A DNA stretch of 49,520 nt, from positions 1 to 49,520 of the forward strand of contig CAMDGX010000027.1 of assembly GCA_945897825.1 (NCBI GenBank), written 5' to 3'. The notes under the pieces were generated by a model. It saw only the letters and a list, made by a program, of their open reading frames with translations, ran no database searches and was not told the origin of the DNA. Positions 1 to 49,520 of the stretch are shown here, piece by piece. A program made the position numbers and the translations under genes. The stretch's first letter is position 1, and each line of letters opens with the position of its first letter. This stretch comes from Asaia bogorensis (GTDB taxonomy: Bacteria > Pseudomonadota > Alphaproteobacteria > Acetobacterales > Acetobacteraceae).

Positions 1-2007
1 CTGCAGGCCTGCGAGGCCGCCGGCAAGGAAGTGCCGCGCTTCTGCTACCACGACCGGCTTTCGGTCGCCGGCAATTGCCGCATGTGCCTGGTCGAGATCG
101 AGAAGGCCCCGCCCAAGCCGTTCGCCTCCTGCGCCTATCCCGTGGCCGACGGCATGGTGGTCCATACCGACACGCCGATGGTGGTGAAGGCGCGCCAGGG
201 GGTGATGGAGTTCCTGCTCATCAACCACCCGCTCGACTGCCCGATCTGCGACCAGGGCGGCGAATGCGACCTGCAGGACCAGGCGGTCGGCTACGGCCGC
301 GACACCTCGCGCTACGACGAGCACAAGCGCGCCGTGAAGGACAAGAACCTCGGCCCGCTGATCAAGACCGCGATGACGCGCTGCATCCACTGCACGCGCT
401 GCATCCGCTTCTCCTCCGAGATCGCCGGCGTGTCCGAACTCGGCGCCACCGCCCGCGGCGAGACGATGGAAGTGGGCACCTATGTCGAGAAAGCGCTCTC
501 AAGCGAACTGTCGGGCAACCTGATCGACATCTGCCCGGTCGGCGCGCTGACCTCCAAGCCGTATGCGTTCATCGCGCGGCCATGGGAGCTGAAGAAGACC
601 GACAGCGTCGATGTGCTGGATGCCGTCGGTGCGGCGATCCGCGTCGATACCCGTGGCACCGAGGTGCTGCGCGTGCTGCCGCGCCTGAACGAGGACGTGA
701 ACGAGGAGTGGCTGGCCGACAAGTCGCGCTTCTCGATCGACGGCCTGCGCCGCCGCCGGCTGGACAGCGCCTGGGTGAAGCGCGACGGAAGGCTGGCCAA
801 GGCCAGCTGGACCGAGGCCTTCGCCGCCATCGCCGAGCGCCTGAAGGGCGTCGCCGGCGAGCGAATCGGCGCCGTCGCCGGTGATCTCGCCGATGCCGAG
901 AGCATGCTGGCGCTGAAGGACCTGATGGCCGGGCTGGGCTCGCCGAACCTGGACTGCCGCCAGGACGGTGCCGCCTTCGACACCGCGCGCCGCGACTTCT
1001 ACACCTTCAACACCTCGATCGCCGGCATCGAGGAGGCGGACGCCGTCCTGCTGGTCGGCACCAACCCGCGCACCGAGGCGCCGCTGGTCAACGCGCGCAT
1101 CCGCAAGCGCTGGCTGGTCGGCGGGCTGACCGTCGGCGCGATCGCACCTGCGGCCGACCTCACCTATCCCGTCGAGACCCTCGGCGACACGCCGGCGACG
1201 CTGTCCGCCCTGCGCGACGGCAGCCACCCCTTCGCGGCCACGCTCAAGGCGGCGAAGAAGCCGATGGTGATCGTGGGCGCCGGCGCGCTCGCCCGGCCCG
1301 ACGGCGCCGCGATCCTGGCGGCCTGCTGGGCGCTCGCCGCCGAGACCAACATGCTCACCGCGGAGTGGCACGGCTTCAACGTGCTGCACACCGCCGCCGC
1401 CCGCGTGGGCGCGCTCGAACTCGGCTTCATGCCCGGCCCGGGCGGCAAGGATCTCGGCGCCATGCTCGGCGGCGGCGTCGACGTGCTGTGGCTCCTCGGC
1501 GCCGATGAGTTCGACACCGCCCGGATCGGCCCGAACACCTTCGTCATCTACCAGGGCCACCACGGCGACCGTGGCGCCGCCCGCGCCGACGTGATCCTGC
1601 CGGGGGCCGCCTACACCGAGAAGAACGGCACCTACGTGAACACCGAGGGCCGGGTGCAGCACGGCCAACTCGCCATCCATCCGCCCGGCGACGCGCGGCC
1701 TGACTGGGCGATCATCCGCGCCTTCAGCGCCGTCATCGGCAAGACCCTCCCCTATGACAGCCTCGAGGCGCTGCGCGCCCGGCTGGAACAGGCCAACTCG
1801 GTGTTTGCCCGCCTCGACATCCTGCCCCGCTTCGGCTGCACGGACCCTGCCGGCCCCGCCGGCGACCCCACGGCGCTCTCCGTCGCGCCGTTCCGCCAGA
1901 ACGTCGCCAACTACTACCAGACCGACCCGATCAGCCGCGCGAGCCCGACCATGGCGGAATGCACCGAAACCTTCGTCTCGCCTCCCCGCGCCGCGGCGGC
2001 GGAGTAG
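1..2007 (+). CDS. nuoG: NADH-quinone oxidoreductase subunit G (5' partial)
   Basis: This is the large Fe-S subunit of the peripheral arm of Complex I, which carries electrons from NADH toward quinone. The frame is open from base 1 and the true start lies upstream; 668 codons are present and roughly 20 N-terminal residues are missing. Counting from the first codon, the 2Fe-2S ligands are Cys15, Cys26, Cys29 and Cys44. The His/Cys cluster motif [16 protein letters not shown] follows, then CIHCTRC and the DICPVGAL motif of the 4Fe-4S region. The remainder is a molybdopterin-oxidoreductase-like domain. It ends 6 nt before nuoH, as expected in a nuo operon. Identification is firm. Confidence 0.97.
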
Positions 2008-2013
2008 GCGGCG

Positions 2014-3033
2014 ATGGTCGAGTTCTTCACGACGAACCCGTTCGGCATCCTGATCCTCACGGTGCTCAAGGCGCTGCTGATCCTGGCCCCGCTCCTGGTG
2101 GCCGTGGCGATGATGACGCTGGCCGAGCGGAAGATCATGGCCGCCATCCAGCTCCGCCGCGGCCCCAACGTGGTCGGCCCGTTCGGCCTGTTCCAGCCCT
2201 TCGCCGACGCCATCAAGATGATCATGAAGGAAACGATCATCCCAACAGGGGCGAACCGCATCCTGTTCCTGATGGCGCCGATGCTCACCTTCGCGCTGGC
2301 CATGATCGCCTGGGCGGTGATCCCGGTGAACGACGGCTGGGCGATCGCCGACATCAACGTGGGCATCCTCTATCTGTTCGCGATCTCCTCGCTCGGCGTC
2401 TACGGCATCATCATCGCCGGCTGGGCGTCGAACTCGAAGTATCCGTTCCTCGGCGCGCTGCGCTCGGCCGCCCAGATGGTGAGCTACGAGGTCTCGATGG
2501 GCTTCGTCATCGTCACCGTGCTGCTCTGCGTCGGCTCGATGAACCTGAATGCCATCGTGATGGCGCAGCAGACCGTCTGGTTCATCATCCCGCTGTTCCC
2601 GATGGCGGTCATCTTCTTCATCTCGACGTTGGCCGAGACCAACCGCTCGCCGTTCGACCTGCCCGAGGGCGAGAGCGAGATCGTCGCCGGCTTCTTCGTC
2701 GAATACAGCTCGATGTCCTTCGCCCTGTTCTTCCTGGGCGAATACGCGAACATGTTCCTGATGGCGGCGATGACCACCATCCTGTTCCTCGGCGGCTGGC
2801 TGCCCCCCTTCGGCATCGAGCCGTTCACCTGGGTGCCGGGGCCGATCTGGTTCATCCTCAAGATCTGCGCCGTGATGTTCGTGTTCGTGTGGGTCCGCGC
2901 CACCTTCCCGCGCTACCGCTACGACCAGCTGATGCGCCTGGGCTGGAAGGTGTTCCTGCCGTTCTCGCTGTTCTACCTGGTCCTGGTCGCCGGCGTGCTG
3001 CTGGCGATGGGCTGGCTGCCCACTTCCGCCTGA
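2014..3033 (+). CDS. nuoH: NADH-quinone oxidoreductase subunit H
   Basis: NuoH is the membrane subunit that forms most of the quinone-binding chamber at the junction of the two arms of Complex I. The protein has 339 residues, the usual family length, and consists of about eight hydrophobic segments. Family signatures visible include [19 protein letters not shown] near the N terminus and [19 protein letters not shown] in the middle, the latter carrying conserved acidic residues of the quinone/proton path. The start is ATG six bases after the nuoG stop. It is followed by nuoI after 14 nt. Confidence 0.97.
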
Positions 3034-3047
3034 AAGAGGATACCCCG

Positions 3048-3536
3048 ATGGCATTCCTCGACCGCACCGCCCGCAGCTTCCTGCTCTTCGAGCTGGTGAG
3101 CGGCATGGCGCTGACGCTGAAATACTTCTTCAAGAAGAAGGCCACCATCAACTACCCGTTCGAGCGCCAGGCGCTCAGCCCGCGCTTCCGCGGCGAGCAC
3201 GGCCTGCGCCGCTACCCGAACGGCGAGGAGCGCTGCATCGCCTGCAAGCTGTGCGAGGCGGTGTGTCCGGCCCAGGCCATCACCATCGAGGCCGAACCGC
3301 GCGAAGACGGCAGCCGCCGCACCACGCGCTACGACATCGACATGACCAAGTGCATCTACTGCGGCCTGTGCGAGGAAGCCTGCCCGGTGGACGCGATCGT
3401 CGAGGGACCGAACCTGGAGTTCGCCACCGAGACGCGCGAGGAACTGATGTACAACAAGGCTAAGCTGCTCGAGAACGGGGACCGCTGGGAGCCCGCGATG
3501 GCGGCCCGCCTGCAACAGGATGCGCCGTACCGATGA
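3048..3536 (+). CDS. nuoI: NADH-quinone oxidoreductase subunit I
   Basis: NuoI is the 8Fe ferredoxin-like subunit that holds clusters N6a and N6b and passes electrons toward N2. The 162-residue protein contains two classic 4Fe-4S motifs, [12 protein letters not shown] and [12 protein letters not shown], about 40 residues apart. The ATG at 3048 was chosen because AGAGGA (3034-3039) lies at ribosome-binding distance and the product then begins with the normal alphaproteobacterial N terminus; the frame is open further upstream but only as a shadow of nuoH. Its stop overlaps the nuoJ start (ATGA). Confidence 0.97.
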
Positions 3537-4246
3537 TCGCGCAGCTCGCCTTCTACCTGTTCGCAGGCATCCTGCTGGTTTCGGCCGGCATGGTGGTTTC
3601 CGCGCGCAACCCAGTGCACTCGGTGCTCTGGCTGGTGCTCGCCTTCTTCAACGCCGCCGCCCTCTTCCTGCTGGCCGGCGCCGAGTTCCTGGCGATGATC
3701 CTGGTCATCGTCTATGTCGGCGCGGTCGCGGTGCTGTTCCTGTTCGTCGTGATGATGCTGGACATCAACTTCGCCCAGCTCCGCGAAGGCTTCCAGCGCT
3801 ATCTCCCCATCGGTGCGACGATCGGGGCCGTGCTGCTGATCGAGTTGGCCCTGGTGCTCGGCGGCTGGAGCCTGGCCCCCCAGGCCGGCGCGCTGCGTGC
3901 CGCCCCCATCGACCCGAACGTGACCAACACGGTCCAGATCGGCCGTATCCTCTACACCGACTACATCCTGCCGTTCCAAGCCTCCGGCCTGGTGCTGCTG
4001 GTGGCGATGATCGGCGCCATCGTGCTGACGCTGCGCGACCGCGGCTTCTCCCGCAACCAAAGCGTCGCCGCCCAGATCGCGCGCACCCCGGCCGACACGC
4101 TGGAACTGGTCGATGTGCCGAGCCGCGTCGGGATCAAGGGCATCGGCTTCCTGCGCCCGAAGCCGAAAGCCCTGCCGCAAGCCGAGCCAGCCCATATCGG
4201 CCACGACACCCACGGCCACGACGACGACAACAAGGGGCACCACTGA
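3533..4246 (+). CDS. nuoJ: NADH-quinone oxidoreductase subunit J with His-rich tail
   Basis: NuoJ is a small membrane subunit of the Complex I proton-pumping arm. The protein has 237 residues and about five hydrophobic segments, with the conserved stretch [20 protein letters not shown] in transmembrane helix 3. It overlaps nuoI by four bases. The C terminus is extended beyond the membrane domain and finishes with a histidine/aspartate-rich run ([17 protein letters not shown]), not part of the conserved core of the family. The tail is expected to be at the membrane surface; its role is unknown. Confidence 0.96.
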
Positions 4247-4247
4247 G

Positions 4248-4562
4248 ATGCTGCTGCCGGTTCCCCTCAGCCACTATCTCGGCGTGTCCGCCATCCTGCT
4301 GGTGATGGGCATCTTCGGGATTTTCCTCAACCGCAAGAACGTCATCATCATCCTGATGTCGGTCGAGCTGATCCTGCTTGCCGTGAACCTGAACCTCGTC
4401 GCCTTCTCCGCCGCCCTCGGCGACCTCGCCGGCCAAGTGCTGGCGATGTTCGTCCTCACGGTCGCGGCCGCAGAGGCGGCGATCGGGCTTGCGATCCTGG
4501 TGATCTACTTCCGCAACCGCGGCTCGATCCAGGTCGAGGACGTGACGCTGATGAAGGGCTGA
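4248..4562 (+). CDS. nuoK: NADH-quinone oxidoreductase subunit K
   Basis: NuoK is a three-helix antiporter-like membrane subunit of Complex I. The product has 104 residues. The two membrane-buried glutamates required for proton pumping are present in [12 protein letters not shown] and [11 protein letters not shown]. The ATG at 4248 follows the nuoJ stop by one base, implying translational coupling. An in-frame opening upstream is only overlap with nuoJ. It is followed by nuoL after 6 nt. Confidence 0.97.
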
Positions 4563-4568
4563 GCAACG

Positions 4569-6503
4569 ATGCTGTTCGCAACCGCGGTCTTCGCACCGCT
4601 GCTCGGCTCCCTGGTCGCCCTGCTGTTCGGCAAGCAGATCGGCGACCGCGCCGCCCAGGCAGTGACCATCATCTGCATGATCCTGGCGGCCATCTGCGGC
4701 AGCGCCGCCTTCATCGCGCTGGTCTATGGCGGCGGCGCGCCGGGCGTCATCACGCTCGGCACCTGGGTGTCCTCGGGTGACTTCACCGTCTCCTGGGCGC
4801 TGCGCTACGACACGCTGTCGGCCGTCATGGTGGCGATGATCACGCTGATCGCCACGCTCATCCACATCTACTCCGTGGGCTACATGAGCCACGAGCCGCA
4901 CGGCAGCGTCTGGCGCTTCTTCAGCTATCTCAGCCTGTTCACCTTCGCCATGCTCATGCTGGTGACGTCGGACAACCTGCTGCAGCTGTTCTTCGGCTGG
5001 GAAGGCGTGGGCCTCGCGAGCTACCTGCTGATCGGCTACTGGTACCACAAGCCCAGCGCCAACGCGGCCGCGATCAAGGCCTTCGTTGTCAACCGCATCG
5101 GCGATCTCGGCTTCGCGCTCGGCATCGCGCTGATCTTCGTGGTGTTCGGCAGCATCACCTTCGACACCATCTTCGCCGCAATCGGCCAGCACACCAACGA
5201 CAGCTACCGCGTCTTCGGAACCACCTTCCGCGCCTACGAGGTGATCGGCATCCTGCTGTTCATCGGCGCCATGGGCAAATCGGCACAGCTCGGCCTGCAT
5301 GTCTGGCTGCCTGACGCGATGGAGGGCCCGACCCCGGTCTCCGCCCTCATCCACGCCGCCACCATGGTCACCGCCGGCGTGTTCCTGATGGCGCGCATGT
5401 CGCCACTGCTGGAATACGCGCCCTACGCCATGGCCTTCGTCACCCTGGTCGGCGCCAGCACCGCGCTGTTCGCCGCCACCGTCGGCTGCGTGCAGAACGA
5501 CATCAAGCGCATCATCGCCTACTCGACCTGCTCGCAGCTCGGCTACATGTTCATCGCCGCCGGCGTCGGCGCCTACCAGGCCTCGGTGTTCCACCTGCTG
5601 ACCCATGCCTTCTTCAAGGCGCTGCTGTTCCTGGGCGCCGGCAGCGTGATCCACGCCATGTCCGACGAGCAGGACATCCGCAAGATGGGCGGCATCTGGA
5701 AGAAGATCCCGCTCACCTACGCGATGATGTGGATCGGCAGCCTGGCCCTGGCCGGCGTGTTCCCCTTCGCCGGGTTCTACTCGAAGGACGCGGTGCTGGA
5801 GGCGGCCTACGCGTCGCATATCGGCTTCGCGCAGTTCGGCTTCTGGGCCGGCATCTTCGCCGCCTTCCTGACCGCCTTCTATTCCTGGCGCCTCATCATC
5901 CTCACCTTCCACGGCGCGCCGCGGGCGGACAAGCACACCATGGACCATGTCCATGAAAGCCCGCTGGTCATGACCGGCCCGCTGATGATCCTGGCCGCCG
6001 GCGCGGTGCTGACCGGCTTCGTCTTCGCGCCCCAGCTCCTGGGCGACAACTGGCAGGCCTTCTGGGGTGCCGCGATCCACAACGGCCCACACAACCACGT
6101 CATGCACGAGATGCACGAGGTTCCCGGCTGGGTGATCGCGCTGCCCGCCATCGTCGGTCTGTCCGGCATCCTGCTGGCCTATGCGGTCTACATGGGCGCG
6201 CCCTCGCTGCCGGCACAGCTCGCCAGCAGCTTCGGCGGCATTTACCGCTTCCTGCTCAACAAGTGGTATTTCGACGAGCTCTACGACCGCATCTTCGTCC
6301 GCCCAACCATGGCCCTCGCCCGCACCCTCTGGCAGGTCGGCGACGCCACGATCATCGACGGCATCCCCAACGGCGTGGCCTCGCTCACCGCCCAGGGGGC
6401 CGGGCGCGTGGTCAAGGTACAGACCGGATCGATCGCCCACTACGCCTTCGCCATGCTGATCGGCGTCGTCGTGCTCGTCAGCCTCTACCTGATCATCCGG
6501 TGA
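4569..6503 (+). CDS. nuoL: NADH-quinone oxidoreductase subunit L
   Basis: NuoL is the distal antiporter-like proton-pumping subunit, related to MrpA. At 644 residues it is full length, with an N-terminal domain, the proton-conducting core containing [19 protein letters not shown] and the conserved Lys/Glu residues of the family, and a C-terminal part that should include the long lateral helix. It sits between nuoK and nuoM with gaps of 6 and 7 nt, so it is part of one polycistronic message. No anomalies were seen. Confidence 0.97.
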
Positions 6504-6510
6504 CGCCGCC

Positions 6511-8040
6511 ATGAACGCCAACGTCGCGGGTTTCCCGCTGCTCTCGCTGCTCACCTTCCTGCCGCTGGTCGGTGGCGCTGTGATCATGGCCATCCGCGGC
6601 TCGGAGGAGGCGGTCGCCTCCAACGCCCGCTGGACCGCGCTCTGGACCAGCCTGATCGTCTTCGTTCTCTCCCTCGTGCTGTGGTTCCGCTTCGACACGT
6701 CCAGCGCCGGCTTCCAGTTCGTCGAGGAAGCCGCCTGGCTGCCGCAATGGGGCATCAGCTACAAGATGGGCGTGGACGGCATTTCCGTGCTGTTCGTCCT
6801 GCTCGCCACCGCGCTGACCCCCATCTGCATCCTCGCCAGCTGGGAAAGCATCGGCACCCGCGTGCGCGAGTTCATGTTCGCCTTCCTGGTGCTCGAAACC
6901 ATGATGGTCGGCATGTTCGCCGCACTCGATTTCGTCGTGTTCTACATGTTCTTCGAGGGCGTGCTGATCCCGATGTACCTCATCATCGGGGTCTGGGGCG
7001 GCCCGCGCCGCGTCTATGCCGCCATCAAGTTCTTTCTCTACACGCTGGCGGGCTCGGTGCTGATGCTGCTCGCCCTGCTGGCCATGTGGTACGCCGCCGG
7101 CTCGACGGACATCGAGGCGCTGATGCGCCACCAGTTCGCCCCCGCCATGCAGACCTGGCTGTTCCTCGCCTTCTTCGCCAGCTTCGCGGTCAAGGTGCCG
7201 ATGTGGCCCGTCCACACCTGGCTGCCCGACGCGCACGTCGAAGCGCCCACCGCCGGCTCCGTCATCCTGGCCGGCGTGTTGCTGAAGATGGGCGCCTACG
7301 GCTTCCTGCGCTTCTCCGTCCCCATGCTGCCCGACGCCACCGCCTATTTCGCGCCGATGGTCTTCGCGCTCTCGGTCGTGGCGGTCATCTACACCTCGTT
7401 GGTGGCGCTGGCGCAGACCGACATGAAGAAGCTGATCGCCTATTCGTCCGTCGCCCACATGGGCGTGGTCACCATCGGCATCTTCACCGTCAACGAGCAG
7501 GGCATCTCCGGCGCCCTGTTCCAGATGCTCGCCCACGGCGTCGTCTCCGGCGCCCTGTTCCTCTGCGTCGGCGTCATCTACGACCGCATCCACTCCCGCG
7601 AGATCGCGCGCTACGGCGGGCTGGCCGACCGCATGCCGAAATACGCGCTCGCCTTCATGCTGTTCTCCATGGCCTCCGTCGGCCTGCCCGGCACCGCGGG
7701 CTTCGTCGGCGAGTTCCTCGTCCTGGTCGGCGCCTTCAAGGTCAGCTTCTGGCTCGCACTTCTGGGCAGCATGGGCATGATCCTCGGTGCCGCCTACATG
7801 CTCTACCTCTACCGCCGCGTGATCTTCGGCCGCATCACCCGCGACGACCTGAAGTCGATCCTCGACCTCTCCCCGCGCGAGATCGCGGTGTTCGCCCCGC
7901 TCGTCGTGCTCACGCTCTGGATGGGCATCTACCCGTCCAGCTTCACCGTGTTCTGGGATGCCTCCGTGCAGGCCATGGTCTCGAAGCACCTCGCGGCCCT
8001 CGAAGCCACCACCAAGCTCGCCGGAGTGCTCGCGCCGTGA
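6511..8040 (+). CDS. nuoM: NADH-quinone oxidoreductase subunit M
   Basis: NuoM is the second antiporter-like proton-pumping subunit of Complex I. The protein has 509 residues and around 14 hydrophobic segments. The family signature [19 protein letters not shown] and the following KMGAYG are present, and the broken-helix lysine region ([16 protein letters not shown]) is intact. Its stop overlaps the GTG start of nuoN (GTGA), so the two are probably translationally coupled. Confidence 0.97.
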
Positions 8041-9467
8041 ACTGGCTCCTCGCCCTTCCCGAGATCGTGCTGGCCTGCGCCGGCATGGCCATCCTGATCT
8101 ACGGCGTGTTCGCCCGCCCGGAGCGCAGCTTCCTCACCTGCTCCATGCTGACCATCGGCGCGCTGCTGGTCGCCGGCGTGCTGGTGCTGTCCGGCGTGCC
8201 GGGCACCGGCTACCAGGGCCAGTTCGTGGTCGACGCCTATAGCGGCTTCGCCAAGCTGCTGGTGCTGGTCGCCGTCGCCCTCGGCGTCATCATGTCGCTC
8301 GACTACAACGAGCACGCCAACATGCGCCGCTTCGAGTTCCCCATCCTCATGCTGTTCTCGTCGATCGGCATGATGCTGATGGTCTCGGCCAACAGCCTCA
8401 TGACGCTGTATGTCGGCCTCGAGCTGATGAGCCTGTCGATCTACGTCCTCGCCGCCTTCGCGCGCGACGAACGGCGCTCCGCCGAAGCCGGCCTGAAATA
8501 CTTCGTCCTCGGCGCGCTCGCCTCCGGCCTGCTGCTCTACGGCATCACGCTGGTCTACGGCTTCTCGGGCACCATGTCGTTCGAGGCCCTCGCCCGCCTG
8601 ATGGCAACCCCGAACGCCGCCTCCCCGGGCCTGATCGTCGGCATCGTCTTCATCGTCGCCGGCCTTGCGTTCAAGGTCTCGGCTGTGCCCTTCCACATGT
8701 GGACGCCCGACGTCTACGAGGGCGCCCCCACCCCGGTCACCGCCTTCATGGGCACGGCCCCCAAGGTCGCCGCCATGGTGCTCCTGGTCCGCCTGCTCGC
8801 CGGCCCCTTCCAGCCGTTGCTCGCCCAGTGGCAGCAACTGATCGTGCTGGTCTCGATCGCCTCCATGCTGCTCGGCTCGCTGGCCGCCATCGGCCAGGCC
8901 AACATCAAGCGCCTGATGGCCTACTCCTCGATCGGCCACATGGGCTACGCGCTGATCGGCCTGGCCGCCGGAACCGCCGACGGCGTGCGCGGCGTGCTGA
9001 TCTACATGCTCACCTACGTGTTCATGAACGCCGGCACCTTCGCCTGCATCATCGCCATGCGCCGCCGCGGCCGCAACGTGGAGGGCGTGGGCGACCTCGC
9101 CGGCCTCGGCCGCACCGACCCGGCGATGGCGCTGGCGATCGCCGTGTTCATGTTCTCCATGGCCGGCATCCCGCCCTTCTCCGGCTTCTGGGGCAAGTAC
9201 TTCATCTTCACCGCCGCCGTGCAGCAGGGCATGTGGACGCTCGCCGTCATCGGCGTGCTCACCAGCGTGATTGGCGCCTTCTACTATATCCGCATTATCA
9301 AGGTGATGTACTTCGACGAGCCCGCCGAAGCCTTCGACCCGCGGCCCGTCTCGCTGTCCTTCGTCGCTGCGGCGAGCGGCATCTTCACCACCTTCTTCTT
9401 CCTCTTCCCCGCCCCCGTCGTCGCGGCCGCGCAGGCGGCGGCGCGGGTGCTGTTCCCGAATGGCTGA
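8037..9467 (+). CDS. nuoN: NADH-quinone oxidoreductase subunit N
   Basis: NuoN is the third antiporter-like membrane subunit and the last gene of the nuo operon. The start is GTG at 8037, overlapping the nuoM stop, giving 476 residues beginning [16 protein letters not shown], a normal NuoN N terminus; the upstream open frame is a nuoM shadow. The signature [20 protein letters not shown] and the [19 protein letters not shown] helix are present. It overlaps the next gene, birA, by eight bases, which ties birA to the nuo message. Confidence 0.96.
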
Positions 9468-10212
9468 GCCCGGCCGCCTCGCCTGGCGGCTGGAAATCCA
9501 CGACGAACTGCCCTCCACCTCCAACCTGGTGCGAACCCGGGCGGAGGCGGGCGAGGCGGCCGGCCTCGCCGTCATGGCCCGCCGCCAAACCCAGGGGCGC
9601 GGCAGCCGCGGCCGCGCCTGGTCCACCCCCACCGGCAACCTCGCCATATCCATGCTGCTCCGTCCGCGCCTGCCAATGCGCGAAGCCGCCGCCATGTCGC
9701 TGCTCTCCGGCCTCGCCCTGGCCGAGGCGGTGGCCGAGATCCTCCCCCCCGGCCCCGCGCTCGCGCTCAAATGGCCGAACGACGTGCTGCTGGCCGGCAA
9801 CAAGCTCGCCGGCATCCTGCTTGAAAGCCACGGCGACGGGCAGGGCGGCACAGCCTGGGTCATCCCCGGCATCGGCGTGAACCTCGCCCACGCCCCCATC
9901 CTGCCTGACCGCGTCGCCGCCTGCCTCGCCGACCACATGCCCGCCCCCTCCCCCGAAGCCTTCGCCCCGCGCCTGCTCGACCGCCTGGCCCATTGGTGCG
10001 CGGTGCTGGAGGCGGAAGGCTTCGCCCCGGTGCGCGAGGCCTGGCTCGCCCGCGCCCAGACGCGTGGCAGCCCGATGAGCCTCAAGCTGGGGGCAGATGT
10101 GCTCTCAGGGACCTTTGCCGGGCTCGACGCCGATGGCAGCCTGCTGATGGAAGCCAACGGCGCCGTCCGGAGCTTCACCACCGGCGAAGTGCTGCTGCCC
10201 GAGGCTCGCTGA
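9460..10212 (+). CDS. birA: Biotin--[acetyl-CoA-carboxylase] ligase
   Basis: BirA attaches biotin to carrier proteins such as AccB through biotinyl-AMP. The 250-residue protein has the catalytic ligase domain only, with no N-terminal helix-turn-helix, so it should be an enzyme and not the bifunctional repressor of E. coli. Visible motifs are the biotinyl-AMP loop [10 protein letters not shown] (about residue 45) and [17 protein letters not shown] (about residue 105), followed by a short C-terminal SH3-like domain. Overlap with nuoN suggests co-transcription; nuoN-birA-coaX-rnj is a familiar alphaproteobacterial order. Confidence 0.93.
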
Positions 10213-10247
10213 CCTGCGGGCGGTCAGGAACACGAGGAGCGCGAACC

Positions 10248-11057
10248 ATGCTGCTGGTCGTCGACGCGGGCAACACCAACACCGTCATGGCGGTGCATGA
10301 CGGCCGAAGCTGGGTCGGCCGCTGGCGCATCTCGACCGACGCGCAGCGCACCTCCGACGAATACGCCGTCTGGCTCCTCACCTTGCTGACCCAGGCCGGC
10401 ATAAGCCGCGACCAGATCAACGCCGCCGTCATCGGCACCGTCGTCCCCGCCGCCCTCTACGACCTGCGCCGCCTCTGCCGTGACTGGCTGGAGGTCGAGC
10501 CGCTGGTCGCCAATGCCGGGCTGGACTGGGGCTTCGACATCCGGGTCAACAACCCCGCCGAGGTCGGCGCCGACCGCCTGCTCAACACCCTGGCCGGCCA
10601 CCAGCGCTACGGCGGCCCCGCCGTGGTGATCGATTTCGGCACCGCCACCACCTTCGACGTGATGGACCGCGACGGCGCCTATCTTGGCGGCGTCATCGCC
10701 CCGGGCATAAACCTCTCCATCGAGGCCCTGCACCGCGCCGCCGCCCGCCTGCCGCGCATCGCCATCGGCCGCCCCCAGGCGGTGATCGGCCGCTCCACCG
10801 TGCCCGCCATGCAGTCCGGCATCTACTGGGGCTATGTCGGCATGATCGAGGGGCTGGTGGCCCGCATCCAGGCCGAATACGGCGGCGGCCTCAAGGTCAT
10901 CGCTACCGGCGGCCTCGCCCCGCTGCTCGCCGAGGGCACCACCGTCATCCAGACCATTGACGCAGACCTGACCCTCGAAGGCCTGCGCCTGTTGGCAGCG
11001 CGCAACCCGGCACCCATATTAAGCCGGGAGCGCCTGCGCCTGGCCGAAAGCGACTGA
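10248..11057 (+). CDS. coaX: Type III pantothenate kinase
   Basis: CoaX phosphorylates pantothenate in the first step of coenzyme A synthesis. The ATG at 10248 has AGGAG at 10235-10239 upstream and gives 269 residues. The ASKHA-fold phosphate motif DAGNTNT is at residues 6-12, the catalytic-aspartate motif GADR at 107-110, and [10 protein letters not shown] at 129-138. The open frame before this ATG is antisense or out-of-frame birA sequence. No CoaA-type features are present. The product is cytoplasmic and normally works as a dimer with a monovalent cation. Confidence 0.95.
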
Positions 11058-11082
11058 AAGCGTTGCTCCCGCAGCGCGGACG

Positions 11083-11113
11083 TTGACTTTCCCGGCGCGC
11101 CGGCGCCACTACA
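11083..11113 (+). promoter_or_regulatory. Candidate promoter for rnj
   Basis: TTGACT at 11083-11088 is a good -35 match. The -10 is weak: about 17-19 bases downstream the best hexamers are around CACTAC/ACTACA (11107-11113). It would start a leader of about 130 nt that contains the hairpin at 11151-11193. This is a weak call from sequence alone. Confidence 0.3.
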
Positions 11114-11150
11114 CGTGCCGGCCGCGGCGCGTGCCGGACTCCAATTGACC

Positions 11151-11200
11151 CGCCTGTGCCGATCGCCGTGTCCCGTGGCGATCGACGCAGGCGCTTTCGT
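11151..11200 (+). promoter_or_regulatory. Long hairpin in the rnj leader
   Basis: The arms CGCCTGTGCCGATCGCC (11151-11167) and GGCGATCGACGCAGGCG (11177-11193) pair over 17 positions with one mismatch and one G-U, closing a 9-nt loop. The sequence CTTTCGT follows, which is only modestly T-rich, so it could be a coaX terminator, an attenuator or an RNA-binding/processing structure in the 5' leader of rnj. Confidence 0.6.
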
Positions 11201-11250
11201 CCCGGGGCCACGCCCTGCCGGACGCGTAAAGAGCGAGCTGAAGGCGAAGC

Positions 11251-12897
11251 ATGGACGCGCAAAATTCTGACCTGGCCTTCCTGCCCCTCGGCGGCACCGG
11301 CGAAATCGGGATGAACCTCAACCTCTACCGCAGCGGCGGCAAGTGGCTCGCGGTAGATTGCGGCATGGGCTTCGGCGGGGCGGAGAACCCCGAGGTGGAC
11401 ATCATGGTCCCCGATCCCGCCTTCATCGCCGAACGGCGGGACAGCCTGGTCGGCCTCGTCATCACCCACGCCCACGAGGACCACCTGGGCGCGGTCGCCT
11501 GGCTCTGGCCCCAGCTCCGCTGCCCGATCTACGCCACCCCCTTCGCCGCCGCGGTGCTGCGCCGCAAGCTCGGCGAGGCCCACCTGCTCCACGACGTGAA
11601 GCTGACGGTGATCCAGCCCGGCGGCAGCTTTCGCCTCGGCCCGTTCGACCTCCAGTTTCTCCGCATGGCCCATTCGATCCCGGAATCCCAGGCGCTCGTC
11701 CTGCGCACCCCCGCCGGCATCGTGCTGCACACCGGCGACTGGAAGCTCGACGATGAACCGCTGATCGGCCCGCGCACCGACGAAGCCGCCCTGCGCGCGC
11801 TCGGCGACGAGGGCGTCCTCGCCATGGTCTGCGATTCGACCAACGCCATGGTCGAAGGCCAGTCCGGCTCCGAGGGCGAGGTCCGCCGCAGCCTGGCCGA
11901 ACTGATCGCCTCCATCCGCGGCCGCATCGCCGTCACCTGCTTCGCCAGCAACGTCGCCCGCGTCGAATCCGTGGCCCTCGCCGCCCGTGCCGCCGGCCGG
12001 TCGGTCGCCATCGTCGGCCGCTCCCTGCGCAACCTCGACGCCGCCGCCCGCGAGTGCGGTTACCTCAAGGGCCTGCCCCCCTTCCTCGGCGAGGACGACG
12101 TCGCGGACATCCCCGACGACAACCTCCTCATCCTCATCACCGGCAGCCAGGGCGAGCCGCGCAGCGCCCTGGCCCGCGTCGCCATGGACACCCACCCCCG
12201 CGTCGAGCTCGGCGAGGGGGACACGGTGATCTTCTCCAGCCGCATGATCCCCGGCAACGAACGTGCCATCGGCACCGTGCAGGACAACCTGGTCCGCCGC
12301 GGCGTCACCGTCATGACCGACCACGACCATTTCGTGCACGTCTCCGGCCACCCCGCCCGTGACGAGCTGCGCCGCATGTACGAACTCGTCCGCCCGCGCT
12401 TCACCGTCCCGGTCCACGGCGAATGGCGCCACCTCTCCGCCCATGCCGCCCTCGCCCAGGAACTCGGCGTCACCCCCATCCTCATGGAAGACGGCGACAT
12501 CCTCTCGATGGCCCCCGGCCGCCCCGAAGTGACCGATTCCGCCCCGGTCGGCCGCCTGGTCATCGACGGCAACCGCCTCGTGCCCCTCCAGGGCAACGTG
12601 ATGGGCGCCCGCCGCCGCATGCTGTTCAACGGCGTGGCCATCGCCTCGCTGGCCGTCGACGAGGCCGGCCGGGTCCGCGGCACCCCGCGCCTGTCCGCCC
12701 CCGGCCTGCTCGACCCCGAGGACCCCGAAACCGCCCGCATCGCGGCCGAATTCGCCGGTGCCCTCGCCGACCTCCCCCTCGGCCTGCGCCGCGACGATGC
12801 CTCCCTGGCCGAGGCCGCCCGCGCCGCCCTGCGCAAGGCCCTGGGCCGCCGCCTCCAGAAGCGCCCACTGGTTGATGTCCACCTCCTGAGGGTCTAG
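11251..12897 (+). CDS. rnj: Ribonuclease J
   Basis: RNase J is a metallo-beta-lactamase/beta-CASP nuclease with 5'-3' exonuclease and endonuclease activity in RNA maturation and decay. The 548-residue protein begins with the family pattern LPLGGTGEIGMN. The zinc motif HAHEDH is at residues 73-78, the beta-CASP region follows, and the C-terminal HGEWRH motif is present. The start ATG at 11251 lacks a strong Shine-Dalgarno. It is separated from coaX by 193 nt that contain a possible promoter and a long hairpin, so it may have its own control. The DUF1467 gene follows after 5 nt. Confidence 0.94.
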   Translation: MDAQNSDLAFLPLGGTGEIGMNLNLYRSGGKWLAVDCGMGFGGAENPEVDIMVPDPAFIAERRDSLVGLVITHAHEDHLGAVAWLWPQLRCPIYATPFAAAVLRRKLGEAHLLHDVKLTVIQPGGSFRLGPFDLQFLRMAHSIPESQALVLRTPAGIVLHTGDWKLDDEPLIGPRTDEAALRALGDEGVLAMVCDSTNAMVEGQSGSEGEVRRSLAELIASIRGRIAVTCFASNVARVESVALAARAAGRSVAIVGRSLRNLDAAARECGYLKGLPPFLGEDDVADIPDDNLLILITGSQGEPRSALARVAMDTHPRVELGEGDTVIFSSRMIPGNERAIGTVQDNLVRRGVTVMTDHDHFVHVSGHPARDELRRMYELVRPRFTVPVHGEWRHLSAHAALAQELGVTPILMEDGDILSMAPGRPEVTDSAPVGRLVIDGNRLVPLQGNVMGARRRMLFNGVAIASLAVDEAGRVRGTPRLSAPGLLDPEDPETARIAAEFAGALADLPLGLRRDDASLAEAARAALRKALGRRLQKRPLVDVHLLRV

Positions 12898-12902
12898 CCG
12901 CC

Positions 12903-13163
12903 GTGCATCCGCTCACCGGCCTCGCCATCTATTTCGTGACCTGGTGGATCGTCCTGTTCGCGGTGCTCCCCTGGGGCATCCGCCCGGCCGCCGAGCCGGA
13001 TTCGCAAACCGGCTGGCGCGGCGTGCCCTCCCAGCCACGGATGCGCATGAAGGTCCTGGCCACCACCATCGTGGCCGGCATCGTCTGGCTGGGTCTGTAC
13101 TTCGCCATCACCAGCGAAACCCTGAGCTTCCGCGACGGCATCCTGGCGGCGCCTGGATTTTAG
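12903..13163 (+). CDS. DUF1467 family membrane protein
   Basis: The 86-residue product has two hydrophobic segments, roughly residues 5-27 and 50-70, with the conserved WWIVLFAVLPWG stretch and a short PR-rich loop between them; this matches DUF1467, a small alphaproteobacterial inner-membrane family of unknown function. The start is GTG, five bases after the rnj stop, so it is probably co-transcribed with rnj. This position between rnj and proS is one I associate with Rhodospirillales. No biochemical role can be assigned. Confidence 0.85.
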   Translation: MHPLTGLAIYFVTWWIVLFAVLPWGIRPAAEPDSQTGWRGVPSQPRMRMKVLATTIVAGIVWLGLYFAITSETLSFRDGILAAPGF

Positions 13164-13270
13164 GCAGCCAAGGCACTCTCTGCCCGCAAACGCGCCAAAT
13201 CCCGCCTGAATGGCGCAAAAACAGTCGGATCGGTGCAAATTTCCGGTGGACGGGCAGGGGCCCTGAAGCC

Positions 13271-13375
13271 ATCATCACGGCGAGGGAGAGGCCTTGCCTC
13301 TTCCTGCCGTGTGACTGGCGTTTCCTCCCCAAACTTGGCCCGCTGCGCTGCCATGCGCGCGGGCCTTCTTTTGTC
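13271..13375 (+). ncRNA. Candidate small RNA ending at the terminator
   Basis: Two compact hairpins occur in series: AGGGAGAGGC/GCCTCTTCCT (13283-13292 with 13296-13305, 3-nt loop, one G-U) and then the terminator hairpin at 13337-13365 followed by a T-rich run. There is no coding potential. The layout could be a short sRNA or simply the 3' untranslated end of the rnj-DUF1467 message. I could not match it to 6S, SRP or any riboswitch. Confidence 0.25.
13337..13375 (+). terminator. Intrinsic terminator downstream of the rnj operon
   Basis: GGCCCGC (13337-13343) pairs with GCGGGCC (13359-13365), with an inner GCGC/GCGC stem (13345-13348 with 13355-13358) closing a TGCCAT loop and a single bulged T. 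TTCTTTTGTCT follows immediately. This is a classical rho-independent terminator for plus-strand transcription. Confidence 0.7.
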
Positions 13376-13453
13376 TAGTCAATCAAGGCAGGGGAGTCAC
13401 GTAATTTCGTGCGCCCAATCGCCAACACACGACATAATTTTACGTGAAAGCAG

Positions 13454-13468
13454 TTGTGCGATGCACAA
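13454..13468 (+). promoter_or_regulatory. Palindromic operator candidate upstream of proS
   Basis: TTGTGC-GAT-GCACAA is a perfect inverted repeat with a 3-bp centre, 82 bp before the proS ATG and immediately followed by AT-rich sequence that could hold a -10 element. It contains a TGC-N3-GCA core like some phasin-repressor sites, but no regulator can be named from the sequence. Confidence 0.4.
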
Positions 13469-13550
13469 TATTTCTCAGCCACCCCCAGCGCTGGCCTCCG
13501 CGCCCCGCGCGGGTTAGGTTGCCCCCCCACCGTTCGGATACGCCACCGCA

Positions 13551-14858
13551 ATGCGCCTGTCCCGCAGCTTCGTCCCCACGCTCAAGGAAAACCCCGCCGA
13601 GGCCCAGATCGCCTCGCACCGGCTGATGCTCCGCGCCGGCCTCGTCCGCCAGACCGCCGCCGGCATCTATGCCTGGCTCCCCGCCGGCGTTCGCGTGCTG
13701 AAAAACATCGAACAGATCGTCCGCGAGGAACAGGACGCCTCGGGCGCCCAGGAAGTCCTGATGCCCACCCTCCAGTCCGCCGACCTCTGGCGCCAGTCCG
13801 GCCGCTACGACGGCTACGGCCAGGAGATGCTGCGCTTCCGCGACCGCCACGACCGCGAGATGCTCTACGGCCCGACCAACGAGGAGATGATCACCGACAT
13901 CTTCCGCACCGGCGTCAAAAGCTATCGCGACTTCCCGCAGAACCTGTACCACATCCAGTGGAAGTTCCGCGACGAGGTCCGCCCCCGCTTCGGCGTCATG
14001 CGCGGCCGCGAATTCCTCATGAAGGACGCCTACTCCTTCGACCTCGACCACGAAGGCGCCGTCGTCGCCTACCGCAAGATGATGCTCGCCTACATGCGCA
14101 CCTTCCAGCGCCTCGGCGTCCAGGCCATCCCCATGGTCGCCGACACCGGCCCGATCGGCGGCGACCTCAGCCACGAATTCATCATCCTCGCCCCCACCGG
14201 CGAATCCCAGGTCTACTTCGACGCCGCCTTCGAGAAGATCGACGTCTCCACCGCCCGCTACAACTTCGACAGCAAGCAGGACCTCGCCGACTTCTACACC
14301 ACCATGACCACCCCCTACGCCGCCACCGACGAGAAGCACGACGAAGCCGCCTGGGCGAACGTCGCCGAGAAGCGCGAGGGCAGGGGCATCGAGGTCGGCC
14401 ACATCTTCTACTTCGGCACCCAATACAGCGAGCCCATGGGCCTCAAGGTCGCCGGCCCCGACGGCCAGATGGTCGTCCCCCACATGGGCAGCTACGGCAT
14501 CGGCGTCTCCCGCCTCGCCGGCGCCCTCATCGAGGCCCACCACGACGAAGCCGGCATCAAGTGGCCCGACGCCGTCGCCCCCTGGAAAGCCGCCATCCTC
14601 AACCTCAAGGTCGGCGACCCCGCCTGCGACCGCCTCTGCGAGGAAGCCTACACGGGCCTGCGCGGCAACGCCCTCTACGACGACCGCGCCGACCGCGCCG
14701 GCGCCAAATTCGCCGACGCCGACCTGATGGGCCACCCCTGGCAAATCATCGTCGGCCCCCGCGGTGCGGCCAACCGCCGCGTCGAGCTCAAGCGCCGCAT
14801 GACCGGCGAACGCACGGAAGTCTCCGTGGAAGACGCGCTGGCGAAGATCCTGCCTTGA
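13551..14858 (+). CDS. proS: Prolyl-tRNA synthetase
   Basis: ProS charges tRNA-Pro with proline. The 435-residue protein is the short alphaproteobacterial form: class II core plus anticodon-binding domain, without the roughly 180-residue YbaK-like editing insertion of E. coli ProS. The N terminus begins [15 protein letters not shown]. Catalytic-core signatures include [33 protein letters not shown] (motif 2) and the GSYGIGVSR region (motif 3). No strong Shine-Dalgarno precedes the ATG. A palindromic repeat element separates it from lolC. Confidence 0.95.
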
Positions 14859-14865
14859 GAAGGAA

Positions 14866-15000
14866 GAGTCTTCTTTTTGTGAACGAAAAGAAGCAAAAAA
14901 ACTTTATCCATTGGCCAGTGGCCGCCGCCGTGGGTCACGGTCGCGCCGCCGCGAATGGACAAAAGTCTTTTTGCTTCTTTTTCTACAGAAAAAGAAGAAT
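14866..15000. repeat. AT-rich paired palindromic element, copy 1 (proS-lolC)
   Basis: The left unit has CTTCTTTT (14870-14877) pairing with AAAAGAAG (14886-14893), followed by CAAAAAAACTTTATCCATT. The right unit is its inverted copy: AATGGACAAAAGTCTTTTTG followed by CTTCTTTTTC (14974-14983) pairing perfectly with GAAAAAGAAG (14988-14997). The units flank a GC-rich core with its own hairpins (GGCC-agt-GGCC, CCGTG-ggt-CACGG). The same design recurs at 16929-17050. It fills the whole proS-lolC gap; the last hairpin arm is 9 nt from the lolC ATG. Confidence 0.85.
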
Positions 15001-15006
15001 CCTTTG

Positions 15007-16254
15007 ATGTTCAACGCCTTCGAACGCCTCGTCGCCGGCCGCTACCTCCGCGCCCGCAAGGGCGAGCGCTTCGTCTCCATCATCGCCATCTTCTCCCTCG
15101 TCGGCATTGCCCTCGGCGTCGCCACCCTGATCGTCGTCGCCTCCGTCATGACCGGCTTCCAAACCGAAGTCGTCCGCCGCGTCCTCGGCGCCAACGGCCA
15201 CGTCGTCCTCCAGGCCTTTGCCGGCGAGAAAATCCAGAACTACCAGAAACTCACCGCCGACATCGCCGCCCTCCCCGGCGTGCTCGCCGCCACCCCCGTC
15301 CTCGACGGCCAGGTCCTGGTCACCGCCGAACGCGGCGGCGGCACCGGCGCGCTCGTCCGCGGCATCACCGAACAAGATCTCCGTGCCCTCTCGCAACTGC
15401 GTATCATCGCCGGCAGCCTCGACGCCTTCCGCGGCGAGGACGCCATCGTGGTCGGCGCGGGCCTCGCCGCCAATTTCCGCCTCGCCCCCGGCAGCCGCCT
15501 CACCCTCGTCTCCCCCCAGGGCGCCGCCACCGCCTTCGGCACCATCCCCCGCGTCCGCGCCTACCGCGTCGCCGCCGTGTTCGATGCCGGGCTGGCCACC
15601 TTCAACACCGGCGTGGTCTTCCTGCCCATGCCCTCCGCCCAGATCTTCCTCCAGGCCGGCGACACCGTCAGCGGCATCGAGCTGCGCGTCGAGAACCCCC
15701 AGCAGGCCCGCGCCATGGTCGAGCGCATCCGCCCCCTGCTCGGCACCCGCCAGCTCCTCCTGCGCGACTGGACCCGCGCCAACGACCAGATCGTCGCCGT
15801 GCTGCAGATCCAGAAGAACACGATGTTCATCGTGCTCGGCATGATCATCGTCGTCGCCGCCTTCAACGTCATCTCGTCCCTGATCATGCTGGTGAAGGAC
15901 AAGCGCCGCGACATCGCCGTCATGCGCACCCTGGGCGCCGGCTCCGGCGCGATCCTGCGCATCTTCATCATGTGCGGCGCCTTCGTCGGCGTCTCCGGCA
16001 CGCTGCTCGGCACCGTCCTCGGCGTCGTCGTCTGCTGGAACCTCGAGGAAATCCAGCGCCTCATCGAATCCCTCACCGGCGGCCAGGTCTTCGACTCCTC
16101 GGTCTTCCTCCTCACCGCCCTGCCGAACCAGGTCCACTGGCCCAGCGTCGCCCAGGTCGTCGCCCTCGCCCTCGCGCTCTCCCTCCTGGCTACCCTCTAC
16201 CCCGCCTGGAAGGCCGCCAGCACCGACCCGGTCGAGGTGCTGCGCAATGAGTGA
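15007..16254 (+). CDS. lolC: Lipoprotein-releasing ABC transporter permease LolC/LolE
   Basis: This is the membrane component of the LolCDE system, which extracts outer-membrane lipoproteins from the inner membrane and hands them to LolA. The 415-residue protein begins [20 protein letters not shown], the standard N terminus, has one early transmembrane helix, a large periplasmic domain and three C-terminal helices (FtsX-like permease domain). A single LolC/LolE-type gene next to lolD is normal for alphaproteobacteria. The ATG at 15007 is preceded by AAAGAAG from the repeat element acting as the only purine-rich tract. It overlaps lolD by eight bases. Confidence 0.92.
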
Positions 16255-16927
16255 ACCCGCCCTCGAACTTCGCGAAGTCACCCGCACCTACCGCAGCGGC
16301 GACACCAGCCTCCCCGTCCTGCGCGGCGTCGACCTGGTGCTGAACCCCGGCGAGATCACCGCCCTCGTCGCCCCCTCCGGCACCGGCAAGTCGACCCTGC
16401 TGCACCTCGCCGGCCTGCTGGAAAAGCCCGATTCCGGCCAGGTCCGCATCGCCGGCACCGACACCGCCACCCTCGACGACACCGCCCGCACCGCCATCCG
16501 CCGTGACCGGATCGGCTTCGTCTACCAGTTCCACCACCTGCTCGGCGAATTCACCGCGCTCGAGAACGTCATGCTCCCGCAGATGATCGCGGGAATCCCC
16601 CGCGCCGAAGCAGCCACCCGCGCCCGCGCCCTCCTCGCCGATTTCGGCCTCGCCGCCCGCACCACCCACCTCCCGGGCAAACTCTCCGGCGGCGAACAGC
16701 AGCGCGTCGCCATTGCCCGCGCGCTGGCCAACAACCCAAGCCTCATCCTCGCCGACGAACCCACCGGCAATCTCGACGTCGCCACCGCCGCATCCGTGTT
16801 CGACGAACTCCTCGCCATCGTCCGCACCCACGGCGCCGCCGCCCTCATCGCCACCCACAACCCCGACCTCGCCGCCCGCATGGACCGAACGGTCACGCTG
16901 CGGGAAGGAAGAATTGAAGTGAAATAA
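16247..16927 (+). CDS. lolD: Lipoprotein-releasing system ATP-binding protein LolD
   Basis: LolD powers the LolCDE lipoprotein exporter. The 226-residue ATPase has Walker [11 protein letters not shown], a Q-loop region ([17 protein letters not shown], typical of LolD), the ABC signature [15 protein letters not shown], Walker [13 protein letters not shown] and an H-loop in ATHN. It overlaps lolC, so translation is coupled. The stop at 16925-16927 abuts the second copy of the AT-rich palindromic element, which probably terminates transcription toward the convergent araC-type gene. Confidence 0.95.
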
Positions 16928-16928
16928 G

Positions 16929-17050
16929 GCTCTTCTTTTTCTGAAGAAAAAGAAGCAAAAAGACTTTCATCCACTTGCACCGCGCCCAACCCGCAAACTC
17001 CGCGCAAACGGACAGAAAGTTTTTTGGTTCTTTTTTTCAAAAAAGAACCG
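16929..17050. repeat. AT-rich paired palindromic element, copy 2 (lolD-araC)
   Basis: The left hairpin is CTTCTTTTTC (16932-16941) with GAAAAAGAAG (16946-16955), perfect over 10 bp with a TGAA loop, followed by CAAAAAGACTTTCATCCA. The right unit is inverted: GGACAGAAAGTTTTTTGG leading into GGTTCTTTTT/AAAAAGAACC (17026-17049). The two units flank about 40 nt of GC-rich sequence. It lies between convergent genes and should act as a bidirectional terminator. It is the same family as 14866-15000. Confidence 0.85.
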
Positions 17051-17055
17051 CTTCC

Positions 17056-18090
17056 TTATCCCACCACCCCCCGCACCCAGGCCTGATACAACGGCGCCTC
17101 CCCCGCCGAAGCCCGCGCCCCGCCCCGCTCCACCCGCCATTCCCGCGGCGACACCCCGAACGCGCGGCGGAACGCCCGGCTGAAATGCGCCTCATCCGCG
17201 AACCCGTGCAGATACGCCAGTTCCGAGACCCGCCGACCCTCCCGCGGATCCGCCAGCAGCGCCTTCACCCGCCCCAGCCGCCGCGCCTGGATATACCCCG
17301 CCACCCCGCCCAGCGTCGCGAACAGCCGGTACAGCGCCGAACGCGACATCCCCAGCGCCAGCGCCACGCTGTCCGGCGAAAGCGTCTCGTCCGCCAGCCG
17401 CCCCTCGATATGCGTCCGTGCCCGCAACAGCAGCGAGGCATCGATCGCCGAAGCCGCAATCTCCCGCCGCTCGCGCGAAGGGGCGAGGCACGCCGCCGCC
17501 AGTTCCACCATCGCCCGCTCCATCCCCGCCGCCTGCCCGGGCGCCAACCCCGGCAGGTTCTGCAGCAGCGCCTCCATGAACGTCGCCAGCACCGAAGCCG
17601 CCCCGCCCGCAAGCCGCGCCCCATGCCCCGCCAATGCCCCGCCCGGCACCAGCGCATCCACCGCCTCGCGCGGAAGCATCACCCGCAGGCTTGAACTGTC
17701 CGTCACCAGGTTCTCCACCGGCCGCGCCAGGTCGAACAGCCCCACCTCCCCGGGCCGCAGCGTCACCTCCGCCGCGCCCGCCGCTCCCTGCCAACTCCCC
17801 TCGCGCATCAGCAACAGCGAATACTGGTCCAGCCCGTCCACCCGCGCCCGCCGCACCGGCCGCGCGAAGTGCAGCATCGGAAACCGCCGATGGCTCACCA
17901 CCGCCTGTCCCATCCGCCACACGTCGGAGGAGGCGATCAACCCGTCCGGCTCGGCCCGCCCCGGTGCCGCGATCTCGTGCGTCACCCCCACCGCCTCGCG
18001 CCACGCCTCGAACTGCCGCCGCCGCGGCAGGTGCGCGGTGTCGAAACGCAGGTGCGGCAAGCGAAGGGGCGTATCGGCGTCCTGGGGCAT
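17056..18090 (-). CDS. AraC-family transcriptional regulator
   Basis: The product has 344 residues: an N-terminal AraC-binding-like (cupin) domain with DQYSLLLMREGSW and LRPGEVGLFD, and a C-terminal pair of helix-turn-helix motifs (SVALALGMSRSALYRLFATL and VSELAYLHGFADEAHFSRAF), ending with the FGVSPREWR signature. The ATG at 18090 was chosen because a promoter-like pair overlaps the alternative upstream TTG start at 18129. The ligand and targets are unknown; the divergent neighbour is a PEP-CTERM-like gene about 250 bp away, a possible target. Confidence 0.85.
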   Translation of the reverse strand: MPQDADTPLRLPHLRFDTAHLPRRRQFEAWREAVGVTHEIAAPGRAEPDGLIASSDVWRMGQAVVSHRRFPMLHFARPVRRARVDGLDQYSLLLMREGSWQGAAGAAEVTLRPGEVGLFDLARPVENLVTDSSSLRVMLPREAVDALVPGGALAGHGARLAGGAASVLATFMEALLQNLPGLAPGQAAGMERAMVELAAACLAPSRERREIAASAIDASLLLRARTHIEGRLADETLSPDSVALALGMSRSALYRLFATLGGVAGYIQARRLGRVKALLADPREGRRVSELAYLHGFADEAHFSRAFRRAFGVSPREWRVERGGARASAGEAPLYQAWVRGVVG

Positions 18091-18100
18091 CGGAGAAAAC

Positions 18101-18129
18101 ACGATACAATTCGTCGCGTCATGCAACAA
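18101..18129 (-). promoter_or_regulatory. Candidate promoter of the araC-type gene
   Basis: On the minus strand TTGTTG (18129-18124) and TATCGT (18106-18101) are spaced 17 bp apart. Transcription would start only a few bases before the ATG at 18090, giving a nearly leaderless mRNA; no Shine-Dalgarno is visible there. Confidence 0.4.
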
Positions 18130-18338
18130 TGGAACGCAGGGTCAATTTTCCGGGACGGTCAGGCAAGGACATCCCTCTCGCCCCCGCCTAGCCTCCCGCA
18201 CTCGGCATCGCGATCCCGAATGCCCCCTCTCCTCGTCCTCCGGCTCCTGGCCGGGTTCCCACCCGCCCGCAACAACCCGACCCTGGAATTGGGCATTGGC
18301 CCCTTCTGGCACGTCCCAACCCATCCCATGGATCGAAC

Positions 18339-19184
18339 ATGCGCGCCCCAGCCCTGATCGCCTTCCTGGCCCTCGCCATCACCCTCGCCAACCCCGCCCG
18401 GGCTGCCCCGACGGCATTCGAATTCGTCATGCCCACCATCCCCCTGCTGGCCGGCCAGCCTTTCAGCTTCGACGTGCGCCGCACTGGCGACTGGGACAGC
18501 CACGAACTGGAGATGGCGGCCAGAAGCGACTCCAAGGGCTTCCTCAGCCTGCCCGTCCTGCTCGACAACACCCCCCTGGGGACGGTCGGGCTGGCCTACT
18601 TCGACGTCGATGCCTACCGCTGGTACTTCCCCGCCGCCTGGCGCCTCGACGTGCCGGCCCTCGCCGAAGGCACCTACACCCTCAGCACCGCCTATGACGG
18701 CGACGACATCAACCCGCCCGTCACGGCGGAAATCGACTTCACGATCGTCCCCTCCGATGTCCGTGTTCCCAAACCCCGTGTCCCCCCCTTGTTCCGCCCG
18801 ATCGGCATCCTGCCGACCGACGTGGGCCCCACGGGCCAGGCCACCATCACCAACATCCTGACCCTCGAGGCCGAGCTGATCGACATCTCCCTTCTGGTCT
18901 TCATCAACCCCCTCACCCGCAAGAGCGAGATCGACAGCACCCGGCTGCCGACCAACACGCTCCTTACCTATTTCGGCGATGCCAACTACGCGCCGTTCAA
19001 CTACACCTACAACACCCCCGAACCCGTCCCCGCCCCCGCCGCACCGCTGACCCTCGCCCTCTTCGCCCTCGCCGCAATCCGACTCCGCCGCCCCCACCTG
19101 CTACACTGGTCCCGACTCGCCAGGACCCCCAGATGCCACACGCCGACTTCGTCCACCTCCGCGTCCACTCCAGCTATTCCCTGA
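18339..19184 (+). CDS. Secreted protein with PEP-CTERM-like tail
   Basis: The 281-residue product starts with a clear signal peptide (MRAPALIAFLALAITLANPARA, cut before APT). The body, of no recognised family, looks beta-rich with a stretch resembling an immunoglobulin-like repeat (LAEGTYTLSTAYDGDD). Near the end TPEPVPAPAAP is followed by a hydrophobic helix LTLALFALAAIRLRR, which resembles a PEP-CTERM sorting signal, then about 30 low-complexity residues. The frame runs 52 bases into dnaE, so the last codons may be an eroded or shifted end. Sorting would need an exosortase encoded elsewhere. Confidence 0.65.
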   Translation: MRAPALIAFLALAITLANPARAAPTAFEFVMPTIPLLAGQPFSFDVRRTGDWDSHELEMAARSDSKGFLSLPVLLDNTPLGTVGLAYFDVDAYRWYFPAAWRLDVPALAEGTYTLSTAYDGDDINPPVTAEIDFTIVPSDVRVPKPRVPPLFRPIGILPTDVGPTGQATITNILTLEAELIDISLLVFINPLTRKSEIDSTRLPTNTLLTYFGDANYAPFNYTYNTPEPVPAPAAPLTLALFALAAIRLRRPHLLHWSRLARTPRCHTPTSSTSASTPAIP

Positions 19185-22100
19185 GCGAAGGCGCCATCAA
19201 GGCCGACAAGATCGCGGCGCTGGCCGCCGACGCCCGCATGCCCGCCGTCGCCATCGCCGACACCGCCAACCTCTTCGGCGCCATGGAGTTCAGCCAGGCC
19301 TGCGCGTCCAAGGGCGTCCAGCCCATCATCGGCTGCCAGATCTCCCTCGCCCGCGAAGACAATCCCCGCTTCGCCCCCGACAAGCTCGTCCTCCTGGCCC
19401 AGAACGCCGAGGGCTTCGCCAATCTCCAGCGCCTCTCCTCGGCCGGCTTCCTCGAAACCGACCCCCACCTCCCGCCGCAACTCCCGCTCGCCCGCCTCTG
19501 CGGCCTCTCCGCGGGCCTCATCCTCCTCACCGGCGGCTCCTCCGGCCCGCTCTCCCGCCTCCTCGCCGAAGGCCAGCTCCCCGCCGCCCAGCACCTCCTC
19601 GCCCAGCTCGCCGAAGCCTTCCCCGACCGCATCGCCATGGAACTCAACCGCCTCGGCCTCCCCCACGAACGCGCCGTCGAACCCGGCCTCATCCGCCTCG
19701 CCGACGAAGCCGGCCTCCCCCTCGTCGCCACCAACCACTGCTACTTCGCCAAGCCCGAGATGCACGAGGCCCACGACGCCCTCCTCTGCATCGCCGAAAG
19801 CCGCACCCTCGCCGAGCGCGACCGCCGCCGCGTCTCCCCCGAAGCCTGGTTCAAGCCCGCCAAGGTCATGCGCGCCCTCTTCGCCGACCTCCCCGAGGCC
19901 TGCGACAACACGCTGGCCATCGCCCAGCGCTGCGCCATCATGGCCGAGCCGCGCAAACCCATGCTCCCCGTCTGCCCCAAGGTCCGCGAAGGCGCCTCCG
20001 AGGAGGAAACCCTCCGCCAGATGGCCCGCGAAGGCCTCGCCCGCCGCATGACCCAGATCGGCGCCCCGCCAGACCGCCAGAAAATCTACCAGGACCGCCT
20101 GGAATTCGAGCTGGACGTCATCGCCCGCATGGGCTTCCCCGGCTACTTCCTCATCGTCGCCGACTTCATCCAGTGGGCGAAAGGGCAGGGCATCCCCGTC
20201 GGCCCCGGCCGCGGCTCCGGCGCCGGCTCCGTTGCCGCCTGGGCGCTCACCATCACGGATCTCGACCCGCTCCAGTTCAACCTCCTCTTCGAGCGCTTCC
20301 TGAACCCCGACCGCGTCTCGATGCCCGATTTCGACATCGACTTCTGCCAGGATCGCCGCGACGAAGTCATCGCCTACGTGCGACGGGAATACGGCGCCGA
20401 CCGCGTCGCCGGCATCATCACCTTCGGCAAGCTCCAGGCCCGCGCCGCCGTCCGCGACACCGGCCGCGTCCTCGGCCTCCCCTACGGCCAGGTCAACAAG
20501 GTCGCCGAACTCATCCCCAACAACCCCGCCAAGCCGGTCACCCTGCAACAGGCCATCGACGGCGAACCCAAGCTCCAGCAACTCCGCGTCGAGGACGAAT
20601 CCATCCGCCGCCTGCTCGAGATCGCCCTCCAGCTCGAAGGCCTCTACCGCCACGCCAGCACCCACGCCGCCGGCATCGTCATCGGCGACCGAACCCTCAC
20701 CGAAACCGTCCCGATCTACCGCGACCCCAAATCTGACTTCCTCGTCACCCAATACTCGATGAAATACGTCGAGCAGGCCGGCCTGGTGAAGTTCGACTTC
20801 CTCGGCCTCACCACCCTCACCATCCTCCAGCGCGCCGTCGCCTTCCTCAAGAAGGAACGCATCCACGTCGACATCGACTCCCTCCCGCTCGACGACGCCA
20901 AAACCTACGAAATGCTCTCCCGCGGCGACGCCGGCGGCGTCTTCCAGTTCGAAGGCCAGGGCATGCGCGACGTCCTGCGCCAGATGCGCCCCGACCGCTT
21001 CGAAGACCTCATCGCCGCCGTCGCCCTCTACCGCCCCGGCCCCATGGCCAACATCCCCGCCTACTGCCAGCGCAAGCACGGCGAGAAATGGGAAGCCCCC
21101 CACCCCGAAATCCACGGCGTCCTCGCCGAGACCTACGGCATCATGGTCTACCAGGAACAGGTGATGCAGATCGCCCAGACCATGGCCGGCTACTCCCTCG
21201 GCGGCGCCGACCTCCTCCGCCGCGCCATGGGCAAGAAGGTCCGCGCCGAGATGGACGCCCAGCGCGAAATCTTCGTCACCGGCGCCACCGGCCGAGGCAT
21301 CCCCGCCCCCAAGGCCGAGGAGGTGTTCGACCTCATGGCCAAGTTCGCCGACTACGGCTTCAACAAATCCCACGCCGCCGCCTACGCCCTCGTCGCCTAC
21401 CAAACCGCCTGGATGAAGGCCAACCACCCCGAAGCCTTCATCGCCGCCTGCATGTCCCTCGCCGTCTCAAACACCGACCGCCTCGCCGCCCTGCGCCAGG
21501 AAGCCGGCCGCATGGGCATCAAGCTTCTCCCCCCCGACATCAACCGCTCCGAAGCCGACTTCACCCTCGAACGCCTCGAGCCAGGCAAATTCGCCATCCG
21601 CTACGCCCTCGCCGCCGTGAAAAAGGTCGGCCAGGCCGCCATGGAAACCCTCGCCCGAACCCGCGGCACCACCCCCTTCGAAGACCTCGCCGACTTCGCC
21701 GCCCGCATCGACCCCAAGCAACTCAACCGCATGCAGCTCGAAAACCTCGCCCGCGCCGGCGCCTTCGACCGCATCGAGCCCAACCGCGCCCGCGTCTTCT
21801 CCGCCAGCGAAACCATCCTCCGCCGCGCCCAGGCCCAGGCCGAGGAAAAAGGCAGCGGCCAGATCACCATGTTCTCCGGCGGCAACCGCCCCGAACCGCT
21901 CCGCATCCCCGAAATCCCCGACTGGGAGGATTTCGACCGCCTCGGCTACGAAGCCGAAGCCATCGGCTTCCACCTCACCTCCCACCCGCTCGACGCCTAC
22001 GCCCAAACCCTCGCCCGCCTGCGCGTCGTCCCCTCCACCCAACTCGAAGCCACCGCCGCCCGCGGCTCCGCCCGCGTCAAGCTCGCCGGCTCCGTCGTCA

Positions 22101-22552
22101 ACATCAAGGAACGCATCACCCGCTCCGGCAGCCGCATGGCCTGGGTCCGCCTGTCAGACTCCGGCGGCAGCTACGAAGTCACCTTCTTCAGCGAAACCCT
22201 CGGCCGCTCCCGCGACCTCCTCGTCGCCGGAACCGCCATCGTCGTCACCGCCGACCTCAAGATGGAAGGCGAATCCCTCCGCCTCACCGCCACCGACATC
22301 CAGGCGCTCGACGCCGCAGCCGAACGCGCCGGCGGCGGCATGCGCATCTGGCTCCAGCAAACCGAAGCCGTCCCCCACATCCGAACCCTGCTCGCCCGCG
22401 AAGGCCAAGGCCGCGGCCGCGTCATCCTCGTCCCCCGCCTCGAAGACGACCAGGACGTCGAAATCACCCTCCCCGGCACCTTCAACGTCACCCCCCGCCT
22501 CGCCCAAGCCCTCAAAATCCTCCCAGGCGTGGAACGGGTCGAGGATATGTAG
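19133..22552 (+). CDS. dnaE: DNA polymerase III subunit alpha
   Basis: This is the replicative DNA polymerase. The 1139-residue protein has an N-terminal PHP domain (FVHLRVHSSYSLSEGAIK), the palm with the catalytic PDFDIDFCQDRR around residues 397-408 and the preceding GPGRGSGAGS loop, the KYVEQAGLVKFDFLGL region carrying the third acidic residue, fingers, helix-hairpin-helix and a C-terminal OB-fold (VKLAGSVVNIKERITRSGS). The length and motifs fit DnaE1, not the DnaE2/ImuC error-prone form. Its start overlaps the end of the upstream secreted-protein frame. In this window it follows lolCD, as in related genomes. Confidence 0.96.
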   Translation: MPHADFVHLRVHSSYSLSEGAIKADKIAALAADARMPAVAIADTANLFGAMEFSQACASKGVQPIIGCQISLAREDNPRFAPDKLVLLAQNAEGFANLQRLSSAGFLETDPHLPPQLPLARLCGLSAGLILLTGGSSGPLSRLLAEGQLPAAQHLLAQLAEAFPDRIAMELNRLGLPHERAVEPGLIRLADEAGLPLVATNHCYFAKPEMHEAHDALLCIAESRTLAERDRRRVSPEAWFKPAKVMRALFADLPEACDNTLAIAQRCAIMAEPRKPMLPVCPKVREGASEEETLRQMAREGLARRMTQIGAPPDRQKIYQDRLEFELDVIARMGFPGYFLIVADFIQWAKGQGIPVGPGRGSGAGSVAAWALTITDLDPLQFNLLFERFLNPDRVSMPDFDIDFCQDRRDEVIAYVRREYGADRVAGIITFGKLQARAAVRDTGRVLGLPYGQVNKVAELIPNNPAKPVTLQQAIDGEPKLQQLRVEDESIRRLLEIALQLEGLYRHASTHAAGIVIGDRTLTETVPIYRDPKSDFLVTQYSMKYVEQAGLVKFDFLGLTTLTILQRAVAFLKKERIHVDIDSLPLDDAKTYEMLSRGDAGGVFQFEGQGMRDVLRQMRPDRFEDLIAAVALYRPGPMANIPAYCQRKHGEKWEAPHPEIHGVLAETYGIMVYQEQVMQIAQTMAGYSLGGADLLRRAMGKKVRAEMDAQREIFVTGATGRGIPAPKAEEVFDLMAKFADYGFNKSHAAAYALVAYQTAWMKANHPEAFIAACMSLAVSNTDRLAALRQEAGRMGIKLLPPDINRSEADFTLERLEPGKFAIRYALAAVKKVGQAAMETLARTRGTTPFEDLADFAARIDPKQLNRMQLENLARAGAFDRIEPNRARVFSASETILRRAQAQAEEKGSGQITMFSGGNRPEPLRIPEIPDWEDFDRLGYEAEAIGFHLTSHPLDAYAQTLARLRVVPSTQLEATAARGSARVKLAGSVVNIKERITRSGSRMAWVRLSDSGGSYEVTFFSETLGRSRDLLVAGTAIVVTADLKMEGESLRLTATDIQALDAAAERAGGGMRIWLQQTEAVPHIRTLLAREGQGRGRVILVPRLEDDQDVEITLPGTFNVTPRLAQALKILPGVERVEDM

Positions 22553-22583
22553 CGAGGGACTCCGCGGACAAGGAAAGCAATGG

Positions 22584-22624
22584 CCAGGGCTCTGCCCTGG
22601 GCCCGCTGGGGCCTGAGGCCCCAG
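22584..22624. repeat. GC-rich tandem hairpin repeat, copy 1
   Basis: Two adjacent perfect hairpins occur downstream of dnaE: CCAGGGC-tct-GCCCTGG (22584-22600) and CTGGGGCC-tga-GGCCCCAG (22606-22624). A related pair occurs at 24012-24050 on the other side of argC. The style is that of REP-like intergenic repeats; it may also limit read-through between dnaE and convergent argC. Confidence 0.75.
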
Positions 22625-22714
22625 ACCCCCATCCCCTCAAGGAGTTGGGTCCAGGGCTCGGTCCGTCGCGCGCAGGTACGCGCCGGAGCAAGTGGGAGCC
22701 AATTACGGTTGCAG

Positions 22715-22739
22715 TATCGGGATCAAAAAGACCCCGATA
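22715..22739. terminator. Hairpin between convergent dnaE and argC
   Basis: TATCGGG (22715-22721) pairs with CCCGATA (22733-22739), with an inner TC/GA pair and an A-rich loop. It sits 10 nt past the argC stop. There is no T-run after the stem on either strand, so this is a weak terminator candidate. Confidence 0.35.
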
Positions 22740-22748
22740 TACAAAATG

Positions 22749-23726
22749 TTATGGCCACACAGCCATGCCATCCAGCCCCGCCGTCTCCGTCAGCCCGCAC
22801 ATCAGGTTCGCATTCTGCACCGCCTGGCCCGCCGCCCCCTTGCCGAGATTGTCGACCACGCCCATCGCGATGATCAGGTTGCGCTCCGGATCGGCCGCAT
22901 AGCTGACGAAGGCGAGATTCGAGCCGGTCGCCCATTTGGTCTGCGGCGGCTGGTCGGTCACGCGCACGAACGCCCGCCCGGCATAGAACCGCCGCCCCGC
23001 GTCCAGGCACTGGGCGGTGGTGGCGCGGCCGCGGCAATACATCGTGGCCAGCACGCCACGCGTCATCGGCACCAGATGCGGCGTGAACACCAGCCCGGCC
23101 GCGCTGCCGCCACTCAGCCGCTCGATCGTCCTGGCCATCTCCGGCATGTGGACGTGCTTGAGCAGCCCGTACGGCACCACGTTCTCGTTGCTCTCGGCGT
23201 AGCCGAACCTGCTGTCGGCGCCGCCCCGGCCGGCACCGGAGATGCCTGTCTTGGCGTCGATCACGATGTTGCCGGGCTCGATGAGCTTGTCGGCCAGTAG
23301 CGGTGCCAGCGCGGTCAGCGTCGCCGCGGGAAAGCAGCCAGGGTTGGCAACCCGGCTCTGGCCATCGATCTGCGCCGGCCAGACATCGGCCAGGCCATAC
23401 CTCCAACCATCGACGTAGCGATGGTCGCCGCCGATATCGACGATCTTCACGCGATCGGGCACCCGCGCCAGCGCCTCGGCCGAGGCCCCCGTGGGCAGCG
23501 ACGCGAACAGCACGTCGAGCTTCGGCAAGGTCGCGGGATCCCACTTCTCGATCACCAACCCGGCCAGCCTGGTCGGCACCCCAGGGAAGCGGTCCTCCAG
23601 CCGGCTCCCGGCGCTGCCGTCGCCTGCGGCGTAGATGAGTTCGAACTGCGGGTGGCCCGCGATCAGGCGCAGCGCTTCGCCGCCACCAAAACCGCTGATC
23701 CCGACAATGCCGACGCGAATACGCAT
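22749..23726 (-). CDS. argC: N-acetyl-gamma-glutamyl-phosphate reductase
   Basis: ArgC makes N-acetylglutamate semialdehyde in arginine synthesis, using NADPH. The 325-residue protein begins MRIRVGIVGISGFGGGE with the dinucleotide-binding loop. The catalytic cysteine is Cys131 in VANPGCFPAA, and the active-site histidine region FTPHLVPMTRG and C-terminal GKGAAGQAVQNANLM mark it as the long (type 1) family. The ATG at 23726 is preceded by AGGAAA; the frame stays open upstream, but it enters the leader and terminator region and does not look coding there. The upstream leader suggests arginine-dependent attenuation. Confidence 0.94.
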   Translation of the reverse strand: MRIRVGIVGISGFGGGEALRLIAGHPQFELIYAAGDGSAGSRLEDRFPGVPTRLAGLVIEKWDPATLPKLDVLFASLPTGASAEALARVPDRVKIVDIGGDHRYVDGWRYGLADVWPAQIDGQSRVANPGCFPAATLTALAPLLADKLIEPGNIVIDAKTGISGAGRGGADSRFGYAESNENVVPYGLLKHVHMPEMARTIERLSGGSAAGLVFTPHLVPMTRGVLATMYCRGRATTAQCLDAGRRFYAGRAFVRVTDQPPQTKWATGSNLAFVSYAADPERNLIIAMGVVDNLGKGAAGQAVQNANLMCGLTETAGLDGMAVWP

Positions 23727-23758
23727 GGACGTTTCCTGTTGCTGGAGTGAAGACAAAG

Positions 23759-23790
23759 AAAAACCCCCGAAGCCAAGGGCTGCGGGGGTT
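23759..23790 (-). terminator. Intrinsic terminator/attenuator in front of argC
   Basis: On the minus strand AACCCCCG (23790-23783) pairs with CGGGGGTT (23769-23762), extended by AGCC/GGCT (23781-23778 with 23774-23771) over a 3-nt loop, and is followed by TTTTTCTTTG. The last T of the stem-run is only about 32 nt before the argC ATG, so it must be overcome for argC to be expressed. Confidence 0.8.
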
Positions 23791-23841
23791 CGAAGGAGCG
23801 GGCTGATGCCGCCTCGGGGGTGGACCGCTAAGCGGCGGACG

Positions 23842-23937
23842 TCACCGGGAGGGGGCCTTTCTGCACGCAGCCACGAGAGCCGCCGCCAGGAAGCAGCGAC
23901 GGCGTCGGTTCGCGGTGCGGAGGCGAAGGTCACCCAT
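23842..23937 (-). CDS. Arginine-rich leader peptide upstream of argC
   Basis: A 31-codon frame starts with ATG at 23937 and stops with TGA at 23842. It begins MGDLRLRTANRRRRCFLA and has eight arginines, four of them consecutive at residues 11-14 (codons CGA, CGC, CGT, CGC), followed by a hydrophobic Ala-rich stretch and a second Cys. GGTGGA precedes the ATG at suitable distance. It lies between a likely transcription start and the argC terminator, as expected of an attenuator leader peptide. The alternative is a tiny lipoprotein, since LVAAC resembles a lipobox, but only six residues would follow the cysteine. Confidence 0.55.
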   Translation of the reverse strand: MGDLRLRTANRRRRCFLAAALVAACRKAPSR

Positions 23938-24011
23938 GGATCCACCGATAAGGGTCCACCTGAACGCCTGTCAAGCCGGGCGTGCCTCCCATCTTCTTCG
24001 ACCATTGAGGT

Positions 24012-24050
24012 CCAGGGGCTCGGCCCCTGGCGGGTCTGGGCGGAGCCCAG
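24012..24050. repeat. GC-rich tandem hairpin repeat, copy 2
   Basis: CCAGGGGC-tcg-GCCCCTGG (24012-24030) is followed by CTGGGC-gga-GCCCAG (24036-24050). The spacing and order (long hairpin beginning CCAGGG, short spacer, second hairpin beginning CTGGG) match the element at 22584-22624, so the two are members of one repeat family flanking argC and its leader. Confidence 0.7.
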
Positions 24051-24093
24051 CCTTGTTTGCTGCCGCCTCTCAACCGGTTCTGGAAAAATTTCC

Positions 24094-24122
24094 TTGCACC
24101 GCCGCTTGCTGCCCCCTAAACT
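24094..24122 (+). promoter_or_regulatory. Promoter of the hypothetical gene at 24131
   Basis: TTGCAC (24094-24099) and TAAACT (24117-24122) are separated by exactly 17 bp, and the region is locally AT-rich. The expected start of transcription is within a few bases of the ATG at 24131, implying a leaderless message. Confidence 0.5.
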
Positions 24123-24130
24123 AACAACAA

Positions 24131-24640
24131 ATGTCAGTTCCTCCACCCCGCACCGAGGCCACCGCCGCCCTGCGCATCGCCATCACGGCGCATGCGCGAG
24201 CTGCCGACTCGCGTCCGCTCGCAGCGATCCAGGCCCTCATCCTGGCCCTGCTGACGCGCGTCCTCGGCCTCGACGGCGCCGCCCTGCGCCGGCACCTCGC
24301 CGCGCGCCATGTCGCCGCTCCCAGCCCCTGGTTCGTCGGCCCCGCCGACCCTGCCGCCGGCCTCCTCCTCCGCCTCGCCGCCTGCCTGGCGATCACCAAT
24401 TCGTCGGATCCCGACGCCCCCATTCCGCGCCCGCTGCGCCGCGGCTCGCCCGACATCCTCATCGCCCTGGCCCACATGCCGGCCCCGCGCAACCGCGCCC
24501 GCCCGGCCCGCACCCGCCCCCTGCGCCCCCGCCAGGCCCGCGATCCCCCTGCCGCCACCCCGCCCATGTCCCATCCGTCGCCAAAACCCCCCGGTCCGGG
24601 GCCGTACACGCACGCCCATATCGCAGCAAAGCCGAATGGC
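24131..24640 (+). CDS. Hypothetical protein, 3' end uncertain
   Basis: A frame with strong GC3 codon use starts at ATG 24131, just after a promoter-like pair. The N-terminal half is helical and Ala/Leu-rich (ALRIAITAHARAADSRPL, then AIQALILALLTRVLGL); the second half is Pro/Arg-rich and likely disordered. I recognise the general style of small Acetobacteraceae hypothetical proteins but no function. The frame does not stop before 24640 and continues antisense through devA to 25546; I cut the feature where devA begins, so the real stop is not established. Confidence 0.4.
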
Positions 24641-25309
24641 TCAGGCCGCCGCGATCCGCCCATCCTCCATCGCCACGATCCGGTCCGCGATATCCAGGAT
24701 GCGCGGATCATGCGTCACCATCAGGATCGGCACCCCCCGCTGCCGCGCCAGCTCGGTCAGCAGCCGCACCACATCCTGCCCGCTCTGCCGGTCCAGCGCC
24801 GCCGTCGGCTCGTCCGCCAGCACCAGCCCCGGCCCGCCCACCAGCGCCCGCGCCACCGCCACCCGCTGCCGCTGCCCGCCGGACAACTGCCCCGGCAGGC
24901 TCTCCGTCTTCTCCCTCAGCCCGACCGCCGCCAGCATCTCCCCCGCCCGCGTCAGCCGCGCCCGCTCCCCCAGCTCGGTGTCCAGTTCCAGCGCCATCGC
25001 CACGTTCTGCCGCGCCGTCAGGAACCCCAGCAGGTTGTGCTGCTGGAAGATGAACCCGATCCGCCGCCGCAGCGCCACCCGCCCCGCCTCGCCCGCCCGC
25101 GCCAGCTCCTGCCCCAGCACCCGGCACGACCCCGCCTGCATCGCCCGCAACGCCCCGATCAACGTCAGCAACGTCGTCTTGCCGCTGCCCGAGGGCCCCG
25201 TCAGCAGAACGATCTCCCCCAGCCCCACCGAAAGCGCCACGTCGCGCAGCACCGGCCGGTCGCCCTTGTCATAGGTATAGAAGACGCCCGAAAGTTCGAC
25301 CGGCGTCAT
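24641..25309 (-). CDS. devA: DevA-family ABC exporter ATP-binding protein
   Basis: This is the ATPase of a DevBCA-type exporter. The 222-residue protein has Walker A TGPSGSGKTTL, the Q-loop FIFQQHNLLGFLTA (characteristic of the DevA/MacB group), signature LSGGQRQRVAVARAL, Walker B LVLADEPTAALD and the H-loop VTHD. The ATG at 25309 overlaps the devC stop (TGATG). Cyanobacterial DevBCA exports glycolipids through a TolC-like channel; the substrate in this organism is unknown. It is the last gene of the minus-strand cluster. Confidence 0.88.
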   Translation of the reverse strand: MTPVELSGVFYTYDKGDRPVLRDVALSVGLGEIVLLTGPSGSGKTTLLTLIGALRAMQAGSCRVLGQELARAGEAGRVALRRRIGFIFQQHNLLGFLTARQNVAMALELDTELGERARLTRAGEMLAAVGLREKTESLPGQLSGGQRQRVAVARALVGGPGLVLADEPTAALDRQSGQDVVRLLTELARQRGVPILMVTHDPRILDIADRIVAMEDGRIAAA

Positions 25310-26469
25310 CAGAACATGTCCGCCGGGTCCGCCTCGCCCAGCTTGCGCATCGCCAGCAACCCCGCCACCGCGCACATCGCGAAGATCATCCCGAACACCG
25401 CCACCGCCCGGTCCGCCGCCATCCCCAGCGGCAACAGCGTCGCCTTCGCCACCACCCCATACAACGCCGTCGACCCCAGGAACCCCGGCACGAACCCCAG
25501 CACCGCCAGCATCAGCGCCGCCCCCATCACCACCAGCCGCAGATAATGGTTGGAATACCCGATCGCCTTCAGCGTCGCGTACTCGCGCAGATGCGTGGCG
25601 ATGTCGCTGAAAAGGATCTGGTAGACGATCACCATCCCCACCACGAGCCCCATCAGGCTGCCGAAGCTGAAGATGAACCCGATCGGCGTCCCGTTCTCCC
25701 AATAGGCCCGCTCCCAGGCAATCAGCTCCGCCCCGGTCAGCACCACCACGTCGGGCGGCAGGATCGCCGCCAGCCGCGCCTTCACCGCCTGTGCGTCGGC
25801 CCCCGGCGTCAGCCGGATCGCGACAAGATCGGTCCGGTTCGCCTGCCGCTCCTTCACGATCCGCCGGAAATTCGTCTCCGTCATCACCGCGTTGCCATCC
25901 GCGCCGAAGCTGGTCCCCAGCGAAACCAGCCCCGCGATCAGTACCGCCCGCCCGCCCACCTCCACCTCGAACGGCCCCTCCCGCTCGACCCTCCCTGCGA
26001 TATCGCCGAACTCCGGCCGCGAGCGCCGATCGAACCCGATCGTGTCGATCCGCTTCAGCGCCGGCACCAGCGGCGCCAGCCCAGCGAAATCCACCGCCCC
26101 CGCCTCCGGGTCGAAGCCGATCAGCTGGATGGTGCGTTGCTTGCCGGTATCGGGGTTCCGGAACTTCGTCTGCGCCAGGTAGATCGGCACCGCCAGCGCC
26201 ACCTCCGGGTCCGCCAGCGTCTGGCTCGCCCGCACCCTCGCGATCGGCTCCGGCCGGAACATCACCAGCGTCTGCGGGTTGACCAGGAACAACTCGCCCT
26301 GCAACGCCCGCGGCAGGTTGGAAGCGCTCTCGAACAACGCGGCCCGAAACCCGAGCTGCATGAACACCAGCACGCAGGCGAACATCACGCCCGCAATCGC
26401 CGAAACCAGCCGCGCCCGGCTGCTCACCAGCTGCCGCCACGCCAGCCGACCCGCCAGCAGCGCCATCAT
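25309..26469 (-). CDS. devC: DevC-family ABC exporter permease
   Basis: The 386-residue membrane protein has an N-terminal transmembrane helix (SAIAGVMFACVLVFMQLGF), a large periplasmic domain and three C-terminal helices, the MacB/FtsX-like architecture. The N terminus LAWRQLVSSRARLVSAIAGV matches the DevC family. Its start region ATGATG overlaps the devB stop, so either ATG (26469 or 26466) may be used. It works with DevA (ATPase) and DevB (periplasmic adaptor). Confidence 0.87.
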   Translation of the reverse strand: MMALLAGRLAWRQLVSSRARLVSAIAGVMFACVLVFMQLGFRAALFESASNLPRALQGELFLVNPQTLVMFRPEPIARVRASQTLADPEVALAVPIYLAQTKFRNPDTGKQRTIQLIGFDPEAGAVDFAGLAPLVPALKRIDTIGFDRRSRPEFGDIAGRVEREGPFEVEVGGRAVLIAGLVSLGTSFGADGNAVMTETNFRRIVKERQANRTDLVAIRLTPGADAQAVKARLAAILPPDVVVLTGAELIAWERAYWENGTPIGFIFSFGSLMGLVVGMVIVYQILFSDIATHLREYATLKAIGYSNHYLRLVVMGAALMLAVLGFVPGFLGSTALYGVVAKATLLPLGMAADRAVAVFGMIFAMCAVAGLLAMRKLGEADPADMF

Positions 26470-27542
26470 GGCGGAATCGCCACCTGCACCTGCATGTTGA
26501 CCCGCCGCATCAGCGCCTGCCGCCCCTCCTCCGACAGAGTCAGCCGCACCTCCACCGTCCGCGCATCCGTCGCCGCCACCGGATCGGTGCCCGCCTGCGT
26601 CGTCCGCCGCACCTGCCAGCCGATCTCGCGCACCGTCGCGCCGTAACGCGTCGCCACCCCCGGCACGATCACCTCCGCCGCCGCTCCGATCCGCAGCCGC
26701 GTCACATCGGTTTCATAGACATCCGCCACCACATCCAGCCGATCGAGATCAGCCAGATCGAGCAGCCCGTCATTGCCGAGCTGGTCGCCCGGCCGCGCAT
26801 GGATCTTCAGCACCGTCCCGGCAATCGGCGCCGTCACCCGCGCCAGCGCCGCATCCGCCCGCGCCTTCGCCGCCGCCGCCACGGCACTGGTCACCCGCGC
26901 CTCGGCAATCGCGAGGTCCTCGGCCCGCGGCGCCGACAGCGTCGCCAGCACCGCCTCCGCCTCCCGCCGCGCCGCCGCGGCGCGATCGGCGGCGAAGCGG
27001 GCGCGTTCCGCTCCGGCCCGCGTGCCAGCCCCACCGGGCACCAGCGTCTCCTGCCGCCCGGCCTCGCGCAGCGCATTGGCCTCGTCGGCGCGCAGCGCAT
27101 CGATCCGCGCCTGCTGCGCCGCCACCTCGCTCTCGCGCCCGCCGGCGGCGACGCGGGAGCGGTTGGCCCGCGCCTCGGACAGCGCCGCCTCAGCCTGCGC
27201 CAGCGTGGCATCCTTCTGCGGCGCATCGGCAAAGGTCGCGAGTATCTGCCCCGCCGCCACCCGCTCGCCTTCGGCCACCAGCAGCGTGTCGATCCGCGTG
27301 ACCGCCATGCCGCCGGGATGGGACAGCCTGCGCACCCGCGAGGCCGGCTCGATGCGCCCCAGCGCCCCGACGCCCATCTGTGTTGCCGGTGCTGGCGGCG
27401 GTGCGGGCGGGGCAGGGCGCGACTGGCTCCACCAGGCGATGCCAGCGACGAGAAGGACCACGGGCAGCCACGCCAGGGCGCGGCGGCCGGTCAGGCGGCG
27501 CGGCGCGCCGGTGTCAGCCTGCTTGAGGGTCGATACGGTCAT
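26466..27542 (-). CDS. devB: DevB-family HlyD-like periplasmic adaptor
   Basis: The 358-residue protein has a short cytoplasmic N terminus, one transmembrane anchor (ALAWLPVVLLVAGIAWW), the lipoyl-like half motif, a long Ala/Arg-rich coiled-coil hairpin (about residues 120-235) and beta-barrel domain, as in membrane-fusion proteins of the HlyD/DevB type. The ATG at 27542 was chosen because upstream codons overlap the preceding gene in another frame and are not conserved in character; a small CCGGC/GCCGG hairpin and GGGGAA lie just before it. Only 31 nt separate it from the PEP-CTERM gene. Confidence 0.87.
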   Translation of the reverse strand: MTVSTLKQADTGAPRRLTGRRALAWLPVVLLVAGIAWWSQSRPAPPAPPPAPATQMGVGALGRIEPASRVRRLSHPGGMAVTRIDTLLVAEGERVAAGQILATFADAPQKDATLAQAEAALSEARANRSRVAAGGRESEVAAQQARIDALRADEANALREAGRQETLVPGGAGTRAGAERARFAADRAAAARREAEAVLATLSAPRAEDLAIAEARVTSAVAAAAKARADAALARVTAPIAGTVLKIHARPGDQLGNDGLLDLADLDRLDVVADVYETDVTRLRIGAAAEVIVPGVATRYGATVREIGWQVRRTTQAGTDPVAATDARTVEVRLTLSEEGRQALMRRVNMQVQVAIPP

Positions 27543-27573
27543 TCCCCGGCATGTGGCCGGTTCCGCCCGCGGG

Positions 27574-28569
27574 TCAATCCCCCGCGGCGACGCGGCCGGC
27601 GCGGCGCCGGCGCAGCAGCGCGAGGCCGGCAACCCCAGTGGCCAGGAGCGCCATGCTGGCTGGCTCCGGCACGTTCAGGGCTGGCCCACCCGGCGGCACG
27701 ATGGTGTTGATCACCTGGGTGTTGCCGGTGAACGGCTTGAAGTGCAGTTCGCCGTCGCCCACGAAGTTCTGCGCGAACAAGCCGCCGTCGATCGGGTTGT
27801 TGATGGTGACCGTGGCCAGGGGAGCCAGCACGGTGCCCTGGATGCCGGTGGCGCCGAGCGACACCGAGGTGGCGTTCTCGAAATTCCAGATGACCTTGCT
27901 GCGCCAGTTCTGCCCGTTCATCCAGTTGGGCTGCGCGTTGTAGTTGCCGCTGACGTTGATGATCACGGTGCTGGCGCCGTTGGGGTTCACCGCGATGCCG
28001 GTGTAGGAGCCGAGCAGCGCGGCGGTGATGTCGATCACGCCCACGTTGGCGACGCCGTTCACCGTGGCCGGCACCGCGGTCAGCACCGCGTTGTTGCTGT
28101 TGGCGACGGGCAGCGTGTTGGCCGGCGTGGTCGGGGCCAGCGCCGCGAAGCCGGAGGACAGGGCGGTGATCTGGTTCCACATCTCGGCCTTGGTGGCCGG
28201 GAAGGTCGCGTTGTAGGTGGTGCTCGCCGCACCCGAGAAATTGCTCCCGACATTCGCGGTGCCGATCTTCACCGTGAGCCCGTTGGCGTTGTGCGACGAG
28301 GTGCCGGCGCTGCCGAACACGTTCACCGAGCCGAAGCCCTGCAGCGAGACGCCGAGCGGCACGCCGAAGTTCTGGAAGATGCCGCTGCCCGAGAGGTTCC
28401 CGCCGACCACGACCGGCCCTTCGACATCGTGCAGGGTATGGAAGTTGCCGTTCACGAAGGCATTGAAGCCCGTCAGGATGTCGCTTGCGGTCGGTGCCGC
28501 GCGGGCGGGAACGGTTGCGGCGGCAAGGGTGAGCGCGAAGCCCAAGACGGATGGCAGCAGGAAACGCAT
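27574..28569 (-). CDS. Choice-of-anchor A family PEP-CTERM protein
   Basis: The 331-residue product has a signal peptide (MRFLLPSVLGFALTLAAA, cleavage after ARA near residue 25), a choice-of-anchor A beta-helix/collagen-binding-like domain (FNAFVNGNFHTLHDVEGPVV, GTVLAPLATVTINNPIDGGL, FVGDGELHF), and a C-terminal PEP-CTERM signal starting at residue 300: VPEPASMALLATG, a hydrophobic helix and RRRR. The ATG at 28569 was chosen over an upstream start at 28668 because it places the signal peptide at the N terminus. It should be exported and sorted by an exosortase, and it is followed by devBCA in the same direction. Confidence 0.88.
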   Translation of the reverse strand: MRFLLPSVLGFALTLAAATVPARAAPTASDILTGFNAFVNGNFHTLHDVEGPVVVGGNLSGSGIFQNFGVPLGVSLQGFGSVNVFGSAGTSSHNANGLTVKIGTANVGSNFSGAASTTYNATFPATKAEMWNQITALSSGFAALAPTTPANTLPVANSNNAVLTAVPATVNGVANVGVIDITAALLGSYTGIAVNPNGASTVIINVSGNYNAQPNWMNGQNWRSKVIWNFENATSVSLGATGIQGTVLAPLATVTINNPIDGGLFAQNFVGDGELHFKPFTGNTQVINTIVPPGGPALNVPEPASMALLATGVAGLALLRRRRAGRVAAGD

Positions 28570-28884
28570 GCGATCGGATGCCTTGATTGCTGAACAGAGG
28601 TATTCGATGCCAATGCCGTGCATCGTATGTCGATACGTAACAGACCCGCCGGACCCGGTGCGAGTCACTTATTGTCGAGAAATAGTTACAATGCGTTAAG
28701 TGCGCCCCGTGCAGGCCGGACTTGCCATGGCGGCGCCGATCGGCCATATGGCGCGGGCCGGCGGAGGGCCGTCGGTAATTCACACGCGGGGCACCTTTCC
28801 ATCCTCCAATACGGAGGCGGGATTCCGGTGCCGCTTGGCAATGCCCCGCGGAGGATCAACCGGATACTGGAAAGGAGCACGCCG
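28570..28884. other. Divergent intergenic region PEP-CTERM gene / rpsB (315 nt)
   Basis: No gene is visible. The half near the PEP-CTERM gene is AT-richer and holds a short palindrome CGTAT-gtcg-ATACG (28624-28637) and promoter-like hexamers; the half near rpsB is a GC-rich leader with the hairpin CCTCC-aatac-GGAGG (28803-28817). It must contain promoters for both directions and possibly a site for S2 autoregulation of rpsB. Confidence 0.5.
28672..28700 (+). promoter_or_regulatory. Candidate rpsB promoter
   Basis: TTGTCG (28672-28677) and GTTAAG (28695-28700) are 17 bp apart. A better -10 hexamer, TACAAT (28687-28692), is also present but without a convincing -35. Either would give a leader of about 180 nt before rpsB. 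Confidence 0.3.
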
Positions 28885-29673
28885 ATGGCGATGCCCGAAT
28901 TCACCCTGCGCCAGCTGCTCGAGGCCGGCGTTCATTTCGGCCACCACACCCGCCGCTGGAACCCCGCGATGGGGCCCTACATCTTCGGCATCCGCAACCA
29001 GGTTCACATCCTCGACCTGCAGCAGACCGTGCCGATGCTCGACCGTGCGCTGCGCGCGCTGCGCGACGTGACGGCGGCCGGTGGCCGCGTGCTGTTCGTC
29101 GGCACCAAGCGCGCCGCGGCCGAGCATGTGGCCGATGCCGCCAACCGCTGCGGCCAGTATTACGTGAACCACCGCTGGCTCGGCGGCATGCTGACCAACT
29201 GGAAGACCATCACCGGCAGCATCAAGCGCCTGCGCCAGATGGAGGAGCAGCTTGGTGGCGGCATCGAGGGGCTGACCAAGAAGGAAGTCCTGGACATGAC
29301 GCGCGAGCGCGAGAAGCTCGAGCGGTCGCTGGGCGGGATCAAGGAGATGGGCGGCCTGCCCGACATCCTGTTCATCATCGACACCAACAAGGAGAAGCTG
29401 GCGGTCGAGGAAGCCAACAAGCTCGGCATTCCGGTGATCGCGGTGCTCGACAGCAACTCCGACCCCAAGGGCGTGACCTACCCGATCCCCGGCAACGACG
29501 ACGCGATCCGCGCCATCACCCTGTATTGCGACCTGGCCTCGGGCGCCGTGCTGGACGGCATCAGCGCCGAGATGATGGCCTCGGGCCGCGATATCGGGGC
29601 TGCCGAGGACCTGCCGATCGAGGCGATGCCGGACGCCGAGCCGGCCGCCGCCGAGCAGCCTGCCGCCGACTGA
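28885..29673 (+). CDS. rpsB: 30S ribosomal protein S2
   Basis: S2 is a structural protein of the small ribosomal subunit. The 262-residue protein begins [20 protein letters not shown] and carries [22 protein letters not shown] and RWLGGMLTN, all S2 signatures, with an acidic Ala/Glu-rich C terminus. AAAGGAG (28871-28877) is well placed before the ATG at 28885; upstream in-frame sequence is leader. It opens the rpsB-tsf-pyrH-frr block. Confidence 0.97.
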
Positions 29674-29691
29674 CCGCCGCGACGGACGAAC

Positions 29692-29718
29692 CGGGCCGGC
29701 GGCATCCCCGCCGGCCCG
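29692..29718 (+). terminator. rpsB-tsf intergenic hairpin (attenuator-like)
   Basis: CGGGCCGGCGG (29692-29702) pairs perfectly with CCGCCGGCCCG (29708-29718) around a 5-nt loop, 19 nt after the rpsB stop. It lacks a real T-tract (CCTTCCC follows), so it is more likely a partial terminator or mRNA-processing/stability structure that sets the rpsB:tsf ratio. Confidence 0.6.
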
Positions 29719-29830
29719 CCTTCCCGGGGGGCACGCCCCTTGAGGGGACAAATGTCATACAGTTGCGCTTGATCGCCCCGCGCCGGCATGGCGCCTGTGG
29801 CCGTCGCGCACAATTCGAGGAGAGCCGACC

Positions 29831-30742
29831 ATGGCCGAGATCACCGCAGCGCTTGTGAAGGATCTGCGCGAGCGCACCGGCGCCGGCATGATGGACTGCA
29901 AGAAGGCGCTGGTCGAGAACGGCGGCGACATGGAAGCCGCGATCGACTGGCTGCGCAAGAAGGGCCTGTCGGCTGCGGCCAAGAAGTCCGGCCGCGTCGC
30001 TGCCGAGGGGCTGGTGGGTGTGATCTCGTCGGCCAATCGCGGCGCGATGGTCGAGGTGAACGCCGAGACCGACTTCGTGGCGCGCAACGAGACCTTCCAG
30101 GGCTTCGTGGCCGAGGTGGCCAAGGTGGCGCTGGCGGTCGGCGAGGACCTCGAGGCGATCAAGGCGGCGCCCTTCCCCGGCACCGGGCGCACGGTGGGCG
30201 AGGAGCTCACCCACATGGTCGCCACGATCGGCGAGAACATGGCCATCCGCCGCGCGAAGGTGTTCGCGGTCGGGCAGGGCGCGGTTGCCACCTATGTGCA
30301 TTCCGCGGTGAAGCCGGGCCTGGGCAAGATCGGCGTGCTCGCCGCGCTCGAGGGCGCGGGCGAGGTGGCCGTGCTGGAGCAGCTGGGCCGCCAGGTCGGC
30401 ATGCATGTCGCCGCGACCCGCCCCGAGGCGCTGGACACCAATGCCGTCGACCCGGCCGCGCTGGAGCGGGAGAAGGCGGTGCTGACCGAGCAGGCGCGCG
30501 CCTCCGGCAAGCCCGACGCGATCATCGAGAAGATGGTCGAGGGCCGCATCCGCAAGTACTACGAGGAAGTGGTGCTGCTGGAGCAGGTGTGGGTGCATGA
30601 CGGCGAGAGCCGGGTGAAGGCGGTGGTCAAGAAGGCCGGCGCCGAGCTGAAGGGCTTCGCGCGCTTCCAGCTGGGCGAGGGCATCGAGAAGGCCGCGGGC
30701 GACTTCGCCGCCGAAGTCAAGGCCGCCGCCGGCGTGGGCTGA
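29831..30742 (+). CDS. tsf: Elongation factor Ts
   Basis: EF-Ts is the nucleotide-exchange factor for EF-Tu. The 303-residue protein has the N-terminal UBA-like domain with [16 protein letters not shown], the core signature [12 protein letters not shown] containing the TDFV contact with EF-Tu, and the dimerisation/C-terminal region ending [20 protein letters not shown] lies just upstream of the ATG. It is separated from rpsB by 157 nt with a strong hairpin, and from pyrH by a second hairpin. Confidence 0.97.
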
Positions 30743-30824
30743 CCGGCCCCGGACGTGATCCCCTGGCGGCCGCGCCGGCCTTGTTGCCGTCGCCCGCCGG
30801 GCCTACCCTGACGCTTGCCTGAAC

Positions 30825-30859
30825 ACGCCGCCGAGTCGGTCCCTGGACCACGGCGGCGT
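30825..30859 (+). promoter_or_regulatory. tsf-pyrH intergenic compound hairpin
   Basis: ACGCCGCCG (30825-30833) pairs with CGGCGGCGT (30851-30859), and inside it GGTCC (30838-30842) pairs with GGACC (30845-30849). The element ends 45 nt before the pyrH start and is followed by CTTCAC, not a T-run. It may be an attenuator or processing site. Confidence 0.5.
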
Positions 30860-30904
30860 CTTCACGCGCACGTGCCGCCCCGTTCGCCACACCACAGGAT
30901 GAAG

Positions 30905-31630
30905 ATGAGCCAGCCCCTCACCTACAAGCGCGTGCTGCTCAAGGTGTCCGGCGAGGCGCTGATGGGAAATCGCGAGTTCGGGCTGGACAACGACACGGTC
31001 GCGGCGATCGCGGCGGATATCGGCGACGTGGTGGCGCTGGGTGCGGAGGTGTGCCTGGTGATCGGCGGCGGCAACATCTTCCGCGGCATTTCGGGTGCGG
31101 CGCAGGGGATGGATGCGGCGCAGGCGCACTACATGGGCATGCTGGCGACCGTGATGAACGCGCTGGCGATGCAGGCCGCACTGGAGAAGATCGGCGTGGC
31201 GACGCGGGTGCAATCCGCCATCCCGATGGCCTCGGTGTGCGAGCCGTATATCCGCAGGCGGGCGATGCGGCACATGGAGAAGGGCAGGGTGGTGATTTTC
31301 GCCGCCGGCACCGGCAATCCGTTCTTCACCACCGACACCGGGGCGGCGCTGCGGGCGGTCGAGATGGGGTGCAACGCGCTGCTGAAGGGCACGCAGGTGG
31401 ACGGGGTGTATTCGGCCGATCCGCGCAAGGTGAGCGGGGCGGTGCGCTACGAGCAGCTGACCTACCACGACGTGCTGGCGCAGGACCTGAAGTTCATGGA
31501 TGCCGCCGCGGTCAGCCTGGCGCGGGAGAACGGCGTTCCGATCGTCATCTTCAACATCCGCGCGCCGGGCGCCTTTGCCGCGGTGATGCGCGGCGAGGGG
31601 CGGTTCACGACGATCGTCGCGCCGCGCTGA
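30905..31630 (+). CDS. pyrH: UMP kinase
   Basis: PyrH phosphorylates UMP to UDP. The 241-residue protein contains [15 protein letters not shown], the [10 protein letters not shown] loop, and the [21 protein letters not shown] region, all typical of the amino-acid-kinase-fold bacterial UMP kinase. The ATG at 30905 was preferred over the in-frame ATG at 30899 because AGGA (30896-30899) is correctly spaced for 30905 and overlaps the earlier ATG. It lies between tsf and frr as in most proteobacteria. Confidence 0.95.
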
Positions 31631-31749
31631 TTGCGCGGTTGCGCCCACTGGTGCATGTGCGGGAAGCGGTGATACAGCAGGGCGTTGATTTCGGATTGAT
31701 GTGACGGGCTCACGGGCCTTCTGGCCCGAGGGGCCGCGAGGAGGATGGT

Positions 31750-32313
31750 GTGGCGGAACTGAACGACCTGAAGCAGGACCTCACCCGCCGCATGGACGGG
31801 GCGCTCGAGACGCTGCGCCGCGATTTCGGCGGCCTGCGCACCGGCCGCGCCAGTCCCGCCCTGCTGGAGCCGATCCGCGTGGAGGCCTATGGCAGCGAGG
31901 TGCCGCTGCCGCAGGTGGGCACCATCGCGGTGCCGGAGGCGCGGATGCTGACGGTGCAGGTGTGGGACCGCACGCTGGTGAACAACGTGGTCAAGGCGAT
32001 CCGCGATTCCGGCCTCGGGCTCAACCCGGCCAATGACGGGCAGCTGGTGCGCGTGCCCATCCCGGTGCTGACGGGCGAGCGCCGCGCCGAGCTGTCCAAG
32101 GCGGCGCACCGGTATGCCGAGGGTGCCAAGGTGGCGGTGCGCGGCGTGCGGCGCGACGGCATGGAGCAGATCAAGGCGCTGGAGAAGAAGGCGACGATCA
32201 GCAAGGACGACGAGAAGCGCTGGTCCGACGAGGTGCAGAAGCTGACCGACCAGTACGTCAAGCGGATTGACGACTCGTTGGCGGAGAAGGACCGCGAGAT
32301 CAAGCAGGTCTGA
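31750..32313 (+). CDS. frr: Ribosome recycling factor
   Basis: RRF splits post-termination ribosomes together with EF-G. The 187-residue protein has the expected three-helix bundle with the [17 protein letters not shown] region, the domain II segment [12 protein letters not shown] and the C-terminal helix with [19 protein letters not shown]. The start is GTG at 31750 with GAGGA at 31741-31745. The gap to pyrH (119 nt) shows nothing convincing. uppS follows after 8 nt. Confidence 0.96.
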
Positions 32314-32321
32314 GGCGGCCA

Positions 32322-33095
32322 ATGTCCCTGCGCACGCCCCTGACGGTCGGGCTGGTCGATGCCGCGTCCCCCGCGCCGCAGGAGGCGACGGCGCTCGTGC
32401 CGTCCCACGTGGCGATCATCATGGACGGCAACGGGCGCTGGGCGGCGCGGCGCGCCCTGCCTCGGGTGGCCGGCCATCGCGCGGGGGTGGAGGCGGTGCG
32501 GCGGACCATCCGCGCCTGCATGGAATCGGGCGTGGCGTGGCTGACGCTCTATGCCTTCAGCAGCGAGAACTGGCGCCGTCCGGCCGAGGAGGTGACCGAC
32601 CTGACCGGGCTGCTGCGGCATTTCCTCCGCAACGAGGTGGCGGAGCTCGATTCGCACGGCGTGCGCCTGCGCATCATCGGCGACCGCACCCGCTTCGACC
32701 GCGACATCCAGACCGAGCTGGCCGCCGCCGAGGCGCGCACCGCGGGCAATGCACGGCTGAACCTGGTGGTGGCGCTGTCGTATGGCGGGCGGGCGGAGAT
32801 CCTGGCGGCCGCGCGCGCCGCGGCGGAGGCGGCGCGGGCCGGCACGCTCGATCCGCAATCGCTGGACGAGGCGGGCTTTGCCGCCCTGCTGTCGACCGCC
32901 GGTATCCCTGATCCCGACCTGATCATCCGCACTTCCGGCGAGCAGCGGCTGTCGAACTTCCTGCTGTGGCAATCCGCCTATGCGGAGCTGGTGTTCCTCG
33001 ACGTGCTGTGGCCGGACTTCGCCGCCGCGCATTTCGGCGAGGCGCTGGCCGAGTTCAACCGCAGGGAGCGGCGGTTTGGCGCGCGTCCCGGCTGA
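32322..33095 (+). CDS. uppS: Undecaprenyl diphosphate synthase (isoprenyl transferase)
   Basis: UppS condenses isopentenyl diphosphate onto farnesyl diphosphate to make the C55 carrier for peptidoglycan and LPS. The 257-residue protein has the catalytic [12 protein letters not shown] motif (Asp35), the [12 protein letters not shown] segment, and the C-terminal [19 protein letters not shown] signature. A 25-residue N-terminal extension precedes the core. It is one base from cdsA, in the usual uppS-cdsA-dxr order. Confidence 0.95.
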
Positions 33096-33096
33096 G

Positions 33097-33801
33097 ATGG
33101 CCCCCCCGGCCGCGCCGTCGCCGGGCTCGCGCTGGTCGGACCTGCGCACGCGCTTCCTCTCGGCCGTCGTGCTGCTGCCGGTGGCGCTGGCCTGCCTGTT
33201 CATCGGCGGCTGGCCCTGGTTGCTGCTGGTGCTGGCCGCCACCGCCTCGCTGCTGTGGGAGTGGTGGCGGATGTGGCAGATGCGGCCGGGGCGCTGGCCG
33301 GTGCCGACGCTGCTGGGCGGATGGCTCTACATGATGGTGGGCGCGGCCTCGCTGCACTGGTTGCGCAGCGACGACGCGGTCGGGCTGATCGACGTGCTGT
33401 TCCTGCTGGTGGTGGTCTGGTCCAGCGACATCGGCGCCTATGTCGCCGGGCGGTTGATCGGCGGGCCGAAGCTGGCGCCGGCGATCTCGCCGGGCAAGAC
33501 CTGGTCGGGCGCGATCGGCGGACTGCTGTGCGCGATGGCGATCGGGCTGGTGGTGACGCGGTTCGCGGCACCGGGGCCGGTGCTGCATGCGCTGCTTGTC
33601 GCGGCCGGACTGTCGGTGGCCTCGCAGCTTGGGGACCTTTTGGAAAGCGCGTGCAAGCGGCATTTCGGGGTGAAGGATTCGAGCCACCTGATCCCCGGCC
33701 ATGGCGGCGTGTTCGACCGGCTGGACGGCGTGCTGGCGGCGGCTCCAGTTGCCGTGCTGTTGGCCCTGGCGCTCGGCCCGGGCGTGGAATTGTGGCGATG
33801 A
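33097..33801 (+). CDS. cdsA: Phosphatidate cytidylyltransferase
   Basis: CdsA makes CDP-diacylglycerol from phosphatidate and CTP, the branch point of phospholipid synthesis. The 234-residue membrane protein has about six hydrophobic segments and the family signature SACKRHFGVKDSSHLIPGHGG near the C terminus, with the metal-binding DRLDG following. The ATG at 33097 is one base after the uppS stop and gives a basic N terminus before the first helix; an earlier in-frame opening is inside uppS. It overlaps dxr by ATGA. Confidence 0.94.
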   Translation: MAPPAAPSPGSRWSDLRTRFLSAVVLLPVALACLFIGGWPWLLLVLAATASLLWEWWRMWQMRPGRWPVPTLLGGWLYMMVGAASLHWLRSDDAVGLIDVLFLLVVVWSSDIGAYVAGRLIGGPKLAPAISPGKTWSGAIGGLLCAMAIGLVVTRFAAPGPVLHALLVAAGLSVASQLGDLLESACKRHFGVKDSSHLIPGHGGVFDRLDGVLAAAPVAVLLALALGPGVELWR

Positions 33802-34982
33802 GCGGGGTGCGCAGCGTCACCATCCTGGGCAGCACCGGCAGCGTGGGCACGCAGACGGTCGATTTGCTGGCAGCCTCGCCCGGGCGCTATCGCGTGCGCG
33901 CGCTGGCCGCCGGGCGCAATGCCGCCCTGCTGGCGGCGCAGGCGCGGCAGTTGGGGGCGGAGGTCGCGGTGATCGCCGATCCCGATGGCTATGCCGCGTT
34001 GCGCGCCGCGCTGGCCGGGACCGGCATCCGCGCCGAATGTGGCGCCGCGGCGGTGGCCGAGGCGGCTGCGCTTGGGGCGGACTGGACCATGGCGGCCATC
34101 ACCGGCGCGGCGGGGCTGCCCTCCACCCTGGCGGCGATCAGCCGCGGCGGCGTGGTGGCGCTGGCCAACAAGGAGGCACTGGTCTGCGCCGGCGAGGTAA
34201 TGCTGGCGGCGGTGCGGGCGCATGGCGCGACGCTGTTGCCGGTCGATTCCGAGCACAACGCGATCTTCCAGTCGATGGCCGATGGCAACCGCGGCGGCAT
34301 CGAGAAGATCGTGCTGACCGCCTCCGGCGGGCCGTTCCGCACCGCCACGCGCGAGGAGATGGCCCGTGCGACGCCCGAGGCGGCACTGCGCCATCCGGTC
34401 TGGTCGATGGGTGCGAAGATCACCATCGACAGTGCCACGATGATGAACAAGGCGCTGGAGGTGATCGAGGCGGCGCGGCTGTTCGACCTGCCGAGCGAGC
34501 GCATCGAGGTGTTGATCCACCCGCAATCGGTCATCCACGGCCTGGTCCACTACGGCGACGGCAGCGTGCTGGCGCAGCTCGGCAGCCCGGACATGCGGGT
34601 GCCGATCGCCCATACGCTGGCCTGGCCCGGGCGGATCGCGACGCACGCCCCGCGGCTGGACCTCGCTGCCGTGGCGCGGCTGGAGTTCGCCGCCCCCGAT
34701 CCGGTGCGCTTTCCGGCCCTGCGCCTGGCGCGCGAGGCGCTGGCCGCCGGCGGCGGGGCGTCGGCGATCATGAGTGCCGCCAACGAGGTGGCGGTGGAGG
34801 CGTTCCTGGCGCGGCGCATCGGCTTCCTGGACATCGCCGCGGTCGTCGAGGCGGTGATGCAGGCGCTTGGCGCGCCGCCGGCCGACACGCTGGAGGCGGT
34901 GCTGGCGCTGGACGCCGACGCCCGCCGCGCCGCCGCGGAGGAGGTCGGCAAGGCCGCCGCCGGTGCCCGCCCCGCTGCCTGA
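33798..34982 (+). CDS. dxr: 1-deoxy-D-xylulose 5-phosphate reductoisomerase
   Basis: Dxr converts DXP to MEP using NADPH and a divalent metal, the first committed step of the non-mevalonate isoprenoid pathway that feeds UppS. The 394-residue protein has the NADPH loop GSTGSVG at residues 11-17, ALANKEALVCAGE, the metal/substrate motif LPVDSEHNAIFQ, and MNKALEVIEAARLF. The ATG overlaps the cdsA stop. Nothing unusual is seen. Confidence 0.96.
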   Translation: MSGVRSVTILGSTGSVGTQTVDLLAASPGRYRVRALAAGRNAALLAAQARQLGAEVAVIADPDGYAALRAALAGTGIRAECGAAAVAEAAALGADWTMAAITGAAGLPSTLAAISRGGVVALANKEALVCAGEVMLAAVRAHGATLLPVDSEHNAIFQSMADGNRGGIEKIVLTASGGPFRTATREEMARATPEAALRHPVWSMGAKITIDSATMMNKALEVIEAARLFDLPSERIEVLIHPQSVIHGLVHYGDGSVLAQLGSPDMRVPIAHTLAWPGRIATHAPRLDLAAVARLEFAAPDPVRFPALRLAREALAAGGGASAIMSAANEVAVEAFLARRIGFLDIAAVVEAVMQALGAPPADTLEAVLALDADARRAAAEEVGKAAAGARPAA

Positions 34983-35085
34983 CCCGCGCCCCGCCATCCC
35001 GTCGTTGCGAAGAATTCAGTAGGCAACCGCCGGCGCCTGCGGCACATGCCGCACACCGACCTGCCCGGCCCATCCTGGAGCTGCC

Positions 35086-36222
35086 GTGTTCGACCTCCTG
35101 CCATCGCCGATCGACTCCATCCTCGCCTTCATCGTGGTGCTGGGGGTGCTCATCTTCATCCACGAGCTGGGCCACTACCTGGCCGCGCGCTGGTGCGGCG
35201 TGCATGTGGAGGTGTTCTCCATCGGCTTCGGCCGCGCCATCGCCAGCTGGACCGACAGCAAGGGCACGGTGTGGAAGCTCGCCTGGCTGCCGCTGGGCGG
35301 CTACGTGAAGCTGCACGGCCAGGAACGGCCGGAGGATGTGTCGTCGGACGTCAAGGCATTGTGGATCGAGGGGCGGACGTTCCACGAGAAGGAGGTCGCG
35401 GCGCGCGCCTTCGTGGTGGCCGCCGGGCCGCTGGCCAATTTCCTGCTCGCCGCCGTGCTGTTCGCCGGGCTGTATGCCACGCTCGGCCGGCCGGTGGTGT
35501 CCGAGCGCACCGACCCGCCGGCGCAGATCGGCGAGGTGGTGGCCAATTCCGCCGCCGCCCGCGCCGGGCTGCAGGTGGGCGACCGCATCCTGGCGATCGA
35601 CGGCACGCCGATCAGCCGCTTCAGCGAGCTGCAGAGCACCGTCGCCGCCGCTCCCGGCCGCACCCTGGCGCTGCGCGTCGAGCGTGGCGGGGCGCAGCTG
35701 GCGCTGTCGGCGACGATTGACACGCGGCCGGGCGGCGGCGCGCCGGTTGGCATGCTGGGCATCCGCAGTGCCGCGATGCCGCAGGTGTTCGAACCGGTTG
35801 GCATCGGCACCGCCGCGGTCGAGGGCGTCGTCAAGACCTGGGACGTGACCGCGCAGACCCTGGGTGGGCTGTGGCAGATGATCACCGCCCAGCGCGGCAC
35901 GGAGGAGCTGGGCGGGCCGCTGCGCATTGCCCAGATGTCCGGGCAGGTGGCGCAGCTGGGGATTGCCAGCCTGGTGTCGTTCATCGCGGTGCTGTCGGTG
36001 AACCTGGCGCTGATCAACCTGTTCCCCATCCCGGTGCTGGATGGCGGCCACCTGCTGTTCTACCTCGCCGAGGCGATCCGCGGCCGCCCGCTGCCGCCGC
36101 GCGCCCAGGAATACGGCATGCGCATCGGCCTTACCCTGATCCTGACGCTGTTCGTATTCGCCACGTGGAACGACCTCGGCCATCTCGGCCTGTTCCGCTG
36201 GGTGGCCGGCCTGTTCGGATGA
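35086..36222 (+). CDS. rseP: RIP metalloprotease RseP
   Basis: RseP is a site-2 intramembrane zinc protease that cleaves membrane-bound anti-sigma factors and remnant signal peptides. The 378-residue protein has the HELGH zinc motif at residues 26-30 in the first transmembrane helix, one clear PDZ domain (about residues 130-205; AGLQVGDRILAIDGTPI), and the C-terminal NLFPIPVLDGGHL motif with the third zinc ligand. The start is GTG at 35086 with GGAG upstream. One PDZ domain, not two, is usual outside Gammaproteobacteria. It precedes bamA, linking it to envelope biogenesis. Confidence 0.94.
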   Translation: MFDLLPSPIDSILAFIVVLGVLIFIHELGHYLAARWCGVHVEVFSIGFGRAIASWTDSKGTVWKLAWLPLGGYVKLHGQERPEDVSSDVKALWIEGRTFHEKEVAARAFVVAAGPLANFLLAAVLFAGLYATLGRPVVSERTDPPAQIGEVVANSAAARAGLQVGDRILAIDGTPISRFSELQSTVAAAPGRTLALRVERGGAQLALSATIDTRPGGGAPVGMLGIRSAAMPQVFEPVGIGTAAVEGVVKTWDVTAQTLGGLWQMITAQRGTEELGGPLRIAQMSGQVAQLGIASLVSFIAVLSVNLALINLFPIPVLDGGHLLFYLAEAIRGRPLPPRAQEYGMRIGLTLILTLFVFATWNDLGHLGLFRWVAGLFG

Positions 36223-36365
36223 CGCATCGGCCGGCGGCGCCGGCGCGATTGACGGGCATCGGGCGGGCCGGGTAGCGGACTCCGGGCCGGGCCTGTATAC
36301 CGGTTCGCGGCCCTGGGTAGGCTGCCCCGGCTGGTGGGGCGGCGCCGCATGGGAGGAATCCTGCT

Positions 36366-38711
36366 TTGGTCGTCATGCGCCTCGCCCTCATCCTGTCGGC
36401 AATCCTCCTGCCGCTGGCTGCATCTTTTCCCTCCGACGCGCAGCAGGTGCGGCGCGGCGCGCGGCCCGAGGCGGCCGGCGTTCCCGGCGGCGCCATCGCC
36501 TCGATTCGCGTGGTGGGCAACCAGCGCATCGAGGAAGGCACGATCCGCTCCTACATGCTGGTCCAGCCCGGCGACCCGTTCGACCCCGAGCGGCTGGACC
36601 GCAGCCTCAAGGCGCTGTTCGCCACCGGCCTGTTCTCCGACGTGACGCTGCGGCGCGAGGGGTCCACCGTGGTCGTGACGGTGGCGGAGAACCCGATCGT
36701 CAACCGCATCGCCTTCGAGGGCAACCGCAAGGTCACTGACGACCAGCTTCGCCCGGAGCTGCAGCTGCGCCCGCGCGCCGTGTTCACCCCGGCGCTGGCC
36801 GCCTCCGACCGGCAGCGGATGCTGGACATCTACGGCCGCCGCGGCCGCTTCGCCGCGCGCGTGGAGCCCAAGATCATCCCGCTCGACCAGAACCGCGTCG
36901 ACGTGGTGTTCGAGATCGCCGAGGGCGACAACACGCTGGTGAGCCGCATCGCCTTCGTCGGCAACAAGGCGTTCAGCGAGAGCCGGCTGAAGGAGGTGGT
37001 GGGGTCGCGCGAGCAGGCTTGGTACCGCTTCCTTTCCACCAGCGACACCTACGACCCCGATCGCCTGAACTTCGACCGCGAGCTGCTGCGCCGCTACTAC
37101 CTGCGCCAGGGCTATGCCGACGTCGAGGTGCTGGCCGCCAGCGCCGAACTGGCGCCGGACCGCTCCTCGTTCTTCATCACCTTCACGATCAACGAGGGCG
37201 AGCGGTACAAGGTCAGCGACGCCTCGGTGAACGTCACCCTGAAGGACGTCGATGCCGAGGCGCTGCAGCGCAAGCTGCGGCTGTCGGCCGGCGACTGGTA
37301 TGACGGCGACGCGGTGGAGCGCGACACGCAGCAGCTCAGCACCGAGGTGCAGAACAAGGGCTATGCCTTCGTCGACGTGAAGCCGCGCGTGCGCCGCGAC
37401 GCCGAGGCCAAGACGATCGAGATCATCTACGACGTCGGCGAGGGGCCGCGCGTCTATGTCGAGCGGATCGACATCATCGGCAACGTGCGGACCAAGGACA
37501 AGGTGGTGCGCCGCGAGTTCCGCCTGGCGGAGGGCGATGCGTTCAGCGCCTCGCTGCTGCGCCGGTCGCGCCAGCGCGTCGCCGACCTCGACTTCTTCAA
37601 CAATGTGGCGGTCAACTCCAGCGCCGGCTCCGCGCCGGACCGCTCGGTGGTGACGGCGAGCGTGGAGGAGCGCGCGACTGGCGAGCTCACCCTCGGCGGC
37701 GGCTTCTCCACCGATATCGGCCCGCTGGTCACCGCCGGGCTGCGCGAGCGCAATCTCGTCGGCACCGGCATCGACGCCGGCATCAACGGCATCCTGGCCA
37801 CCAAGCAGAGCCAGGTGACCTTCTCGCTGACCGATCCCTATTTCCTGGACCGCAACCTGGTCGCGGGCTTCGACATCTTCCACATCGAGAACAACCTGCA
37901 GGAGGTGGCGCAGTACGACGAGCGCCGCACCGGCCTGAGCCTGCGCCTGGGCTACGAGTTCAGCGAGCACCTGCGCCAGGTCTGGACCTACTCGATCATC
38001 CAGCGCTCGGTGTTCGATGTCGGCGCGCTGGCCAGCATCTACGTGAAGGATGCCCAGGGGTCGTCGCTGCTGTCGCAGGTCGGCCAGACGCTGACGGTGG
38101 ACTACCGCGACAGCCGGCTAGATCCGCGCGAGGGCTTCATCGTGCGCGTCGGCACGGATTTCGCCGGCCTGGGCGGCAATGCCCGCTTCATTCGCGCCAA
38201 GTTCGACTCCAACTACTACATCCCGCTGGAGCGGCTGACCGGCGATCCGGACTGGACCATCGCGCTGTCGGCCGGCGCGGGCTACCTGTTCACGCTGGGC
38301 GCGCGCGAGAAGATCATCGACCGCTTCTTCCTTGGCGGCGACAATTTGCGCGGCTTCGCGGTTGGCGGCGCCGGACCGCACGCCGTGGTGCAGGGCAGCA
38401 ACAGCATCGGCGGCCGCTTCGTCTGGACGCAGAGCACCGAGTTGCGCTTCCCGCTGCCGGTGTCCCAGGACCTGGGCCTGCGCGGGCGCGTGTTCGTCGA
38501 TGTCGGCTCGCTCAGCGGGGTCAGCTCGCTCAGCCAGAATGGCGTGCCGGTCCAGATCTTCGACGATGCGGCGCCGCGCGTGGCCACCGGCGTCGGCGTA
38601 TCGTGGAAGACACCGTTCGGCCTGATCAACCTCGACCTCGCCTACCCGGTCGTAAAGAAGAAATTCGACCAGACGCAGTTCTTCCGCTTCGGCTTCGGCA
38701 CAAGGTTCTAG
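36366..38711 (+). CDS. bamA: Outer membrane protein assembly factor BamA
   Basis: BamA inserts beta-barrel proteins into the outer membrane. The 781-residue precursor has a signal peptide (LALILSAILLPLAASFPSDA), five POTRA domains beginning IASIRVVGNQRIEEGTI, and a 16-strand Omp85 barrel with the lid-loop region around DNLRGF and a C-terminal aromatic (GFGTRF). The TTG at 36366 was chosen because GGGAGGA (36351-36357) sits 8 nt upstream; an ATG at 36375 is the alternative and gives the same mature protein. It lies between rseP and the skp-like gene as expected. Confidence 0.94.
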   Translation: MVVMRLALILSAILLPLAASFPSDAQQVRRGARPEAAGVPGGAIASIRVVGNQRIEEGTIRSYMLVQPGDPFDPERLDRSLKALFATGLFSDVTLRREGSTVVVTVAENPIVNRIAFEGNRKVTDDQLRPELQLRPRAVFTPALAASDRQRMLDIYGRRGRFAARVEPKIIPLDQNRVDVVFEIAEGDNTLVSRIAFVGNKAFSESRLKEVVGSREQAWYRFLSTSDTYDPDRLNFDRELLRRYYLRQGYADVEVLAASAELAPDRSSFFITFTINEGERYKVSDASVNVTLKDVDAEALQRKLRLSAGDWYDGDAVERDTQQLSTEVQNKGYAFVDVKPRVRRDAEAKTIEIIYDVGEGPRVYVERIDIIGNVRTKDKVVRREFRLAEGDAFSASLLRRSRQRVADLDFFNNVAVNSSAGSAPDRSVVTASVEERATGELTLGGGFSTDIGPLVTAGLRERNLVGTGIDAGINGILATKQSQVTFSLTDPYFLDRNLVAGFDIFHIENNLQEVAQYDERRTGLSLRLGYEFSEHLRQVWTYSIIQRSVFDVGALASIYVKDAQGSSLLSQVGQTLTVDYRDSRLDPREGFIVRVGTDFAGLGGNARFIRAKFDSNYYIPLERLTGDPDWTIALSAGAGYLFTLGAREKIIDRFFLGGDNLRGFAVGGAGPHAVVQGSNSIGGRFVWTQSTELRFPLPVSQDLGLRGRVFVDVGSLSGVSSLSQNGVPVQIFDDAAPRVATGVGVSWKTPFGLINLDLAYPVVKKKFDQTQFFRFGFGTRF

Positions 38712-38716
38712 CTTCC

Positions 38717-39571
38717 ATGGTTCGCATCCCGACCTTCCCGGCGCTGCTCGGCGGCCTTCTTGTCGCGACCCTGCTCGGCGGCTCCGCGCTGGCGCAGTCG
38801 CAGGATTTCTTCATCCCTGGCCAGCAGCGCGCCACCCCGCCCGCGCAGGGGACCCGCCCGCCTGCCCGCCCCCCGGCCACCGCCCAGCAGCCGCAGCGCG
38901 CACCCGAGCCGCAGCAGGAGCTCGACGAAAGCGCCCTCGGCGAGGTTCCGCTGCCGCCGGTGCCCGACCTGCCGGCGCTGCCCAAGGGCGAGGCCCCGCC
39001 TGCCGCGGCGATCGGCGTGATCGGCCTGCCGGAGGTGATGCGCGCCTCGCTCGCCGCGCAGTATGCCGACCGGATCATCGGCGAGCGCCGCGAGAAGCTG
39101 AACGAGGATGCGCAGAAGGAACAGATGGTCTGGCGCGACCTGCAGCAGGCGCTTGCCCGTGATCGCGCGCGCTTGACGCCCGACCAGATCCGGGCGCGCG
39201 AGCGCGAGCTGCAGGAGCGCATCACCGCCGCCCAGCGCAGCTTCCGCGACCGCAACCGCATCATCCAGGAAGCGGCCCAGTTCGCCATCAACCAGGTGCA
39301 GTCGTCGCTGATCGCGGTGATCCGCCAGGTGGCCGACAGCCGCGGCATGAACCTGGTGCTGCATCGCAGCCAGGTTGCGCTGAACGTCAACGAGTTCGAC
39401 ATCAGCGAGAAGGTGGCCGAGGAGCTGAACCGCATCCTGCCGAAGGTCGAGGTGCCGCCGGACGGCGTGTCGCCCGCCGTGCCGCCCACGCCGCCAGCCG
39501 CCGCCCTGCCGCCGCCGCCGGCCATTCCCGCGCCCGCCCCTGCCGCGGCCCCTGCGCCGGCCAGGCGCTGA
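38717..39571 (+). CDS. OmpH/Skp-family periplasmic chaperone with Pro-rich extensions
   Basis: The 284-residue product has a signal peptide (LLVATLLGGSALAQ, cut near residue 27), then about 70 Pro/Gln-rich residues, an OmpH/Skp domain with IGVIGLPEVMRAS and a long coiled-coil of Arg/Glu/Gln, and a Pro/Ala-only C terminus of about 40 residues. Skp-like proteins hold unfolded outer-membrane proteins in the periplasm for BamA. Typical members are 160-200 residues, so the low-complexity flanks are unusual. It follows bamA by 5 nt and precedes lpxD. Confidence 0.85.
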   Translation: MVRIPTFPALLGGLLVATLLGGSALAQSQDFFIPGQQRATPPAQGTRPPARPPATAQQPQRAPEPQQELDESALGEVPLPPVPDLPALPKGEAPPAAAIGVIGLPEVMRASLAAQYADRIIGERREKLNEDAQKEQMVWRDLQQALARDRARLTPDQIRARERELQERITAAQRSFRDRNRIIQEAAQFAINQVQSSLIAVIRQVADSRGMNLVLHRSQVALNVNEFDISEKVAEELNRILPKVEVPPDGVSPAVPPTPPAAALPPPPAIPAPAPAAAPAPARR

Positions 39572-39587
39572 CGGCGGCGCCGACCCG

Positions 39588-40715
39588 ATGTCCGGTGCCG
39601 CCCAACCGGCCGCCACCCAGCCAGGGGATCCCCGCTTCTTCGCCCGCTCCGGCCCGCACACCCTCGCGGCCGTGCTCGCCGCGGCGGGGAGCGGGGCCGA
39701 GGCCGAGGGCGGTCATCCCGGGCAGCTGTTGCACGGCATCGCGCCGCTGCAATCCGCGACGCCCGACACGCTCAGCTTCCTCGACAATCGCCGCTATCTC
39801 CCGGCGCTGAAGGCGACCCGCGCCGGTGCGGTGCTGGTCCAGCCGGCCATGGCGGCCCATGTGCCGGCCGGTACCGTCGCCATTCGCACCGCGCAGCCCT
39901 ATCTTGCCTGGGCGCATGTCGCTTCGTTGTTCCATCCCACGCCGCCGGCGCGCCCGGGCATCCACCCGGCCGCCGTGGTCGATCCCACCGCCCGTGTCGA
40001 TCCCACCGCCGAGATCGGCCCGCTGGCCGTGGTCGAAGCCGGCGCCGAGATCGGCCCGCGCTGCCGCATCGGGCCGCTCGCCGTGGTGGGCGCGGGGGTG
40101 GTGCTCGGCCCGGACTGCCGGATCGGCACCGGCGCGAGCATCAGCCATGCCCTGGTCGGGGCCCGCGTCTATCTCTATCCCGGCAGCCGCGTGGGCCAGG
40201 AGGGCTTCGGCTTCGCCCCTGGACCCGCCGGATTCACCACGGTGCCGCAGCTGGGCCGCGTGCTGATCGGCGACGACGTGGAGGTGGGCGCCAACAGCAC
40301 CATCGACCGCGGCTCCAGCCAGGACACGGTGATCGGCACCGGGTCGCGCATCGACAACCTGGTGCAGATCGGCCACAACGTGCGCCTTGGGCGCTGTTGC
40401 GTCATCGTCGCGCAGTCGGGTATCTCGGGATCGACCGTCCTGGGCGACTTTGTCCAGCTTGGCGGCCAGGCGGGGCTCACCGGCCATCTGACGATCGGCG
40501 ACGGGGCGCGAGTCGGCGCCCAGGCGGGCGTGATGGACGACGTGGCGGCCAAGGCGGACGTGGTGGGCGCACCGGCGGTGCCGTCTCGCCAGTTCTTCCG
40601 CGACTATGCCACCCTGCGACGCATGGTGGCCCGCGAGCAGGCCGCCCGCGCCGATGCGACACGGAACATTGGCAATGCCGGCACCCCGGCGCCAACGGAC
40701 AAGGATCGAGGCTGA
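39588..40715 (+). CDS. lpxD: UDP-3-O-(3-hydroxyacyl)glucosamine N-acyltransferase
   Basis: LpxD adds the second hydroxyacyl chain in lipid A synthesis. The 375-residue protein has the N-terminal uridine-binding domain, a left-handed beta helix built of hexapeptide repeats (about residues 125-320), and the catalytic His263 in LVQIGHNVRLG. The C-terminal helix is followed by about 20 polar residues. It is in the standard order skp-lpxD-fabZ-lpxA, with fabZ starting 5 nt downstream. Confidence 0.95.
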   Translation: MSGAAQPAATQPGDPRFFARSGPHTLAAVLAAAGSGAEAEGGHPGQLLHGIAPLQSATPDTLSFLDNRRYLPALKATRAGAVLVQPAMAAHVPAGTVAIRTAQPYLAWAHVASLFHPTPPARPGIHPAAVVDPTARVDPTAEIGPLAVVEAGAEIGPRCRIGPLAVVGAGVVLGPDCRIGTGASISHALVGARVYLYPGSRVGQEGFGFAPGPAGFTTVPQLGRVLIGDDVEVGANSTIDRGSSQDTVIGTGSRIDNLVQIGHNVRLGRCCVIVAQSGISGSTVLGDFVQLGGQAGLTGHLTIGDGARVGAQAGVMDDVAAKADVVGAPAVPSRQFFRDYATLRRMVAREQAARADATRNIGNAGTPAPTDKDRG

Positions 40716-40720
40716 CGGGT

Positions 40721-41230
40721 ATGGACAGCACGGGTATGAACAGCACGGGCCCGCAGGAAGCAGCCCAGGGCGACTCCGTCGCCGTCATCGACATCGCGCG
40801 GATCATGCATGCGATCCCGCACCGCTACCCGTTCCTGCTGATCGACCGCGTGGTCGACCTGGTGCGCAACCAGTCTGCCACCGGCGTCAAGAATGTCTCG
40901 GTCAACGAGAACTTCTTCCAGGGCCATTTTCCCGGCCACCCCGTGATGCCCGGCGTGCTGATCATCGAGAGCATGGCCCAGACGGCGGCCGTGCTGGTGG
41001 TCGAGACGCTCGGACCCGAGGCCGCCGGCAAGGTGGTCTATTTCATGTCGATCGAAGGGGCCAAGTTCCGCCGCCCGGTTGTGCCGGGCGACCAGTTGCG
41101 CATCCACATCGTCAAGGAGCGCAGCCGCGGCAATGTCTGGAAGTTCAGCGCGGTGGCCAAGGTCGACGGGATCGCGGTGGCCGAGGCGACCTATGCCGCC
41201 ATGATCATGGACCGCGTCGCGGAGGGCTGA
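40721..41230 (+). CDS. fabZ: 3-hydroxyacyl-[acyl-carrier-protein] dehydratase FabZ
   Basis: FabZ dehydrates 3-hydroxyacyl-ACP in fatty acid synthesis and competes with LpxA for substrate. The 169-residue protein carries the hot-dog-fold motif GHFPGHPVMPGVLIIE with catalytic His69 and Glu83, and IMHAIPHRYPFLLIDRV at the start of the fold. The first codons are a near-perfect 15-bp tandem duplication (MDSTG-MNSTG), giving two possible ATG starts at 40721 and 40736; neither has a strong Shine-Dalgarno. It is clustered with lpxD and lpxA. Confidence 0.94.
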   Translation: MDSTGMNSTGPQEAAQGDSVAVIDIARIMHAIPHRYPFLLIDRVVDLVRNQSATGVKNVSVNENFFQGHFPGHPVMPGVLIIESMAQTAAVLVVETLGPEAAGKVVYFMSIEGAKFRRPVVPGDQLRIHIVKERSRGNVWKFSAVAKVDGIAVAEATYAAMIMDRVAEG

Positions 41231-41318
41231 GCCCGGTCCGGCGCGCCATCATTCCGCCATCTTTCCGCCAAGATTTTTTCGCGGGAACAGGGACTTATCG
41301 GGCGATCCCGAGAAATAT

Positions 41319-41343
41319 GCGGCAACAATGATTGTTTGGCCGC
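41319..41343. promoter_or_regulatory. Palindrome between fabZ and lpxA
   Basis: AACAAT-g-ATTGTT (41324-41336) is a perfect palindrome enclosed by GCGGC (41319-41323) and GCCGC (41339-41343). It lies in the only AT-rich part of the 209-nt fabZ-lpxA gap, about 100 nt before lpxA, so it may be an operator or a hairpin. The rest of the gap shows nothing I can assign. Confidence 0.4.
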
Positions 41344-41439
41344 CGCGTGGCCCCGGGCCTAGTGTGCTCGGGTCAGTGTGCAGTGCACCAACCGTGTGCG
41401 GTGCGCGCCACACCGAGCGACCGCGAAAGATCCCAGCCG

Positions 41440-42309
41440 ATGGACGCATTCCCTGCCCACGCCGCCATTGCCGAGCACCCCCCCGTGGCGGGCCTCGGCG
41501 TGCGGATTCACAAGCTTGCGGTGGTCGATCCGGCTGCCCGGCTGGGCATGAATGTCGAGATCGGCCCGTTCTGTACCGTCGGCCCCGATGTCGAGATCGA
41601 GGACGGCGCTCGCCTGATCTCCCATGTCGTGCTCGATGGCCACACCCGCATCGGCGCCGATGCGGTGCTCTACCCGTTCTCCACCGTCGGCATGGCGCCG
41701 CAGGACCTGAAATACCGCGACGAGCCCACCCGCACCGAGCTCGGCGCCCGCACCCAGGTGCGCGAGCACGTCACCATCCATCGCGGCACCGCCAATGGCC
41801 GCGGCATCACCCGCGTCGGCGCGGACTGCATGCTGATGGCCACCGCCCATGTCGCGCATGACTGCGTTCTGGGCAACGGCGTGATCGTGGCCAACAACGT
41901 CGTCATGGGCGGCCATGTGTCGATCGGCGACTATGCCGTCATCGGCGGCGCGGCGGCGATCCACCAGTTCGTGCGGATCGGCCGGGCTGCGATGATCGGG
42001 GGCGTCTCGGGCGTGGAGGCCGACGTGATCCCCTTCGGCACCGTGCTCGGCAACCGCGCCCGCCTGGCAAGCCTGAACGTCATCGGCATGCGCCGCCGCG
42101 GCTTTTCCAAGGACCAGGTGGGGCGGCTGCGCGCGGCCTTCGAGCTGATGTTCCGCGGCCCCGGCGTGTTCGCCGAGCGCGTGGAGCAGGCCCGCGGCCT
42201 CTATGGCCAGGACGCGCTGGTCGGCGAAGTGCTGGCGTTCATGGATGCGCCGAGCAAGCGCGGACTTATTCGCGCCGCCGCCCTGCGAACGGAGTCCGAC
42301 GCCGCCTGA
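41440..42309 (+). CDS. lpxA: Acyl-ACP--UDP-N-acetylglucosamine O-acyltransferase
   Basis: LpxA performs the first step of lipid A synthesis. The 289-residue protein has hexapeptide-repeat beta-helix sequence from about residue 20 (IHKLAVVDPAARLGMNVEIG), the catalytic histidine in LMATAHVAHDC, and a C-terminal helical domain starting near NVIGMRRRGFSKDQV. The ATG at 41440 gives a short extra N terminus relative to E. coli; sequence before it has no coding character. In this window lpxA is the last gene of the block; lpxI/lpxB do not follow. Confidence 0.94.
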   Translation: MDAFPAHAAIAEHPPVAGLGVRIHKLAVVDPAARLGMNVEIGPFCTVGPDVEIEDGARLISHVVLDGHTRIGADAVLYPFSTVGMAPQDLKYRDEPTRTELGARTQVREHVTIHRGTANGRGITRVGADCMLMATAHVAHDCVLGNGVIVANNVVMGGHVSIGDYAVIGGAAAIHQFVRIGRAAMIGGVSGVEADVIPFGTVLGNRARLASLNVIGMRRRGFSKDQVGRLRAAFELMFRGPGVFAERVEQARGLYGQDALVGEVLAFMDAPSKRGLIRAAALRTESDAA

Positions 42310-42405
42310 CCTTGTGGCGACATTTTGGGGCTGCCATTCCGGCTGCCGGCGCCCGAAAATTTCCGTGTAACGACGATTGCGCAGAGCGGGCATGCGTCAC
42401 TAAAT

Positions 42406-42429
42406 ACTCCCATAACAATAACAGGGAGT
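42406..42429 (+). promoter_or_regulatory. Hairpin occluding the ribosome-binding site
   Basis: ACTCCC (42406-42411) pairs with GGGAGT (42424-42429). The second arm is the Shine-Dalgarno sequence of the next gene, 6 nt before its ATG, and is followed by TTTCTC. The loop is A-rich (12 nt). It could hold translation in check or act as a weak terminator from lpxA. Confidence 0.4.
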
Positions 42430-42435
42430 TTTCTC

Positions 42436-44016
42436 ATGTCGCTCAGCCGTCGCAGCCTGCTTGCATCCGCCGCCGTCGGCGCCGGATCGCTGGCCCTGCC
42501 GAACATCGCCCAGGCCCAGGGCTCGCGCGTGCTGCGGTTCATGCCGCATGCCGACCCGATCTCGCTGGATCCGGTCTGGACCACGGCGGACATCACCCGC
42601 AACCACGGCAACATGGTCTACGACCAGCTCTATGGCGTCGACGAGAACTTCATCCCGCACCCGCAGATGGTCGCCGGCGCCACCACCTCGGCCGACGGCA
42701 AGACCTGGGAGCTGACCCTGCGCGACGGGCTGCGCTTCCATGACGGCGAGCCCGTCCGCGCCATCGATTGCGTCACCTCGATCCGCCGCTGGTGGGCGCG
42801 CGACAGCTACGGCACCGTGCTGCAGTCCCGCACCGACGAGATCAGCGCCGTCGACGACAAGAAGATCCGCATCCGCCTGAAGCAGCCCTTCGCCCTGCTG
42901 CCCGAGGCGCTGGCCCAGCCGGCCTGCGTCATGATGCCCGAGCGGATCGCCAAGACCGAGCCGACGGTGCAGATCACCGACCCGACCGGCAGCGGCCCCT
43001 TCCGCTTCAAGACCGACGAGCGCGTGGCCGGCAGCCGCGTGGTCTATGAGAAGTTCGCCGGCTACGTGCCACGCAGCGAGGGCACCACGAGCTTCCTCGC
43101 CGGGCCGAAGCAGGTGCATTTCGACCGCGTGGTCTGGACGTTCCAGCCCGACCCGGCGACCGCGGCCGCGGCCATGCAGGCCAATGAGTTCGACTGGCTG
43201 GAAGGCCCGTCGATCGACCTGGTCAGCCTGCTGCGCCGCGACAAGAACCTCGACCTGCGCATCATCAACCGCATGGGCGGCATCGGCTGCATCCGATTCA
43301 ACCACCTGCATGCGCCGTTCAACAACCCGGCGATCCGCCGCCTGGTGCAGGCCTGCGTGAACCAGAAGGACTTCGCCGAGGCGGTCGCCGGTGCGGAGCC
43401 GGAACTCTACAAGACCGGCGTCGGGCTGTTCACGCCGGGGATGCCGATGGCGACGAACGCGGGCGTGGAGGCGTTGGCCGGGCGCACCGATTTCGACAAG
43501 GTGAAGCAGGAGCTGACGGCGGCCGGCTACAAGGGCGAGAAGGTGGTGCTGCTGGGCCCGTCCACCATCCCGTCGCTGCATGCCCAGTCGCTGGTGGCCA
43601 GCGACATGCTGCGCCGGATGGGCTTCAACCTCGACTACCTGTCGCTGGAATGGGGCACCGTGGTGCAGCGCCGGGCGAGCAAGGAGGCGATCGACAAGGG
43701 CGGCTGGAGCATCTTCATCACCAACCTCACCAGCCTGAACAACGTGTTCGTGCCGGCGCAGATCGGCATCCGCTCCGGCCCGGCCGCCTGGTTCGGCTGG
43801 CCGGACGCGCCGAAGCTGGAGGAGCTGCGCGAGCAGTGGCTGGCGGCGACGAGCGTGGCCGACCAGAAGCGCATCGTCGAGCAGCTGCAGCGCCAGTCGT
43901 TCCAGGACGTCCCCTACGTCCCGACCGGCTACTGGACGGGCTTCACCTGCTTCAACAAGTCGATCACCGGCATTCAGAACGGTTGGCCGGTGTTCTGGGG
44001 CGTGCGGCGCGCCTAG
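42436..44016 (+). CDS. Peptide-class ABC transporter substrate-binding protein
   Basis: The 526-residue protein is of the SBP family 5 type (DppA/OppA/NikA fold), which delivers peptides, nickel chelates or other small solutes to an ABC importer. A Tat-like signal is seen at the N terminus (MSLSRRSLLASAAVGAG, cleavage after AQA). The domain I motif DGLRFHDGEPVRAIDCVTSI and C-terminal SFQDVPYVPTGYWTGF are present. The ATG at 42436 has AGGGAG upstream. No permease gene adjoins it directly; its transporter partners may be those at 48562 onward. Ligand unknown. Confidence 0.88.
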   Translation: MSLSRRSLLASAAVGAGSLALPNIAQAQGSRVLRFMPHADPISLDPVWTTADITRNHGNMVYDQLYGVDENFIPHPQMVAGATTSADGKTWELTLRDGLRFHDGEPVRAIDCVTSIRRWWARDSYGTVLQSRTDEISAVDDKKIRIRLKQPFALLPEALAQPACVMMPERIAKTEPTVQITDPTGSGPFRFKTDERVAGSRVVYEKFAGYVPRSEGTTSFLAGPKQVHFDRVVWTFQPDPATAAAAMQANEFDWLEGPSIDLVSLLRRDKNLDLRIINRMGGIGCIRFNHLHAPFNNPAIRRLVQACVNQKDFAEAVAGAEPELYKTGVGLFTPGMPMATNAGVEALAGRTDFDKVKQELTAAGYKGEKVVLLGPSTIPSLHAQSLVASDMLRRMGFNLDYLSLEWGTVVQRRASKEAIDKGGWSIFITNLTSLNNVFVPAQIGIRSGPAAWFGWPDAPKLEELREQWLAATSVADQKRIVEQLQRQSFQDVPYVPTGYWTGFTCFNKSITGIQNGWPVFWGVRRA

Positions 44017-44022
44017 AGCGGG

Positions 44023-44052
44023 GTCCGACCGGATGGAGACGTCCGGTCGGAC
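44023..44052. terminator. Inverted repeat between convergent genes
   Basis: GTCCGACCGGA (44023-44033) and TCCGGTCGGAC (44042-44052) form a perfect 11-bp stem with an 8-nt loop, 6 nt after the stop of the substrate-binding protein gene and about 100 nt from the end of the convergent Rieske gene. There is no strong T-run. The preceding CTAGAGCGG resembles the start of widespread alphaproteobacterial intergenic repeats. Confidence 0.55.
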
Positions 44053-44150
44053 AGTTTGCGTTCTGGATCAGGAACCTGCAGCGGACGCCCGGCCATCGGT
44101 CAGGTCGGCGTCCGCTCCAGGGCCGAACGGCGGCATTTGCAACCCGATTG

Positions 44151-44564
44151 TCACACGTCGACGACGATGTAGTCCTGCTCGACGGACACATGAAAGGTCT
44201 CGGCCACGAACGGCCCCTTCACCAGCGTGTCGCCGTGCTCGACGCTGACGGGATAGGCGCGCACCTTGGTGTCGTTGGGGTCGCACCAGGACTGGCCGGT
44301 GCGGATATCGTATTCCCAGCCATGCCACGGGCATTTCAGCATCTCGCCCTGCCGCGTCAGCTCGAAATGCCCGGGCTCGCGGGAGGTGGCCAGACCGATC
44401 AGGGTGCCCTTGCACAGTTCGGCGCCCTGGTGCGGGCAGCGGTTCAACAGCGCGAAATACTCGCCGCCATGGTTGAAGATGCCGATCTCGCGGCCGCGGA
44501 TCGTGACCAGCTTGCGCCCGCCCGGCGGAATCTCGCCGGCCGCTGCGACGACGTGGCGCGCCAT
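44151..44564 (-). CDS. Rieske [2Fe-2S] ferredoxin-like protein
   Basis: The 137-residue protein is a single Rieske domain. The cluster ligands are Cys43 and His45 in CPHQG and Cys78 and His81 in CPWHGWEYD. There is no signal peptide or membrane segment, so it is a soluble cytoplasmic electron carrier or the small component of an oxygenase. The ATG at 44564 follows the stop of the amidohydrolase by two bases, so it belongs to the same operon. No oxygenase alpha subunit is found in the window, so its partner is not known. Confidence 0.88.
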   Translation of the reverse strand: MARHVVAAAGEIPPGGRKLVTIRGREIGIFNHGGEYFALLNRCPHQGAELCKGTLIGLATSREPGHFELTRQGEMLKCPWHGWEYDIRTGQSWCDPNDTKVRAYPVSVEHGDTLVKGPFVAETFHVSVEQDYIVVDV

Positions 44565-44566
44565 CC

Positions 44567-45685
44567 TCAGGCGAGCCCGTAGACCGCGCGCGCGTTGTCG
44601 GCGAAGACCTGGCGCTGCTCCGCCTCGGTCATGCGGAACTTGAACGCCTGCTCGGGGCTGTCCATGTCCCAGTGCGGATAATCGGTGGCGAACAGCAGGC
44701 GGTCCCAGCCGAGCCAGTCGAGGCTCTGGCGCAGGTATTCGGGCTTCTCCGGCTCGTCGGCCGGCTGGCTGGAGTACCAGAGGTTGCGGCGGAAATACTC
44801 GGACGGCTTCATCGACAGGTGCGGCACCTCGCCGCGCATGCGCGCCCAGTGCTGGTCCAGCCGCCACGCCACCGATGGCACCCAGACGAACCCGGCCTCG
44901 ATGATCACCGCCTTGAGCGCCGGAAACCGCTCGAACACGCCTTCGCAGACCAGCGAGATCGCCAGGTTCTGCTGCGACAGCGCGACGTTGTGCTGCTCCT
45001 CCACGTAGTAGCTGCACCAGCCGGCGCTCGTGACCGCATGGCCGTTGTTTCCCGAGCTGTGCAGGCCGATCGGCAGGCCGAGTGCGGCGGCGGCCTCGTA
45101 GATCGGCCAGTAGCGGCGCCGGCCCAGCGGTTCGATGGAATGCGTCACCATGCTCACCTGGGCGAAATCCGGATTGCCGGCCCAGCGCTCGATCTCGCGC
45201 ACGGCGGCGGGCGGGTCTTCGCCGGGGACCACGATGGCGGCCTTCAGGCGGCGGTCCTTCTGCGTCCAGTGCTCGTATTGCCAGTCGTTGATGGCGCTGC
45301 AGGTGGCGTTGCCGAGGTCCTGGTTGCGCTCGTCCATGCCGCTCATCAGCAGGTGCAGCATGCCGTACTCGATGTTGTAGGGGTCGAGCAGCTGCTCCTG
45401 GAGGAAGGCGAGGTCGGAGCCCGGCGGCCCGCCATTGGCCGGCCAGGAATCGGTGCGCGACAGCGCCGGCGCGGTCTTGGGATAGGGCGAGGCGGACGTG
45501 AACGGCACCGGCCGGCGGCGGCCGAAATCCTGCAGATGGCTGTGCCAGCGCGTCGCCAGGTAGGGGTAGAGGTCTTTCGACGAGCGCAGCGCGTGGTGCA
45601 CGTCGCAGTCGATCAGCTTGAGCTTGCTGCGCGAGGCGGGGGCGGGCGCCTCGGCCGCGATGGTTCGGCCGTCCTCGGGGGTCAT
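44567..45685 (-). CDS. Amidohydrolase (amidohydrolase_2 / ACMSD-like), copy 1
   Basis: The 372-residue protein is a TIM-barrel metal-dependent hydrolase/decarboxylase of the PF04909 type, related to ACMSD and gamma-resorcylate decarboxylase. Metal-site motifs are IDCDVHH (about residues 25-31), GLHSSG in the middle and the C-terminal ATDYPHWD aspartate. The ATG at 45685 overlaps the stop of the upstream paralogue (ATGA). The reaction may be ring decarboxylation or amide hydrolysis; the substrate cannot be read from sequence. Confidence 0.85.
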   Translation of the reverse strand: MTPEDGRTIAAEAPAPASRSKLKLIDCDVHHALRSSKDLYPYLATRWHSHLQDFGRRRPVPFTSASPYPKTAPALSRTDSWPANGGPPGSDLAFLQEQLLDPYNIEYGMLHLLMSGMDERNQDLGNATCSAINDWQYEHWTQKDRRLKAAIVVPGEDPPAAVREIERWAGNPDFAQVSMVTHSIEPLGRRRYWPIYEAAAALGLPIGLHSSGNNGHAVTSAGWCSYYVEEQHNVALSQQNLAISLVCEGVFERFPALKAVIIEAGFVWVPSVAWRLDQHWARMRGEVPHLSMKPSEYFRRNLWYSSQPADEPEKPEYLRQSLDWLGWDRLLFATDYPHWDMDSPEQAFKFRMTEAEQRQVFADNARAVYGLA

Positions 45686-46752
45686 TGCAGGGCCTCCTTC
45701 AATCGCGGATAGGCGCGGCGGGGGTTGTCCAGCAGCACAAGGCGCTTCAGCGCGTCGGAAAAGCCTTCGGGCCAGACATCCTGGCCGTCGAACTGCCAGT
45801 GCGGATAGTCGGTGGAGAACAGCAGCATGTCGTCGCGGCCGATCTGCTCCAGCAGGCGCTCCATGTCCGCGCCGGTCGGCGGTCGGTCGGTGGGCTGCAG
45901 GGTGAAGCGCACATGGTCGCGGATGAGTTCCCCGGGCGGCCGGTCGACCCACGGCACCTCGGCCCGCACGCCGCGCCAGGTCTTGTTGGCGCGCCACATG
46001 AAGGCGGGCAGCCAGGTGAAGCCGCTTTCGATCAGCACGAAGGTCAGCGCGGGGAACTTCGCGAAGGCGCCCTCGTGGACGAGGCTCAGCAGGTTCGACT
46101 GGAAGGCCTGGGAATGGGCGGCGTAGTCCTCCAGATGGAAGGAGGGCCAGCCGTTCGAGGTGGTGGCGTGGCGGAACGTGCTGCCGGCATGCACGCCGAT
46201 CGACAGCCCGTGGCGTTCGGCGGCGGCGTAGATCGGCCAGAAGCGGCGGTTGCCCAAGGGCGTCTCGTCCTGCGCCAGCAGCAGCACCTGCACGAACCGC
46301 GGATCGCCGGCCCGGCGCTCGATCTCGTCCACCGCGTGTTCGGCGTTCTGGGCGGCGACCGTGATGGAGGCGCGCAGGCGCGGCTCGCGGTCGAGCCATT
46401 CGGCGGTGATCCAGTCGTTGATGGCGCGCGCGACGGCCGCGGCGAAATGCTCGTTGTAAATCGCCAGCACGCCGTAGAGCGGATTGCAGATTGCCAGCCG
46501 CGAGCCGAAGCCATCGAGCGCATCGCGTTGCAGGCGCGCCAGCGAGCTGCCGGGCTTGGTGCCGGGCTCGCGCCAGTCGCGCCTTCCATGCGCCTCCATC
46601 TGCGGCGGGAAGCTCGCCAGATCGAGCCCGTCGATGCCGCGGACCGTCACCTGTTCCTGCCAGTAGGGGTCGAGATACGGCAGCAGCGCCGCCATGCCTG
46701 GCAGCGCGGGATGAACGTCGCAATCGATGCCGCCGGGCAGCGTGGAGGTCAT
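45682..46752 (-). CDS. Amidohydrolase (amidohydrolase_2 / ACMSD-like), copy 2
   Basis: The 356-residue protein is a paralogue of the downstream copy, with GIDCDVHPALPG at residues 8-19, SIGVHAGST in the middle and STDYPHWQFDG near the end, in the same order. The shared YPHW motif and the tandem arrangement suggest duplication and divergence, perhaps to form a heteromer or to act in succession. It is the first gene of the minus-strand operon and is divergent from the second substrate-binding protein across a 138-nt gap in which I see no clear operator. Confidence 0.85.
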   Translation of the reverse strand: MTSTLPGGIDCDVHPALPGMAALLPYLDPYWQEQVTVRGIDGLDLASFPPQMEAHGRRDWREPGTKPGSSLARLQRDALDGFGSRLAICNPLYGVLAIYNEHFAAAVARAINDWITAEWLDREPRLRASITVAAQNAEHAVDEIERRAGDPRFVQVLLLAQDETPLGNRRFWPIYAAAERHGLSIGVHAGSTFRHATTSNGWPSFHLEDYAAHSQAFQSNLLSLVHEGAFAKFPALTFVLIESGFTWLPAFMWRANKTWRGVRAEVPWVDRPPGELIRDHVRFTLQPTDRPPTGADMERLLEQIGRDDMLLFSTDYPHWQFDGQDVWPEGFSDALKRLVLLDNPRRAYPRLKEALQ

Positions 46753-46890
46753 GGTTCGCGTTCCGTCCCAGGGCGTGCAGGAACGCTACCGCGATCCGGC
46801 AGGGGCGTCCATCGCCGGCAGAATTCCGCTGGCCTTCCGCGTGGGCGTCGGGAATAGTCGCGGGCAAGAAGGAACCAAGGGGGTAACGAC

Positions 46891-48525
46891 ATGGCTGATC
46901 AGGACAAGCCGGGGCAGGACAAGCCGGGCTTCGGCCGGCGCCCGCTCATGGCCGGAACCGCCGGGCTGCTCGGCAGCCTTCTCGCCGGCGCCCGGCCGGC
47001 CGACGCGCAGAGCGCCGCACGCCGCGGCACGCTGGTCATCGGGCTCGACGTCAGCGATGCCCTGTCCCTCGATCCCGTCCGCGTCTACCAGTATTCGAAC
47101 CCGCTGCCGACCCGTGCGGCCTATGACGGGCTGGTCACCTTCGATGCCGGGGACAACATCACCGTCAAGCCGGCGCTGGCCACCGAATGGGCCTACCAGC
47201 CCGACGGCAAGACGATCCGGTTCAAGCTGCGCCCCGGCGTGAAGTTCGCCTCAGGCAACCCGGTGACGGCCGAGGACGTGCGCTTCTCCTTCGCCCGGCA
47301 CCTGAACATCAAGGACCAGCCGTTCCAGTACATCTCGCATGTCGAATCCGTCGCGGTGGTGGACGACAGCACGGTCGACCTCGTGCTGAAGGACCCCACG
47401 CTGCCGGTGATCTCCATCATCGCCACCCCGGCCTTCGGCATCCAGGAGAAGGCGCTCGTGGTCGCCAATGGCGGCACCGATGCCGCCGATGCCAAGGAGA
47501 AGGACAAGGCGACCGAGTGGCTGAACAACAACTCCGCCGGCGCCGGCCCCTATCGCCTGACCGGCTGGCAGCGCAACCAGCAGATCCAGATGGTGCGCAA
47601 CCCGCATTACTGGCGCGGCACACCGGGCTATGACCGCGTGCTGATCCGCCACATGAGCGAGAGCGCGGCCCAGCTCCTGGCCATCCAGCGCGGCGACCTC
47701 GACGTGGCGTTCAACCTGATCCCCGAGCAGATCGCCACCCTCAGGAACGACCCCAACATCTCCATCATGGGCACGCCTAGCCTGGACTTCATCTACATGG
47801 CGGTCGCCGAGGCGCCGACCAATCCGGCGCTGCAGAACAAGAAGGCGCGCCAGGCGATCGGCTACGCCATCGATTTCGACGGCATCATCAAGAACCTCGC
47901 CGGCGGGGCTGCGGTGCGCCCGGTGAGCTTCCTGCCGGTCGGCACCAATGGCTCGACGTCCGAACTCACCAAGGAGATCGGCTTCAACGAGGACCTGCCG
48001 CGCGCCCGCAAGCTGCTGGCCGAGGCCGGGCTGCCGAACGGCTTCAAGTTCCAGCTGGCCTACGGCAATGCGGCGATCGCGGGCGTCACGTACCAGAACC
48101 TCGCGCAGAAGATCCAGGCCGACCTCGCCCGCGTCGGCATCACCGCCGAACTGGCGCCGATGGACCAGGTGAACCTGCGCACCATGTTCCTGGGCGGCAA
48201 GGCGGAGGCGGTGCTGACCTTCTGGAACCCGCCGGCGCCGGAGAACTGGCTGTGGACCGCGGCGACCGTCAACCGCGTGGCCAAGCGGGTGGTGTGGGAC
48301 GCGCCGGCGGATATGCACAAGCTGGTGGCCGACGCCGCGGCGGAGCGCGACCTGGCCAAGTCGGCGGCGCTGTACCGCGAGTACCAGAAGCGGATGGTCG
48401 ATTTCGCCCACCACTTCGTGCTGATCCAGCCGGTGTATCAGGTGGCGGTGCGCAAGAGCGTGGCCGGGCTGAACCTCACCGCCGCCGGCTGGATGGCCGA
48501 CCTCTCCGCCGCCAAGCCGGCCTGA
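46891..48525 (+). CDS. Peptide-class ABC transporter substrate-binding protein 2
   Basis: The 544-residue SBP family 5 protein begins with a short polar duplicate (DKPGQDKPG), then a twin-arginine signal (FGRRPLMAGTAGLLG, cleavage after ADA). The motif RPGVKFASGNPVTAEDVRFS marks domain I, and NPHYWRGTPGYDRV and the C-terminal region are typical. AAGGGGG precedes the ATG. It is followed 36 nt later by its likely permease gene, so it is the dedicated binding protein of that importer. It differs clearly from the protein at 42436. Ligand unknown. Confidence 0.9.
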   Translation: MADQDKPGQDKPGFGRRPLMAGTAGLLGSLLAGARPADAQSAARRGTLVIGLDVSDALSLDPVRVYQYSNPLPTRAAYDGLVTFDAGDNITVKPALATEWAYQPDGKTIRFKLRPGVKFASGNPVTAEDVRFSFARHLNIKDQPFQYISHVESVAVVDDSTVDLVLKDPTLPVISIIATPAFGIQEKALVVANGGTDAADAKEKDKATEWLNNNSAGAGPYRLTGWQRNQQIQMVRNPHYWRGTPGYDRVLIRHMSESAAQLLAIQRGDLDVAFNLIPEQIATLRNDPNISIMGTPSLDFIYMAVAEAPTNPALQNKKARQAIGYAIDFDGIIKNLAGGAAVRPVSFLPVGTNGSTSELTKEIGFNEDLPRARKLLAEAGLPNGFKFQLAYGNAAIAGVTYQNLAQKIQADLARVGITAELAPMDQVNLRTMFLGGKAEAVLTFWNPPAPENWLWTAATVNRVAKRVVWDAPADMHKLVADAAAERDLAKSAALYREYQKRMVDFAHHFVLIQPVYQVAVRKSVAGLNLTAAGWMADLSAAKPA

Positions 48526-48561
48526 CCGCGCAGTACTAGCTGGCGCCGGAATGCCCGATAC

Positions 48562-49520
48562 GTGATCCGCTACGTCGTCTCCCGCCTGGTCACCGCCGCG
48601 GCGATGGTGCTGCTGGCCACACTGGTCATCTTCCTGATCGCCAACACGGTGCCGGGCGACCCGGCGCTGGCGGCACTCGGCGACATGCAGGCATCGGACC
48701 CCGTGCAGGTGCGGGAGTTCCGCGCCCGCTGGGGCCTGGACCTGCCGCTGTGGGAGCAATACTGGCTGTTCCTGCAGCGCATCGCCCAGGGCGACCTCGG
48801 CATCTCGATCTCCTCGCGCCGCCCGGTGCTGGACGACATCATCGACTACGCGCCGGCGACCATCGAGCTGGCCACCGTCGCCTTCGTGCTGTCGCTCGCG
48901 GTCGGGCTGCCGCTGGGCGTCCTGGCCGCGGTGCGGCGCGACTCCTGGGTGGACCACCTGGCGCGCGGCGTGTCGCTGGTCGGCGTGTCCGCGCCGACCT
49001 TCTGGCTCGCCTTCATCATGCTGGCGATCTTCTACGGCCAGCTCGATTGGGCGCCCGGGCCCGGGCGGCTGGACCCGATCGCCTTCCCGCCCGACCGCAT
49101 CACCGGCCTGCTGCTGATCGACACCGCGCTGATTGGCGACTGGGAAACCTTCCACGACGCCGCCGCCCATCTGGTGCTGCCGAGCATCGTGCTCGCCGCC
49201 TCCACCCTCGGCCTGATCACCCGCACCACGCGGGCCGCGATGCTGGAGGCGCTGAGCCAGGACTATGTGCGCGTGGCGAAGGCCAAGGGCCTGTTGGCGC
49301 GCGTGGTGGTCACCGGGCACGCCCTGCCGAACGCCATGCTGCCGGTGGTGACGCTGGGCGGGCTCGCCTATGCCAACCTGCTGACCGGGGCGGTGATGAC
49401 CGAGACGGTGTTCGCCTGGCCCGGACTGGGCCGCTACACCTTCCGCAGCGCGGTGTCGGTCGATTTCCCGGCCATCATGGCGATCACCGCCATCGTGGCC
49501 GCGGTGTTCGTGCTGGTGAA
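48562..49520 (+). CDS. ABC transporter permease, DppB/OppB type (3' partial)
   Basis: The frame starts with GTG at 48562 (an earlier ATG at 48551 meets a stop after four codons) and runs off the window after 319 codons. The N terminus IRYVVSRLVTAAAMVLLATL is typical of DppB-like permeases, followed by NTVPGDPALAAL, WGLDLPLWEQYW and GDLGISISSRRPV. The cytoplasmic EAA loop reads EALSQDYVRVAKAKGL, and ETVFAWPGLGRY follows. With the protein at 46891 it forms a peptide/nickel-class importer; further permease and ATPase genes should lie beyond the window. Confidence 0.92.
   Translation, partial: MIRYVVSRLVTAAAMVLLATLVIFLIANTVPGDPALAALGDMQASDPVQVREFRARWGLDLPLWEQYWLFLQRIAQGDLGISISSRRPVLDDIIDYAPATIELATVAFVLSLAVGLPLGVLAAVRRDSWVDHLARGVSLVGVSAPTFWLAFIMLAIFYGQLDWAPGPGRLDPIAFPPDRITGLLLIDTALIGDWETFHDAAAHLVLPSIVLAASTLGLITRTTRAAMLEALSQDYVRVAKAKGLLARVVVTGHALPNAMLPVVTLGGLAYANLLTGAVMTETVFAWPGLGRYTFRSAVSVDFPAIMAITAIVAAVFVLV

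Follow-up and report, generated by a model that had tools for sequence, protein, structure and literature searches.

The leader upstream of an argC paralogue (argC2) in Asaia bogorensis is very likely a ribosome-mediated transcription attenuator that senses Arg-tRNA. In the window, the whole 49,520-nucleotide stretch of DNA that was analysed, a short open reading frame (ORF) with a run of arginine codons precedes the gene, and an intrinsic terminator lies between the ORF and the gene (Table 1). These elements, together with the codon choice, the conservation and the complementarities described below, are evident in the sequences themselves. Alternative pairing that depends on the position of the ribosome, a further hallmark of attenuators, was obtained by computation, with weak covariation and a switch that is weak in one group of leaders (L169-L171). 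Of 85 distinct argC2 loci, 67 have a related leader, and the window leader is therefore more than chance; this conservation in relatives suggests that the leader switches argC2 on at arginine shortage. The original prediction, made from the window alone, had proposed such an attenuator upstream of argC and is supported by the conservation and by the stall model, with the qualification that the gene is a second argC copy.

From these features we infer that the ORF is translated, that ribosomes stall on it, that transcription ends at the terminator and that arginine is the signal, in the following course of events. Transcription would begin at or beside the leader ATG. With ample charged tRNA-Arg the ribosome would clear the arginine run fast, segments 1 and 2 would pair behind it (or segment 2 would be covered by the ribosome), and the terminator would form and keep argC2 off. 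With scarce Arg-tRNA the ribosome would stall at the arginine codons and cover segment 1, and segment 2 (GGCUGCG) could then pair with the 5' arm of the terminator (CGCAGCC). RNA polymerase would continue into argC2 or, in relatives, into GNAT or SnoaL-GNAT genes.

Table 1. Elements of the argC2 leader in the window (positions from the first letter of the window)
Feature	Position	Strand	Basis and remarks
-35 box TTGACA	23969..23974	-	Sequence; kept as TTGAC in 60/62 aligned leaders
-10 box TTATCG	23946..23951	-	17-nt spacer after the -35 box
Predicted leader peptide ORF, MGDLRLRTANRRRRCFLAAALVAACRKAPSR, 31 codons, 8 Arg	23842..23937	-	ORF translation
Putative regulatory run CGA CGC CGT CGC, Arg 11-14 (RRRR)	23896..23907	-	Codons read
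Segment 1 (CGCACCGCGAA)	23909..23919	-	Type I form; predicted to pair with segment 2 when the ribosome is absent; pairing imperfect
Segment 2, with GGCUGCG at 23872-23866	23866..23877	-	Partner: segment 1 or terminator 5' arm
Hairpin of Arg codons (GCCGUCGCUG) and near-invariant GCGGCGGC	23879..23903	-	10 pairs, all standard in at least 17 of the 18 type I leaders
Predicted intrinsic terminator	23755..23790	-	5' arm holds segment 3 (CGCAGCC, 23784-23778)
argC paralogue (argC2)	22749..23726	-	N-acetyl-gamma-glutamyl-phosphate reductase family; ATG at 23726

Most details of the architecture first described for the window were confirmed, namely the minus-strand frame of 31 codons with eight arginines, four of them in a row, and the perfect complementarity of GGCTGCG to CGCAGCC in the terminator. 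The stem and T-run of the terminator were likewise found where expected, but the gap between the T-run and the argC ATG is 28 nt and not 32 nt as originally given. Counted from the T that opens the -35 box, the leader ATG lies 37 nt downstream, and folding of positions 23725-23970 beats 200 of 200 shuffles (z -3.6). At gathering scores the window has no match to any Rfam family, and the loci L003, L006, L018 and L092 have none to Rfam cis-regulatory families, only tRNA having reached the threshold. The leader peptide has no Pfam family match at E 0.001, which sets it apart from the DUF2618 leader of speF, as does the downstream gene, argC.

The product of window argC2 scores 281.7 bits against TIGR01850 (cut-off 233.6) and carries Pfam semialdehyde dehydrogenase domains. 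Another argC, of the TIGR01851 kind (389 bits), is located on a different contig of the Asaia genome (G000:C81:9011-9913); by these model matches, window argC2 is a second copy of a different subfamily. Its distribution is patchy, with the gene present at E<=1e-30 in 7 of the 36 family members (own genome counted) of a 60-genome sample. In a comparison that took in the best 80 of 141 relatives, argC2 occurs at 80-91% identity in Acetobacteraceae, Reyranella, Bosea, Methylobacterium, Thalassovita and some Burkholderiales, and also on Paracoccus plasmids and an Agrobacterium plasmid. With 7 of 90 inner branches starred, the argC2 tree has too little resolution to date when the leader was gained or lost. 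The tree labels L005, L028, L052 and L073 as leaderless; a covariance model later found a leader in all four. Rhizobiales bacterium 2SD has two argC2 copies (L031 and L041), each with its own leader. Around the window gene, GC-rich palindromic stretches at about 24000-24060 (GGCTGGGCTCCGCCCAG..) and about 22580-22640 (GGGGCCTGAGGCCCC..) flank argC and look like dispersed repeats. Elsewhere in the window, the protein encoded on the minus strand at 27574-28668 ends in VPEPASMALLATGVAGLALLRRRRAGRVAAGD, which we take to resemble a PEP-CTERM sorting signal.

For the study of conservation, 88 argC2 loci were compared: the best 80 of 141 relatives, four from the 60-genome sample, the plasmid loci and the window. 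Upstream sequence was present for 87 of the 88, and 85 were distinct once two duplicates, L003 (= L084) and L006 (= L082), had been removed; L004 and L068 were dropped as having no upstream sequence. The leader is immediately 5' of argC2 in 63 of the 85 loci, and its ATG aligns in 62 of these 63; L025 has no ATG and was left out of the leader alignment and of the 62. In four of the 22 loci without a leader within 320 nt (L005, L028, L052 and L073) the covariance model located one farther upstream, and at 18 of the 85 none was found directly upstream or by the model. Outside the 85, the model detected no leader at L007 or at L123-L125 (two Paracoccus plasmids and one Paraburkholderia plasmid). 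The aligned leaders fall into type I (n=18, window included), with the run at codons 11-14, and type II (n=43), with the run at codons 10-14; L092 is an outlier belonging to neither, and a further form, MCQTRINADRRRRR.., occurs in three genomes of one genus (L169-L171).

Wider searches gave 47 leader matches at E<=1e-5 in 44 of 397 genomes of the family, a sample that overlaps the 85 loci (e.g. G032, G014, G002 and G019). Strong matches in the class sample (385 genomes) were limited to the own genome, G315 and G393, the latter two with one leader each before argC2, and in the phylum sample (349 genomes) to the own genome. Weak matches in the class sample (five genomes at 29-37 bits and five at 24-28 bits) and in the phylum sample (five genomes at 23-25 bits) were set aside as probable chance. 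G393 also has a second, decayed leader copy (L122, G393:C1:2590585-2590661) with an argC remnant after it; the intact copy sits about 115 kb away on this contig. The arginine run, its codon set, the promoter spacing and the terminator are kept across several orders. Such conservation contradicts the view that the terminator is simply constitutive and the ORF a product of chance in GC-rich DNA. In favour of that view, long open frames are common here on both strands; we give it almost no credence.

The promoter is similarly uniform. TTGAC precedes the leader ATG by 36-38 nt in 60 of the 62 aligned leaders (exactly 37 in 52) and is missing from L071 and L088, and none of the 62 has a Shine-Dalgarno-like GGAG, GAGG or AGGA at -16 to -4 of the ATG. 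On account of this spacing the leader mRNA is probably leaderless, and in the window the predicted transcript start falls no more than about 2 nt from the leader ATG. This geometry also speaks for a rival reading, in which the terminated leader would act mainly in trans as a small RNA or small protein, with control in cis secondary; rnTrpL and peTrpL of Sinorhizobium are a precedent (PMC7298713, excerpts). However, the leader adjoins argC2, GNAT or SnoaL genes in cis in all 45 family loci with enough downstream sequence (window uncounted), and the C-terminus of the peptide is not conserved among leaders, which makes a mainly trans-acting leader very improbable compared with an attenuator acting on the adjacent gene.

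The arginine run starts at codon 10 or 11 in all 62 aligned leaders and comprises at least two consecutive arginines in every one and at least three in 61; it is also found in 46 family loci besides the window. The run persists in leader types with otherwise different residues, those ahead of it being MGDLRLRTAN, MLRNQNLCD, MNFAPSTAD or MCQTRINAD according to type. The reading frame persists until the run is over in 61 of the 62 leaders; by segment 2, indels at several places have put 15 of the 62 in a different frame. Among the same 62 leaders, variation in the codons ahead of the run is not concentrated at the third position, and inside the run variation is low at all positions and slightly highest at the third.

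Codon choice in the run is strict. The 276 run codons are CGC (144), CGA (103) and CGT (29), with no CGG, AGA or AGG, and the first is CGA in all 62 leaders. Arginine codons outside the run in these leaders include 56 CGG, 43 AGG and 18 AGA of 267, and the 1672 arginine codons of argC2 (all 88 loci, with the duplicates counted) comprise 2.3% CGA, 26.9% CGG, 7.5% AGG and 0.5% AGA, the last three together making up about 35%. In window dnaE, CGA accounts for 5 of 97 arginine codons. CGA, CGC and CGU are all read by one tRNA-Arg with inosine. Selective charging of isoacceptor tRNAs has been offered as the explanation for codon bias in attenuator leaders, and Arg families are among those for which it was verified (PMC1183508, excerpts). 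RNA pairing may account for part of the choice, but the third run codon of type II leaders (CGA in 40 of 43) is unpaired, between two modelled helices.

The run could also act through its translated product, in that the Arg-rich chain, alone or with a ligand such as arginine or ornithine, would stall the ribosome in place of uncharged tRNA-Arg. The leader chain is indeed rich in arginine, and SpeFL and TnaC are arrest peptides. Consecutive Arg codons mediate the arginine regulation of Salmonella speF orf34 (PMC6386406, excerpts). Yet the arginine codons persist while the residues before them vary by type and those after them have lost the frame in 15 of the 62 leaders, and the codon bias of the run points to the tRNA rather than to the chain. 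We consider nascent-peptide arrest unlikely, and stalling on uncharged tRNA-Arg is the reading retained below.

Turning to the RNA, the six pairs of the terminator core are standard in 62, 62, 62, 62, 61 and 62 of the 62 leaders. The antiterminator (segment 2 with segment 3) is paired in 92.8% of cells versus 31-56% in slid controls, its outermost pair being formed in 29 of 43 type II leaders and 1 of 18 type I leaders. Changes on both sides of the antiterminator affect three cells: L092 accounts for two (GUGUU with AACAC, beside two broken inner pairs), and the third belongs to a type I leader. The terminator arm of L169-L171 is CGCGAC and faces leader GUCGUG with six pairs, including one G-U, as judged by eye. 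The pairing of segments 1 and 2 is imperfect: in type I two of 11 pairs are standard in 9 and 11 of 18 leaders and the others in 14-18, and in type II one of nine pairs holds in 17 of 43.

The segment GCGGCGG, for which the original prediction proposed a competing downstream hairpin, is near-invariant, but the CCGCCGC downstream in the window is not conserved across the set (by eye). Its best conserved partner is the arginine codons just upstream, and RNAalifold pairs it with the GGCUGCG segment instead. RNAalifold applied to the 62 leaders gave no compensatory pair and predicted a different hairpin; a single consensus fold for all types was not adopted as the model because segment 1 differs by type. 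Comparison of the upstream regions of relatives, proposed at the outset as a check, thus bore out a conserved ATG, arginine run and alternative stems, also beyond Acetobacteraceae, but yielded thin covariation, as the sequences are alike within each leader type.

The switch was modelled by folding the RNA downstream of the ribosome up to the terminator loop, with R1 denoting the first Arg codon. Across the 62 leaders the median antiterminator probability is 0.002 without a ribosome (mean 0.14) and 0.44-0.87 with the A site at R1-5 to R1+8, with a dip at R1+3 and R1+4; it falls from R1+9 and is at most 0.03 from ten codons past R1. When the second Arg codon occupies the A site, the probability exceeds 0.5 in 60% of the 62 leaders versus 23% of 310 shuffles. 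When 94 distinct leaders were modelled (L138, cut by a contig end, and L116, with a mis-indexed start, excluded), values above 0.5 were reached by 84 with the A site within R1-3 to R1+3, by 12 without a ribosome and by none at R1+14; ten never exceeded 0.5, and L165 and L168 did so even without a ribosome. The outlier L092 gave 0.00 without a ribosome, up to 0.60 in the run and 0.00 at R1+14. The corresponding values are 0.16, 0.50 and 0.16 for L169, 0.49, 0.64 and 0.29 for L170, and 0.37, 0.61 and 0.02 for L171, and the modelled switch is therefore weak in this group. Since the antiterminator is favoured several codons before and after the run and dips at R1+3 and R1+4, the fold alone cannot single out the arginine codons.

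The genes that follow the leader are few in kind. Among the 46 family loci besides the window, sorted with in-frame queries, argC2 comes next in 27, GNAT then argC2 in eight, GNAT without argC2 within the 2.5 kb fetched in six, SnoaL then GNAT in three and SnoaL then argC2 in one, with one cut off. Where another gene comes first, leader and terminator remain adjacent to that gene. One genome, G738, carries the leader three times, once before argC2 and twice before GNAT. SnoaL and GNAT form one protein in L169 (491-1324) according to translation and Pfam; L170 and L171 likewise show an uninterrupted SnoaL-GNAT frame in translation. In some genomes the GNAT acetyltransferase family with this leader has a SnoaL-like domain fused to it or standing in its place (L169, L073 at about 2559-2942, L052, L005 and L028). 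Against NCBIfam and PDB sequences the GNAT proteins gave weak, general acetyltransferase matches and nothing closer, so that N-acetylglutamate synthase activity is a guess. A bolder reading, which we put forward tentatively and think doubtful as a whole, is that of a mobile arginine-starvation switch that reads one isoacceptor group (CGA, CGC and CGT, with rare CGA first) and governs a small regulon of the ArgC paralogue and GNAT or SnoaL-GNAT, a reserve arginine route moving with its own control, in which GNAT would perhaps be an alternative N-acetylglutamate synthase.

If the attenuator reading is true, arginine biosynthesis would join the pathways under leader-peptide attenuation, and the attenuator would be one carried as a module by a horizontally moving gene. 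Furthermore, the GNAT family and the SnoaL-GNAT fusion would be tied to arginine supply through shared control. The 95 distinct natural leaders could be used for testing which codons and stems matter.

The attenuation mechanism itself is classical. In the trp, his, leu and thr leaders a short ORF carries consecutive codons for the cognate amino acid, antiterminator and terminator exclude each other, and a biosynthetic gene lies downstream. The window leader likewise has a codon run and predicted exclusive structures, and it precedes a gene assigned to argC by its TIGR01850 match, although this is a second copy beside another argC. In keeping with the original prediction, no described attenuator that places Arg codons ahead of an arginine-biosynthesis gene emerged from the literature searched, which is mainly open access and represents Vitreschak et al. 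2004, a survey of proteobacterial attenuators, by citation only. The descriptions that follow draw on excerpts of the cited articles. The S. meliloti trpL transcript begins with its ATG (PMC7298713), as is predicted for the argC2 leader. In contrast to trpL and to the trp, his, leu and thr leaders, the codons here are Arg codons, the gene is an argC paralogue, the ORF continues through segment 2, and the leader travels with its gene and also precedes GNAT genes. Another alphaproteobacterial upstream ORF, uORFC-8-2 before cysS in Rhodobacterales, has tandem cognate codons usually at positions 14 and 15 and is described as expected for ribosome-mediated attenuation, but with Cys codons and a tRNA synthetase gene (PMC8632094). 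A leader peptide has also been reported from the promoter region of Pseudomonas aeruginosa carA, a gene common to arginine and pyrimidine synthesis, where attenuation is described as possibly pyrimidine-linked and a role of Arg codons is possible (cited in PMC4997734). The nearest described system in these sources is Salmonella speF orf34 (DUF2618), whose upstream ORF has two consecutive Arg codons (12 and 13) and responds to arginine; it differs in serving a polyamine gene and in working, as set out in the excerpts, through Rho, RNase G and a structure masking the ribosome-binding site, with no intrinsic terminator (PMC6386406).
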